In this document: positions 1-64,000 of the stretch, piece after piece
How the letters are laid out: each line of letters begins with the position of its first letter
Numbering within the stretch: the first letter of the stretch is position 1
Assembly: GCF_032854445.1 (NCBI RefSeq)
Contig: NC_088301.1
Location: forward strand, 49,835,187-49,899,186
Direction of reading: 5' to 3'
DNA: 64,000 bases
DNA from: Liolophura sinensis
Taxonomy: Eukaryota > Mollusca > Polyplacophora > Chitonida > Chitonidae
Notes under the pieces: generated by a model
Database searches by the model: none
Told to the model about the DNA's origin: nothing
What the model saw: the letters and a program-made list of their open reading frames with translations, nothing else
Made by a program: the position numbers and the translations under genes

Positions 1-147
1 TGATTTCGTGATGCTGTATGTGAACTATATATATATAATCATTTTCTGATGGAAGTATATAGCTGTACAAAAGAATCGATACTAGAAAGCGCTTTCTCGC
101 AGTTCCAATATATATGTGGTATATGAAGCTCTGCAATACCAAATCAG

Positions 148-302
148 GTGGGAAGGTCTGGCAACAACCTGCGGATGGTCGTGGGTTTTCCTCGGGCTCT
201 AACCCGTTTAATCCGCCCATCATAATGCTGGAAGCAATCGAATAAGTAAAATATTCGTAAGTACGGCGTAAAACATCTTCAAATAAATAAGTAAATAAAT
301 AT
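148..302 (+). mobile_element. SINE fragment, 5'-truncated
   Basis: Shares the SINE body seen at 5700, 11056 and 33475: 'gggaaggtctg', 'cctgcggatggtcgtgggtt', 'cataatgctgg', then 'gtacggcgtaaaac' and an A/T-rich 'aaataaataag' tail. The tRNA-like head is missing, so this is a 5'-truncated copy on the plus strand. It has diverged ('taacccgtttaatccgccc' replaces the usual 'tgcccggtttcctcccacc'). Confidence 0.8.
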
Positions 303-1284
303 ATTCTGTATGGTGTACTTGTGTGTAAAAGTTGCTATATAACTAAAACCCTTGTACAGAATTTAACAGCATTCCTCACAAATGAGCTATAGAAGTTTAA
401 CCTACCTTCTGCTAAGGTAGACCTATATGCACATGTACGCATAGCAAGTATCTATATTCTATGTGACAACACATGTTATACACACAAACTCAAGCAGTAA
501 TCATAAGTGCCATTCAGTGTTTTACTCATCGCTAATCCCATCACACGGTATACTTTAGTGGCAAAGATACGCACAATTACTACATAATCGCTTTAACTCC
601 AGAAGCTCTTTTCCAGTTTGTAGACGTATGATTTATACACCTACCCGGAACTTCCTATATACCTGCAGTGTTAGACGACCACCTGGGGTGTAAGGCCTTA
701 AGTAGATTTATGGCAGGGAAGTCACTGTTTTGAAAACACAATGATCTCGCTTTTAAAGGGAAATATACACATGACAAAATTCCATTTCCGACTTATAACT
801 ACTTTACATTGACAAAGGAGGACAACACCGTGTGTGTCTGAGTTTAGTCAGACAACGCGCACACGCATGTGGCTAGCACGCAGGTACCAGATATTTCCGG
901 TCTCTAGATGTGTGGGAGGCAAGGAACTAGCTCCTTCCTTCCATAGCTCTATAGATACTGCTTCACAGAAACGTAAGGTTCATTGCTTATTTTCGATTTG
1001 GTACCTACGTTATTGGAACCGCTAGCGTTGTAGCCCTGGTGTTCAATCAACTGAGAGGTCTACTGCGATAGGCTTAGAATGGATATGCTTTACCAACTTC
1101 TCAAGCCACACAGCGTATGGAATAGTACTGGATGACACGAGGATGGAATATATACCTCCATGATTCGTGGGAAAGGACAATGCTTCGGTGGGCTTAAGTA
1201 ACCTGGTCAGACGATCTAATACATTGGATGTATTATATAATACGGTATACCAATTACACTAATAAGCCTATGTATCTCACAAAC

Positions 1285-1288
<4 letters not shown>
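303..1288. other. Non-coding stretch, nothing recognised
   Basis: Apart from short chance reading frames I see no domain, splice pair or repeat that I can defend in this kilobase. Confidence 0.5.

Positions 1289-1330
<42 letters not shown>
1289..1330. repeat. (AT)n microsatellite
   Basis: Uninterrupted AT dinucleotide run of about 42 bp. Confidence 0.95.
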
Positions 1331-1333
<3 letters not shown>

Positions 1334-1527
1334 GTGTTTTAACTTTATCATACACTGACTTCCACAGGAATACGATGTGATACTACTGGAAATGCCGGGG
1401 CAAGTATTTTAGCAGTACACGTGGATAAATCTATAGCTAGGCTCTACGTAGCTTACCACTTTGCACAGGTCTGTGTCCAGATAGAGCCGATCGACTGAAG
1501 GTGTAAACTATGATTTGTCTAATCCAG

Positions 1528-1683
1528 GTGATTTGTCAATCACAGGTAATAGTATGGAGATTTCAAGCTTCAGCGACTCGGAATTGATTGATCTTGCTGT
1601 ATCGGTGGAGGCAGATCGCGTTCTGTTAGATAAATCATTAGCCGGAAACGAGGCATTCGCTGTACAGAGGCCGGGCTGTTCAC
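1528..1683 (+). CDS. Possible internal exon, unknown protein
   Basis: This is a speculative exon. A plausible acceptor ('gtctaatccag') precedes it and a strong donor ('gtaagt') follows it. Both borders fall in phase 1, so the 156-bp segment is symmetric and open (52 codons). The translation is acidic and serine-rich (it includes SFSDSELIDLAVSVEADRVL) and has a protein-like composition. I recognise no family. No neighbouring exon could be found on either side. The minus strand is also open here, which weakens the call. It could equally be chance open sequence in a somewhat less AT-rich patch. Confidence 0.22.
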
Positions 1684-2440
1684 GTAAGTCAATTGGAGAT
1701 AAATAATACAAGCTCCGGCGATCCTGCCCACACAAATGACTCAGAACCGGAAATTCTCGGGCCAAGCGGCATAATAGGGTTGTGTGACTGGTATTCTCTC
1801 GCACGCGGTGCGTGGGCTCCTGTGATTGACACTCACTCATATCGCTCCAAACAAGCATTTCTCCAGTCAGGTCGCAACACATGGGGATATAAGGTCACTC
1901 AGTACACGACCAGGCGGCTTGTCGAAGTATATTTAGCAATAGTTGTAACTTACCTATTTATAGAAAGATGAGTAGCCAAGTCGTATAGTTGGCTGGTCTG
2001 TGACACCAATTCCTGCGACGTCTAACACTACAAGTTATCGGTAAAACCACGACTGTAAGATTCCTGGAAATATCAAGCCTCAGAAGAGGACACCGTGGGC
2101 CCGAGGTACGGCGTGCCAAAACTCACACACAGGCGGGAGAGCTGTCCCTGTCTAGGGCAGTAGTAGTCGTAGTAAGAAGGCTGAGTTCACGTCGGCTGGC
2201 TGGTGGGGTTTAAAAGCTATGTTGTCAGCTTAGGTCAGCCTCTGTACCTACTCTATCGTGATTCCCCTAGACTTCCCCGACAACTTAAACCAGACTTCTT
2301 TACTTCACAAACTTCTTCAAAGTTTAGAGAAGCTTAAACACGTCACACATCAACACTACTTTCCGTGAAAAGATGCTCAACGGAGCACAACTTGTGTGAC
2401 CTAGAATGACTCATCGGCTGTGAAATGCGTTTTGATTTGC
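1684..2440. other. Unassigned, less AT-rich stretch
   Basis: No gene is recognised. Composition is more balanced than in most of the window, and the stretch runs into the promoter-like patch near 2.5 kb. A reading frame at 1720-1971 (plus) has no splice support or known motif. Confidence 0.4.
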
Positions 2441-2482
2441 CGAAAACCCGGAAGCATTTTGTTTACATTGGAACTCCCCGCC

Positions 2483-2566
2483 TGACGTCACAAATATGAG
2501 CTGACGTCAGTGGTAAATTTTTCCATATACGGTTATCACCGGATCTTCTCGCGGGAAGGGGGCGTG
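2483..2566. promoter_or_regulatory. Promoter-like patch with twin CRE sites
   Basis: Two perfect palindromic CRE octamers (tgacgtca) sit at 2483-2490 and 2502-2509, 19 bp apart. They are followed by a G-rich 'gggaagggggcgtg' at about 2553-2566 and a 'gccaat' box near 2620. CREB/ATF bZIP factors bind the CRE octamer. I see no TATA box and cannot tell which strand, if either, is transcribed. The only nearby candidate coding sequence is the weak exon at 1528-1683, which reads away from any product of this patch. It may belong to an unrecognised 5' exon. Confidence 0.4.
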
Positions 2567-2599
2567 ATTTACAATTCTTCACCACTTTTTGTCAAGTGG

Positions 2600-4338
2600 C
2601 AGTTTCAAAAAGCTCTTTAGCCAATGATACTGCTATCACAGCTAAATAAACAAGCCTATTCTAGACCCTTGCAAATCATGACTTACATGTATAAATAGAT
2701 CTTAGGTCAGTTATTAAAAAAAAAAAACAACAACAACAACACAGTAATATGTTAAAATATAATCAATTTAGTTGGATAAATGCATTTCCTGGTAACAAGA
2801 AAATATCAGTAGGCCTAATAAAATAGCGTTTATTAAAGAAATATTTTTGATTGATGACAATGCAGTTTTAGCATTTTTTTGTGGTTTTGCTCGTACGTAT
2901 TATCAGAGTAGTCTCCGAATAAAAAGTTAGAAAAGTTAAATTTCCCAGATTTACAAGTTTTCATGTAGTCGACCATGAAGAGACATTGATCTATTTACCT
3001 GTGCAAAGACTTAAATAATTGAGGACAGTAAAGTAAACTCTTTCTAGAACGAATTAAGGAAATGCCTGCTAACATTCCTAAAATGACATTTTTTGGTGAG
3101 AATGTGTGGATGTAGCTGACTAAAAATATATGTATAAATAACTGGATCAATACTACCGAACTATCACGACTTTGTAGAAACATGCAGATAATCATATATG
3201 TATATGTATGTGACATATGATCACGTGTATATACCGGAAGGAATAAACTTAAACAATCATGGACTAAACTTTCCTTATACAAAATATATCGGAGAGCCTG
3301 ATCATGAACCACTGTCTATATTTGGACACAAGGAATTAATCGAACTTCCGTGAAACAAAGCCCAGATTCTTTGCCTTACGCATCCCTGAGTATGTACATG
3401 TATTTTAGCCAAATGGATACATGAGTATCACTTCATTTGGTCCATTCGAATGTTAGGCTAGCTGTTAAAATGCGTCTATATGCTGTGAAGTCATTGTGCG
3501 ATATATAGGCCTACGTATATGACCTGAGATATGGCCTATAACGAGTTTTACTGACATTGGTTCATGTAACAAGTTTCAGATCACAACTTTCCGGATATGA
3601 GTATATATATATATCCATAAGCATGTCATAAGCATGTTATGCACACACTTGGAGCATCCACCATTTTCAGAGAGCTCACACATACACCGCCTCAAACCCT
3701 CCACAGCCCACCAACATCAAAGTGCATGTCTCGCGTCAAGATCTCGATTAAACTGGATATTGTCAATTTTGATATCGTAACACCCTCCTTTTGTTAGACA
3801 GCTATGTGTCCAAAGGTCCTATATAGATGCCATATATACAAAATCTTGCATATTGCACTTCGTTGCCCTCGTATGCATGTAGCTTATCTTATATGCTTTA
3901 AATCCACGGCCGAATATTAATTGTTAATTTCATGGTAACTTACATATACCTTGTCTATAGAAAACAAATAATGTAAATTTCTTTAAGGTTTCCACACGTA
4001 GAGTACCTACTCGTAGATATGGGAGAACGGTCGTGATATCTGCATTGCATATCATTACCTGTCTAAAATTACTCGGTAATTGGATTTTCCATATGTGAGA
4101 GTGGTTTTACACGTGCACACTTGTTGACTATTCATAGAATGAAGTATATATTCTGTGAAATAAAGCGTAACCAAGGCGCGTCTCTATTGGACGTGAATGT
4201 CATGCCTGTTGTTAAAAACCGTGATTTTATGTAATCATGCATTACCACATTTTCATTTGTTTGTTTTTTTTTTAACGCGAAACTCGAGAATTTTCACTTA
4301 TACGACAGCGGAATGCTTAACCTTTGAAGGTATGTTTT

Positions 4339-4344
<6 letters not shown>
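2600..4344. other. AT-rich non-coding DNA
   Basis: Contains a short A run followed by CAA repeats (about 2718-2742) and scattered short TA tracts. No gene or full mobile element was recognised. Confidence 0.5.
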
Positions 4345-4379
<35 letters not shown>

Positions 4380-4399
4380 GCGCGCGCGTGCGTGTGTGT
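4345..4399. repeat. (TG)n/(CG) microsatellite
   Basis: A TG dinucleotide run grades into 'cgcgcgcgtgcgtg'. Alternating purine-pyrimidine tracts of this kind can form Z-DNA. Confidence 0.92.
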
Positions 4400-4474
4400 T
4401 CAAAGAAAAAATATCATGTAACTTTTCAGATTTAATGATATATTGATGTCAGTTACCTGAAAATAGGAAACACA

Positions 4475-4590
4475 AGTTCTGCCCGGATTCCTCCCACCAA
4501 GACGCTGGCCACCGTCGTATATAAGTAAATTATTCTTGATTACAGCGTAAAATATCAATTAAATAAAAAAAAATAAATAGATAAGACAAG
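4475..4590 (+). mobile_element. SINE 3' fragment
   Basis: Only the distal part of the SINE body remains: 'tctgcccggattcctcccacc', 'gctggccaccgtcgtat', 'attcttgattacagcgtaaaa', then an A-rich 'aaataaatag' tail. Confidence 0.75.
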
Positions 4591-5603
4591 TAAGAGACAA
4601 ATATGTCAAAGGCATTTTCGTTAGGATTTCTGGGAATGTTTCACTCTAATTTTCTGTTTACAATGGGTTTAAGCTGTCTCAGATTAGGTGTCTGCATGTA
4701 CAAAATTTCATTTCTGTCTCATACATCGTTCTGTCATGTCTGAACCATATCAATGAGTAAAATGTGGGTGTGTTTGTGGATATTCCCTGTATATACCAGC
4801 GCGCAACAAATAGTAAATAAAGCTTGTTCTGCTATCATATCTTTCAACAAGGTTAAACAGTTCATGTATTACACTGTTTTTGATAAAGGCCTCCGTCCTG
4901 TATAAAGCTTCCTAGAAACATTTAGGATTAGGATGAAGGCTTTCATTTGATAACTTGATATTCCTTTCAACAAGGATATATACAGTTATAGGCAGATTTA
5001 CAAGAAATAAGCTGTGATCTGAAAGACATATCCATACCGGTAAAGTATTAGACGATGCAGGGTAAGGTAGTTAATTCCGTGAAGAATTCCCTGGTCCATA
5101 ACTGCAAAATTCTATATATAACCTACATGTATACAAATTGTAAATATTTGTTACACATATACAGTTTGTTGGACATGCACACAGGAGATATATCTGTATT
5201 CATGTAAGCAACTATTTGTAACAAGAGAGCTTTTTTTGTGTGACCAGCTGGTAGCGTAGTACTAATGTATATAATAGAATATTAGTCGGTTCCGCAGGAA
5301 AAGATATCCCAGTGTTCAACAAGCTTTTCACCTTATTAAAGACTTAGCATTTATCTAATATAACTTTGTCCTTTTCATCAGTTTGATACAAAATAACTAA
5401 AACATTAATGAACAGTAAACTACACAACTTAGATCCGTATTACTTAGGAATGGAAAGGTTCCCCGTTATGTTTAACATAGACTTTACTATGACGACACTT
5501 ACAGTTAGCCCTGCATCATGAAAAGAGATGTTTGTCTTTATGTAACCAAGAAGAAAACTGTAACACATTTATAAAGGACATTGCGCATTTTTGTGTGATG
5601 TTT

Positions 5604-5605
<2 letters not shown>
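4591..5605. other. AT-rich non-coding DNA
   Basis: No reading frame, splice pair or repeat that I can support. Confidence 0.5.

Positions 5606-5643
<38 letters not shown>
5606..5643. repeat. (TA)n microsatellite
   Basis: Perfect TA run of about 38 bp, ending less than 60 bp upstream of the SINE at 5700. Confidence 0.93.
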
Positions 5644-5649
<6 letters not shown>

Positions 5650-5699
5650 CGGTATTCCTAAACAAAATTCGATTTGCTCGGGCTCTAATGACTTCTACG

Positions 5700-5930
5700 T
5701 AGCGAGTATTGCGCAATGGATCAGGAGCGTCTCACCAATGCGATCGCTGTGAGTTCAAGTCCAGCTCATGCTCTTCGGCCTTAAGTGGGAAGGTCTTCCA
5801 GCAGCCTACGGATGGTCCTGGGTTTTCCTCGGGTTCTGCCCGGTTTCCTTCCGTCAATGCTGGCCGCCCTCGCATAGGTGAAATATTCTTGAGTAGGGCG
5901 TAAAACATCATTCAGATAATAAATACATAC
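5700..5930 (+). mobile_element. tRNA-derived SINE, nearly full length
   Basis: The head resembles the 3' half of a tRNA, with a polymerase III B box ('gagttcaagtcc', 5751-5762). The A-box part is degraded or missing compared with the 33-kb copy. The body follows: 'gggaaggtctt', 'cctacggatggtcctgggtt', 'tctgcccggtttcctt', 'aatgctggccgccctcg', 'gagtagggcgtaaaac', then an AT-rich tail. It is non-autonomous and would need a LINE reverse transcriptase. The reading frame across it is incidental. Confidence 0.88.
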
Positions 5931-7997
5931 TGTTAAGAAAAGAAAATCAGTTTTTACTTTCGAGACGTCGGTTGTTCAACAGTTCTTATGTGGCAAAATC
6001 TGAAAGAAATCTGGCATTTTAGCCATGTTGAATCTTGTCTTAAGCCTTTAGAAATCTTAAAATTAGGAACCTGTTTGTGTATTGTGCTGAGTTCGATATG
6101 TTGATATAGAGTATTCAGTTGGAAATCTAATTGGAAATTGGCACCGCCCTTAAAATAAAAACTCGGGAACCTTAATATTGGTAGAATGAATGGTGCCAAG
6201 TGACAAAATATCACTCCGATCAATATTTTCCCAGCAATTGCATTTTAAAATTTTTGCACACATGTATATTTTATGTATTGGGTATTAAATTAAACGGGTG
6301 CCAGGCCTATCTAAGAGATCTCTCACCAGCCATGGGCACTTTGTTTACTTTAGGCGATAAGATTACAGGATGCACTGTTTTCATTCTCCCACAGCTGAAG
6401 ATTATTTAATTTTTAGACCCAAAGCCTTTTTAGATTGCTTGCATAGTCAAACCATTGGGTAGAAGTTCAAATCCAAACATGCATGGCCGTTCGAAATATC
6501 TGTTATTTTTTCTCATTGTAAAGTAGACATTTGTACACAAATGCCTCGAAGCTCGGACGTTGCTTGCAACTTTAATACATGCCATATCTGTTTTTGAAAT
6601 TTAAAATCGTAAGAGCGGTTGCAATGTATTAAAGAAATCATGAAGCACTTGATGTACAGTAAATGACCTAATATTTCGTCCATGTCTAAGTTGTATTATT
6701 CCCAAATCTTCGGTAAATACTTCTCCATTGCCCATTTCGTTCCTTTCATTACATTACATTACATAAGTGTCGATCAGATTCCGTTATTTTATAGTCAATT
6801 TAAATAGTTCATCAGAATTTGACATACGTTACTGGACTACAAATATGGAGATAATTCGAGATAATTCCTTAATTCAAGTAATTTGGGCAGCCATAACTGC
6901 CAAAAGTAGACAAGATACTTTGTTGATAATGTACTGACCTTTTCTCTAACTGCTGGCTGAGCATGCTTTAATCCGTGCCGATGTTCCATTGTCCCGAGAC
7001 ATCCTCTTTATTCCCCGAGGTATACATATCACCGAGATTATATGTCTTGCCAGGTGATTTATCACATGACACACACGTTACCTTCATGTGCCCGGTACTA
7101 CATTTCAGAGGCGAACATAGTTTGGACATATCTGTCTTTCGAATCCCGTAAAAAACGAAGGTAGCAAGAACATGTGAGATGCTTGAACTCAGTCTATCTT
7201 AGCGTCCAGCTATTCGGGCTCAAGGTTTTTAGACTGAAGTAAAACTCAGAGTGTTATCATTTCCCAGCTGCTGGAAACAGGTTGACAAGACGCCATGGAA
7301 ACAGGTTTTGATGAGGTCATACAATGGCCAAAGAATTCACAGAGCAAAAAAGCCCATTGAAAACATTATTCTGTTTCATACTTGTACATATAAAGATAAA
7401 AACAGAGGCATATAAACAGTACTTCATGTGACAACTTTTCTGGGATCTTCTGTACAGATATCAACAGGATCCATAGATCCGATGGAGTTTATTGCGCCAA
7501 CTTATGGGATTGTATTATTCATCTATCTGTATATGCGAGTGTGCATGAGGTATAGTATCTGGACATTTTGACACGTGAATACACAGAACAGGTGAACTGT
7601 GTTGTGTAAGTGGAGGAAACAAAGGCTTCTAAAGTGTTAACTGAAGTCTGCAAATATCTTCACAAACCATGACAAGCAAGTTTTACATGTATACTTATAT
7701 ATCTATTTATCCTGCTCAGTTGTGATGATACGTGTAAAATTCTTTCTTGTTGATTTGTGGTATATGTATATATAATAAGTGGTGATTTTGTCAGGTAGTT
7801 AATTATTATGTAGGTGTCCTAGGGGAATGATCAGTTAGCATTATTCATTGCCATACTGCAAAATCGGCGTTGAGAGCCTAAGCGCATATTTTGTCCGTTG
7901 TGTTTTGCACGCTTATATCCTTAATACGTTGTACTCCTCAACATGTTCATTCATTTACTATATTCCTAAACACACGTTTTAGCTCTCTCTAGACGGA
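5931..7997. other. AT-rich non-coding DNA
   Basis: Contains a short 'attacattacattacat' tandem near 6750. No gene is recognised on either strand. Confidence 0.5.
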
Positions 7998-8022
7998 AAC
8001 ATGTTTAGCGTCTAAACATGTT
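7998..8022. repeat. Perfect short palindrome
   Basis: Perfect 10-bp arms, 'aacatgttta' and 'taaacatgtt', are separated by 5 bp. The flanks extend a weaker agacg/cgtct pairing. The related string 'aacatgtttag' recurs near 10567. Confidence 0.75.
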
Positions 8023-11000
8023 AAAGGAAACCAGTCTATCTAAGAATGGCTAATGAAGACAAAATTAGAAAACAAATATATAAATATATTAGAAATATAT
8101 TTATTTTTATCTCACATTCACATTCCGTGGTCCACAGCGGCCTATATTAATACAGTGTGTTGAAATGAACATTTAGATAAAAGGAAAACCGACTTATAAC
8201 TTTGCATATAATACACAAAAGTAAGCCTGGATTTTCTTGATCTTTTACAGGATAGAACACTTATACTGATGGTGACTCATACTAAGTTACATACAAAACG
8301 AAACACGCAAAAGCAGAATTTTGTTTCATGCTTAACAAAATGTGAAACCTGTTTTAAGACAAGTTCAGAGTACAATATAACAGACTTTAGAGTAACAGCA
8401 AAATACTGTAATCATAAAAAGCAGTGTTCAGTTAAAAAAGTAATTGTATTTTCAGATATACAAACAGCAAAGTCTGAAATCTAAAGAAACACATCCACTT
8501 CACACAGAAGGCAGTGTAGTAGACGATTGCCTAGTACATATACTACCACAGAAAGAAACCGCATAGCTGTTATAAATTTTGGGTATTGATATCTGATTAA
8601 ATTATTAACTTACAGCGATTAATACAAGTCAATAATCAGCTAAGAAATAACAATATAGTTTTATGTCTGTCAATTTCCCTGCTCACTATATATTTATACA
8701 ATTAAAAGTCAAAAAATGAGTCGTAGTGAAAACCCGTTTTGGCATCTAAAACTGCCATATGTAAAAAACCAAAAAGTTGGTAGCATTTTGGGTATGATAT
8801 AGATCAAACAAGTAATACGTCACTGATAAAAGTTGTAGGGAAAGGGTTAAGTCACTTCCTGTATGGATTGCTACATGTATGCCATCCCAAATGATGTAGC
8901 AGGTCTCCCTCCTTCAAAAACAGCATGATGTAGTGGGGTTTTTTGCCGGCTCTGCAAGTCAGCTTTACTTATCTGAGGGCACAAAATAACGCAATGGGTA
9001 AGTGCACAAAAAACACAAATATTTATACCAATTATCAAAATATTCAGAATTAATATTTGTTTTACAGAAACAGAAGAATATCAAATTATAAACACATACG
9101 AAAAACATTACAAAAGCGGTACACTGATTTAGGTGTATGTGAAGAACTACACATTTCACAATGAGACTTTTACATACTTAAAAAGGCAATACCTACATCT
9201 GTTTCTACTATTAGCTCTGGCTCCTGCTTCTCCTTTGTAACGGACTTCACCGGCAATAACGGCCCGCTCAACTTTCCTCATGTTACTGTTTCATTGCTAT
9301 ATTGCCACAGACCACTTCCCACCTCATACTCCTGTTAAATCAGATACAAAAAGCAAAGGTCAAGGTCGGTAATCTTTATGGTAAATGTCTAATTATTCAA
9401 CTGCTTGTATTAATGTATCAGAGTAATTTATTTTAGAATTCAAAAACACTAGGACCCAGCAAGCAATGATCATCTGTGATGATAGTTAAACAACCAAAAC
9501 AGTGACATTCTAGTTAACTAAAGTATACATTAAAACTACCAAGAAAACCATAATGAAAGAAAATCCTTCACTCTACTGGATGTCATAGTATTAAAATAAT
9601 CTAAGAGGCTAACACATTTGGGCTTCAGAATGAAAAAGCTATTCTTTCACAATACCTCATTTAGAGCTGTTCATAAATTGACACGAGTACCTAGCCCCAT
9701 GCGTGTATATTACGTAATACTCCGGAAACATTTCAAACCACTAAACTAGTTAAGAACGTATGAACAAACAGAATTCAAAGATACTCACTTCATTGCCTCT
9801 GTCAGTGTGATCAGATCAAAAAAGGATGTCAAGTATGTGTAGCGCTGATGCCCGTCTGTGCCCCACGACATCATTATTTAGGTTAGAATTCAGTAGGCAG
9901 AATTCCTTTTTAACCTGCAAAAATGCAACACACTGGTACAGAATGTACTAGATAGGCTTCCATCGGTGTCAGGTAATACTATTTGATATGGGTCCTGGGC
10001 CAGTTCCATTGTAATTAAAGACAATGTATCCTCTTATCACATTATTTGGAATATATCTCATGAATGAGATATAATTTTAAGTAGCATTATTAAGTGTTTT
10101 TTTCATTTGTGCCCAAACTTACCATAGTCAGTCTAATAACATAATTGTTCAAATTTCCCTTCTACAAACTACTTACTACTTAAGTAAGCCAGGCATATAT
10201 AGAAAACATCTTCACATGTCAGGGTGTAATGACAGCTGACACACGTACATGATCATCAAATGCAAACACATTTAACTGATGTTTGTTTGGACTAAATATT
10301 TTTGTAATTTATCAGCTGTAAGCACAGAAAGCCAAACAGTGAGCAATGAAAAAGAAAAGTTTATCATATGCAGGTGCCAAAATTCGTGACCACCATCAAG
10401 CAATGAACAATACTGTGATCCACTGCTTAATATAACTGCTTATAGAGGCTCGAAATTATTAGTTGAATCCAAATATAATGTTTTCATTCTAAATACGTAC
10501 ATGTTTGGAAGTCAGATTAAATAGGAGAGCAAACGTTATAGACACTAAACACGTTCGCACATCCAACATGTTTAGGTCAGCCGTGCTTTAAGCTAAGAAC
10601 GCATTTCTTAACAAGTTTAGCACACAACATGTTAAGGTGACGTTTGAATGCTAAACCCTCTTTTTGCAACGCAGACATAAATCGTATACACCCCACTTTT
10701 GATAGTTTCACTATTTCAGTATTTTTGATGCTGCAAATTCAAAAAGCACTTTATCAAAACTCATTCACAATGTTAAAATATTTTCCAAGAGACAAGATAA
10801 AGCCGACAAACACCTCCAAACACTGAAGCAAATTAGTAATTAGCAGATCATGCCTCGGGGAAGAGCTGGTTAACATTTTGTGTTATTACTTGCGCGATCT
10901 GCTGTGAGTCATTTGTCTCCAAGACGTTTTGGGACATTTTTGGGAGTGAAATTGAATATGGCTGAATATGACTTTAATGTGAAGTGAAGAGCTCTATACA

Positions 11001-11055
11001 ATACCCAAATTTAATACATATATATCAGCAGAATCTTAGCTTATACTTCCCTGTT
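8023..11055. other. AT-rich non-coding DNA
   Basis: Lysine-rich and aromatic-rich short frames near 8269-8484 and 8965-9159 have the composition expected of AT-rich random sequence and no known motif. No splice-supported exon was seen. Confidence 0.45.
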
Positions 11056-11255
11056 GAGGATGTTGTGATGTTGCTTCCTCTCCGGCCGTACGTGGGAAGG
11101 TCTGTCACCAGCCTGCGGATGGTGATGAGTTTCCCCCGGACTCTGCCCGGTTTCCTCTCACCCTAATGCTGGCCGGGGTCGTATAAGAGAAATATTTTTG
11201 AGTACGGCGTAAAACACCAATCAATCAAATAAATAAATAAATAAATAAATAAATC
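11056..11255 (+). mobile_element. SINE copy, head degraded
   Basis: The body is well preserved: 'cgtgggaaggtctg', 'agcctgcggatggtgatgag', 'tctgcccggtttcctctcac', 'aatgctggccggggtcgtat', 'gagtacggcgtaaaacacc', then an (AAAT)n tail at about 11226-11254. The tRNA-like head is not recognisable. Close match to the bodies at 148 and 5700. Confidence 0.87.
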
Positions 11256-11735
11256 CCATGGAGGATGATACCTTGCTCAACCAAGCAATATTGTTGTTAA
11301 TGCAATGTTGCTTGTACTGTACATGTACTCGGTTAACCCAGTCTGCTGAAAGATACGCAGATGGAGTATACACACTTGTATATGAAAAGGAAGTCATCAT
11401 GTTTTGGATAAACACCAGATCCGGTGTTGTTTTTTTTCCATGTTATGCTGTGAATGTGAGCTGTTAGCACGAAGTTTATGTTGTGAATTGTATGGTAAAA
11501 TCAATGACTTTCTACCCCCTCTTAGCCTCATAAGGTCACATTTCCGTTTTTACTGCAAGTTTACAAATGCAATTTTAAGTGCCTTTTTTCTTCGATCTCT
11601 AGGTGCAAATGTCTTTCCTGTTAAGTTTCTTTTCATAGGACGACGAAATGACGTGAAATAACTTAGACTGACGTTCGCAGTTGGCGGTTTGCTATTCAAC
11701 AGGGACAAGTCATTATTTCTAAAATTATATTTTAG
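11256..11735. other. Non-coding spacer
   Basis: Several overlapping short frames on both strands carry no recognisable motif. Nothing else is seen. Confidence 0.4.
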
Positions 11736-12545
11736 GCTATATCTCCACTGACACTGCACATACAGACTTCAGACTTCATTAGTCACACTTAATGCGAGCT
11801 ATCACGTGATGTGAATAATTCCTGATTCTAATAACATGTGGCACTTCCGTGGACAGTGGTCTGAATAGGAGTTTGACCCACATCTCCATTAATACTGCGC
11901 CTACAGATATCATGTTTGGTATTAAATGTCATTAATGTACGATGTCTGTAGGTGCAGTGTTAGTGGAGATATGGACCAGACTGCTATTTAGACTGCTATT
12001 CACAGAAGCGTCCCATGGTGTTTGGGAATTATTGGCATCACATAATCGTTTGCATTAAATTTCATTAACATACATAACATAACATTCATTAATATGTTGT
12101 CTGTAGGTATAGTGTTAATGGAGATGTGAGCCAGTCTGCTATTCACAGAAGCACCCCCTAGTGTTAGAATCGAATTATTGGCATTACGTCATAGCCTGCG
12201 TTAAATGTCATTAGGGAACCAAATGTGATATCTATAGGTGCAGCATTAATGGATATATGAGCCAGACTGCTATTTACAGAAGCGCCCCTCCTCCTAGTGT
12301 TAGAAATGATAATTACTGGCATCACATGATCACATAAGGAACTAAATATGATGTCTGTAGGTGTAGTATTAATGGAGACACACTGCAGACTGCCATTTAG
12401 TGTGCTATGCACAGAAGCGCCTCCCCCCACCCCGGTGTTAGAATCGGGAATTATTGGCATCACGTAATTGCCCGCTTTAAGTGTCGTTAATGTACAAAGT
12501 ATGATGCCTTTAGATGCAGTATTAATGGAGATATAGCCTAATATA
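11736..12545. repeat. Array of ~130-bp units, inverted then direct
   Basis: One unit contains 'gatgtctgtaggtgcagt', 'taatggagatatg', 'agcagactgctatt'-like text, 'cacagaagcgc', 'gtgttagaatcgggaatta' and 'ttggcatcacgtgat'. Direct copies anchor at about 11941, 12098, 12228, 12351 and 12505 (spacing 123-157 bp). At 11740-11900 the same strings occur in reverse complement ('atctccattaatactgcgcc', 'gaataattcctgattctaat'). The array is therefore partly head to head. The reading frame inside it on the minus strand is a by-product of the repeat. Confidence 0.85.
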
Positions 12546-12711
12546 TAATTTATAGAAATAATTCCATATCCTCATTAAATAGCTAACCACCAACTGTGAA
12601 TCGCAGTCTTCCCTCACGTGATGAAATGTTGATTTTATTTACATTGTTTCAGAGCTGAACAGAACTGAAGGCATGATGACAAATTCCACATCTAAATCGG
12701 AATGCATGAAT

Positions 12712-13107
12712 TTAGCCGAGGAACAGTCTAAATTTGTAATCGTACATGTAGCTAAGAGAGGCTGTCGTGGTCGACAAATAAATCGGGGGCCCATGGACAA
12801 CTGAAAGCACAGCGATACCTGGAGTGGTGATTAGATATCTGAAGCGATAATTATTGCCAGAGACCATTTTAAAAAGTAACCATAGATAGAGCAGTAGTGG
12901 TAGGCAAGTACAGGTTCTGAAAACTGATGGACTTGGGCGTGGAAACAGATATTCGTTTACAAATCGCCAGCCATAATGCATCTTCCGAGTGAAAATCGCA
13001 AGACCAATTTCCAGAACGACGTTCAACACAAACCACCACAGAAGTAAGAAAGTATACAAGTAGAGAGAATTTATCTCACGTGTTTTAATGTTGCCTGGAA
13101 GACACAT
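12712..13107 (-). CDS. Hydrophobic open frame, doubtful gene
   Basis: A 131-codon frame with several hydrophobic stretches (about residues 16-38 and 68-82) that could span membranes. No family motif is recognised, and there is no clear upstream promoter or splice partner. Its 5' end lies inside a local ~106-bp tandem duplication (13073-13280), and the 11.7-12.5 kb repeat array adjoins its 3' side. I regard it as probably fortuitous and list it only because it is one of the longer open frames outside the two real genes. Confidence 0.12.
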   Translation of the reverse strand: MCLPGNIKTREINSLYLYTFLLLWWFVLNVVLEIGLAIFTRKMHYGWRFVNEYLFPRPSPSVFRTCTCLPLLLYLWLLFKMVSGNNYRFRYLITTPGIAVLSVVHGPPIYLSTTTASLSYMYDYKFRLFLG

Positions 13108-13280
13108 GGAATGTTCTAGGCTTAAGGAATGTAATGGCTATTCAAATCATGTGGCTTGCTACTATAGAGACACACATATCTCACGTGAAACCGTTTTAAA
13201 TGTTGCCAGACGCAAGGAATGTTCCAGGGGCATACATTTAATCAGTATGCAAAGCATGTAACTTGCTAAGTATACAGACA
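13073..13280. repeat. Degenerate ~106-bp tandem duplication
   Basis: 'tctcacgtg...tttaatgttgcc...gacacatggaatgttc...aatcatgtggcttgcta' is repeated as 'tctcacgtg...ttaaatgttgcc...gacgcaaggaatgttcc...agcatgtaacttgcta'. The two copies start at about 13073 and 13179. Confidence 0.75.
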
Positions 13281-16200
13281 GGCATGCGGCTGAAGTTTGA
13301 AAACACTCTTACCTCTGATCTATAATACAATGAATACAAAATGGCCATGCATGCGCTTAAACCAAATATCATCTTCATAAATAGAAGCCCCTGATTTCTG
13401 CTTGCACAGACCCTTGTTTAGAGTACGTGGTTTCTTTAGAAATCTTTGTGACAGTAACGCGCGGATTTGTGATGGGTGTCTTAGCCCATTTTTGTTAGAC
13501 CACTCAAGACTGTGGAATTGCTGAGAGCAACACTTCTCACCCGTCAGGAGAAACTCGCACTGCCCTTAAGTACTGCAGGTAAAAGATGCTCTCGCCTGCT
13601 GGGTCGTCCGTCGGGACATGTTTACGAGCACCCTTTCATACGAGACTGATTACCAGGAAGTTAAACATGTCCCCGATGATGTATGAAGTCACCCACCGGA
13701 AGTGTTCGTCATATATCAGACTTGGCTAGTCGACAGGAGCTAGGAAGACACTGCTGCATCCAAAAGGCTAAAACTGACGCAATGGCGTGTGCGTGTGTGT
13801 GCGTGGTACAAACTAACCTTTAGCGCCTGACTTTTAACACTTATTATACAGACTTTGGTTAGACTGATACTGCTTAACATGACACATGCTGTTGTGTTCG
13901 TGTATCATTATTGCATATTTAAACAATAATACATAGAAATCGCGCTTGCAGACTGAAAGTAACAAAAATCTTTAGTATTCTTTATAGTATTGTTGTCTAT
14001 TGCCGAGAATTTATCCCTCATGTGTTCGCACCAATAAATACTGTGCCACACACCTGTACTGAAATTTTACTAAAATTACAGCTGGTCAAGGTAAATAACT
14101 ATGCTGCTGCAATCACCACGAAGGAATGGATACATGCTTCTACACAGGGTTAATCAGGCAAAAAAGGAATGATTACATAAGATGTCGGTGGACATGAACA
14201 TCATAATTATTTTGTCCATGATACAATTTCTTTGTTCGCTAGTGGTCTATGTTGAACGTTATTTTGGAAATTAGTCTTGCGATTATTGATTCAGAACGTC
14301 CGTTGTGACTGACGGCTGTTTAGACGCCTAAACTCCGATTGACATTTATTGCTTTACACTGGCGTTGTGATCTGACACAATGTGCACTGGTTTATGATAT
14401 ATGCTTCACATTGTCTCTTTCTCAACATAAATAATGCTGGGTTCTAGGTATTTAATTTGCCCACCCACCCGTTAAGACTTCAGTATATTGCTTACTGCAA
14501 ATCAGCTAAAATCTTAGTTGGAGTGTAGGATCAAGAGTTCAAAACCGACAGAAGTTAGAGTTGCGAAGTTGAGAAGTTAGAGTAACTTAAGCAACACAAA
14601 TCTTTCTTAAGAAGTGAAAGCCATGGTTGCTTACGGACCGTTATATATAAACGTCAAAGAGTGGGTATACGGTGTCCAAAATAAAGGCCTTGATAAGGCA
14701 CTCAAGGTGTTCGAATTTAGTTTTGCATATGGCAGGATCAATTGTAGCTGAAGATCCTGTCAAATATTTAAATTTTACCTATACAAAATATAGATCATTT
14801 ATTTTATTTTGAAGGTTAAACGCTATTAGTTATAAAAATATATAATTGTACAGTGATCAGTTAATTGAAATCTGATTTTGCATTATGTATTTATTCATAT
14901 TGATTTGCGATGTTAGGAAGTTAATATTGTAAAAATTAACATGATGATACCAAGTGTAACAAATATTTTTGCTTGAATGTCAGTAAGGATATATCATTCC
15001 TTACTAATAGACGTTATTATCCGTGTGTAAGGGATTTTACTCCTTGTGCCCGATGTCTTTTAGGTCACATAATAACTCCTTTTATAAGCAGGTGTTATAG
15101 CAGAAAAAGCGTTAATGCTAAATCTGCATGCATTTGTCGAAGATTAATTTACTTTTCCTGTTCGACTGAATTGTGTGGAGGCATATATTTTCTTTATATC
15201 ATTTGTATTCCCGTAAATAAACGACACAGAAAAGGAAGCCGTGTGTGTCTGGTTAATTATCAACTTCCGGTTGTTGTTTTTTGTTAAGAAACAGAAATCA
15301 AGATGTGAGCCACAGGTCCAAAAAAGAAAAAAATAACAAGAAAACAAACAAACATACCCATAAATAATTGAATAGACAGGATTATCATTTTCCCCCATGA
15401 GTTTATACCTTTTATAGCCCATTTTCCTAGTTTTGAAATTCCGAGTTATCGCCCCTGAACAACCGTCAATCCGTGTTATACAAAGTTGCTTTTTTGGCAT
15501 AAAACTCTTTGAAAGAACTAGTCATTTTTAACAGACTAACAAATCATCGAAAATTATACATAAATTAATTACTTGGGTGAATTGCATTTGCCTTATTTTA
15601 TTGGTCGTATTCGTGGGAGTTCAACCATGCAGTCAGTTCATCTGCGGTATATGCGTAAAGTCTTCAAAGTATTTATTTGTACTATATATTACATAAATCA
15701 TCTTCAGAAATGTCCTAATAAGGTGTTACCTCGTTTCGTTACACACATGTCAGCATTCTGATGAATATTGACTAACTATAGTCAAAAAGGATAATGTACA
15801 TATTTCCTTTTTTGGCATGAATACTCTCACTTGAGCTATGTTTGATAACTCGGCTTACCGTGCTGTAGCCTATTTGTCAATCTTTTATTAAAGTGTGCAT
15901 ATATGGTCACATTAGATGGACTGTTTTTTTCCAGCTTGTAAAATATTTCATAATCATGACAAGCAGCAGGACGATTTTGATATTTTTGTGAATAGCTGTG
16001 AGCATATTATGCCAAGATGTAGTAATTTTGTAATTCTGTGTTTATCTTACTCACGTTAAATATATGACATTTCAAGATATTTAAGCTGAAATGAACGCAA
16101 CCGCTCAAAGTCAGTTTTTTTTTTCAGGGGACTTTTTTAAGTCATAATTTATCATCTTTCATATAATACATAACGCCGCTACTTCCTTGCGATAAAGAAT

Positions 16201-16658
16201 ACTTTTAAGGTAAAGAGAACATAACTGTCCCGAGAGATTTGTATGTGCATGGTTATCTCCCTTCGTTGGAATTTCGTCTGTTTTGTATATAGTCCATACA
16301 GCGTACTCTCCCAGCTGCGAACTCCTGTAGACCAGATAACGTTCATCACTTGTTTTCGTCTTCATGAAACCACTGTGCGTCTTAAAATGCAAAATCACCC
16401 GACTGAAAGTGTAAAATAATTGCCAGAATTGATAAAATTTGTAAAAACATTACGCCAATATAAAAAATGGTTGTTAACCGGCGGTGTAAAAGGCTTACTC
16501 GAATATGTAAACATGGTTTGTAAAATATTGCTCGAAAATATGAGATCATATAACTCTCTGAAAGCAGTAAATACTGTATAAAACGTGTACCAAATACATG
16601 TGACAAACATGCATCGGCACGTTTTGTGAACCCGCTAGTTCAATGTGTACGATACTCT
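13281..16658. other. AT-rich non-coding DNA with one R2 copy
   Basis: Apart from the R2 copy at 14231-14330, no feature was recognised. Frames near 14973-15500 overlap on both strands and lack motifs. Confidence 0.45.
14231..14330 (+). repeat. Dispersed family R2, copy 1
   Basis: Shares 'gttgaacgttattttgg', 'cttgcgattattgat', 'gaacgtcc' and 'tgacggctg' with the copies at 19261 and 46372. This is the most diverged of the three. Confidence 0.6.
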
Positions 16659-16700
16659 GTGTACCCAATGTAAACACCTTGTTTACATTGCGAGGTACAC
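16659..16700. promoter_or_regulatory. Palindrome with inverted forkhead-type sites
   Basis: The perfect 11-bp arms 'caatgtaaaca' and 'tgtttacattg' (16666-16690) are 3 bp apart. The outer arms gtgtacc/ggtacac lie immediately outside, with a 3-bp bulge on one side. TGTTTAC/GTAAACA is the core bound by forkhead (FOX) factors. Function is inferred only from the motif. It may simply be the remnant of a foldback element. Confidence 0.4.
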
Positions 16701-17061
16701 AAATACATCACTTGGTACGAAATCATACACATCTACCTTTTGAGAACAATGATTCCACATCGGAATATCTTCCGAGAAGTCATTCCAACAGACATCCTGC
16801 GTTCATTCTGTGAACCAAAAAATGTCATAAAATATTACTTTTGGTGCTGAAACTTACATTTTTCCAGTAGGACATTTTCCTACCTTCCAAACCTCAAAAC
16901 GCCGTTGTAAAATAAACTGAATTACCAGTACTGAGTAAGGTAGACAACATTATGATGGTTTATATCACAAGGTTTAAATAATAAAACACATTTCGCTGTA
17001 TGTAAAATGACACGTGCCTGACATTTCCGAAATAATTGCCTCTCCGCCCCCCCCCCCCCAA

Positions 17062-17701
17062 CTCCATTCCCTCTGCTGTAGGATACACAACCATACCCAC
17101 TGTAGTCAGATCATCTCCTGCAGGATACACAACCATACCCACTGTAGCCAGGTGATCTCCTGCAGGATACACAGCCATGCCCACTGTAGCCAGGTGATCT
17201 TCTGTAGGATACACAACCATCTTCACTGAAGCCAGTGATCTCCTATATCATACACAAACATGTGCACTGTAGGCAGGTGATCTGTTGTAGGATACATATC
17301 CATGTCCTGATTTCTTGCATTATACACACATGTCCACTTTAGCCAGGTGGTTTTCTGTAGGATACACACATGTCCACTATAACCAGGTGAGTTTCTGTAG
17401 GATACACACATGTCCACTTTAGCCAGGTAATCTCCTATAGAATACACAAACATCTCCACTATAGGCAGGTGATTTCCTGCAGGATACACACATGTCGACT
17501 ATAGCCAGGTGATTTTCTGTAAGATACACATGTTCACTACAGCCAGGTGATTTTCTGTAGGATACACACATCTTCACTGTAACCAGGTGATCCCCTGTAG
17601 GATACATACATGTCCACTGTAGCCAAGTGATTTCCTGCAGGATACACAAATGTTTCGGACGCATAAATATGGGCATTTTTGCCAGGTGATTTCTTGTCAG
17701 A
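17062..17701. repeat. Minisatellite, ~15 units of 42 then 40 bp
   Basis: The unit reads roughly 'ggatacacaaccatgcccac' followed by 'tgtagccaggtgatctcctgta'. Starts at 17081, 17123, 17165 and 17207 are 42 bp apart. After a short irregular unit near 17290-17320 the spacing becomes 40 bp (17320, 17360, 17400, 17440, 17482, 17522, 17560, 17600, 17640, with single 42- and 38-bp exceptions). A 13-C run precedes it at about 17047-17059. The repetitive minus-strand peptides (MVVYPAGDHLATVG-like) change frame repeatedly and are not a gene. Confidence 0.93.
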
Positions 17702-19260
17702 CCTTAAAACATGCACACTCTTGCATTCTGGTATGTAATCTAAAGGTATTTCAAGATATTTTCATTTTCCCTTCATAGTTTTACTAGTTGTGCTTTGCTG
17801 TGTGTTCTTCTTCACAGTTCTATAACAGCATTACCATTCGCTTCCTGACACATTCTTGTTTATAGGGGCCATAAATACTTGTGCATCTTTTCCCCGGCCC
17901 CTTTATTTATTTTTCTCAGTAAGACACGCTTATAACTGATAAACCATAGACTACTCCCATAGAATGGTGTTGCCAGATGAGAGGGTCTGTTTGTGGTCAG
18001 TTATGTATTGTACATTACTTAACAGACCGTGGGTGATTTACATGCAGTGTCAGGCGTCTTTAACCTTAAAAATGCTTTCATCAGTTGATCAGGTCATGAT
18101 GGATTGTTTTGAACATAATTTTCCACTGCAATTGCTCCAACTGTTTCCCAGCTTTCTGTAAGATCAAGATTAGCCAAAACATTGAACGCACTTGCCCCGC
18201 CCCGGCTTTCTGTTAAGTCATGACTTGGCCAAATGATTTAGGGTTCTGGATAATTCCAATCCAATGCTATCTGAAGACATATATGTTGTAGAAGAAAATA
18301 TGATCCCTGTCCTATGAAATCTTTAGCTATCCGCTACGTTGACCCCTGTCAGGCACTCCGACTTCATCATTATTACAGACGTAGAGAATAGAGAGCATGC
18401 CCGAAACTATCGCAATCATTGAAGGTACTGGATAATTACAGAGCTTTCCCAAACAGTGAATTAGAGAGAAAAAGACACCTGTAAGACATGTTTATCCTCT
18501 GCCTTGTCCTTGTCAGACACTCCGAAAAAGTTTAAATCTTCCCCCATCTAGGCCTTCCGTAAGGCCAAGAATATCCCACACATGAGAGGTAAATCAAATG
18601 ATATCTCATGAAGTAAAATATTCAATTGTAATTAACAACATGGCAAGGTTTGTTCACTTTTCTACTCATTCCGAACTGCCTGATATTACAATTCCCATAT
18701 CGGAAACAACAGCACTTTTCGGGAAAACACAGAAGCCCTCTCACATGGACTTGTCCCTGAAGAGGACGCATGTTCCAAACTTCACATAAAATACAGCGAT
18801 GTCGAAGGTGGGAAGGTGTCCTTGGTTTTCTTACGTATGTATATAGGCATATCTCTATTCAATCATATCTGTATACAGTTTTTCATTAGTTCCATGTTAG
18901 AGTTCCCGAGCTGCACTCCCTACCCCGTCTGGCTATGTGTAGATCAGATTACGGCAAGCGTGGTGGCTGCGGTATGCAAATGTATTTTGTTCCTAAAATA
19001 AACAAGCGCCTCAAACGAACTGATTCATTGTATACACTGCGTTGAATCTGCTGAAAGGTGTCGAGGGTATGCCCTTTCTGTACAAAGCTGGAGGCTTATA
19101 GTTTGACCGTTTGATTGATGTAATTGCTCACCTACAGTGGAATTGGTACATGGTACACGATTCGAATACTGTTTTCACTCAATCGCCTAGAACATACTTT
19201 GCGTCTTTACAACATCATTGAAAACTGTTTATTGCTTCCCTTTGCATGATTCCGTTCCAT
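17702..19260. other. Non-coding DNA
   Basis: There is a weak internal similarity between about 18150 and 18225 ('cagctttctgtaagatca' and 'cggctttctgttaagtca'). No gene was recognised. Confidence 0.45.
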
Positions 19261-19400
19261 TTTCGTACTTTATATACTTTCTTAGTTCTTTGGTAATTTG
19301 TGTTAAACGTCGTTTTGGGAACAGGCCTTGCGATTACTGATCCGGAACGTCCTTTTTGGTTGACGGCTGGTACACGAATGTCTGTTTCGATACATAGATT
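19261..19400 (+). repeat. Dispersed family R2, copy 2
   Basis: Contains 'cttagttctttggtaatttg', 'gttaaacgtcgttttggg', 'ccttgcgattactgat', 'gaacgtcc', 'ttgacggctggtacacgaat' and 'gtctgtttc', all closely matching copy 3 at 46372. Confidence 0.8.
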
Positions 19401-19879
19401 TACATGCCGGTATATTGTGTGCCTTGTGACTATGACTTTATAAGCTCTTGTGACCTTGTATAACTGTCTTTGTTACTGTGGCAGCATGTTGCTTTTACCG
19501 GTATCCAATAGAGGATTATTACCTATCTCGATCTTATATACCTGCTTCGATCTTTGTATCGTAAATTCAAAATTCTAGAACTGACAAGAGAACATGAGCC
19601 TATCCGATAACCCACAAATCTCGAAGAAAGCGGGCTTCGCTATACATGTCTGATACGATGTGAGAAAAGTGGCTGCACTATTTCGCCATGTACTACAAAG
19701 AGCGGGGTGGCGAAAGGTCCTCTATCCACTTCCATATTTCACAGTAAAGAGGTCCAGTCATAAACAATACTATGGAGTGAAAGACTGAGGCACACGTTTG
19801 TGTCTTTCTGATTTATATATAGGTCTGTATACGTTTTCTGGAAAACAGTCTTTCATCAGTTCCTGTGTTCATGTTAGGT

Positions 19880-20085
19880 TATGCCGCCTTTTTTTTTTAT
19901 CTGTTTCTGTATAAGCCATGGTGCTAGGCGCCTGTAATTTGCTACTATTTAAGGAATTAACATGGATGGTTAGAATAAAACCCTGACTGACGTTACCGGC
20001 TACGTGTGACCATTTCCTAGCTACAACACTGTCGTAGCTACTTTGATTTTACTCTCCATGCAGTACGTCTTTAATTATATTGTAT
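19880..20085 (+). repeat. Dispersed family R1, copy 1
   Basis: R1 copies share, in order, 'ataagccatggtgctag', 'gtaatttgctactatttaag', 'ttagaataaaaccctgac', 'cgtgtgaccattt', 'cactgtcgt', 'ttttactctccatgc' and 'gtacgtctttaattat'. Copy 1 has all of these blocks but lacks the 'gacaagaggccg' block. Confidence 0.85.
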
Positions 20086-20129
20086 TCCTGCATACACAAG
20101 GATTAAGTATCCGTGACTCTTTGCTCTGT

Positions 20130-20355
20130 GCTAATGTTATTGTATGCTAAAGTGAGCATCTTGAGTAATTCTGGTCCATACACTGACATCTAATAAATTG
20201 CAATTAACATCACTCCTTTTTTAACCCAATTCAGCGTAAGCCATGGTGCTTGGTTCGTTTTTTCATCGGTTAGGTGTGACCATTTTTGCCAGCTATCACT
20301 GTCGTCGCTGCTTTGGTTTTACTCTCCAAGCTGTACGTCTTTAATTATTTTGCAA
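20130..20355 (+). repeat. Dispersed family R1, copy 2
   Basis: Has the 5' extension ('gttattgtatgctaaa', 'gacatctaataaattgcaat', 'taacatcact') followed by 'gtaagccatggtgcttgg'. The middle is deleted, and the end is intact ('tcactgtcgtcgctgctttg', 'tgtacgtctttaattatt'). Confidence 0.83.
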
Positions 20356-20384
20356 TGTGATTTCAAACCAGCACATGGGGTATT

Positions 20385-20600
20385 TCTAGACTAATGACAT
20401 CTAATGCATTTCTGTTTACATCACTGCAATTTTATTGAACTGATTTTGCTTAAGCCGTGACACCAGGGTCTGCATGAGTTACTACTTTTAAAGTGTTTAC
20501 ATGAGCTGTTAGAGTAAAAACCTTGTGGCCGGTTGCCAGATATATCACACTGTCGCGGCCGCTCTGGTTTTACTCCTCATGCTGCTGTCTTATGTACTTG
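20385..20600 (+). repeat. Dispersed family R1, copy 3
   Basis: Contains 'ctaatgacatctaatgcat', 'cttaagccgtgacaccagg', 'tttacatgagctgttagagt', 'cacactgtcgcggccgctct' and 'ggttttactcctcatgctg'. It forms a cluster of three R1 copies with the two preceding ones, all in the same orientation. Confidence 0.8.
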
Positions 20601-22680
20601 CATCAAATCTGCATCACGATGTAATGCGCACAAAGTGGACACCGCTATATTTCATGTAACTTTTGGGATTATTGAATGAATGTGAAGAAATGTTAGATTT
20701 TGTCTATATACTTTAATTGTAAACTTCTTCTCGAGTTGGACATGTGGCGATTCTAGACATCACATTCCATACACGACACTAGTTTCTTTTTAACTCTGCC
20801 AATAAACCACACTTGTGCTAAATTTGAAAAAAAATTGATAAGAAAAGATTCTCAATATACGATCAAAGTTAAACATAACTCCACATTGTATGTGTATATT
20901 AACATGTTGAGGTTTCATCTCTGTCATAAACTGACACGATATATCGTACTTTGTTGAACTGCACTTCAGTCAACGTTAACTCGCGTGTTCATAGTTGACT
21001 TTCCGGATATCTCCAAATAATAATGATAGTGCCCTTCTTCCCCCAAATATCACTTGTCTTTCATCGTCTAATTCAATTCAATAGTGGTATAACAAAGCAA
21101 ATAAAATCCAAAAACTTTAATATTTGAAATATTTATTAAAGGCTTAAAAAACATGGATGCTGAAAACTTGATTCCTTTATTGTATGCGATGTATTATTAT
21201 ATATAATGCAGTAAAAATGCTGCATTGGTTCAGTTTATCACCACATTATGCGTTATAATCAGAATTTCCGCAAAAAGTTAACAAGGTATTATTGCAATAC
21301 GTCGGGAAGCAGGGAAGTTTCGGAGGTTTATTTGTTAGTGAATTTCGCGCAATTGTGGCGACTTGTTTGTTACATCAGACTTACACACTCTTGGCCTCAG
21401 GTTGAGAAGGTTCATCCAGAGACGTATGGGCAAACATTTTCACTCTCGTGCAGTTTGAGGCATTTTACCTTTTTGAGAGTCAAACTGTACCACTTGATTA
21501 TGACTATAAACTGAAAGTTTTGCGCAGTTGAATACTATACATTTGAAGAATGCGTTTATAATTTTTTTTAATCATGCTGAAAATATGAGGAGGGCCTTTA
21601 ATGTGTACATCTCTTACCTATGCGGCAAATGTTACTGTAGACGCCAGGAATGATTAAAATATACACGACGAAGACGTTATAACGGTGAGATATCATTTAT
21701 TCACAAATAATCCTATATATATATATGACTATATATATATATGTATATATATATACGTATGTGTTTCGATAAGGGACGCATGAAATTTGTTTCTACGGTA
21801 TGCTTGACAAATTGTTCTTAACTGGTTTTAAGACTGAACTGGCAAAAGTCTGAGAGCATTCCTGTTTCAGCTATTTAGTGTACAACGAATTCGCAGTGTT
21901 TGCTGGTCAACTTTCACACGCCTCAATATAAAAGCTTTTGAAACATAAGTATGTGTACATATAAATATTCTCTAAACTGCGAAATTCTACTGAATACAGA
22001 AATGTACAGTATTAGATATGAGTTAACAGTCGTAAGATCTTTGCTAGGCCCATCTTCCACTTCATGAGACCTTACAGAAAGAAAACTGCACCCGAAACAC
22101 GGATTTCCTAACGAAACATGCATGTCTTTCATGCAACATTGCATTCAAAGACAACGATAGCTTCTGCATACCAACGACTTAGGAGCTTCTCAGGGAATGT
22201 TTCAATGAAGGTCCTAAAATCATTATTGAGCCACACCATGGTTTAATAATGAGTACTTTAAAAGCAACATTGAAACATACCCCCAAAATACACCTGAAGG
22301 GCATAGGTATCCACAAGTAATCACTGTCTTCTTGTTACTTCCCGACATTTTCATCCTCATCGAATCATAACGCCAAAAAAAACCCCCAAAAAACAAAAAA
22401 AAAAAACAAAAAAAAAAAACAAAAAAAAAAACAGAGGAAATATATACAGACTAAAGTTGCAAAAGAAATGAATCAAAGACAACAACAATAATTATGTACA
22501 GATGGCGGTACTTACTCATTGTCAACAACAGAAATTAAAATAATACTGTATAGTAAAATGGAGTTTTCTCAGGTGTGTTCATTTCTATATATACATACAA
22601 TACTTTGTGCACACAAAGTAGGTACAGCGAGATTGGTGCACTTTTCATGCAACAAGCAAGATTAACAAAAAATCTAAAAC
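20601..22680. other. Non-coding DNA downstream of gene A
   Basis: Holds TA-rich microsatellite tracts at 21714-21755 and an A-rich (CA10-12)n block at 22374-22433. No gene was recognised. An 88-codon plus frame at 21248-21514 has no motif. Confidence 0.5.
22374..22433. repeat. A-rich simple repeat
   Basis: Runs of 6-12 A separated by single C. It lies about 250 bp beyond the inferred gene A poly(A) signal. Confidence 0.9.
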
Positions 22681-22686
22681 TTTATT
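22681..22686 (-). terminator. Poly(A) signal for gene A
   Basis: AATAAA on the minus strand, within 'ttcaataaagtt'. It is the first canonical hexamer found downstream of the gene A stop (23145) and implies a 3' UTR of about 0.5 kb. No transcript evidence is available. Confidence 0.55.
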
Positions 22687-23144
22687 GAATTTACATCTAT
22701 TGCATAGGATCGATATTTGGCCACCGCTGAAGCACGTAATGCTGTATATGGAGTTAAAGATACACAGTGTCAGTTTAGACAGAAACGAATACAGAAAAAC
22801 CTATGAAGAGAAAATGTTTCTTGTTCTGTTCTTTTAACACAACTATTCTTGGAAATATAAATTGTACTTACACCATTTGCAAGGTTTGGTATACTCTATA
22901 CAGCACATTGTGATATTGAATGTTTGATGAGTATGTGAATTGAATGCAATGAAACGTAGAATATAAAACATATTTATGAAAAGTAGATCTTTTCGTGAAC
23001 ACGAAGGATGTATTAAAATGTGGACAGAGTTCATTGTTGACTGTGTTACCCATGTTGACACGATTTTGTGTTGAATTGTTGCAAGAGACCCTGTAATGGA
23101 AATGGAAATGCAGAATGAAGAAAACATTTGTAATAGTTTCGTCG

Positions 23145-24095
23145 TTAACACTGGAATGGCCCAAAGCTGTTGAGCTCTGAGATCGGTGTTGGATGTCTTG
23201 TCCATTCCACTACCTGGGAAACTGATACAACCCAGACATCGTCCATCTGGGACAGTTTTTTCAAGGAACTGTTCCATGGCGGTCAGAACATACGGCTCTC
23301 GCTGAAACCATCTTGCATGGACAAATATACCTAACGGTGCCCTGTTTGTAGTATAGTGCCGGAGGAAATTGTCCCTGAGGTATTTTAGTGCCATTTGCGG
23401 GGTTCTAGTTGGGGTGCAGGCATCTGCCATTGAACAAGCGCGTGCGTCATTGCCGTAGAGTCGAATAAGAGGAACCTCCCACAGTCCACGATAAGACTTT
23501 GAAGGTCGCGGTTCCAGACTGCTGTATTTCCAGTCTATTGGGTAGTCAAGTGTGAAGGGCCAAAGGGGTGGTCTTTTGTCTCGAAACAGATGCCCGGTAA
23601 GCATGGATGAGTCGTACATGTAACCGTAATCTTGCAGCATTTTGTACTGGTTGTCTCCGCCAATCTGCAGGAAGGGAACTCGCATACCCTTAATGTCACG
23701 GTAAGGGATGCCAGCTTTCTTAACTAGCTGTTTCCTCATGCCTTCAATTTCGTCCTTGTAATCTTCGTAGCTGGCGGCAGCCCACCAAGAATGAGGGAAA
23801 CGGTGGGATTTACTGTGCGATGCGATTTCATGGCCGCGCTTGTAGAGCTCCCGCACCTTAGAGAAGTCCGTCGCCACTCCAGACACGAAAAACGTTCCCT
23901 TTATAGGACATCCGTTAGGGTTATTTCTGCCTTTTGTGAAGAGTTTCCTAAAGTAGGGGAAGTTGTAAACACTGACTTCGTCATCAAACGTCAGCATGAC
24001 CATCTGCGGGACCTGCTTTACCGGAAGGCCGCCGGGGATGTCATTTCCTGGGCAGCGACATAACGGCAGAGGACACTTACGGGCAGTGCATTCAC
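23145..24095 (-). CDS. Chitin deacetylase-like gene A, exon 2 (CE4 domain), frameshifted
   Basis: This exon encodes the whole polysaccharide deacetylase (CE4/NodB) domain, which in this family removes acetyl groups from chitin. The acceptor is 'gtttttgccacag' at 24096-24097. The exon starts in phase 1 and joins exon 1 (29787) as a GGT codon. A Cys-rich lead (C-x4-C-x4-CRCPG) precedes the domain. CE4 motifs in the joined protein are TFDD (about 329-332), HSKSH (387-391, both metal histidines present), MRVPF, YDSSM and GIFVH. By alignment with gene B, translation should end at the TAA at 23145-23147 after FQC. However, the A run at 23256-23261 has six bases where gene B's frame implies five, so the uncorrected frame runs 137 residues into unrelated sequence (to 22843). 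Removing one base makes the joined coding length an exact multiple of three (about 609 residues). The shift is either an assembly or sequencing indel or a true lesion. The opposite-strand frame at 23791-24063 is a shadow. Confidence 0.93.
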
Positions 24096-25654
24096 CTGTG
24101 GCAAAAACGAAACAATAATAGAAACATTGAAACAATGACAACAAAAGAACTCAGAGCCTAACTTCGTTTGACCTAACAGACCACACATGTAGGTATTCAT
24201 CTTTACAAGAAGGTTATATGTTCCTGCACAAGAAAGGGTTAGTATAAAATCATAGTGACATACGTTTGTGCGCGGTAATTTAATGGTCTTTCAGAAAAAA
24301 AATTTCCCATATTTTCCCACTTGTGCAAAAACGATTAGATAGCTTTGGAAGAATGCATGTTAATTTTGGGCCACTTGGCCCCGTCCGAATAGTTGAACAA
24401 TGTTAAAAGGACTTCACAGCCACTTGTCTTTATATGAACAGGGGTGATATTTGGTGAACATTTAGGTTAAATCCTGGTCTAGGAATTATAAAGCTTGTCG
24501 ACTGGACACAGGATACTAAATGTTTAGATAAGTTTCATTTTCATGGTGAAAATATTAGCGCAGTGTACTGTCAGTCATTCCTAAATAGATTTCCCCTGCT
24601 GATATCCTCGTATTATTAGTTGAATATAGATTTCTTGGACGCTATGTGAAATCCCGCCATGAAGAAATACACCGAGAGACCGGTGTTTAAAGTGTTATTC
24701 ATACCTCAACATCTGTGATACTTTTTATTTCATTGTTTAACTTTGGTTTCTGTAAATATTGGCCAGTGACCGAATGTCTGGTTTTGCCTGCTTGCAAATT
24801 CTCTGGGCGATCGATTTTTGTGGACGTACCGTTTAGACAGGCAAACGGTGAAAGGGCCAGAAGCTATGTCCAATAGATGGCTCTGAGTCAGGGGTCCTGG
24901 TACTGAATGCGACGTTATCGGGTTGACATAGAGTTACTAACCTCAACGGTTTTGCATACAAACTCAACAAGTTGGCAACAGTATAAAGGAACGCCACCTT
25001 GACGATGAGCAAAGATCTTCGCGCTTCAGGCCGGCACGGACAAAAGTTATCTATTGATTTATCAGGAATGTGAAGGATAAATACAATGCCTTGGCAAGTT
25101 TACTATAGTCGTGAGACGCAAATTTGACAAAAACTTAAGTGGATTTTTTTTGTTTGTTTTGGAGACTTGTCAGTCTCGGCGGCTTATTACCCGATTCCGT
25201 CTATCGAAGATAAACGTTCTCCTATAAAAATGACCAGCTCTAAGGGGTTTCATACGTCGCCAGACGTAGTCTTTGTACGGTTGATAAACACATGTGACTG
25301 CCAATTCATAAAGTGTATTTAAAAAACAAACTCCAATAACAAGAGGCTGAAAATATAGTTGTTCAAATAGCCAAGTTATACGTCTGTCCTAATATAAATT
25401 CTACCTCCCTGAAGTCTTGCAAAGTCAAACAAAACTAATGTATGTAATGAAATGGATCAAGTCAAATCCTTATACACCTTAAGGTGTCTGAATTCGTTGC
25501 GTAAGCATATTATCGATTTTTAGCTATTGAAAGACAGTCACTATATGTCTTTGCAAATGTAAATCTTATGATAACTTTTGCAGAATTTCCATACAATAAT
25601 GAATGCAAATAGTAAAAACAATCAGATGTGCTGCCTTGATGAAATAAATGTTGA

Positions 25655-25885
25655 ATGTACAAGTGCTATTAACATCATTGCTTTTTTAAACCTAGTTCTG
25701 ATTAAGCCATGGTGCCAGGGGGTACATGAGTTAATACTATGTTATCGTTTACATGAACAATTAGAATGAAGTCTGAGGTAGATTGAAAATTAAGACGCGG
25801 CATTTCAGCGGTAACGTTTGACCATTTGCCAACTATCATATTATCGTCGTTGCTCGCGTTTCATTCTCCATGTCTTAATACTTTT
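25655..25885 (+). repeat. Dispersed family R1, copy 4
   Basis: Contains 'attaacatcattgctttttt', 'gattaagccatggtgccagg', 'tttacatgaacaattagaat', 'aacgtttgaccatttgccaa' and 'tatcgtcgttgctcg'. It lies inside the gene A intron, opposite to the direction of transcription. Confidence 0.82.
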
Positions 25886-26039
25886 TTTACCTTATACAGC
25901 TGTATGCATGCACAGTTTCTTCTCGTTGACTTGGTGTCCGAGACGCCTGGTCACGTTGCATTGTTTTCATGCGCCTGTTTGTTAAATGCGATCACAACAC
26001 AGTGTTTTTACTAATTCCAGACCAGTGAAGTTTAATAAT

Positions 26040-26230
26040 CTGCACTTAACATACTTGCGGTGCTTAAAACTCATTCTGCTGAACCCATGATGCTAGAATA
26101 ACACAAACGGTTAGAATAAACCCTAAATGAGGTAAATTGACAATTGGCAAGATTTCACAGGTTACCCGTGACCGTCTGCCGAACATCACACTGTCATCTC
26201 CATGCTCTTGTCTTACATACTGTACATTAT
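26040..26230 (+). repeat. Dispersed family R1, copy 5
   Basis: Contains 'ttctgctgaacccatgatgc', 'ggttagaataaaccctaaat', 'gaggtaaattgacaa', 'gatttcacaggttacccgtg' and 'atcacactgtcatct'. The middle of the 3' end is deleted. Also within the gene A intron. Confidence 0.8.
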
Positions 26231-27360
26231 GGGAATAAAGCCTCTCAGTTGTGGCGATAGTCTGTGGATGACATTGAGACGCAACACCGAATGTTAATTT
26301 GGGTTTTGGGGCCTTTCAATGGACGACAGTTGCTTCATTTGAGCTGAACCGACGTCATGTTTGACAAATAATCGCTTTGTTCAGACTTCTACATAGACAC
26401 GGGTCCCCTACAATGACACTTAACCTTTAAAGGAGTGAAACATATATCGAGAGGATTTGATGTGTTATTTTGTCATCCTCCCACATAATCAGGGTAGGGA
26501 TTTTTGCACATTTGTATCTATTTCGTTCTTGCTTCTGTTGAAGTAAAATATAATTTTCATGCCAGTCTCGTTTACATCACGAGCGCACCTGATCTGCAAA
26601 ATCACGAAACAGTCTTGGACTGATTTAAGCCATAGTTTAACTTGTAATTTTATTCATGCTAATTTTCAAATTTGTCAAGTGTAAGAAAGTTTAACACAAC
26701 TCGTAATTTAAGTGTATTACAACTTTCAATTTTTCTCAATATTTCCACGGCAAACTGCTTTGAATTTAAAACTTTGAAGTCTGACAGCTTCGTGTTCTTG
26801 GAACCTGGGATCCATTCTTGGCAGCTGTGCTATAATTCCGATGTATTTAGCGGGGCCTGTCCTTGAATTCTATACATCAGCGAATACATAACGAAAGCTG
26901 TTTGGAACGATGCCCACAAATGCCATAGCATGAGAGTGTGCGCAGAGAAAAGAGAAGCGCACAAACTAACAAACAGAATAGTCTAGAAATTCGTGTTCGT
27001 AAGACTTGAAAGTTCTGAGATATAACAGGCTTCTCGAAACAGGCATATACTCTACATTGACACTTAAAATATGGGCTTTTGGTCTACCGCAGAATCTAAA
27101 TGTTTAAGAGCTTGTGGCTTACAGGGGAATCAAAATGTTCAATGGCCAGTGGTCTGTGGAAGATCTAAATGTTTTAGGGCTAGTTTTCTGCAGGAATACC
27201 ACTAGTCAAGATTTAGGGGTCGGGCAAGTGTTGGTGAAGTGCAAAGAAAGTGTCACATCCCTTGTGAAATCTTAACGTTTATTCTGCGGGGGTAGTTGTC
27301 TACATAGAAAAGAGAAGGGCCTGAAGGGGTATGTCTCAATGTTCGTGGATTAGTGATAGT

Positions 27361-27690
27361 GAAAGTTAGGGATCTGAAGCGAAGACCTCACTGTTTTTGG
27401 GTTAGTGGTTTGAAGGAAAGACCTCATTATTCAAGGATTATTGGTTCGATGGGCTGACCTCATTGTTCAAGGGTTAGTGGTCTGAAGAGAAGACCTCATT
27501 GCTCAAGGGTTAGTGGTCTGAAGGGAAAGCCTCATTGTTCAAGGATTATTGGTTGGATGGGACGACCTCATTGCTCAAGGGTTAGTGGTTGGAAGAGGCC
27601 TCATTGTTCAAGGATTATTGGTTTGATGGACTGACCTCATTGTTCACGTGTTAGTAGTCTGAAAGAACGACCTCATTATTCAACGGTTCT
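27361..27690. repeat. 36-bp minisatellite with alternating subtypes
   Basis: The anchor 'acctca'/'gcctca' occurs at 27385, 27421, 27457, 27493, 27529, 27565, 27598, 27634 and 27670. Every step is 36 bp except one of 33 bp. Through much of the array a 'caaggattattggttcgatg' subtype interleaves with a 'caagggttagtggtctgaag' subtype, giving a partial higher-order period of 72 bp. More decayed relatives extend left to about 27100. Confidence 0.93.
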
Positions 27691-29786
27691 CAATTCTAAT
27701 GCAAATTTCTGCTGTTTTAACCAATAACAATAATAAGATGGATGAGTGTTCACTGTTTTATAAGTTCCCGTATGTTTTTGAACTGCATACAAATGTGCAT
27801 CGATCAATTAAAAAGCAAAACGAAAGGATGTTCTCCAGACTGGCATTGTGAGTGAGCCTCAAGCAACCCTCATGTCACAGTCTACAGCAGTGGCTTTATA
27901 CAGGTTAGAGATTGTTGACTGGGTAAACTTTCCCATGCAGGGAAGTTCGTGTATGTAATATGTGGATACGGGAAACAAGTGACAAATAACTGGAGCAAAA
28001 CTTTTGAATCACTCTAAGACGCCCGGCTGTATATGTTGAGCTGTTTGTTAAACAGATTGGAAAAATTGAGTTCAAATGCAGTTCGGATGGCAATCGTTAG
28101 AATTGTTGGTATGAGGTGTTTCGTCCAACACCTGAGGTGGAATAATAAACAATTAACGCCTTAGGCAGGTAACAGGCAAATTTGCCGAGTGGGCAGATAC
28201 TTACTCACCGCTTTATTCAAACTATTTGTGCGTAAATACAAATTATTGTTGGGCGATTTCGGCTTTACTCGATCGATCTGTTCATGCCTAATTCCTAACT
28301 GTTGTAGAATACTTGAACTACACTCGATTTTTGATCTACAGAATGCAGGTATCATGCATAATGCTATATTGTAAGCCGAATAGGCGTTTTTAGTTGTCTT
28401 GGAATTTGAATATTTGTTTCTTTGATAACTTTTCAAATCTAACAAAGCAACTTATTACAACATGCATACTATCGATATAAGGGATATAAATACTAAATTG
28501 TTTCAGCAGGATGAATTGAATGATCCATCATTATCGCTGATGTGACAGGTAATAGTTGTATGCAAACATTGAACGCCGTCATTTTTAGGACAAGTCTTTA
28601 GGCTCCTCGCAAACCTGTCTGCGATATACATTCAGGGCAACTTGGTTGAATTTTTTTGTCAAAGATTCAACAGAAAGTTTGAACAAAGTCCTGGTGACTT
28701 GACTCGGTGTATTGATCTACCTCAAAACCGCAGGTGCTTCTTGTGCTGATGTGCCTGGCAGGCCAGCAGCTTAAGCAGGCTAAAACTGCTACAATCTTCC
28801 ATCCAATGAGCAAATTTAACGTTTACACTCACATGTGTTTAAGCATGCCCAGTACGTGATTTTACGTTCGTTTCTGTCAGTTTTCACGACCTCTTCATCG
28901 TTTGACTTGTGCAGTTCACGTGGCTTCATACCGCTTGAATGCTGGACTAGGCTAATCAATGTGAAGTATGTTATTGACACATTCCACAGCTTTTAAAATC
29001 TAATTAAACAACACTTAATCTGTGGTTTATATTAAAAAAGGTTTGCGACTTTGATTGTTGATATTTTGTTGCCCCGAGTCAAGGTATGTACGTTAAAACT
29101 GGAAAGTATTTTGGAAAACGAATAAATACATTTTGTACTTGATGGTTATTGATGCTGAAATCTTAATAAGTTCTCGAAAATAATAATATTAAGAATCCTA
29201 TAAAGTGTATGGCAAATGTTTATAAAGTAGAATGACCCTCATAAAACCCCGTGATATGACGTCTATTTTAAACTCTAAAACAGCCCAGGTATTTGGGTTG
29301 CCAAAAATATAAAGGTATATATTGCTTGAAACTTGAACCGATTGCAGAAGCTGGCCAAGCTAACAGGCAAAGAGTAAATAGAACAGTTACACATAGCATG
29401 TAAACACTGCAACTGTTTCCGTCTGTTTTGCCACAGACTTTCAATCACTGCGAGATCAAACAACCAGCGCAGCAGATTCTTCGTCGAGTTTGCAGAGACT
29501 GAAGAGGCTGCCTTTCATGCAAAGCAGTTCCGATGACCCATTTTAAACTGGACTAAGTAATTCTCCGGACCTTTTGTTCAAGACATTTGCCTGATATCGG
29601 GAGACCGGATCAACCACTTGTTTGATTCAATATTAAATACATTATACTTATTAAATACATAATGTTTTCACTATGTTTATAAAGATGACACAAACTCTTG
29701 GAAGGTTAAGCTAATTCCTGAACCACTTTTTGTACGCCATAACGAGTGTATATAACTTAGCAGGTTATCTATCCACTACAACATAC

Positions 29787-30666
29787 CTGATACAGGGGGT
29801 AGTTTCTGCTGGACAGGTGCTCTCTGCGGCATTTTAGCGGTTGTAGTGGTCACTTGTGGTCTTGTAGTGCGTCGTTCCCACCATTTTCTTTTTCTTGTAG
29901 ATGGTTCTTCTGATCGTACTGTGGTTTTACCGACACGGTTTTGGTTCTCCTTTAGCTTCTTTTCTCTCCAAGCCACCTGAGGGGTTCTCGGGGTCGGTCG
30001 TACGGGTCGGGGTTGTATTTCTTCCTCTTTCCACCCAGTTGTTGCGTGCCATGGTGCCTCAGTGGGTGCCACTGTGGGCGCGCCGTCATAACGAGTCGTT
30101 CTCTGGATATCTGTGGTGGTAATCGGTGCCCACGGATCAGACGGTGTCCATGTAAGCCTTTGAGATTCGTCCTTGATGTCTGGCATGGCTGTTGCCCATC
30201 CGTTCTGTGCTAATTGTTTATGCTGAGGTTTGGCTTCCTGTCTTGGTGGAGGTGCCATCGTCGGTGGCCTGGTTCTCTGAACGGGTCGCCGTGTGGTACG
30301 ACGAGCTCGCGTCCTCCAGGAGTCGGTAGTCCGGTACGTCGTGGATGGGTACATTGTAGGGGGCTCATCATTGCTGGCGGCTCGGTTAATGGGAACGTTT
30401 AGCGGTGGAACCATTACCCTCTCTTGGAAGTCACAGGTGGACTTTTCGGGCCAGTCACAATTACTTACTCTCATGTTAAAATGCAATCCTGGTGGGCAGT
30501 GGAATTCGTATTCATACCCTGTAACACAGATAAGAAATGTCGAAGGATCGCCTTCTTTGCACACATACTTGTTTTCTATTCCACCACAAGGAAGCCGGGT
30601 TTCGGCGACTGAGAATAATGTCAGAATGGCGAAAAGAGTCGAGGAGGCCACCGTTTCGACAACCAT
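29787..30666 (-). CDS. Chitin deacetylase-like gene A, exon 1 (signal peptide, CBM14-like domain)
   Basis: First coding exon of gene A, 293 codons plus one base, ending at the donor G|gtatgt (29787/29786). Residues 1-23 form a signal peptide with a TLFAILTLFSVA core, so the product should be secreted. Residues 27-78 form a peritrophin-A/CBM14-like chitin-binding domain with six cysteines (27, 36, 47, 57, 70, 78) and the typical CPPGLHFN...CDWP core. The spacing of the second cysteine is unusual (8 residues after the first, 10 before the third). The rest is a basic linker rich in Thr, Pro and Arg. It contains QLAQNGW, PSDPWAPITT and RTPQVAWREKK, all three also found in gene B. The start is the first Met before the signal peptide, about 190 bp downstream of where a TATA box would place transcription. 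Frames on the plus strand here are shadows. Confidence 0.93.
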
Positions 30667-30881
30667 CGTTTATAACCACGACTTCACCAGACAAGTGACT
30701 AAAGTCTCGTCAAAACCTCCTGGTTCAAAATGTGCTTGTAATTAGCGATGACAGGATCTTCCTAAAACGCAAAATGACCGCTGAGTTAAATGATGCCAGT
30801 CATTCTTCAACCTTGTCGCAACCGGGTATACATAGACCTGGCGTCAATCGTAGAATGGTCAGACGCGAGTGTGTCAACGTG

Positions 30882-30889
30882 CTTTTATA
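30882..30889 (-). promoter_or_regulatory. Candidate TATA box of gene A
   Basis: The minus strand reads 'ggtataaaagcac', a strong TATA match. It is about 215 bp upstream of the exon 1 ATG and would give a 5' UTR of roughly 190 nt. No ATG-proximal intron is needed to join it. No equally good TATA box was found upstream of gene B. Confidence 0.5.
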
Positions 30890-31263
30890 CCAGGTTAACA
30901 TCATCGACGTAAAGGTGAGTCTCGAAATCGGATGAGTTTACTTCTAGCACATGCGCAGAAGGATATCAGTGGCTAAAACTCTACCCCTTGGCCCTGATTT
31001 GTCTAAGCCCCCGTCAGCGGCCAATCACTCTGCGTTAACTCTCGGGATGTGTGTGTTACGATCTATAACAAAACGAGATCCATTCCACACTCCCCAATAA
31101 CAAAGCAAATAACTGGCATCCTGTCAAAAGCTATGCGAGCTAACGCAATTGACTATATACATGTGCGTTGTCTGCATTTAACTCTAACCTCAAACCGTAT
31201 TGAAAAATTTAACTTCACACTGCACGACACGAACATGATATATTTATACTCAAATATCTCTCA

Positions 31264-31317
<54 letters not shown>

Positions 31318-33249
31318 GTTTAGGGTGTGGATGTGGGTGTGTTAGTTATATATTATTTAACATGTTACATAACATTAAGACGCAAAGAAAAGTCAAGCTT
31401 CTTCGCAGATGTGATTACTGAATGCATTAGATCACAACGAATGGTTGGGATTACTTTTCTTGTCAACCCATCAAATCCGTACTGTGCATAACCACAGACA
31501 GTACATGCTTGTGAAAACAGTGTGCTTCGTCAGCAACCAAGTTGCTGTGAGGCCGTGAGGCCATTGCACTTCTGTAATACTTTACATTTTGCAACACACG
31601 GGTGCTTTGAATTGCCCACAAACAGTTCTGATCAATAGCGGAGGGGAAAGGGAGGAAAGCTGATAAATACCGAGGGCCGTACATGGAACAAGCGAAGTGT
31701 TTATCTTTAGTACAGCATCCACAATATGCGATTGGTGTATTAACGGACTCAAAGGCTTCCTCTTACAGTATCCCATGAATAGCCTGTAGCTTTAAATAAC
31801 AAACATACACCTACAGAACCACGAACACGCTAGCACGTCACAGCCTCTTAACCAGTATAATATACAAATTTATCATGTCCGCCTTCTAAATCGCATGTCT
31901 TTTTTCCCACATTAAACAGCGTAAAGTTTACTAGAGCGTATATAGATATGCTTGATTGGGCCACACCCTGATGTTACAGTGCTATTTTAACAAGTGATGT
32001 AGAATGTACAGGCGTAGTTTTAACGCTCGTTAAATTTGAAATAATGTGAAAATGTAAAAAGAAAAAAATAGCTGAATTCACAATTTTATCACTCTCGGAC
32101 TGAGGGCTACAGGATCAAGTTTGACGATTGGGTGCCATATTCAGTATGTCATCGTTTAATCATTAATGCGTTTATACACGATTGGTTATTGACGGGCACT
32201 TGGTCACTTGAAGAGTTTTACTTTAAAAAAATTAACCTTACCTGGAATAAATTCTTATATTTGACTTGAATACTCAGCCTCTTTTCATGGAACAAAAATG
32301 TTGGTTTAAAATGAAAATGTAATCTATCCTCATGGCTTAATGGAAAGGGGCACATCCTCAGTTATTGGCAGTCTCGGGTAATTTAAGCCCAAGATTTCTA
32401 TAATGATATAAATCAATCTCATGAAATTAAACGTGCAAATTTAAAATTGCATTAAAGCAATATGCGAACATTTTGATCGTGCAGTTCTGTGCGGGCTATT
32501 TGTTTAGTATATCGGTTATCATTACTATATAATGACTGTTGAGCATTAGGAAAACACGTGAGGAAATCTGCTCTTGAAAATTTTGGTCATTTTCTCACAA
32601 AAAAACACATGATCCGGGTGACATAATTTTGATCTGAAATGTGAAAAGTGTTTATATCGGTCTCTTTTCGGTTTACCATAAATGATGAGAATGGATTCTA
32701 GGCAAGGCACGATGACCTATTTGCGACCAGATGAAAAGTATATAGAAATGCAGGAGTTTTAACGATTTAAATATCCGATCCAACGCAAAGATGACGATTC
32801 CTAATAGCACCTATACATGTGAAAAACAAATTCTTATTGATCATTTGTGTTTAGTATATGCATGAGCAAGTCAGCGTGATATTATTGCCAGTGTGTTGTG
32901 TAAGTTTATAATTTATGTGCACGCATGTAGTACACAAGCATTGGTCAAATGAACTGTTTAAGAAGAGGCTAGAAAATTTGCAAATTATATAAATACTTGC
33001 ATATAAATCTGTTTTTTATTTACGATTAACCATCGAATTATTTGATAACTTTTGCTTTGTAAGCTAGTGGTATTACAAATCTCACATAAAGAACTTCTGG
33101 CTTTGTTCTTTTGTTTCTATAAACGCAATGGGCTTCTCTTACTCTCCCCTAAAAGTACTGCTTTCTCCACCGAAAGATGCAAGTTTATTTTTATTTTATA
33201 TTTATTTTTAAAAAGGTGGGGGGATTATTTATGTAGGATCCACTGATTT
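30890..33249. other. Intergenic DNA upstream of gene A
   Basis: Contains a long (TA)n run at 31266-31315. Nothing else recognised apart from short motif-free frames. Confidence 0.5.
31266..31315. repeat. (TA)n microsatellite
   Basis: Uninterrupted TA run of about 50 bp. Confidence 0.95.
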
Positions 33250-33475
33250 TTATTTATTTATTCTCATTTCATTTGTACGGCATTATGGTGAGAGGAAACC
33301 GGGTACAGTCTGGGAGAAACACACGACCATCCGCAGGTTACTGAAGACCTTCCTACGTATGGCCGGAGAGGAAGCCAGCATGAGCTGGACTTGAACTCAC
33401 AGCGAGCGCATTGACGTGAGGCTCCTGGGCCATTACGCTGCGCTAGCGCGCTAAGCACTGAGCCACGGAGGCCCC
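33250..33475 (-). mobile_element. tRNA-derived SINE with intact head
   Basis: Read on the minus strand, this is the best-preserved 5' end in the window. It starts 'ggcctccgtggctcagtgct', which includes an A-box-like 'tggctcagtgc', and has the B box 'gagttcaagtcc' about 70 bp further on. The body follows ('gtaggaaggtctt', 'cctgcggatggtcgtgtgtt', 'acccggtttcctctcaccat'). The distal domain carrying 'gtacggcgtaaaac' is largely deleted, and the copy ends in an (AAAT)n tail. The tRNA-like head suggests polymerase III transcription. Confidence 0.88.
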
Positions 33476-35729
33476 TCCACAGATTTTAAGCCACGCAACT
33501 GCGGCAATAGATTGTATTGACCATCGTTGATCAGAACAGCTTGAACCACCTCTTATTGCCTTGGCACAAATCATCCCATCGAATAGAGTCGCCATTTAAA
33601 CTAATTTATGCGTGTATGTATGCATGTATGTAACTATGTATAATACATTCCCTTCCAGTAATTAACAAGGACTTCATTAATTATTTTGTCAATTTAGTTC
33701 ATTAACTGGTTTTTCCACAACCAGAATAGCTTGTGTATCTAAATTGCGGACAAAGTTTTGAGCCATTTTTAGTACCGAAGCCAGCGGGGATAAAGATATC
33801 GGTCAATTTTATCACACAATATGTCGATTTGACATGGTAGGTTAATGCGTGGAAAAGGTGACCAAAGCTTGATTGAACGGTGTGACATCACTAAGTCACA
33901 AAACGTTCAAGGCAGGACAAATGAGCTTAGGCACAGGAAGAGTTTGCCAAAACTCCGCCATAGCTTACTTTAATCCCCTAGTCGTTTGCCACGTGCCAAA
34001 AGAGATGTTAGCTTTGGAAAAAGCTCCTTTGAAACTTAAATGACCTGTGATTCATTGTGTATCAACTTTTCGTTTTTTTCCTTGCAGAGTAAAATATTGT
34101 AACTATATGAATTGAGGATATGTTTTAGTTCATTTCAAAGGTTTGCAACTCATGCTGTAAACATGAAATTATCTGCTAATGAGTCGTAATTAAACGATAA
34201 ACCATGGCCTTCAATCTGTCTTTAATCCATCGATTTTAGGGACCCTAAGCGTAAGCGTATCTGGCCTAGCCTGTTGCTAGCCGACTGCATATAATAGAAG
34301 CTCTTTTGTGCAGTTGTGAGCTTGTGCACTACTCTCCATGAACCTGACTATTATCTGAGATACTTGCGTGGGATGCCGTGGCTGTGGCCTATGATTGTCT
34401 CTAACAAGTATGTTAAAACTTCTTCGAGGAAGCATTTTCACCGAAGTACCGAATATTTAGGGACCCACACTATGGTAGCGGGACGTTCGGATTTTTATTA
34501 TTAGTCTTAGTCAGCTCGTAAAATTGCAATATCTCAAAAAACTGGTAAAGGCAGGAAAAACAACCTTTAGGTTTCAGTAACAAACATATAAAGCAACTTT
34601 TAACTTTTGTGCTGTTTGATCAGTCACGTGATTTAATGGCCATTTTGAATTTTAGTGCTAAGCTTAAAAAGTCTTCTCCTGAACGGCTAAAGCTATCGGC
34701 ATGAATTTTCGTAAGCAGTCTAAAATGCATAATTACAAAAAATGTAAAGCAACAGCGTTGCCAAAGCTAAAAAGATTCCAAAAATCCTTGAGTTTGATAT
34801 GCAAATTAGGCTGTAATTTGCCAATGAAATTACCTCAAAACCAGGTCAACTCTAAAAACTGCACAATTGTATCAATGAAAAACAATTCTGAAAATACCTT
34901 GACCTCAGCATTATGAATTTCAAAGAATTTTTCCCGTTCGACATACGGTTTTCACGTAATGGCCAAAACACCTTTCAGAAATCGTTCGATTTTTCCTTAA
35001 AATTTAACATGCGAGCTTTATGCAAGAATGCATGAAACTTGTCACTGCACCTTACCGTGAGAACGGCTATCAACTTTTCAACAATGTATTGTTTCTATAT
35101 TTTCTTCTCAGCTATCAGTAGAAGATCAAAGCCACCTAAATTTCTTTGCTTGTCTATGCAGTACCAGGCCCATTGTAAATGATGCCTGGCGCTCTATGGT
35201 TCAAATCCAGTGTATTGCTTTCCATTTCTTTTCTTTTCCGTTCATATTTCCGATACCGGAATTGCTGTCCTCGACAGCTGCACCCAGTAGTAGCCCAGTA
35301 CTGCAGAATCTGAGAGCAATGTTTATTTTCTTGTCACTGGTTTTCACAAGCCCCAATGGACATTGCATCCAAGTGTCTGTGGTTCAAATCCAGTTAATTC
35401 ATGCCAATCTTTTTTTTGTAATTATACATTTTTGCCAATGGTTAATTCAGACAATGTTACCACGTATCTGTGGACACAACATTTTACTTATGACATTCTG
35501 CGAGTTCATTTCACCACGAAATAAAGATTCTGTATGAAAAGACATGACAAAGTCACGTTTGCTCTGCTTCTTAGCAACTTGTCCATCATTCAGCAGAAAA
35601 ATTTCACTTGCCGTAAATTCTTCTCTCAGGCTTGTTTCAGAAAGATGTGGAACAATAATTTCTACTTTTGAGTCATAAAAGCTTTGGTGTGTCTTGACGC
35701 GTTTACAATGTCCATTGAGGTTCTTCTGT
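33476..35729. other. Intergenic DNA, nothing firm
   Basis: Two loosely similar segments near 35190 and 35370 share 'tggttcaaatccagt', which resembles a polymerase III B box, but no A box or cloverleaf could be drawn. No gene recognised. Confidence 0.45.
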
Positions 35730-35965
35730 ATGAAGGCATTGTGTGTTTATGACAAGACAGCATTTTGACTAATTCTTGACCAATGACGTCTAATAAATTG
35801 AAATAAATATGACTGCATTTTGTTACCTAATTCTGCTGAAGCCATTGTTCTCGGGAGGTAGGTGGGGGCTGTAGACTGCATTTACATGAACAGTTAGAAT
35901 AAAACCATGACAGAGGTAAACTCTACTCTTTTCCCTCGATGGTGTACGTCTTTAATTATAGGCCT
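35730..35965 (+). repeat. Dispersed family R1, copy 6
   Basis: Contains 'gacgtctaataaattgaa', 'ctaattctgctgaagccat', 'catttacatgaacagttaga', 'ataaaaccatgacagaggta' and 'gtgtacgtctttaattata'. The block with 'gtgaccatttgcc' is missing. Confidence 0.83.
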
Positions 35966-38944
35966 ATTGGATATTTGTTTTGGTACTACACAAAATTCCC
36001 TAAACTGAGGAAAATTCCCTAAACGACGTAAAACACGAACTAACAGAGAACTAAGAAATCATATAAAGTACGGAATTAGGACTGAACAATACAAAGAGAA
36101 GCAATCAGTACTTTTCAGTGATGTGGAAAGGCGTAAGGAATGTCCGAAGCGAATGAGTGAAATCAGTATTCCAGTCGTGTATCGTGATAGTATACAAAAT
36201 TAAAAATGAAATAAATATCGGGGTTAGCCTTTGATTGCAGCTGTTCATATATCCAACGTGGCGATCTAATTCAACAGGATAACTATACTGCCCACATGTC
36301 AAGCGGAACTAGACACAATCACGATTCCGGACGCTCTGTCCATTTGTACTTACAAGAGAATCATAGTCGTGGTAAAACTTTAGAGTGAAGGCGTTTTATG
36401 GAAATGTAGATGATATTTTTTACGGGCGACGATGTCTACAGCTAGTGTTGAATCATTGGATGTAGTTCGTTTTTCGAGACATGGTATTGTGGCATCAGTT
36501 CTTGCACAGCGTAGTCATGAATCACAACGATCGTGTCTGTTTAAGACATACTGTTTCATAAGTGTATGAAACATTTTCATCGACATTGTGAAGTCCCGCT
36601 AGTGCGATGTACATTACATACGTATACGCATACATCCTGGCATAGCTCGTGGAAAGGATCGTATAGATCTTAGGATTCTCCGCATAACTTAATTCTGTCA
36701 TAACAAGTTGATGAAATACTTTCAAACATTCTTTTATAGATGTTTGTGGTTGACTCAAGGTTTGAGAAATAGAACTAGAGTGACCCCCATTGTCACCCCT
36801 TCTCCGTATGTTCTGGATATTTTTCATCTGGAAGAGTGGCGTTTGTAATTTTCCGTGTTGGCAGCTCCACGAAAAGTTATGGGGATTCCACGGGAAGTTG
36901 TCTTCTGAGTTCAGTGGGATCTGGAAACACGGAGCTTAACACACGCCTCATGATAATTTCACAATGTCCTTTACCTTACATACATAGGGATTGGCCTTGT
37001 AACATTGGATTAGCGTTCATCAAGGTTGCAGCATTTGGCACTCTCAGGGGGTATATACCTGAGAAAGGCTTGGCTTTTACTAGTTGTTAATTGGCTTTGT
37101 TTCAGTGAAGAAAGTAATAAATGTTGAGGCTTTTTTGTTTCTGTTAATATATTAAGCACACATAACGTTGATAACAAACAGAAATACTACTTAAAAGTGC
37201 AAACGAGATGATGTTTTTTGCTAAACCAATGGTTACCGTTTAAAACAAAACTCAAAATAGAATCGGAAGTGTCACTAAAAAGTGTCCAATCCCTAGACGT
37301 GGACTAATGCTTTAAATTAACATATCTTCAGTTATATGTTTATCAATCTATTAAATAAAACTAAGGAAAACTACTGAGGTTGCCATTGAGCACAAAGGAA
37401 ATAAATAAACCTGTTAACAGGACTTCATTGGGTTCCAACACACATAAAATGCTGTCGTTCAAATGATATATTTTAGGTTTGTGTTAAACACCATTCAAAT
37501 TTATAACAAAACACGTTTATTGATAAATGACATACTAAGCATAATAATGTAAGAATTTTTTAAATTACTCTTTTTTTTTACAAATGCAAGCATGAAAACA
37601 TTTCCATCAGACACATTCCAAAAGGCATTTGTTAAATATCTTATTAAAATAAATATATATCTCTCCAACATATCCAAGGTCGTGGGTTATTCCTTGCATT
37701 TCTACTTGGCTCGATTCTTCCATACCCGGACAACGAGGCCAGTGAAGTGGTCAGTGGTTTCTGGCCTAGTGACATCCAGGCTGTATTTGAATTGATCTCC
37801 AGTAACCGCTCAGGTAAAACGCAATCGTGTCAATCTACATAGCCAAACAACGAAGATCAAAACAAAGATCCCGGGATTTCTAGCTTCTGGTGTTTTTACC
37901 GGCTCATTCAGGGGAATCTGGAAGAAGGAGGATACAAGAGACGCGTTTAGAACCGAACTAATCTGATGTCAAATGTTATCACCAGGTAGATTTTCCTGCA
38001 AATTTTGTTTATATTTGACAGGTTACAGTTGCGGAGTTTTTAAAACAAAAGTCTTCCGCGGTTCCAGGGGCTTTACCGTGAACTAACCGTGTTTGGAGTG
38101 TTTACCCAACTGGCCTGTAAATCTTGGCCGATGATCGGAATGGCTGGCAGCATGAGTATGTTTATCCAAGGTTTGGAGCTTACCGGTCGACACGTTCAAG
38201 CCATATATTCGCCAAACATCTTTGTCGTACAATTATGCTACTCGATGTTCCGCGATATCTTGGACCAGTGATTCCATATAGGTACACTTTTTCCATCGTT
38301 TTGTCATTTGTCTTTCGTATTTCACGAGAAAGATTATTTCTTGTTATGATAGCGAGCATGTGAACGCCACATGACAACCACACAGAGGGCTTAATGACGC
38401 GACATCTTATTTTTTCTCCCCAGGAAAGTGTTGGTAAATCCAGTGCAGTGTTCACGGATATCACAGTTCCTTTGTCGATAAACGTGAATGAAGAGTTGTC
38501 GATGTCTGTTTTAGGGGAAATCTGGGGATATGTCGGTTATGCCATAAATAAACTTGTTTTATCGGCCACGTTTTACTTTAACAATCTTAGGCTACTGCCA
38601 AGTATTTTCCAGTCCCTCATTCTGTGTTCTTTCTTTATAACCTCAAAGAAAAATGCAAGATATGCGGTGAAGTACTGTTCCCATCTTTTTATATACATCA
38701 TTTAAAATATTCCATAAACCATCAGTTTGTTTTCAGTCTTGTAATAACAGCAACAGAAAGTTAACTCTTTGTAATGAATGATGTTACGAAAGCGTATTCA
38801 ATATTCCAAAGAGCAAAATCTAAAAATTAAGTTTTTCAACTTGTGTTAAGGATAGACATATACAAGAAATACTAAGATAACGTGAAGCTGACGACAGCAT
38901 GCTGATGCTGCAAGAAATAATCAGAAGCACAACATATACAGAGT
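35966..38944. other. Intergenic DNA, nothing recognised
   Basis: Frames up to 103 codons (for example 38394-38705) lack motifs and supported splice borders. No repeats stand out. Confidence 0.45.
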
Positions 38945-39110
38945 ACAACCTGAGCAGCGACGACAATATTATATCGGATGTAAATGGTCACACGTCACGG
39001 ATGAAATCTGGCCTCTTGACAATTTACCTCAGCTAGGGTTTTATCCTAAATGTTCATGTAAATGATTAAATAGTAGAAATTATACCCACCCCCTCTCCCC
39101 ATGGCGAGTA
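38945..39110 (-). repeat. Dispersed family R1, copy 7 (inverted)
   Basis: The only minus-strand R1 copy. Its reverse complement gives 'catttacatgaacatttagg', 'ataaaaccctagctgaggta', 'ttgacaagaggccagattt' and 'cgtgtgaccatttacat', ending in 'gtcgtcgctgctc'. Confidence 0.82.
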
Positions 39111-42100
39111 ATTTGGAGTGCAAATATCCCATGTAAACAAATGGTAGAACTAATTGTAAAGTAGCGTGGGTCTTCGCTTATGCCTGTGTTGAACCTTAGG
39201 TGACCATTTCTTATGGTAATCTAAAGATAGCCGTGTGCTGTATACCTATTAGAAAGGAAAGGTTTCTTTAATGTATTACTGTACAATAAAGCAAAACCTA
39301 AGTATAATTTGTTTTCAAATTAGAGAGATAAACCCACTGCAGTTTTGTTCAGTTTAGGGCCTGCCATTTTATTAAATTATGTAATATTAACTACATAAAT
39401 ATTAACGGGAGGGGGAGGACATATGCCCCTCCACCCCCCCCCCCCCATATACACACACAAACTGTTCGACCCAACCGTATCAAAAATGCTCAGTACTGTT
39501 TTCACTAGTGCTTGTGTTCAAACATTTCTTGTAATTTGTTCAAACAGATCAACGCACTGTAATTTTATTGGTCAGAAATTTTCAATCTGGGGAAATTCCA
39601 TCTTGTCCTTATTGAAAATTGGTATCTTGAATTTTGTAATTTGCAATGTAAAGGAGAATTCAAACGGAACGAAAATATGTACGTCTATTAATTCCCCAAT
39701 TTAGAACATGTCTCCGGACGACTGGAATCTCAGAGCTTCCGGGTCGTCGGCGGCCCCTACACACTCTCCTATAATTGATTGGGATAGTCGTTCCGTTTGC
39801 CTTTGTGCGACCTCATCACCTCTCCAACCCGCTTTAACTAGCGTAAATATGTTACAACTCACATAGCGCGTATTTCAACGGACGTAAGTACATACATGTA
39901 AAGTGAACTAAGTGATATCTAAATTTGTGCCAAAATGTGCAGTATACTTCATCGCAACCTTTAGAATGCATATTTTTTCTCAAATGCGTGTACGGCTCTA
40001 TCGGATCCAAGAGCTTCCTGGGCCGCGGCGGCCACTGGACCCTCGCCACATTCGTCAGAATAATCTCCTCCCCTTCCCGCAACTTTTAATTTGCTTCCTA
40101 TGCACCTGCTTGGTAAATAACATCTCATTTAATTCCTTAGATGTTTTACCTGGGCATACAGTAATAGAATTTTAACATTTTCCCGTAGTGACATGGAGAT
40201 CTCGTATTGCAGTCATTTATGTCTTATTGATATCAACAATATGTTAATTCACTATTGACTATTTTCAGAAGTAGGGTTGGTTTTATTGCAGTTTTTGCAT
40301 TTTAGAAGGATGCGTTACTTGAGACTATGTTTAAGGTGTCTTGGCTTGCAGCCAAAAAATCCACAGCTGTTTGAGACATTAAAAGAAAGACTTCTTACGT
40401 AATGGAACTGAGCAACAAACTGTTTTTTTCATCTATCGGTATGTAGGAAACATATTTTTTTGAACAAGTGGGTTAAAGAGTCATGAGAACGTTAGGGTTT
40501 TAGCTAACATCCGAATGACTTTAAAGTTTGCCGCTAGGGGAAGGAATATAGCTGCTGTAACCAATACAAAATGTTTTTCATACAATTACATTAAATATTG
40601 TATGCGTTTGGAAAAGGATTTGCATACTTTATGTCAATATTTTCGAATTCTATCCACAATAGCGTTTCCATTTACTGAACCACTTGCTGATCGAAATTTG
40701 ACTTCCGGTCTTAATTGCAGGTTGAGCAACAAGATTAAGCGTAAGTTATTCATGAACGCAATCTTTATATAAGTGACGTGCCGAATGTCCTAATATCAAG
40801 TTATCTTGAAACTATACACAGGCAAAACCTCCCCGGTTTTCCCGGTTTCCGCCTTCAGAATCCAGACCTGTCGTTTTAGGAATGGTGGCAGGCGACGGGT
40901 GTGTTACTTTCGGCAAGAGCCGACCTTTTACAGGGGGTTTATTACGTATTAATAACCCTGTGGTAGGGATAGGGGAATATATAGTTGAGTTTAAAGCAAT
41001 TGACTCTCGTCTCTAGATTTGCTCAGGAGTAATTTTACTTCATCGAAGTTCATCGTTTAGAATGATATGATGCCAATCTGGCTGTGAGTTGTATCGCCCC
41101 TTTTGGCCAGTTAGCATACGCAGTAAAATACAACAGTGGGCGAAGGGAATTTAAACAAATTAGAGACGTTAATGTGGAAATTATTATATGGTCATTCATT
41201 ACCACTGAGGTCTGATCGCTTGTGCCTTTAAGGTTTTAAAGTTTTATTTTAACTGTTCATCCAGTGTTACAGATATGGGGCCGATTCCTCAAAGCCATTT
41301 ATTACCTAAGTCAAAAACTGAAATACGATGATCAAGCTTATTTTTCGGCTTCAGAAATTAAAGTTTTGTCACCTTCATCAGTATTCTCTAAAGATAAATC
41401 TGTCCAAATTTCTTTTTCCAGGATCAAAAACTAAGCATTGTAAAGAGGTTTTAAATTTCGACAAGTCAGAAATGGCTTTGTGTAATCATCCCCAGGAGAC
41501 AAGGAGTAAAGCGGAAAGGCTGACATCTAACCCATCAGGCCATAAAAAACGTTATCTGAACTGGATAAAGTAGGTTTTCAGTATTTCAGATAGCTGTTCT
41601 CAAACTTTCCCACGGTGTCCTGCATGAGCGGGCTAAACTAATACACTAACAACAATATGAGATTTTGAAAGTTATATATTATGTCGAGTAACCTGCAATT
41701 GTAAATTGTAACAGTGTTACTGTAATCATCGTGATAAACATGGTTGGTGGATTGGTTAAAGTTATTGACGTCTCCATTCAGCTGAATGATGTGCGCCACA
41801 AACAATACAAGGGTATGAGTGGAACAATGCATGCAAGATAAGAATATGTCATACATACTACATACATTAAAAAAATATTGAGGAGGTCCTTTCACATGCA
41901 GTAAATAGACAGTGAGGCAGTCATACATGATCCACATGGGTAAGTTATCCACTGTCTGTTTTATTTTAGCGTGTTAATGTAGCTCTTACAACCAGTAAAC
42001 AGTCGGGTAAAATTCCATTCAGTCCATGCAAGCTGAAAGTTACTGAGCCAAAACGTTATGGTGGTAAATCTGGTATTAAACTTGACCAAATGTCTGTACT

Positions 42101-43660
42101 GATCTGTATTGATTTTGTTTTGTAAGAATGTTTGGCCAGTAAGTCTGTCCTTGATGATAACCCAATTCCCTTAAAGCCTTTTAAATATTACACTTTTTGT
42201 AATCAATAGTGATACTGCATAAGTCAATTTGTTAAATCTGAAGGCATGTTTGACAAGACGGCAATAAAATCAATGATAAACTGATTACCCCTCGAAGATT
42301 GTTTATTTCATTTGATTTGCAAACGTCTCATTGTGTAATTTTCGATAAAAACGACATTGCACAATTTATAACGATAAATTATAAAATATTGCTAATATAG
42401 GTTTAAGCTTAGTCAATGTATTGAATATCTTTGAACAAAGGGGACAAACATGTCTGTTGTTTTTGCAGAGCGTGTACATGTCCGCACTTTCCCCTAGCGC
42501 AGTGCACTGCAATTAAAAGAATGTAGACTTGTAAACTCTAATCCCATGTATTCTTTTGTTATCATAGATCCTGTTCTTCAAAAGCGCTTACATCGTCTCC
42601 GTTAAATCACATGAGAAACATAAGATCGAATTTAAATCGCTTTATATGGAACGGAATTTCATGGACAATCGAAAATCCCGATTTACGCTATTTGCTATAG
42701 GTGTTGTTCCAGTTGTTATTACATTTTTTTCCAATAGGAGTTTAGGTCTAGGTTAACCAGGCCCAACCCCGAGTTAGGTCATACATCACTCTTTTAACAA
42801 ATTCTTACTTAGTTTAACATACATTTTTTCCTCTTCACCTCGCCACAGTTTCATTGCATGAAAAGGGCGCAGCGGGTTTGATAAAAGTAGACCATACTCA
42901 TATAAAGATATACTTTGCTTTTTAGACATTACTGAATGCGTTAGTAGATCAATAGAAATTGCGTTAGTAGGCCAGTAGGTGAAGTATCCTGGTAATAAAA
43001 ACTGAAACAAAGTGCTAAATCTCATGCCTGAGTATGTATTGAATCTACATGGTTAGGTGTGTATTTTGCTTTCATTGTCCTCACACTGTGGGAATTCACT
43101 GGGTCACTTTCCGCTCTTGCACTGACCACGCCTTGACCTCTGATCCCTATCGAACGTGGCAGTACTCAGCTAGCAGACCAGAGGTCAAAGTCAAACGGCA
43201 TATCTTGCCTTCATTCAAACATGTATGTTTAACAAGCCTTTCTAATAGAGCAAAAGTAAATGGTAGATTAAACACAGCAACTTATACCTCGCACCATAAC
43301 AATTAACTCCATTTAAAAACTAAAGAAAATGGAAACGAAATCGATCGGGTTTGACGCTTGAGAAACACGTTGCCCATTTTTGGACTCAAATTTGGGGGGC
43401 ATATTGATCAACATTAATCACACCTTTCAGTGAAAAGACAAGTCGGTGTATTAGGTATTTAGCTTGACCCTAGGGCTAGTAACAAACGGGTGATAACAAA
43501 GCCTGGATGGTGACTCATTGCACTGGGCAGGCACTCAAATGCCATCAAAAGTTTACTTGCATGATAATCATTTTGTTAAACACAGCTTTGGTGAACAAGT
43601 CCGTCTTACCCAGAGAAAGAGATATATGTATCCCCTTTGCAGTATGCACCAAAGTTTCCA
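39111..43660. other. Intergenic DNA, nothing recognised
   Basis: Contains a C-rich run at about 39431-39446. Short frames (40515, 41328, 41638, 43049) have no known motifs, and no splice-supported exon was found. Confidence 0.45.
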
Positions 43661-44255
43661 TATATCGGGTGGGCATAAAAAATGGGCCGTACTTTGACAC
43701 TCAACATCTCCGAAACCCTCTTACGTCAGCTTCTAAAAATTTACACACTCAAAAGCCATTATGTCCTAAGTATACAGACCAAATTTCAATTACATCCTTT
43801 AGGATTTCTGTTCAGTGGACCAAAATCAAAATAGAGTCAAAAACGCATGTTCCGGACATTTCTAAATGATGCTCTACCTTGTTTTACTTGAAAAGGTGAT
43901 CAATCCGTCCGCCATCTTCTCGGTAGACGTCGCGCAAACGTTTCTTCCATGAATCGATGGAGTCCCGAATCTCCTTAAGAGTAATTTTTCCCAACAATCC
44001 TTGATGCGTGTCACACAGGTGCAGTGCGCGCCCAACTCATGGCACCTGATAGGTGATGCAATGTGGGTCACCAGAACTTGCGTATTTGAGGCTATGTTTT
44101 CATTTTAACCCTGTGTACAGACTACTTAAGCTATTGGTCAGTATATTAATAAAATCATGCCATTTGAATGTCTAAAGTTTGAAAGGGTTTGAACAAAGGG
44201 TAATGGAGCAATGCAGCATCAAAGTATGGCCCATTTGTTATGCCCAATCGATATA
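43661..44255 (-). mobile_element. Decayed Tc1/mariner-like element with TIRs
   Basis: Imperfect terminal inverted repeats of about 35 bp lie at 43661-43696 ('tatatcgggtgggcataa', 'aaatgggccgtactttga') and 44221-44255 (its complement). Both end in TATA-rich sequence, consistent with TA target-site insertion. Inside, on the minus strand, lies the carboxy-terminal part of a transposase-like protein (43884-44010). At about 595 bp the element is far too short for a full transposase, so it is an internally deleted, non-autonomous copy. The superfamily is inferred from the TIRs and the TA ends. Confidence 0.7.
43884..44010 (-). pseudogene. Transposase C-terminal remnant
   Basis: The minus-strand frame reads LLGKITLKEIRDSIDSWKKR and then RLRDVYREDGG and HLF shortly before a stop at 43884-43886. 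A terminal Trp-Lys-Lys-Arg-Leu...Gly-Gly...His-Leu-Phe tail of this kind is what I recall at the end of IS630/Tc1/mariner-type transposases. The catalytic core is absent. The longer annotated-looking minus frame at 43874-44071 is in a different frame and is not the real one. Confidence 0.55.
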
Positions 44256-44871
44256 ATGCTCAAGAATCTAGATGATTTTAGATGACCTGATCAGGGGTGG
44301 TGTTTGTCTTTTGCCTTGGATGTTACCATTATATCGATCAATACGGTCGTTTCGAAAAAATGCATAATTTCACAGAATGACGTTTTCCATCCAAACTATA
44401 CTTTATGGCTCAAGTAAACGTTAGAATTGCAGAAGCTTTAAAATTCCTGGATTTTATCCCTGTCCAAATTTCATAAGAAAATAATTGCTTTAAGATTTTA
44501 AACTTTAAAGGTTGAAATCGCTTATTTCATTGTTTGCCGGAAATCCTGACTCCATTCACAGAAATCATGACTCCATTCACAGAAATCAAAATAATCCTCA
44601 TTACAAATAATACATTAATAAAAACTCTAACCACTAATGTAAACACAGGCCACATTGGTATTATGTATGAGTTCCATAGGTTCCAAAGGCTATCGTCTTA
44701 AGACTGCTAGAAATGACTATTGGGAAAATTTACCTGACGTACATCGGGCTCTACGCAATCCTACAGCATGGATTTTCACAAAAATGAAAACACATTTCAT
44801 TTCATAATGCAAGTCCTATATGTGCTGACGAGAATGGTACTTTATGCGCCCAAATAAATTGCTGGAAAGAA

Positions 44872-44930
44872 ATTCTTCTGGACATCTAACTCCCGAATTG
44901 GCTATTCGGGAGTTTGTTGTCCAGAAGAAT
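44872..44930. repeat. Strong two-stem hairpin
   Basis: Outer arms 'attcttctggac'/'gtccagaagaat' are perfect over 12 bp. After a 4 x 4 internal loop, inner arms 'aactcccgaat'/'attcgggagtt' are perfect over 11 bp with a 5-nt loop. The whole 59-bp unit folds on itself on either strand. It could be the core of a foldback or MITE element or a structured RNA. No target-site duplication is evident. Confidence 0.85.
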
Positions 44931-45626
44931 GTAGCGTTGTTTTTCGCCGTTATTTCTAATTATTCTTGAAAAAGGGCTAGGGGGTTGCATAAACATGTAT
45001 CAATGACTTTCCGCTAAGCATGATACAGCCATTAACCCTTAACATCAGAGCGATGCTGAGACATATCTGTGTTCACTAGCATCTTAGGACTTTGAGGTGG
45101 AATCTTCTTTGAATTTAAATTTGAGGTTTAAATATCGACAAACGCTTTTCTATGTTACCTCTGTGGGAGCGTCTTTTTTGCATGTAATCTAAGCGTAAAG
45201 TCGCTACTCGTAGACATGAATGGGGCGTAAGGGTAAGTATTAAGCTATACAGGACGTATGCCTGCCCACGAGAGTTTGTTCTCATGATTGTACAAGCATT
45301 ACTTTACCATTGAGATTAATAGCCACAACATTCATATCTTGCTAAGAGACTAAATGTATTTGTATTCCGGATTGACACGCAGACGCATGCGGGAGGCGCT
45401 CAAGTGGAAATAACGTTAGAGGATTACGAGAAAACAATATTCAAAATTTCTTTGTACGTATTTAAACTACTATCCTATACTAACTCATATTTGATGTTAC
45501 AGGAGTGCAGGCATTAGTTATTACCTCCTTTTCCGAATATAATTACCACCTAGAAGGCTAATGATTGTAATGAATGGGAGTCTGGAGTAGCGGCTTTCAA
45601 TGTTTAAGATTCAGTCAGTCAGAAAC

Positions 45627-45947
45627 ATTTGCGCTATATTTCTACGTACCTCTACGACAAGACGGATAGTTTCAATTTTGACAGTGTAAATTATCCTTAA
45701 TTGGACAGCAATATACCAAAGGGTCCTGCATATGGTGTGTACTTATCTCGCCTTGTAGCATTTTTTAGATCCCGCGTGTTGTGTGACAATTTCGATCAAC
45801 GTCACAAGTTATTACTACAAAAACTAGTGTGTCAAGGTTATTCCATCAAATGCCTTCAGTCTAATTTTCTTAAGTTTTACAATGAGTATAATTCTCGTGT
45901 AAGCAATTATGGACAGAGCGTCCAGAATCTTTGGCGTTCTCCTTCAT
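45627..45947 (+). pseudogene. LINE reverse transcriptase C-terminal remnant
   Basis: The plus frame gives ...LYDKTDSFNFDSVNYP, an in-frame TAA (about 45697-45699), then LDSNIPKGPAYGVYLSRLVA and LLLQKLVCQGYSIKC...FLKFYNEYN, ending near 45947. I recognise the 'LYDKxDxFNF...DSNIP...PAYGVYISQL' pattern as the conserved carboxy tail of a group of non-LTR retrotransposon ORF2 proteins common in marine invertebrates. The catalytic RT core is absent, as expected if the copy decayed. The clade is not assigned. The stop codon shows it is dead. Confidence 0.78.
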
Positions 45948-46096
45948 GATTGTATCAAATCCCACTTAACCCGGGGCTATTCATCGTCTTGCATTAGATC
46001 GCCACGTTGGATATATATCTGTATAACTCTTGCAATCAAAGCGCAAATGAGACACATGTTTCATTATCGACAACTTATACTGACTACAAAGAGTAT

Positions 46097-46274
46097 TTCA
46101 ATGAAGCTAATTCGACTCAGAAAACTGAGTCATATGACCAGATTAGCTAAGTCACAGACGACTTCTTTAAGTTTTCCGACTAACAAAATGAGTCAAAATA
46201 TAACGTGATGAGCTTTTTGAATCAGCTGATCTGGTCATAGGACTCGGTTTTTTAGTCGAATTAGCTTCATTGAA
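46097..46274. mobile_element. 178-bp TIR element (MITE-like)
   Basis: Terminal inverted repeats of about 46 bp: the left arm starts 'ttcaatgaagctaattcgac' and runs through 'ctgagtcatatgaccagat'. The right arm is its complement with a few changes ('atctggtcataggactcgg' ... 'gtcgaattagcttcattgaa'). It carries no coding capacity. Internal gactcag/ctgagtc palindromes create several TGAGTCA (AP-1-type) strings. A clear target-site duplication could not be decided. It lies about 150 bp downstream of the LINE remnant. Confidence 0.82.
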
Positions 46275-46371
46275 TTACACAGATTTTCGAGTCAGTTAAT
46301 CCAAACTTTTCGCTCAGTGGATGGTACGCGATTTATTTACTGATTTAAATGATTCGCCCAGAGCATTTATT

Positions 46372-46510
46372 TTCGTACTTTTTTTTACCTTTTTAGTTCT
46401 TTGGTAGTTTGTGTCAAACGTAGTTTTGGGCATTGGCCCTTGCGATTGTTGGCCGGGAACGTCATTATTAGTTGACGACTGGTATATGAATGTCTGTTTC
46501 TACACGCAGT
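46372..46510 (+). repeat. Dispersed family R2, copy 3
   Basis: Contains 'tttagttctttggtagtttg', 'gtcaaacgtagttttggg', 'ccttgcgattgttgg', 'gaacgtc', 'gttgacgactggtatatgaa' and 'gtctgtttc', closely matching copy 2 at 19261. Confidence 0.8.
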
Positions 46511-48764
46511 TGATGTGGCTTAATGATATGACAATAAGTATTTATTAATGTGGTTGAAGGTATTTCGAAATTGACTTACGCCGTACGGAATGATACAATA
46601 TTAACTAGTTTGCATGAATTTATTTCAGTTAATATGGATTCCAACGTTTTTTTATTTAGGTAGATTAATTTTAATCATTTTCATTCCCGGTCTAAATAAA
46701 AAATTCACTGTATAACTCTGTATAATTATTTTATGGAGCCCATTTTCCATTTTTGCGGTTCTCCCTTTTATAGTGTTTGTGACTAGAGATCATCATAAAT
46801 ACGAAGTGAAACACAAATGTACGTATTAACGTCAGGAGCCAAATCCAAATAATAATTCGGTCCCACACCAGTGTTTCTTGTTTGTTCTTGTGTAATGCTT
46901 CATTCTCAGAAGTAAATATGAGGTTTGTTGTTTTTTTCACCGAGCAGTCTGATGTTGTTATATGGAGTACTTGATCGGTGTCACACAAGTGAAATGTTCA
47001 CCATCAAAGAACATTGTAGGCATGTACATCGCTGAAAAGAATATTAAAAAGAGTTCAAGCTGCCAATGATTTATCTAATTTAAACAAGGCATATGTGCCA
47101 AAAAAAATTCTATTTACAGTTGCATGCAGCTCGTATTCCATTTGGATTCAGTTTACAATCTGACCCAGTCGTATTCACAGTACGTCCTAGCGATGTGTCT
47201 TCCATTGTCCATCTATACACAAGGCATGGAAACAGTTGTACATTGCACTTAACCTGTCTTTTACCTTTAGAACGTTTTATATATATACCCCTGGTGACAT
47301 ACGTATTGTTTCCGACAGGTAACATTCACCACTTCGCTAAACTGGCCCTAGAATTCTGGAAATAGCTTAGAACGCATCTGGTTTTTATCCGCGATTGGGG
47401 AGAAAATAGGTGAACGGAAGAGTGTTTCGGAAGAATGCAAAGTGCTTTATTTACACATTACGTAACGAAACCGATAGAAGGAAACTGCAGTCACAGAAAA
47501 GAGTGTGATGTTCGAGTTTGAGACAATATTTATCCACTTCACAAACGCATTCCGCCCTCTCTTGGTTTCTATTCAAGAGTTAGGGCTAAGATATCGAGCT
47601 CCATTCCTGGCAAATGTCCTTGGTGTGGACAAAACATGTCGAACATCTCTAACTACGGACAAGATACAAAGCTAGCTGTTTAAAGCATTACTCGTAAAAC
47701 AAATCTATGTCTCTGTTTCGTCGGGGCGGGGGGGGGGGGGGGGGAAGCATTGAGTGACCATGAAGGGTGCAAGTAAATGTGACTCGAAAGTGGCAGTTTG
47801 TTTTACGATCGTATAAGTAATAAACATACCGGAGTAAATAGCCACTATCGGCACAATAATATCCACACCATACTCTATGAGCTTGAACTCTATCAGCATT
47901 GAGGGTTAACATCATTTAAAGAAAGACAATGCCGCTTTTATAATCTGCTTTTTAATTTCGCGTAACACTTATTCTCAGGACATACCTTGGATATATACAC
48001 ATATAATTATTTCATTATGATCAAAATATTATACCAGAGCACATACTTGTTTGGCGATAAAATAAAGTGTGTCCCACACGACAATAGATAATGATGATAT
48101 GTGTAAGTGACATATTATCTTATATTTGCTACCAATCGTTCTACAAATGTGTTTATCGATATAAATTTATATTTCATTCTCCCCTCTTGAGCATGGTGTA
48201 CTTATCTTAAGCGCTTGAAGGTTTGTGCCATTTTCGAATTGAATTGTGACCGCAGTCCATCTTTCTCTGAATGAATAGTTCGTACCACTTTCCAGTCAGT
48301 TGGCGCGAACTCCACAATAAATCTTAAGAGAAATGGAAACAGTTAAGTTGTCCGCCTAGAGTTACCGCCCTTAATCTGGTTTTAAAATCACAACTTAATG
48401 GACAAGAGCATCAAGGACATCACGAAACCTGTTTCTCTACCTAATATACAACAGACCAATAAACTTCCTATGATATAATGGCTATCAAGGCTAAATTCCA
48501 AATACCAGATCAGAAACTTGTAATTCGCTCAGTTTTAATCAAAATACATATGTAATTCAGTAGCACATTAATTCCACTTGGTTATTCAAACAAGTTGTAA
48601 TAACTTCCAAGTAAAAAGTGTAGATTCTTATCCATCACCATGTTCAATTCGTGATCCTCTCCGTCATTTTGAAATAGAACCTTCCAGATCAGGACCTTTG
48701 CATAAACATATACAGACATGGTAGGCCTGAATCTGACGGAACGTTATTAAAAAGGTCCCTGTGC
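46511..48764. other. Intergenic DNA, nothing firm
   Basis: Includes a G homopolymer at about 47724-47744 (broken once by C) whose complementary frames give polyproline. No gene recognised. Confidence 0.45.
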
Positions 48765-49045
48765 ATTTTTTAATGTTATTGTATGTTAAATGTCATAGAC
48801 AACACAGCTTATTGAGTAATTCTAAACCGGTGACGTCTAATGAATTACAATTAACATCACTGCATTTTTTTAGCTAATTCTGCATAAGCCACAGTGTTAG
48901 GGGCGTGTAAGTTGCTACTATTTATGCATTTACATGTATAGTCAGAATAAAATACTGACAGGTAAACTGACAAGCGGCCGTATTGCACCGTATTTCGCTG
49001 CTCTGAATCTACCCTCTACCTTGTACGTCTTTATTTATAATGTCA
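48765..49045 (+). repeat. Dispersed family R1, copy 8 (longest)
   Basis: One of the most complete copies: 'gttattgtatgttaaatgtc', 'gagtaattctaaaccggtga', 'cgtctaatgaattacaatta', 'gcataagccacagtgttagg', 'gtaagttgctactatttatg', 'aaactgacaag', 'gctgctctgaatctaccctc' and 'ttgtacgtctttatttata'. It defines a family length of roughly 280 bp. Confidence 0.86.
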
Positions 49046-52000
49046 CTGATTTGTATCGTCACTGTCCATATATTGTTTTGTGATTAACAGTCTGCGTCTG
49101 GTATTGTTGCATGGTATTGTCGAGTTCTCGCTCCACAAGTCATCACAATGTATGCAATTAAATCCATATTTACGGTGACAACGATCTTGTAGCATCAGTG
49201 TCAGTCTGATTTGGTCTCATGCAGGATATTCTGAACTAGAGAGATGGGATGAAAACATTCGCTGTTTTGTCTCAAGCGTTCTTGGCTACTATTTTACCGT
49301 TTATCAGCGAACAATACATTTGCCAAAAGGGCATTCAAGTATTTCGAATTTTGGGATGCAATATTGAAAATTGGACTCGCGCAATCAAGTCCTGGAACAT
49401 ATTATCAAAAATAATGTGATAGGTTTGCTTATGTGCCAGCGTTGCTTATAAGATATAATAACGTGTACTGAATAAAGACAGAAACCGAGTGGCTTTATCT
49501 CATTGACTTTCATTTTCAAAATCTTATAACTCAGAGGAAATACCAACCGACATAAAGGCAACGAACGATTCATACTCCGTTAACGGTTACCTCCCTTTAT
49601 ATGCTGCAGAATTCTATCAATAATAAAACAGTCTGTTATCACAGGCTGACTTTTTACATTGTTATATTCACTTCGTGATTTTATGCTTTCTGTGGAAACT
49701 AATGCTAAATCCAAAATTTATATTATCTTGATATATATTTGAGAGAATGCTTTCGAACCTGATGTACAAGAATCAAGAATGTAGACAGTACTGCAATCAA
49801 TGAATCATAAAATATATTACTGACGTTTGCCAAGTTGTGCAATGGAAAGATCGAGAATTATTCTTGATGCTTGAATTTGGTTTTGTTTTCCACATCATAA
49901 ATGTAAACATGGAAAATAAGCGATAGAAGATCTCACTTGGCAAGAAAAACGTAACAAGACAGTTAATCGACTTTGTCAAAAACCCATGCGGAAAACACGT
50001 TACAAGCCATGAAATATTTTGGTGAGTTTAGAGTTCCTCGGAATTTCCAAATTATTATCCTTTATCCGATTTATAGAAATTGCGTGAACTAACACGATAC
50101 GTCGTTATAGCTTACTACCCCTTAACTAGAAACCAAATATGTGGAAATGATTTTGGTTCACGTCATCATATTTTCATTATGAAGGCAATTCCCAATGAAA
50201 ACGCCTTAAAGTAGCAAAAGCTGCTTTTGACCCTGCTTTTGTCTTTTCATAAAACAAAAATTATAAATCGCATCACTCCAATTGTTCACACACATGTTCT
50301 TCATTAATTCTATTTCACATTCAAGTTAGTTTCACTTGTTTATCTGTATGAAAAAAATACACCTCACTGCTGCACCGAAGTGAGACGATTTCCCAACTAG
50401 GTGCAACGATTTCATTAGTATTTTTGACACCAACTATCGAACATACCATCTGTTCACAACATTTGAACCGCGCCGACATGTTTTGTGTATAACCATTAAA
50501 TGCTTTGGCAAACGTCTTTATTTTCTCGATATTATTCAGAACCTCCGAAGGAGTTATGTTGTTTTCAGATTGTTTTTGCTTGTCTGTGTGTCAGCAAATT
50601 TTTGGAATCAGTTATTGGCTAATTTGGATGCGACTTGGAGCACAGCTTGGCCATCAGGCAAACATCAATACGTTACATTTTAGTGGTGATCAGGATCTAA
50701 AACTGGATCCGGATAATTTTTAAGCGATTCTTTAATCATCACGTCTAATGTTTGTTTGCAACATTATATTTGAGCACGGATTTTGTCGAAAATTTGTACG
50801 CAACTTGCCCTTGGTACAGTCTTCAATCCCTTATATTTTGATGCTTTGCATCCTTTTTAAACGACCTTTCGACATTACCAAAATACCTGTTCATTTTTCA
50901 GACGTATGTACTGAAAAGGTTTTGATAAAATTTTGTGTTTAGCTTGGACATGGCTCATATACCAAGCAATCACATTTAGAGGGTGATCCCACATGTTTTA
51001 AACGATTCTCCACCATTGCGAGATAGGACACAAACGCAGGGTATTGTCCCCTTGTCGGTAGGATTGGATTTGTACATTTAGCTGTGGTGGGGGATTGCTC
51101 TGTCAAAGTGCATTTCTAGTATCAATATTAAAAGATCGATCATGGACAATTCATTAGTTACAGAAAACATACCGTGTATGCATACTAGGATTATTTCCAG
51201 TATGCCAACTGAAATTACCCTTTCTCGGGATTCTACATCTGATGTCGACTGTTTTCCACTATGTTGTACATTTCTCAGCTAAAACAATCGCAATTGATAT
51301 CAGGAGAAAATCGATTGTGAATTTACCAGTGTTTATTCTGCCAATTATTTATATCGTCACTGGGGCTTCACTGGCTCTCAACTATTAAGGCATGACCAAT
51401 AGCCTTCATGTGTGCTTGTCAGCAGTTTTAATCAAGGCACAAAATACAGCTAATAGAAAGCTTGAATCTTATAGTCTACGATATAAAAATTCAAAAAAGA
51501 ACTATATTTTATGCAATCAATGAAACATTTACATTTCTCTGGATATTGTTTATACGCTTTTATGTTAATTGATGCATTTAGCGGCAAAACGTCGATGTAC
51601 GAGTGCTTGTTTCAGGCCTAGATAAGTTTTCGCAGTTGTTATTTCATCGTGTTCATAATTAGTTTCTATCTCTGTTTCTGGACCGATTACGTAAAGCGAT
51701 TTTTGTATTAAGTAAAAATTTAAAACTTCATTATAAAAGGCAGGTCTCTGAAATGCAATCATATCTGTGATAACATAACATCATAAATACAAACAATCTT
51801 TGTACCTAATTTTAGTATACGGTTGAAAAATAGAGCACACATTTCAAATTTTGACAGAAGTTCGAATTGGTTTGTGACATTGGCTCCGCGTACGTAACAC
51901 AGCACACCTTGGGGACATAATTTCATAGTGTATGTTGTAACTATGAATAAAAATTGGTACCTGTGGTACTTTCCTGGCTTTGTACACAGCAAGAAGTACT

Positions 52001-52525
52001 TACCAGCCCGATGTATTGCAGTATTTTGCGATTGGGTGACGCGTCATGTCTGAAGTTTTTATTTGACGTTCCCATCATGAGTCTGCACTATAGATATGTG
52101 GTGTGACGTTCCCATGAGTTTGAAATGTATATATGTCGGCACTACACCAAGCAGACTACAAGGCACCAAATTAATGGAAGCGGATCACTCAGACTGAAAC
52201 AGTTGAATTGTTCCCGGCAAACTAAGCTGGCAATGCTATGCCAAGCGTGTTTTCCATTGTAACATGTTTATTATAACGTCTTGTCATTGACGTTTTTGAC
52301 AGATGCATGTTGCGAGAGTAATACTGGACCCTGTACCTACTGTTTTAAGTGTCAGAAGGTATCGACTTGACATCTAAATATAAAGAAAAGAGTGTTTTTG
52401 GTAAATCTTTGCAATGTGCACTGCATTAGTTTCACGATAAATCCCCAAAAAGCTCAGTTGCCAAGTGGTATAGGAACAAAAGTAAGGTGTACACAACGAT
52501 ATCCATACACAAGGTAAATATATTT
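49046..52525. other. Intergenic DNA downstream of gene B
   Basis: A short imperfect direct duplication near 52064-52135 repeats 'tgacgttcccat...gagt' and 'ATatatgt'. Motif-free short frames only. No gene was recognised. Confidence 0.45.
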
Positions 52526-52531
52526 TTTATT
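52526..52531 (-). terminator. Poly(A) signal for gene B
   Basis: AATAAA on the minus strand within 'ctcaataaaaaat'. It is the first canonical hexamer I find after the gene B stop at 53678, implying a 3' UTR of about 1.15 kb. Confidence 0.45.
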
Positions 52532-53384
52532 GAGTAATGTACCGTGCAAATATATTTGCTATTCACAAATGTCAAGATTTAACGAAGATATATATATATA
52601 TATACAACAAATTGTAACAAAGGGCATAGCATTATAAAATGGAAAATAAGTTAGGTGTGCAATGAACAAAAAAAACAAACAAAACAAAAACAAGAGTTCA
52701 AGGTGTATGTACAACATATATAAAGCATATCTGTGAAAGCTCATCCCAGGATTCCCTACCAATTCTTTTCTTTACGACAATAAACAATTCGACAGACCAA
52801 GAGCGATCAAAACAAAAGGTCGGGTTATAACAGCAAAGGAAACGTCTGTCAACACTGCTGGAAAACAGGGCAATTAAATTTAAATAGGGCTCACATTGTA
52901 AACTTACAAGTGTTTACTGTATGAGTCGCCGATATCCCACTCACAATAAAAAACAATGACAATGAGATTATTGGAACAATGCAACTCTGTACACAAAATA
53001 TAATTCTTAAGATATGCGTCTAGTGAATCTATTCACTCGCAGAGAAGTAGGATGAAGAGAACAATGACATTAAAATATTACTTTTCTCACAATTGAATAT
53101 CACTTCCGTAGAACGAACTAGCAGCCCTACTGTTACATTCGTCTTAAATACAAGCTGTAAGTTTGAAATGAATATTTCTATTGAGGCGAATTTTACAATG
53201 CCATTTTATACTTAGATAAACATTTTAAAATACGTAAGACTCATAAAAGTTCATTTTTGAATCTCATTATATGTTTTATGTTAATACCAGTCTGTGAGAA
53301 TTTCAGAACTTAAACTAAATAAGGGAATGGAAATTTAAACTGTTACTAAGTTAGGAAAGGCTTTGTGAAATTAGCTCATGGTCT

Positions 53385-53620
53385 TTACAACCAAGACGAC
53401 AGGTTTTTACACGTAATACCAAAACAATTCTGTCATTTATACAACGTTATGTATACCAAAAATCTGTAAACGTCATGACGATTCTAACTGCCTCACACTT
53501 AGCACGTTGTTTTACATCTGAGACAAAGGGTTTTTACACCTAATACGAAAACAATTCTTTCATTTACATAAAGTTATGTGTTCAGATCATGGCGATCCTA
53601 ACTGCCTTACACGTGTGTAT
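53385..53620. repeat. Tandem ~130-bp duplication in gene B 3' UTR region
   Basis: 'gacaggtttttacacgtaat...ccaaaacaattctgtcattta...cgttatgt...gacgattctaactgcc' recurs as 'aaagggtttttacacctaat...gaaaacaattctttcattta...agttatgt...ggcgatcctaactgcc'. Copies begin at about 53398 and 53525. Confidence 0.85.
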
Positions 53621-53677
53621 ATCTGTAAAATTGTTTCAAAACAAATGGAAGTCAGTTTGATTTTTGAGCTTGTCCAG

Positions 53678-54639
53678 CTATGATGTCTTCTTACACTGAA
53701 ATGCCTCAAACGTCTTGAGATCTGCTAACGGTGTAGGCTTTCTTGTCCACTCGATGACTTGCGATACGGTCAGAAACCAGACATCGCTGAGTTGAGTTAG
53801 TTTCTCTATAAACTCTTGCATTGCATCCAAGGCATGCGGTGTCTGCTTAAACCACGAGGCATGGACAAAAATTCCCAAAGGCGCTCGGTTTTTAGTGTAA
53901 TGCCGGAGAAAATTGTCTCGAAGGTATCTGAGAGCCATTTTTGTGGTTTTAGTTGGGACACATGAATCTGCCATTGAACATGCCCTACCGTCATTCCCAT
54001 ACAGTCGAGCAACGGGAACCTCCCACAAACCTGGATAGGACTTCTTTGGTCTTGGCTCCACGCTGCTATACTTGCAATCTACCGGGTAGTCAAGAGTGAA
54101 TGGCCAGACTGGAGAACGTTTGTCTCTCAACAAATGACCAGTGACCATAGAGGAGTCATACAAATAATTGAAGTCCTGTAGAACTTTGTATTGGTTGTCA
54201 CCTCCAATTTGCAAGAATGGTACTCTCATGCCCTTGATGTCAGCATAAGGAATGCCAGCTTTTATCACAAGTTCCTCTCGCATACCTTCTATTTCGTCCT
54301 TAAAATCATTATAGGTGGCTGTTGCCCACCACGAATGGGGGAATCGATAAGACTTACTGTGAGATGCAATCTCGTGGCCCATGTCATACAACTCCTTGAC
54401 TTTTCCAAAGTCGGTTCCCACCTTGGAAACGAAAAAGGTGGCTTTTATTGGGCATCCGTTGGGATTGGTTCTATCCTTTGTGAAAAGTTTACTGAAAAAT
54501 TGGAAATTTTCGTCGTTAACTTTGTCGTCGAAGGTAAGCATTATCATCTGAGGGACTTTCTTAACAGGTAGACCTCCAGGGATGTCTGGTCCAGGACACC
54601 GGCATGCTGGCAACTTGCATTTGTCTTTGGGACATTTTG
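53678..54639 (-). CDS. Chitin deacetylase-like gene B, exon 2 (CE4 domain)
   Basis: Complete CE4/NodB deacetylase exon, open to the stop at 53678-53680. The acceptor is 'ctgattttcag' at 54640-54641. Phase 1 joins exon 1 as a GCA codon and gives a 568-residue protein. A Cys-rich lead (KCPKDKCKLPACRCPG) precedes the domain. CE4 motifs are TFDD (284-287), HSKSY (342-346), MRVPF, YDSSM and GIFVH. The second histidine of the usual H-x3-H metal pair is Tyr346 (codon TAT, 54347-54349). Gene A has His here, so B may bind metal poorly or have a binding rather than catalytic role. PVDCKYSS also carries a Cys where gene A has Trp. The two domains are about three quarters identical by eye. The carboxy tail ends FEAFQCKKTS, four residues beyond gene A's expected end. 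Opposite-strand frames are shadows. Confidence 0.95.
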
Positions 54640-54939
54640 CTGAAAATCAGAACAAAAAATACAATTAAAGCCCAACAGTGTCTCTTAAAGACCAACTTAG
54701 AGTTTCACCACATGTGTAAGCATAAAGAGATACAGTATATATTCTGATTGGCTGGTGTGAGAGATAGGCATGCCCAGACTATGCCTTGCCTAAACTGAAT
54801 TTTAGGCATGGTACATTTATTCAAGCATGACCAAGGCTGCAAGATTTATCCCAGGAAAAACTCTCTCCCCTGTAACCAATGCGCGTCGATTTTGTATCCC
54901 TTCAAGATGGGACACGGCTTTACAACTTATTATAAGGAT

Positions 54940-55095
54940 ATTCCGCCTTTTATACGCTACTATTTAAGCATGAGCAGTTAGAACAAAACCCTAAACTAAC
55001 CAAACTGACAAGGATTTCACCAATCAGATATGATTATTTGCAAACTATAACACCGCCTACCCTGCTTTGGTTTCAATTTCCATAATATTGTCTGT
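54940..55095 (+). repeat. Dispersed family R1, copy 9
   Basis: Contains 'tacgctactatttaagcatg', 'gcagttagaacaaaacccta', 'aactgacaaggatttcacc', 'gattatttgcaaactataac' and 'tgctttggtttcaatttcca'. Within the gene B intron. Confidence 0.75.
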
Positions 55096-55634
55096 ACATT
55101 ATTAATATATTTAACAAATACAATATGCATGTGAAAATGTAATCGTTAGCGAAGTAATCAAATCAAGTTTTAAAACAATATCCGAAGTGAAATTCCAAAA
55201 GACCATTTTCAACAATAGTTCTGGTATTATAACCATTTTGACACGTCCAAAATTACAAAATATACACCAATGGTCTTATATCTTTGATATAAATGCCATT
55301 TCTTTTCCCTGCAAGACAAAGCTTGAGGGACATTTGTCTCTAATCAATAGTCCGACCAATCTTAAAAATGTCAGACCGTTCTTATACCAGTTTGTCGCGA
55401 ATCAGATCTGAATAGGGCCTATTCTCAACTGTTCGCCAAATCACGTTTTTTCTCCGTATTTTAGGAAGTAGGATTCTTTCTATCCTTTCTTAAACGAAAC
55501 AGCGATTGCGACTGATACAAAGGCCTTTCTTCGACTCTAGTCAAAAATAAGTTAGTGAACAGGGATACTACTGAAAAGTGCATAAAGTGACATTGCATTT
55601 CAGACCACAGATGTGCAGATTACTGTTCTAACAT

Positions 55635-55735
55635 GTGATACTTTGTTCAAAAGGCCGGATTTCACCGGTTTTGTGTGTGATCATTTGTCGTCGTTGCTCT
55701 GGTTTTACTCTTTGCTGTAGTATGTTTTTTTGGCG
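55635..55735 (+). repeat. Dispersed family R1, copy 10 (partial)
   Basis: The 3' half only: 'aggccggatttcaccggttt', 'gtgtgatcatttg', 'tcgtcgttgctctggtttta'. Within the gene B intron. Confidence 0.75.
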
Positions 55736-57651
55736 CGTCATAACAACTGGCCCTGACTGAACAATGATAATAAGATGTCCTATTTTTGTAACTTAAGGGA
55801 AAAGGGACTAAGTTATCATTGATGAAATGGATGCTGATTACGATATAAAAGTGCCAAATTACTAGAGCTGCAAATTTCTAATTGACTCCTTCAATCTAGA
55901 CCGATATTATTTGTTTAGAATGTATCGATTTATTCTTACATGTCTGACGTGTAAATGTACAAACACTTTAAATCAACAACGTCTGGCATTCGACTTGCGT
56001 CATGAATGCGTGCACATTTAAACTGCGTTATTATATTTACTTGTAAACAGATTAAAAAACAGAATATATGGCTTGCGCCACTGTGAAACAATTCTGCAAA
56101 ATTCTCTCGGCGAGTTTTACACGTAGTTTTGCACATAGATGGAAATCGCCTGCCTTGTTGGATCAAGGTAGTGTATCAGTTACATTCGGTATTAAAAACT
56201 GGTCCATTGAATTCATAATTTGGAACATTAACCGTAGATAAGATAATCGGAAATATAAACTTCTTTAAGGTGTGCACCCAAGCCTTCATCTTAACTCAAT
56301 GTAAACTTAAAAAACCGATTTGGTTAAAATGTAAAATTACTCTTTTACCAACTATGACGGAAAAACTTTAAAAAATAAATAATAGAAGGACACACTCAGA
56401 AATACATGGGTATTTACGTGTCGCTACGTGCTAACAGGAGCTTCTATTTTGTTTTCAGTTTCACTGTAGGGTTAAGGCCATTTTTGCCTGGTGTTAAAGT
56501 CATGTTGTCGAGAGAATAATAGCAATGGGAGTGCCAGAAACAAAAAGTCGACCTTCACTTAGAGCAAGACCGTTGACATTTACAGTTCACGGCGATTGCA
56601 ACTCAGGTTTACAGGGGTGAACCGAACTGTTCGAGGTGCTCAAGGGAACTTTAAATTGGCCAACAAGGCCACACCATACCCACAAAAGCGATGACGTGTG
56701 CGACCACACGTGCTTTCCTTGCAAACATTCTTTGTTTTCCTCACTTTCAGAGAGTTTGTCAATTAAACAGGGATTGAGACGGACACACAATTTGTATCAA
56801 GAATATATCGATTTTAACTACACCCAAAATAATCTCAAAATTACAAATCAAAGCTAACAGAGCTATTACAGAATATACAGTTCTCGTTTGCGCTTGTGTG
56901 AAAGTTCTGGTCATATAGTTTTATATTTGTGTAGAATGTATAACTGGTCTGAGGGGATTGAAATAATGATTGGCAGAAAAAGCCAGTATTATACCTTGAA
57001 AATAGTATAGGCCATAAATATCAAGTATTGGTCATGTATGTTCTTCAGTTAGGCAATACTGTAGATATATTACCCTTCAGTTCCATGTATGTTTTTGATC
57101 GACACCTGGAAGGCCTGGTGTAAAGGCAAATAATTCAAATAATGAGAATAATAATTATAATAATGATGAGTGTTTGATGCTTACTTGAAATATGAAGCTC
57201 AAGCCGGAGAGTTTGGCTCCTCAGTCTTATACATAAACATAGTATGTGCTTAAATATGAAATGCAACAAATACCGATTCTCCTTGTCTTTGCTTATTCTC
57301 ATTGGCTTTGCTGAGAATGATGTTTTGAACTTTGAAATGGTTATGACTTGTAAAGCCCCGAGTTTTCATCAAATCATAAATTGTTCATGCTAAATGTTGA
57401 ACAGTAGGAGGTATTTACATACGCAAATCTGATATTATATTAGTTTTAGGCTAGAAAGATTTTATTGACACTCTTTTGAGTAGGCTCCGTACATAAAAAT
57501 TTGATCTGTCCTCTTCCGAAAAACACTCATGTGATATAATACTTGGGTTTATTTCAACCAAAGCTCTGACTACACAACAAAATGTAGTAACATGGTTTTC
57601 CAAAGTCTTTTCAAAAACAAAACTAAAAAAGAAAAACGTAAATGTACGTAC

Positions 57652-58396
57652 CTTTGTTGACAGTGAGATTTTCTGCTGCTTCGGTTACTGTTGGTTTCGG
57701 TGTGGTCGATTTCACTTCTATTCCGTTTTGTTCCACAGCTTTCCTCTCCTTCCAAACTATTTGGGGTGTTCTGGGCGTTGAGCGCTTCTTCCACGGAGGC
57801 TGAGTAGGTTCCACGGCCGTCGTGATCGGTGCCCACGGGTCTGAAGGCCCACGGATGAGACGATGGTCATATCCAGCTGTTGTCTTCCTGGTTCTCCAAC
57901 CGTTGTCCGTCAGCTGACCGTGCCTAGGTTTCATAGTCGGTCTCGGTGTAACCTTTTTAGGTTTCCATGCAGGTTGGAACCAGCTTTGTGTTGTTTTCCG
58001 GGGTCTTGGCCACCAGGGGGCTGTTGTGGTGGTCGGTTGTGTCCACCAGGGCGATGTTGTGGGCATACGTCTTGGCCACCATGCAGATGTCGTTGCCATT
58101 TGCCAAGATATATAGTCATCATCCTCATCATCGTACAGGGGCATGTTTTCAGCTTCTAGGTCTTCTTCGTCTAGATCGCAAGATGCCTTTCCAGGCCAGT
58201 CGCATATACTGACTTTTGCATTAAAATGTAACCCAGGAGGGCACTGGAATTCATATTCGTATCCATATGTGCATATAAGAAACGTGGATGGGTCGTCTTC
58301 TTTGCAGACGTAGATGTTCTCATAGCCACCACAAGGCAATCGAGCAACAACCGTAGAAGTACTGACGAAAAATGCAACCAAAATAGATCGCATCAT
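57652..58396 (-). CDS. Chitin deacetylase-like gene B, exon 1 (signal peptide, CBM14-like domain)
   Basis: First coding exon, 248 codons plus one base, ending at the donor G|gtacgt. Residues 1-18 are a signal peptide (core ILVAFFVSTSTVVA, likely cut before RLP). Residues 22-73 are the CBM14-like chitin-binding domain with cysteines at 22, 31, 42, 52, 65 and 73 and the core FQCPPGLHFN...CDWP. The shifted second cysteine is the same as in gene A. An acidic stretch (DLDEEDLEAE, YDDEDDD) follows, which gene A lacks. Then comes a linker with repeated tryptophan pairs: SAWWPR, SPWWTQ, APWWPR. The islands QLTDNGW, PSDPWAPITT and RTPQIVWKERK match gene A. The product is predicted to be secreted. The frame running past the donor (to 57623) is intronic. 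The start is the first Met of the frame. A second Met follows directly. Confidence 0.93.
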
Positions 58397-59253
58397 TGTC
58401 TTAGTGAAAGTTTAACAGCAGAGGTAACGTGTGTGCAGCTCTATAAGATTAACAGGCGCTCATTTGCAGCAACGGGTCGGAAAAATGTGCTAATGACCGC
58501 GCTGTGTGAAAAGCTTCTCACGAGTGACATGGCACTGTCTAATGCCGTGCGCTTTAAAAAGAGACGCCGTCTATGGAGTCTGCCCACACAATAAGGTGGG
58601 TGACTCCTTCTTCAAATAACACGACATGGCTCGATTCCGTCAATTTGTGTGAATGGTTGATTGACGGGGGAGAGGAAGGGTGGCTCGGAAGTGTGTATTT
58701 CAACCATTTAGGCTGTGCTTTCTCCAAATTTTTTTACGAACACCAGAATGCAATATTGTTTACCAAAATATGTTTGTATAGCCGGGATGTTTATCTAACT
58801 AGTCACATGATTTATATTTGTCAGACTGAAGCATTAAGGATCTACCCTAGAAGCTTTTTAGGACAGGTTCTAGGCTCGTAATTTTCAAGCTTTTGGGCTT
58901 CAGTAAGAATTTTTAACCTCTGTACAAATTAATGAGTGATAAGCAAACGTAAATGCAGCATTAATCTAAATTGACTCAGAGCTTCAATGAATCATTGAAT
59001 GAATGTGACGTTATAACTGATCGTTTGTTGTGTCATTAATCTGATGTGTTAACTAAGAATGTAACTGGCAATACTTTGTTCTTAATTATAGAAACGGACC
59101 TGAAATTTTTGTGAGTGTAGTTTAGTTATCAAATTGACAGTACATTTGCTTATAAGTTAAAAAGATTAATTCCTTAGATTTATAGTTTATATCGTGAAAC
59201 AAATACAATCTTACCTTTATGCTAAAACAGCTTGAGGAACGGAGAAATTTCAG
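58397..59253. other. Region upstream of gene B
   Basis: This should hold the gene B promoter. The minus strand has only weak TATA-like text ('cttatagag' near 58441, 'tttttaaag' near 58552). No strong core promoter can be named. The plus frame 58573-58881 is motif-free. Confidence 0.4.
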
Positions 59254-59475
59254 TTCCCATATTCGTTATTCTTAGTCATGCTGCCAAAGAGGTAATTACA
59301 GCTACTTTTAAACTATTAAGTTTCAAATATAAACTCATAGCCTTTCTCAGTCTGCTTTCTGCTTAAATTTCTGCCCATATTCGTTATTCTTAATGATGCT
59401 TCTAAAGAGGTAATTACAGTTACATTTAAACTATAAAGTTTCAAATATAAACTCATAGCGTTTCTCAGCCTAATT
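59254..59475. repeat. Tandem ~118-bp duplication
   Basis: 'cccatattcgttattctta...aaagaggtaattacag...gtttcaaatataaactcata...tttctcag' occurs twice in direct order, starting at about 59256 and 59373. The second copy is only slightly diverged and is followed directly by R1 copy 11. Confidence 0.9.
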
Positions 59476-59489
59476 TCTGCATAAAATTA

Positions 59490-59655
59490 AATTCTGTGAA
59501 ATTTCTACCATTTACACGAACAGAAAGAAACTATAAATGAAAGCAAAATGACAAGAGGCCAGGTTTCACTTGTTAATGTGTGACCATTTTCCAAGTATCA
59601 CAAGGTTGCTATTGCAGTGGTTTTACTTGCTGTGTTGTGGTCTTTTTGTTTTATA
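59490..59655 (+). repeat. Dispersed family R1, copy 11
   Basis: Contains 'accatttacacgaacagaaa', 'aaaatgacaagaggccaggt', 'ttcacttgttaatgtgtgac' and 'tgcagtggttttacttgctg'. Confidence 0.78.
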
Positions 59656-62600
59656 TGATAATCGCTGAATAGTGTCGTGTGTTTGCTATTTCCCGCGGAA
59701 TTCCAAGGCTGTTTTACTCTCTATCATCTATACATCGCTATCAATGAAGACCCCTGGGGTTTGGTTGTTTTAATAATATGGTGCACGCTTCCCGATTCTG
59801 ATTTGCCTAGTTTTAGTTCAACAAAAGATATTCTGTTACGACCTGGATACACTTAACTCTGTTCAAACTTAACTGCTTTATGTAAACGTTGTCTTGGAAT
59901 GGTCACAAAGGGTCCAATGAGTTCGGTTTAATTGGTTTAATTGTAGAGTGTTAACAACGGAACGGAACAAAAACGTTCCCAGACACGCACAGACAATGTT
60001 TGAAGACGGAGTTGTTTACAGTTAAATTAGAAATGTTTTCATGTTCCTTCAATCGTATTAACTCATGTAATAATATGAATAACGGGCGTATCGATTATTG
60101 ATTACCTGTGTAAATGTGCCATTTGGGACGACCCTCAAAGACAAGTTACATAACACAAACTTTTTTCCAATGTCTACCTGACCCTACCAGGTGCAAAAAC
60201 ACCTCACGGTCTTATGTCGTGTGTAAGTGTCACGTTTACAAAATCGAATTTTTAACTTCTCCTCTGTAATCCGTTATGTGCGCGTATAACTGCTTCGTGC
60301 ATTGTGTTCTCTTGTTTGTCATACAAAAAATGGATTTATTACAGAAAACTATTGCTGTGGATTAAATAAATGTTAACATCTATGCTGGCAGAATTTATGT
60401 TCGACAAAGTTGGATTAGATATGTTACAGCCTCAGCGAAATTTAAGTTACATAACAATAGATGATCAATGTTCAAGATTAAGCAGTATATCTTGTTGTCC
60501 GCATGAGACGAGACTCATTTAATGGTTTTAGTCTTCATTTCTTCTCTACGTTCATTAAACCTAGTTCATCGGTTCTCTCAAAAGCATAAATGCTTTTCTG
60601 GCATCTGAAGACAAACCGCGGATTTAATATCCTGATAAAAGCCGTCCAAATAATATTAAAACAATTGCCTGGCTCACTTTGATTTCATTTGAATGTTATC
60701 GCAATGCTCAAACAACTTTCACTCAGGTACGATGGTTGTCAATTTTATGGGCATAAGACTCATCAGTTCACGGTATAAATCATGGACCTGTCACAAAGCT
60801 TTCCCATATTTGACGTAGAAAGGCAACTGACCTGACATAAAAAAAGCATTGCTAACGACGGCGTCGTCGACCTCTTACTATCACCAAGGACTCACAAATA
60901 GTGAGACTGGGGCAATCCACAAATTACCTGACCAAGGCTGGATTCACAAGGATTTAAAAATGTCTTTGTTTGATTTGGAATAAATACCTTAAAGAAATGT
61001 TTCTTAACATATATTTCTGAATAAATTTCAGTGTCCAAACTGGAAACTCTAGATTATGCAAGGCGGATCCGTGTAATTTTTACTTTTGACTTTACCCTGC
61101 ATAACGGCCTGTACTTGAATCTGTTACAGCTCACCTAACTTTAATTGTTTTCCGGGAAAGAGATGAAATGCTAACCTTTCTAAGTTAATTGATATTGTTT
61201 TAATAAATATTACATGTATTGACTCAGAAAACATCTGTCAACAACGATTAAACACTCCGCACTAATTTTATTACTGGTTCAACGCTACAAGAACGCTCTC
61301 TCTCTTCTTGTGGATTGTAGTACATGCACTTTCTGTGTAGGAGTTCAGTACTGTTGTAAGTGTTGGGACGCCATTGATTGTTAAGGTTTGACAGAAAACA
61401 AAACACGTTAATATATGGAAAGTATTGCACAACAAGATCTCTCGTGATTCCATCGCTGTAAGTCAGCGTGGTTGAAATTAGCAGAACGTACATACAAACA
61501 GTTCACGTCGTAGGGCAGCATAGCACAACCTGGATTAACAATCACTTCAAAATTATGTTTACTTAAATTGCCACAGAGCTTACACAACCTGCGTGGAACT
61601 GGTTCGCAATAGGCTGCATCACATATGATGGGATTTTTTTCAACTGATGCATGGCTTCAAGGCGTTGTGAATTTTCACCTGTAAGACTAAGTGTCAGCGA
61701 AATCTTTTATGTAAACCGCATGACCCAACAGAGCAGAAATGGAATGTGCAACAGTCATGAACGGTGCTTTCGGTTAGAACTACGGATTTAGAAATAAAGA
61801 TCACAGGATATCTAGTAGTGTCTGAGTCTATGTCAACGAACTCTTCAATGAATTTATTTTCCTTTACATTTTCAACAGATACTTCAATATTAAAGAATTA
61901 CTTGTTGTATTAAAAAGATGTCAGCTTTGAGTTAAGACCAAAACGCACTACGGTTGAAATGTTATAGCAGGTAATTTAAAACATTTCTTAGTGCTTTATG
62001 ATGACCTCATTCGGCTAAAGCGATGATGTTGCCACGATATTGTTTGCAATCTTGTAGCGATTACATAACACAAGAATGCTATCGTTTCTAACATGTCAAG
62101 GCCATCTAAACAATACTGAGCTACTGCGCTACCAAGTTACACAACATTATAGAGTAGAAAATTTAGGGTAAAGTCTCTTCAAGGTTAACTGACCGGAAAT
62201 TCTTCTTTCCACGTATGTCTCCGAACTTGTGATCATTTAAATCAGATGTTTTCTGTAGGGACCGTTGGTATATTATATTCGGAGCTTTTAAAAGCAGATG
62301 TTGGTATAAAATAGACCCAAGATGACTCTCACGTTTGAAATGTGCTACATTATCCCAAAGCCTTAACCCCTTTTCAATTATGTGCAGGAATGCAAATTCC
62401 AAATTTATATCAAATGTAACAGCTATTTGCAAAGTTTATAATAATCCATGGACAATTTCAGACAGAGATAGCTTTAAAAAATTGTGGTCTATGTTTAAAA
62501 GTGAACATAAAATGTATTAACCCAGACAGAAGCAAATTAACCTACACAACAATGTGTAAACCTGAAAATATGTGCCCATTTGAAAACAAAAACATCGTTG

Positions 62601-63734
62601 AAGGTGCGTTTACAAACTGGTAATATTTTCCAGACTTATTTTGAAAGAGACAATGTTCTGAAAATAATTTACCTTTACAGAGCAAGTTTTATGTGTGTGT
62701 TAACCAAAACATGTCAAATTCAGGCGTTTGGCCGATCGCTGAAGCGAAGTTTGCCAGACGGAACTCAATCGACATGTCTACCCAATCACTGGTTGACCGC
62801 AAACGGAAAACTGGGTCATGACACAAGCACATGTCACGTGTATGCATTGTAAGCATGTGTAGTTTTGGAATCAATATAAATAATTAGATTAGTTTATCTG
62901 ATATGTTATAATTTATACTAAAAAAAAACAGATTTTGCCATAAAATACACCTCCTGTCCGCGATCTCCCCGTCCATACAAAACTTAAATTGCCTGAATAT
63001 ATTTATTATTCACTACACTACAATGGCATCACCAGCCAAACTGTCGTATATTAAAGAATTCTTGTAAAACACAAGTCGTGTACAAAACAGACAAATAGGC
63101 AAATGGTTATAAGTATCGAGGCGCAAATATTGTACAAATTGTGTTCGTGGACTCAACATCATTCATCTCTAAATCATGACTTGAACGGTTCAAAACTGCC
63201 TCAATTTGCCATAAAATGAACATTGTGTCATTTTCAGTTGGCATTGGCATCTATAACCATACCATAATTGTCTCATTATCACAAAAGAACATGCATTCAT
63301 ACTTTAAGTGTTTTAAATTATAAACATTAAAAATGTAGGAAAACATTAGTTTTGAACCGATTTGTTGCATCACATATGGGTCAAATACCCATCTTACCGC
63401 CCTACCTCCTCTTGAGAAAATTTATTAAAACCTGTTGGAGAATATGTGATCACAATTCCCCATGTATCTCCCAGGCTTGAGCCCCTGTCCGATTAACTGA
63501 AAGTAATGAACGCAGCCCTATGCAAATTCCAATCGGGCATGTACTTACTGTCCCAAATATATCTGTGATATTTCCAGAATACACGTTAAAATCTTTTCAT
63601 AACTCTTCATAATTCTTTTCTTCATAACTCGTATCCTTCACTCAAAAACCTTACTAAAAAGTAATAATTCTGAAAGTAATTAACATACCTCTTTATTTAG
63701 TGAAAAAAATTTTATTTTTCGTTTTTCATGTTTC
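59656..63734. other. Intergenic DNA, nothing recognised
   Basis: Short frames (61248-61493, 62163-62432 minus, 62580-62852 plus) have no known domain. No repeats beyond simple A runs. Confidence 0.45.
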
Positions 63735-63828
63735 TATATGATCTAAAAGTTAAGAATTTCACCGATCATGTGTGACTTTACCAACTTTCACACTGTCGTC
63801 CCTGCTGTTGTTTTATTCTCCGTGTTGT
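63735..63828 (+). repeat. Dispersed family R1, copy 12 (3' half)
   Basis: Contains 'aatttcaccgatcatgtgtg', 'ttaccaactttcacactgtc', 'gtccctgctgttgttttatt' and 'ctccgtgttgtggtc'. It runs straight into copy 13. Confidence 0.8.
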
Positions 63829-64000
63829 GGTCTAATTCTGCCCAAGCCAGCTAGGGATCTTCTAAGATACGATTTCTTAAGCAGTATATAAACAGAGTAA
63901 AACAGAGGTAAACTGACAAGAGGCTGAATTTCACCACTCACGCGTGACCATTTGCCGATCAACACAGTGTCGTCGCTGCTCTGTTGTTACTCTCCTTTGT
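63829..64000 (+). repeat. Dispersed family R1, copy 13 (cut by window end)
   Basis: Contains 'ttctgcccaagccagctagg', 'aacagaggtaaactgacaag', 'aggctgaatttcaccactca', 'cgtgaccatttgccgat' and 'cagtgtcgtcgctgctctg'. The 3' end lies beyond the window. Confidence 0.85.

Follow-up and report, generated by a model that had tools for sequence, protein, structure and literature searches.

A tandem chitin deacetylase paralogue of the chiton Liolophura sinensis with tyrosine at a metal-binding histidine position, a predicted CE4 pseudoenzyme

Among the described systems closest to the locus reported here are two silkworm chitin deacetylases, BmCDA1 (PDB 5zns/5znt) and BmCDA8 (5z34), which bind zinc through an Asp-His-His triad. 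Both have been expressed in Pichia, and BmCDA1 requires a chitin-binding partner protein. CE4 pseudoenzymes are already known (extracts of PMC5855634 and PMC10967932). Three proteins that resemble the gene studied here, ECU11_0510 (2vyo), BA0150 (4m1b) and BA3943 (7bkf), have the NodB fold but lack part of the catalytic or metal-binding set and, in the extracts available, are held to be inactive, the pseudoenzyme likeness of BA3943 being drawn from the title of its PDB entry. In the same extracts ECU11_0510 lacks both His residues, the base Asp and the Arg, and BA0150 lacks the Asp-His-His triad. The available sections of PMC5855634 further state that inactive CE4 proteins classed as unknown lack the metal-binding His residues, and that MurNAc deacetylases do without the usual metal-binding Asp of motif 1. 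From molluscs, a chitin-deacetylase-like protein with two NodB domains in the abalone shell matrix (extract of PMC6003135) and a minor secreted chitin-deacetylase-like protein in the limpet shell (extract of PMC3374290) have been described.

The locus lies in the chiton Liolophura sinensis, the assembly of which was published under the name Liolophura japonica (14x HiFi coverage, heterozygosity 1.24%; extract of PMC11068029) before the species name was corrected (PMC12441733). The window, i.e. the whole stretch of 64,000 nucleotides that was analysed, holds two tandem paralogues, genes A and B; a third copy, gene C, lies outside it (Table 1). In gene B the triad of the silkworm enzymes has become Asp-His-Tyr, and the protein differs from both in its CBM14 domain and its long W/P/T linker. 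Whereas ECU11_0510 and BA0150 have lost several residues, gene B lacks one metal ligand only.

Gene B and the substitution at codon 89

The gene models of A and B were built from the sequence alone, with the signal peptide judged by eye as a hydrophobic start; the gene B product is probably secreted. Its second exon matches the silkworm chitin deacetylases with E values of 4.1e-67 and 1.7e-63 and has the NodB fold; its common descent with BmCDA1 and BmCDA8 is shown by the tree described below. In the first exon an acidic patch adjoins the CBM14 domain. Such a patch is missing from gene A, where D/E exceed K/R by no more than 4 in any 25-residue stretch of exon 1, as well as from gene C (exon translation by eye). 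The W/P/T repeats of gene B form a tandem array at 58003-58081. Elsewhere in the window there are two minisatellite arrays (17072-17653 and 27365-27688), with units of 40-42 and 36 bases, respectively.

Table 1. Features of the three paralogues; coordinates are window positions unless a genome position is given
Feature	Position	Strand	Evidence
Gene A exon 2: CE4 domain, motif 2 HSKSH; frame broken by one base past domain residue ~271	23145..24095	-	acceptor ...CCACAG/GTGAATG
Gene A exon 1: signal peptide (by eye), CBM14, linker	29787..30666	-	PF01607 E 8.1e-10; donor ...ATCAG/GTATGT
Gene B exon 2: CE4 (NodB) domain including stop codon	53678..54639	-	acceptor ...TTTTCAG/CAAAATG; PF01522 E 5.4e-9
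Gene B codon 89 (TAT, Tyr) of the CE4 domain; motif 2 site of the second metal-binding His	54347..54349	-	reading and alignment
Gene B exon 1: signal peptide (by eye), CBM14, acidic patch, W/P/T-rich linker	57652..58396	-	PF01607 E 5.2e-10; donor ...CAAAG/GTACGT
Gene B acidic patch DLDEEDLEAENMPLYDDEDDDYISW	58103..58177	-	D/E exceed K/R by 13 over 25 residues
Gene C, third copy	C7:49.954 Mb, ~55 kb beyond window	opposite	genome search; CBM14 exon and CE4 exon

Gene B had been singled out in a sequence-only reading as a deacetylase with Tyr in place of a metal-binding His, with all other motifs intact and the gene open over its full length, and each of these statements was confirmed. Motif 2 reads HSKSY, with a TAT codon, in gene B and HSKSH, with CAC, in gene A. 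With residue 1 set at codon 54613-54611, the metal ligands of the CE4 domain are Asp30, His85 and position 89. The TFDD of motif 1, which supplies the catalytic base and the metal-binding Asp (Asp29 and Asp30), is present, and in the alignment the strings R-x-P-F-L, S-M-A-D-S and F-V-H are intact. Arg130 of motif 3, Asp216 of motif 4 and His251 of motif 5 are likewise kept, so that gene B agrees with the silkworm enzymes at six of the seven catalytic positions; motif 4 falls in a low-confidence stretch of the structure model (residues 206-219). The model used is the second one; the first, built on two alignment rows, had reached a mean pLDDT of just 52.2. The CE4 frame is open for 322 residues and flanked by GT/AG splice signals, and the reading frame continues across the splice.

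Genes A and C share with B the arrangement of a CBM14 exon and a CE4 exon, but both keep His at position 89. Along the first frame of A, which comprises 271 residues, the CE4 domains of A and B align without a gap and are 77% identical. Gene A is nevertheless less sound a reference than it looks, as the last ~36 residues of its domain are read in another frame. Gene C also has a one-base frame break in the assembly. Such breaks in otherwise well-kept paralogues were seen at window position ~23255 in A, at ~4921 of locus L013 in C, where it falls inside motif 2, and at ~6090 of locus L021 in a further paralogue, O. All three lie in or beside a short homopolymer and may be assembly indels from the HiFi data or real damage.

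If they are assembly indels, they would, together with a coverage of only 14x, lend some weight to the view that Tyr89 itself is a base-calling or assembly error. We consider this very improbable: codon 89 lies outside any long homopolymer run, and HiFi consensus errors mostly concern homopolymer length, not substitutions. His93, four residues past Tyr89, was considered as a substitute ligand and rejected; since A and C carry it too, it does not compensate for Tyr89. In the alignment it corresponds to Gln125 of BmCDA8, at the +1 subsite.

Position 89 in related domains

The search for CE4 domains covered 609,464,459 bases in 632 contigs, of which the window's contig makes up 60,359,117 bases. 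At least 30 matching pieces were found, representing 25 domain copies; 24 domains were read, the copy at C6:52.398 Mb being excluded for its internal stop. Twelve of the 24 keep the six catalytic residues other than position 89, and in 11 of these 12 that position is His, gene B being the only one with Tyr. Both silkworm enzymes have His in this column as well. Over all 24 chiton domains, His occurs 13 times, Thr three times (in near-identical copies) and Tyr, Gln, Pro, Val, Gly and Asn once each, with a gap in two. Outside the animals, 22 distant relatives were detected in a bacterial scan. A motif 2 string could be located by pattern in 20 of the 22, and the fourth-next residue is His in all 20, a count that carries little weight because the patterns of the scan themselves favour His; eight of the relatives were also aligned, and all eight have His at column 89. 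A scan of viral genomes found none.

This distribution bears on the idea that gene B still encodes a metalloenzyme, in which the phenolate of Tyr89, or water in a site with two ligands, would complete the metal sphere and the metal, pH optimum or substrate would have changed. The idea draws on the retention of Asp29, Arg130, Asp216 and His251, which a plain loss of catalysis would not require, and on the variability of the CE4 metal set exemplified by the MurNAc deacetylases. Against it stands that the 11 other chiton domains with the remaining six residues, the two silkworm enzymes and the eight aligned bacterial relatives all have His in this column, and that the inactive CE4 proteins classed as unknown lack the metal-binding His residues. 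Moreover, no active CE4 enzyme with Tyr here was found in the available parts of the CE4 literature. A functional metalloenzyme thus appears quite unlikely. Despite its fold and descent we do not file gene B as a CE4 enzyme, because the H-x3-H metal-binding feature of motif 2 is broken. The combination of a NodB fold with a lost catalytic or metal residue instead fits a CE4 pseudoenzyme, as which gene B is predicted here.

Within the sources available, a literature search found no report of Tyr at this CE4 position, which is no proof of absence. A lone swap of a metal ligand from His to Tyr, with the other motifs kept and beside a tandem paralogue that retains His, was not found described in these sources.

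Three of the bacterial relatives (L029, L030 and L031) are homologues of the insect-type chitin deacetylases (32-35% identity) in MAGs of Lentisphaerae and Kiritimatiellae, possibly as a result of lateral transfer or of a binning error. Among 197 genomes of the class to which L029 belongs, only L029 itself was recovered at E 1e-10.

Constraint since the duplication and the predicted role of gene B

Genes A and B are old duplicates. Substitutions separate them at 65 of 94 fourfold sites, and 77 of 307 residues are different when the last residues of A are read in their own frame. Since synonymous sites are saturated, the NG86 and YN00 methods gave no usable dN/dS for the pair, and maximum likelihood yielded dN 0.148 and a rough dS of 2.58, i.e. 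a low dN/dS of about 0.06. In relative-rate tests the lineage-unique residue changes of A and B numbered 20 and 14 with C as outgroup, 14 and 9 with D, and 10 and 10 with E; none of the differences is significant (chi-square <=1.1), and B is not faster than A.

In 55 columns that are at least 90% conserved over ten intact chiton domains and the two silkworm enzymes, only 2 of 76 A-B differences occur, against 13.9 expected (P 5e-6). The two are V24I and H89Y; it is important to note that the rows were chosen as intact, so that column 89 is conserved there by choice. With the seven catalytic columns removed, 1 of 75 differences falls in conserved columns (12.2 expected), and when the columns are instead defined by 80% conservation across all 24 other rows it is 1 of 76 (15.3 expected). 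In these unselected rows column 89 is outside the conserved set, because several other domains have also lost the His. The scarcity of differences in conserved columns therefore indicates that selection has maintained A and B alike through most of their history; the sole radical break in gene B is the metal ligand. The suggestion from the sequence that gene B is retained, not decaying, is thus upheld by the saturated synonymous divergence, the low dN, the even rates and the protected columns, although these tests pool both lineages over the whole time since duplication, are not specific to the time after H89Y and leave this change undated. Gene B comes close to a natural single-site experiment, as a fold under selection has had one metal ligand swapped while a close paralogue nearby keeps it.

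For the same reason a young H89Y has to be weighed, either as a segregating allele or as the first step in the decay of gene B in this species; in both cases a non-catalytic function would not yet have come under selection. Gene B departs from the catalytic set at one of seven residues only, and CAT may have become TAT through one C-to-T change (gene A has CAC); the published heterozygosity is 1.24%, and a recent relaxation would be compatible with constraint measured over an older history. On the other side, the frame, splice signals, CBM14 match and conserved columns of gene B are intact and there is no excess of changes over A, observations that likewise set no date for H89Y. On balance we regard a recent change of this kind as unlikely, though it has to be taken seriously.

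The explanation that we favour, with moderate confidence, is that gene B encodes a retained chitin-binding CE4 pseudoenzyme or a badly impaired enzyme. Observed are the substitution, the intact remaining motifs, the two-domain architecture and the purifying selection since duplication. The product is probably secreted and starts with a CBM14 domain, followed by a complete CE4-fold domain in which one of three metal ligands has turned into Tyr. Because only Asp and one His remain, the zinc site is most likely lost or weakened, and N-acetyl hydrolysis with it. Chitin chains are most likely still bound, because gene B retains the fold and a large part of the substrate cleft. Most likely, then, gene B would act as a structural or modulating component of a chitinous matrix such as the radula, the shell or girdle cuticle or the gut lining, and it may compete with or guide the active paralogues. 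Catalytically dead GH18 chitinase-like proteins, e.g. the insect IDGFs, keep the fold of a chitin enzyme as chitin-binding matrix proteins. We propose such a role for gene B; the comparison concerns the way of working only, as the enzyme families are unrelated. A non-catalytic chitin-binding paralogue, as put forward in the sequence-only reading, fits the intact CBM14, the lost metal ligand and the occurrence of other degenerate CE4 domains. One would not quite expect a protein that has lost catalysis to keep Asp29, Arg130, Asp216 and His251; a recent change, a part of these residues in binding or a remainder of activity could account for it.

Chitons mineralise their teeth with magnetite, and by its residue chemistry an Asp-His-Tyr site might suit a harder metal such as Fe(III). 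As a speculation, gene B could be a chitin-anchored metal-binding matrix protein that, by means of its CBM14 and acidic patch, aids the placement of iron oxide on radular chitin. The idea is a long shot. Besides this chemistry and the acidic patch, it builds on a chiton in which ferrihydrite is deposited on the chitin of the radula (extract of PMC6351634); the word "deacetylase" is absent from the main text of that radula proteome paper. If true, an iron role would mean that an animal group with magnetite teeth has put the CE4 fold to a novel use.

Catalytic losses across the chiton CE4 family

Gene B is not the isolated case that it had seemed to be from the window. All seven catalytic positions are kept in 11 of the 24 domains, and 13, gene B included, have lost at least one (loci on C3, C6, C7, C8 and C9); three of the 13 are near-identical copies. 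A single loss is seen in gene B, at position 89, and in paralogue M, at the motif 5 His; the remaining 11 have lost two or more. The motif 3 Arg is kept in all 24. With about half of the family's domains degenerate, gene B is therefore a mild case of a wider trend of catalytic-residue loss.

In a phylogenetic tree, in which BmCDA1 and BmCDA8 are the sole non-chiton animal sequences and the midpoint root is for drawing only, B, A, C, D, E and the two silkworm proteins are on one side of a branch with a support of 100/99. The fewest label changes that account for catalytic loss are six, and since at least three are forced by well-supported branches, the losses probably arose more than once. Together with gene B, the other degenerate domains make it testable whether molluscs have turned chitin deacetylases into structural chitin-binding proteins.

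Paralogue M (C3:8.035 Mb; L019:7212-8153) has Arg in place of the motif 5 His and keeps the six other residues. Its dN/dS against paralogue K is ~0.28-0.37, and the pair is less constrained than A and B. Three genes have two CE4 domains in one open frame: L011 and L018 each combine an intact with a degenerate domain, and in L014, with a frame of 1646 residues, both are degenerate. Finally, three near-identical degenerate copies, 31-34 kb apart (L022, L023 and L024 at C6:39.27, 39.31 and 39.34 Mb), two of them identical as proteins, may reflect a recent tandem amplification or a duplication in the assembly.
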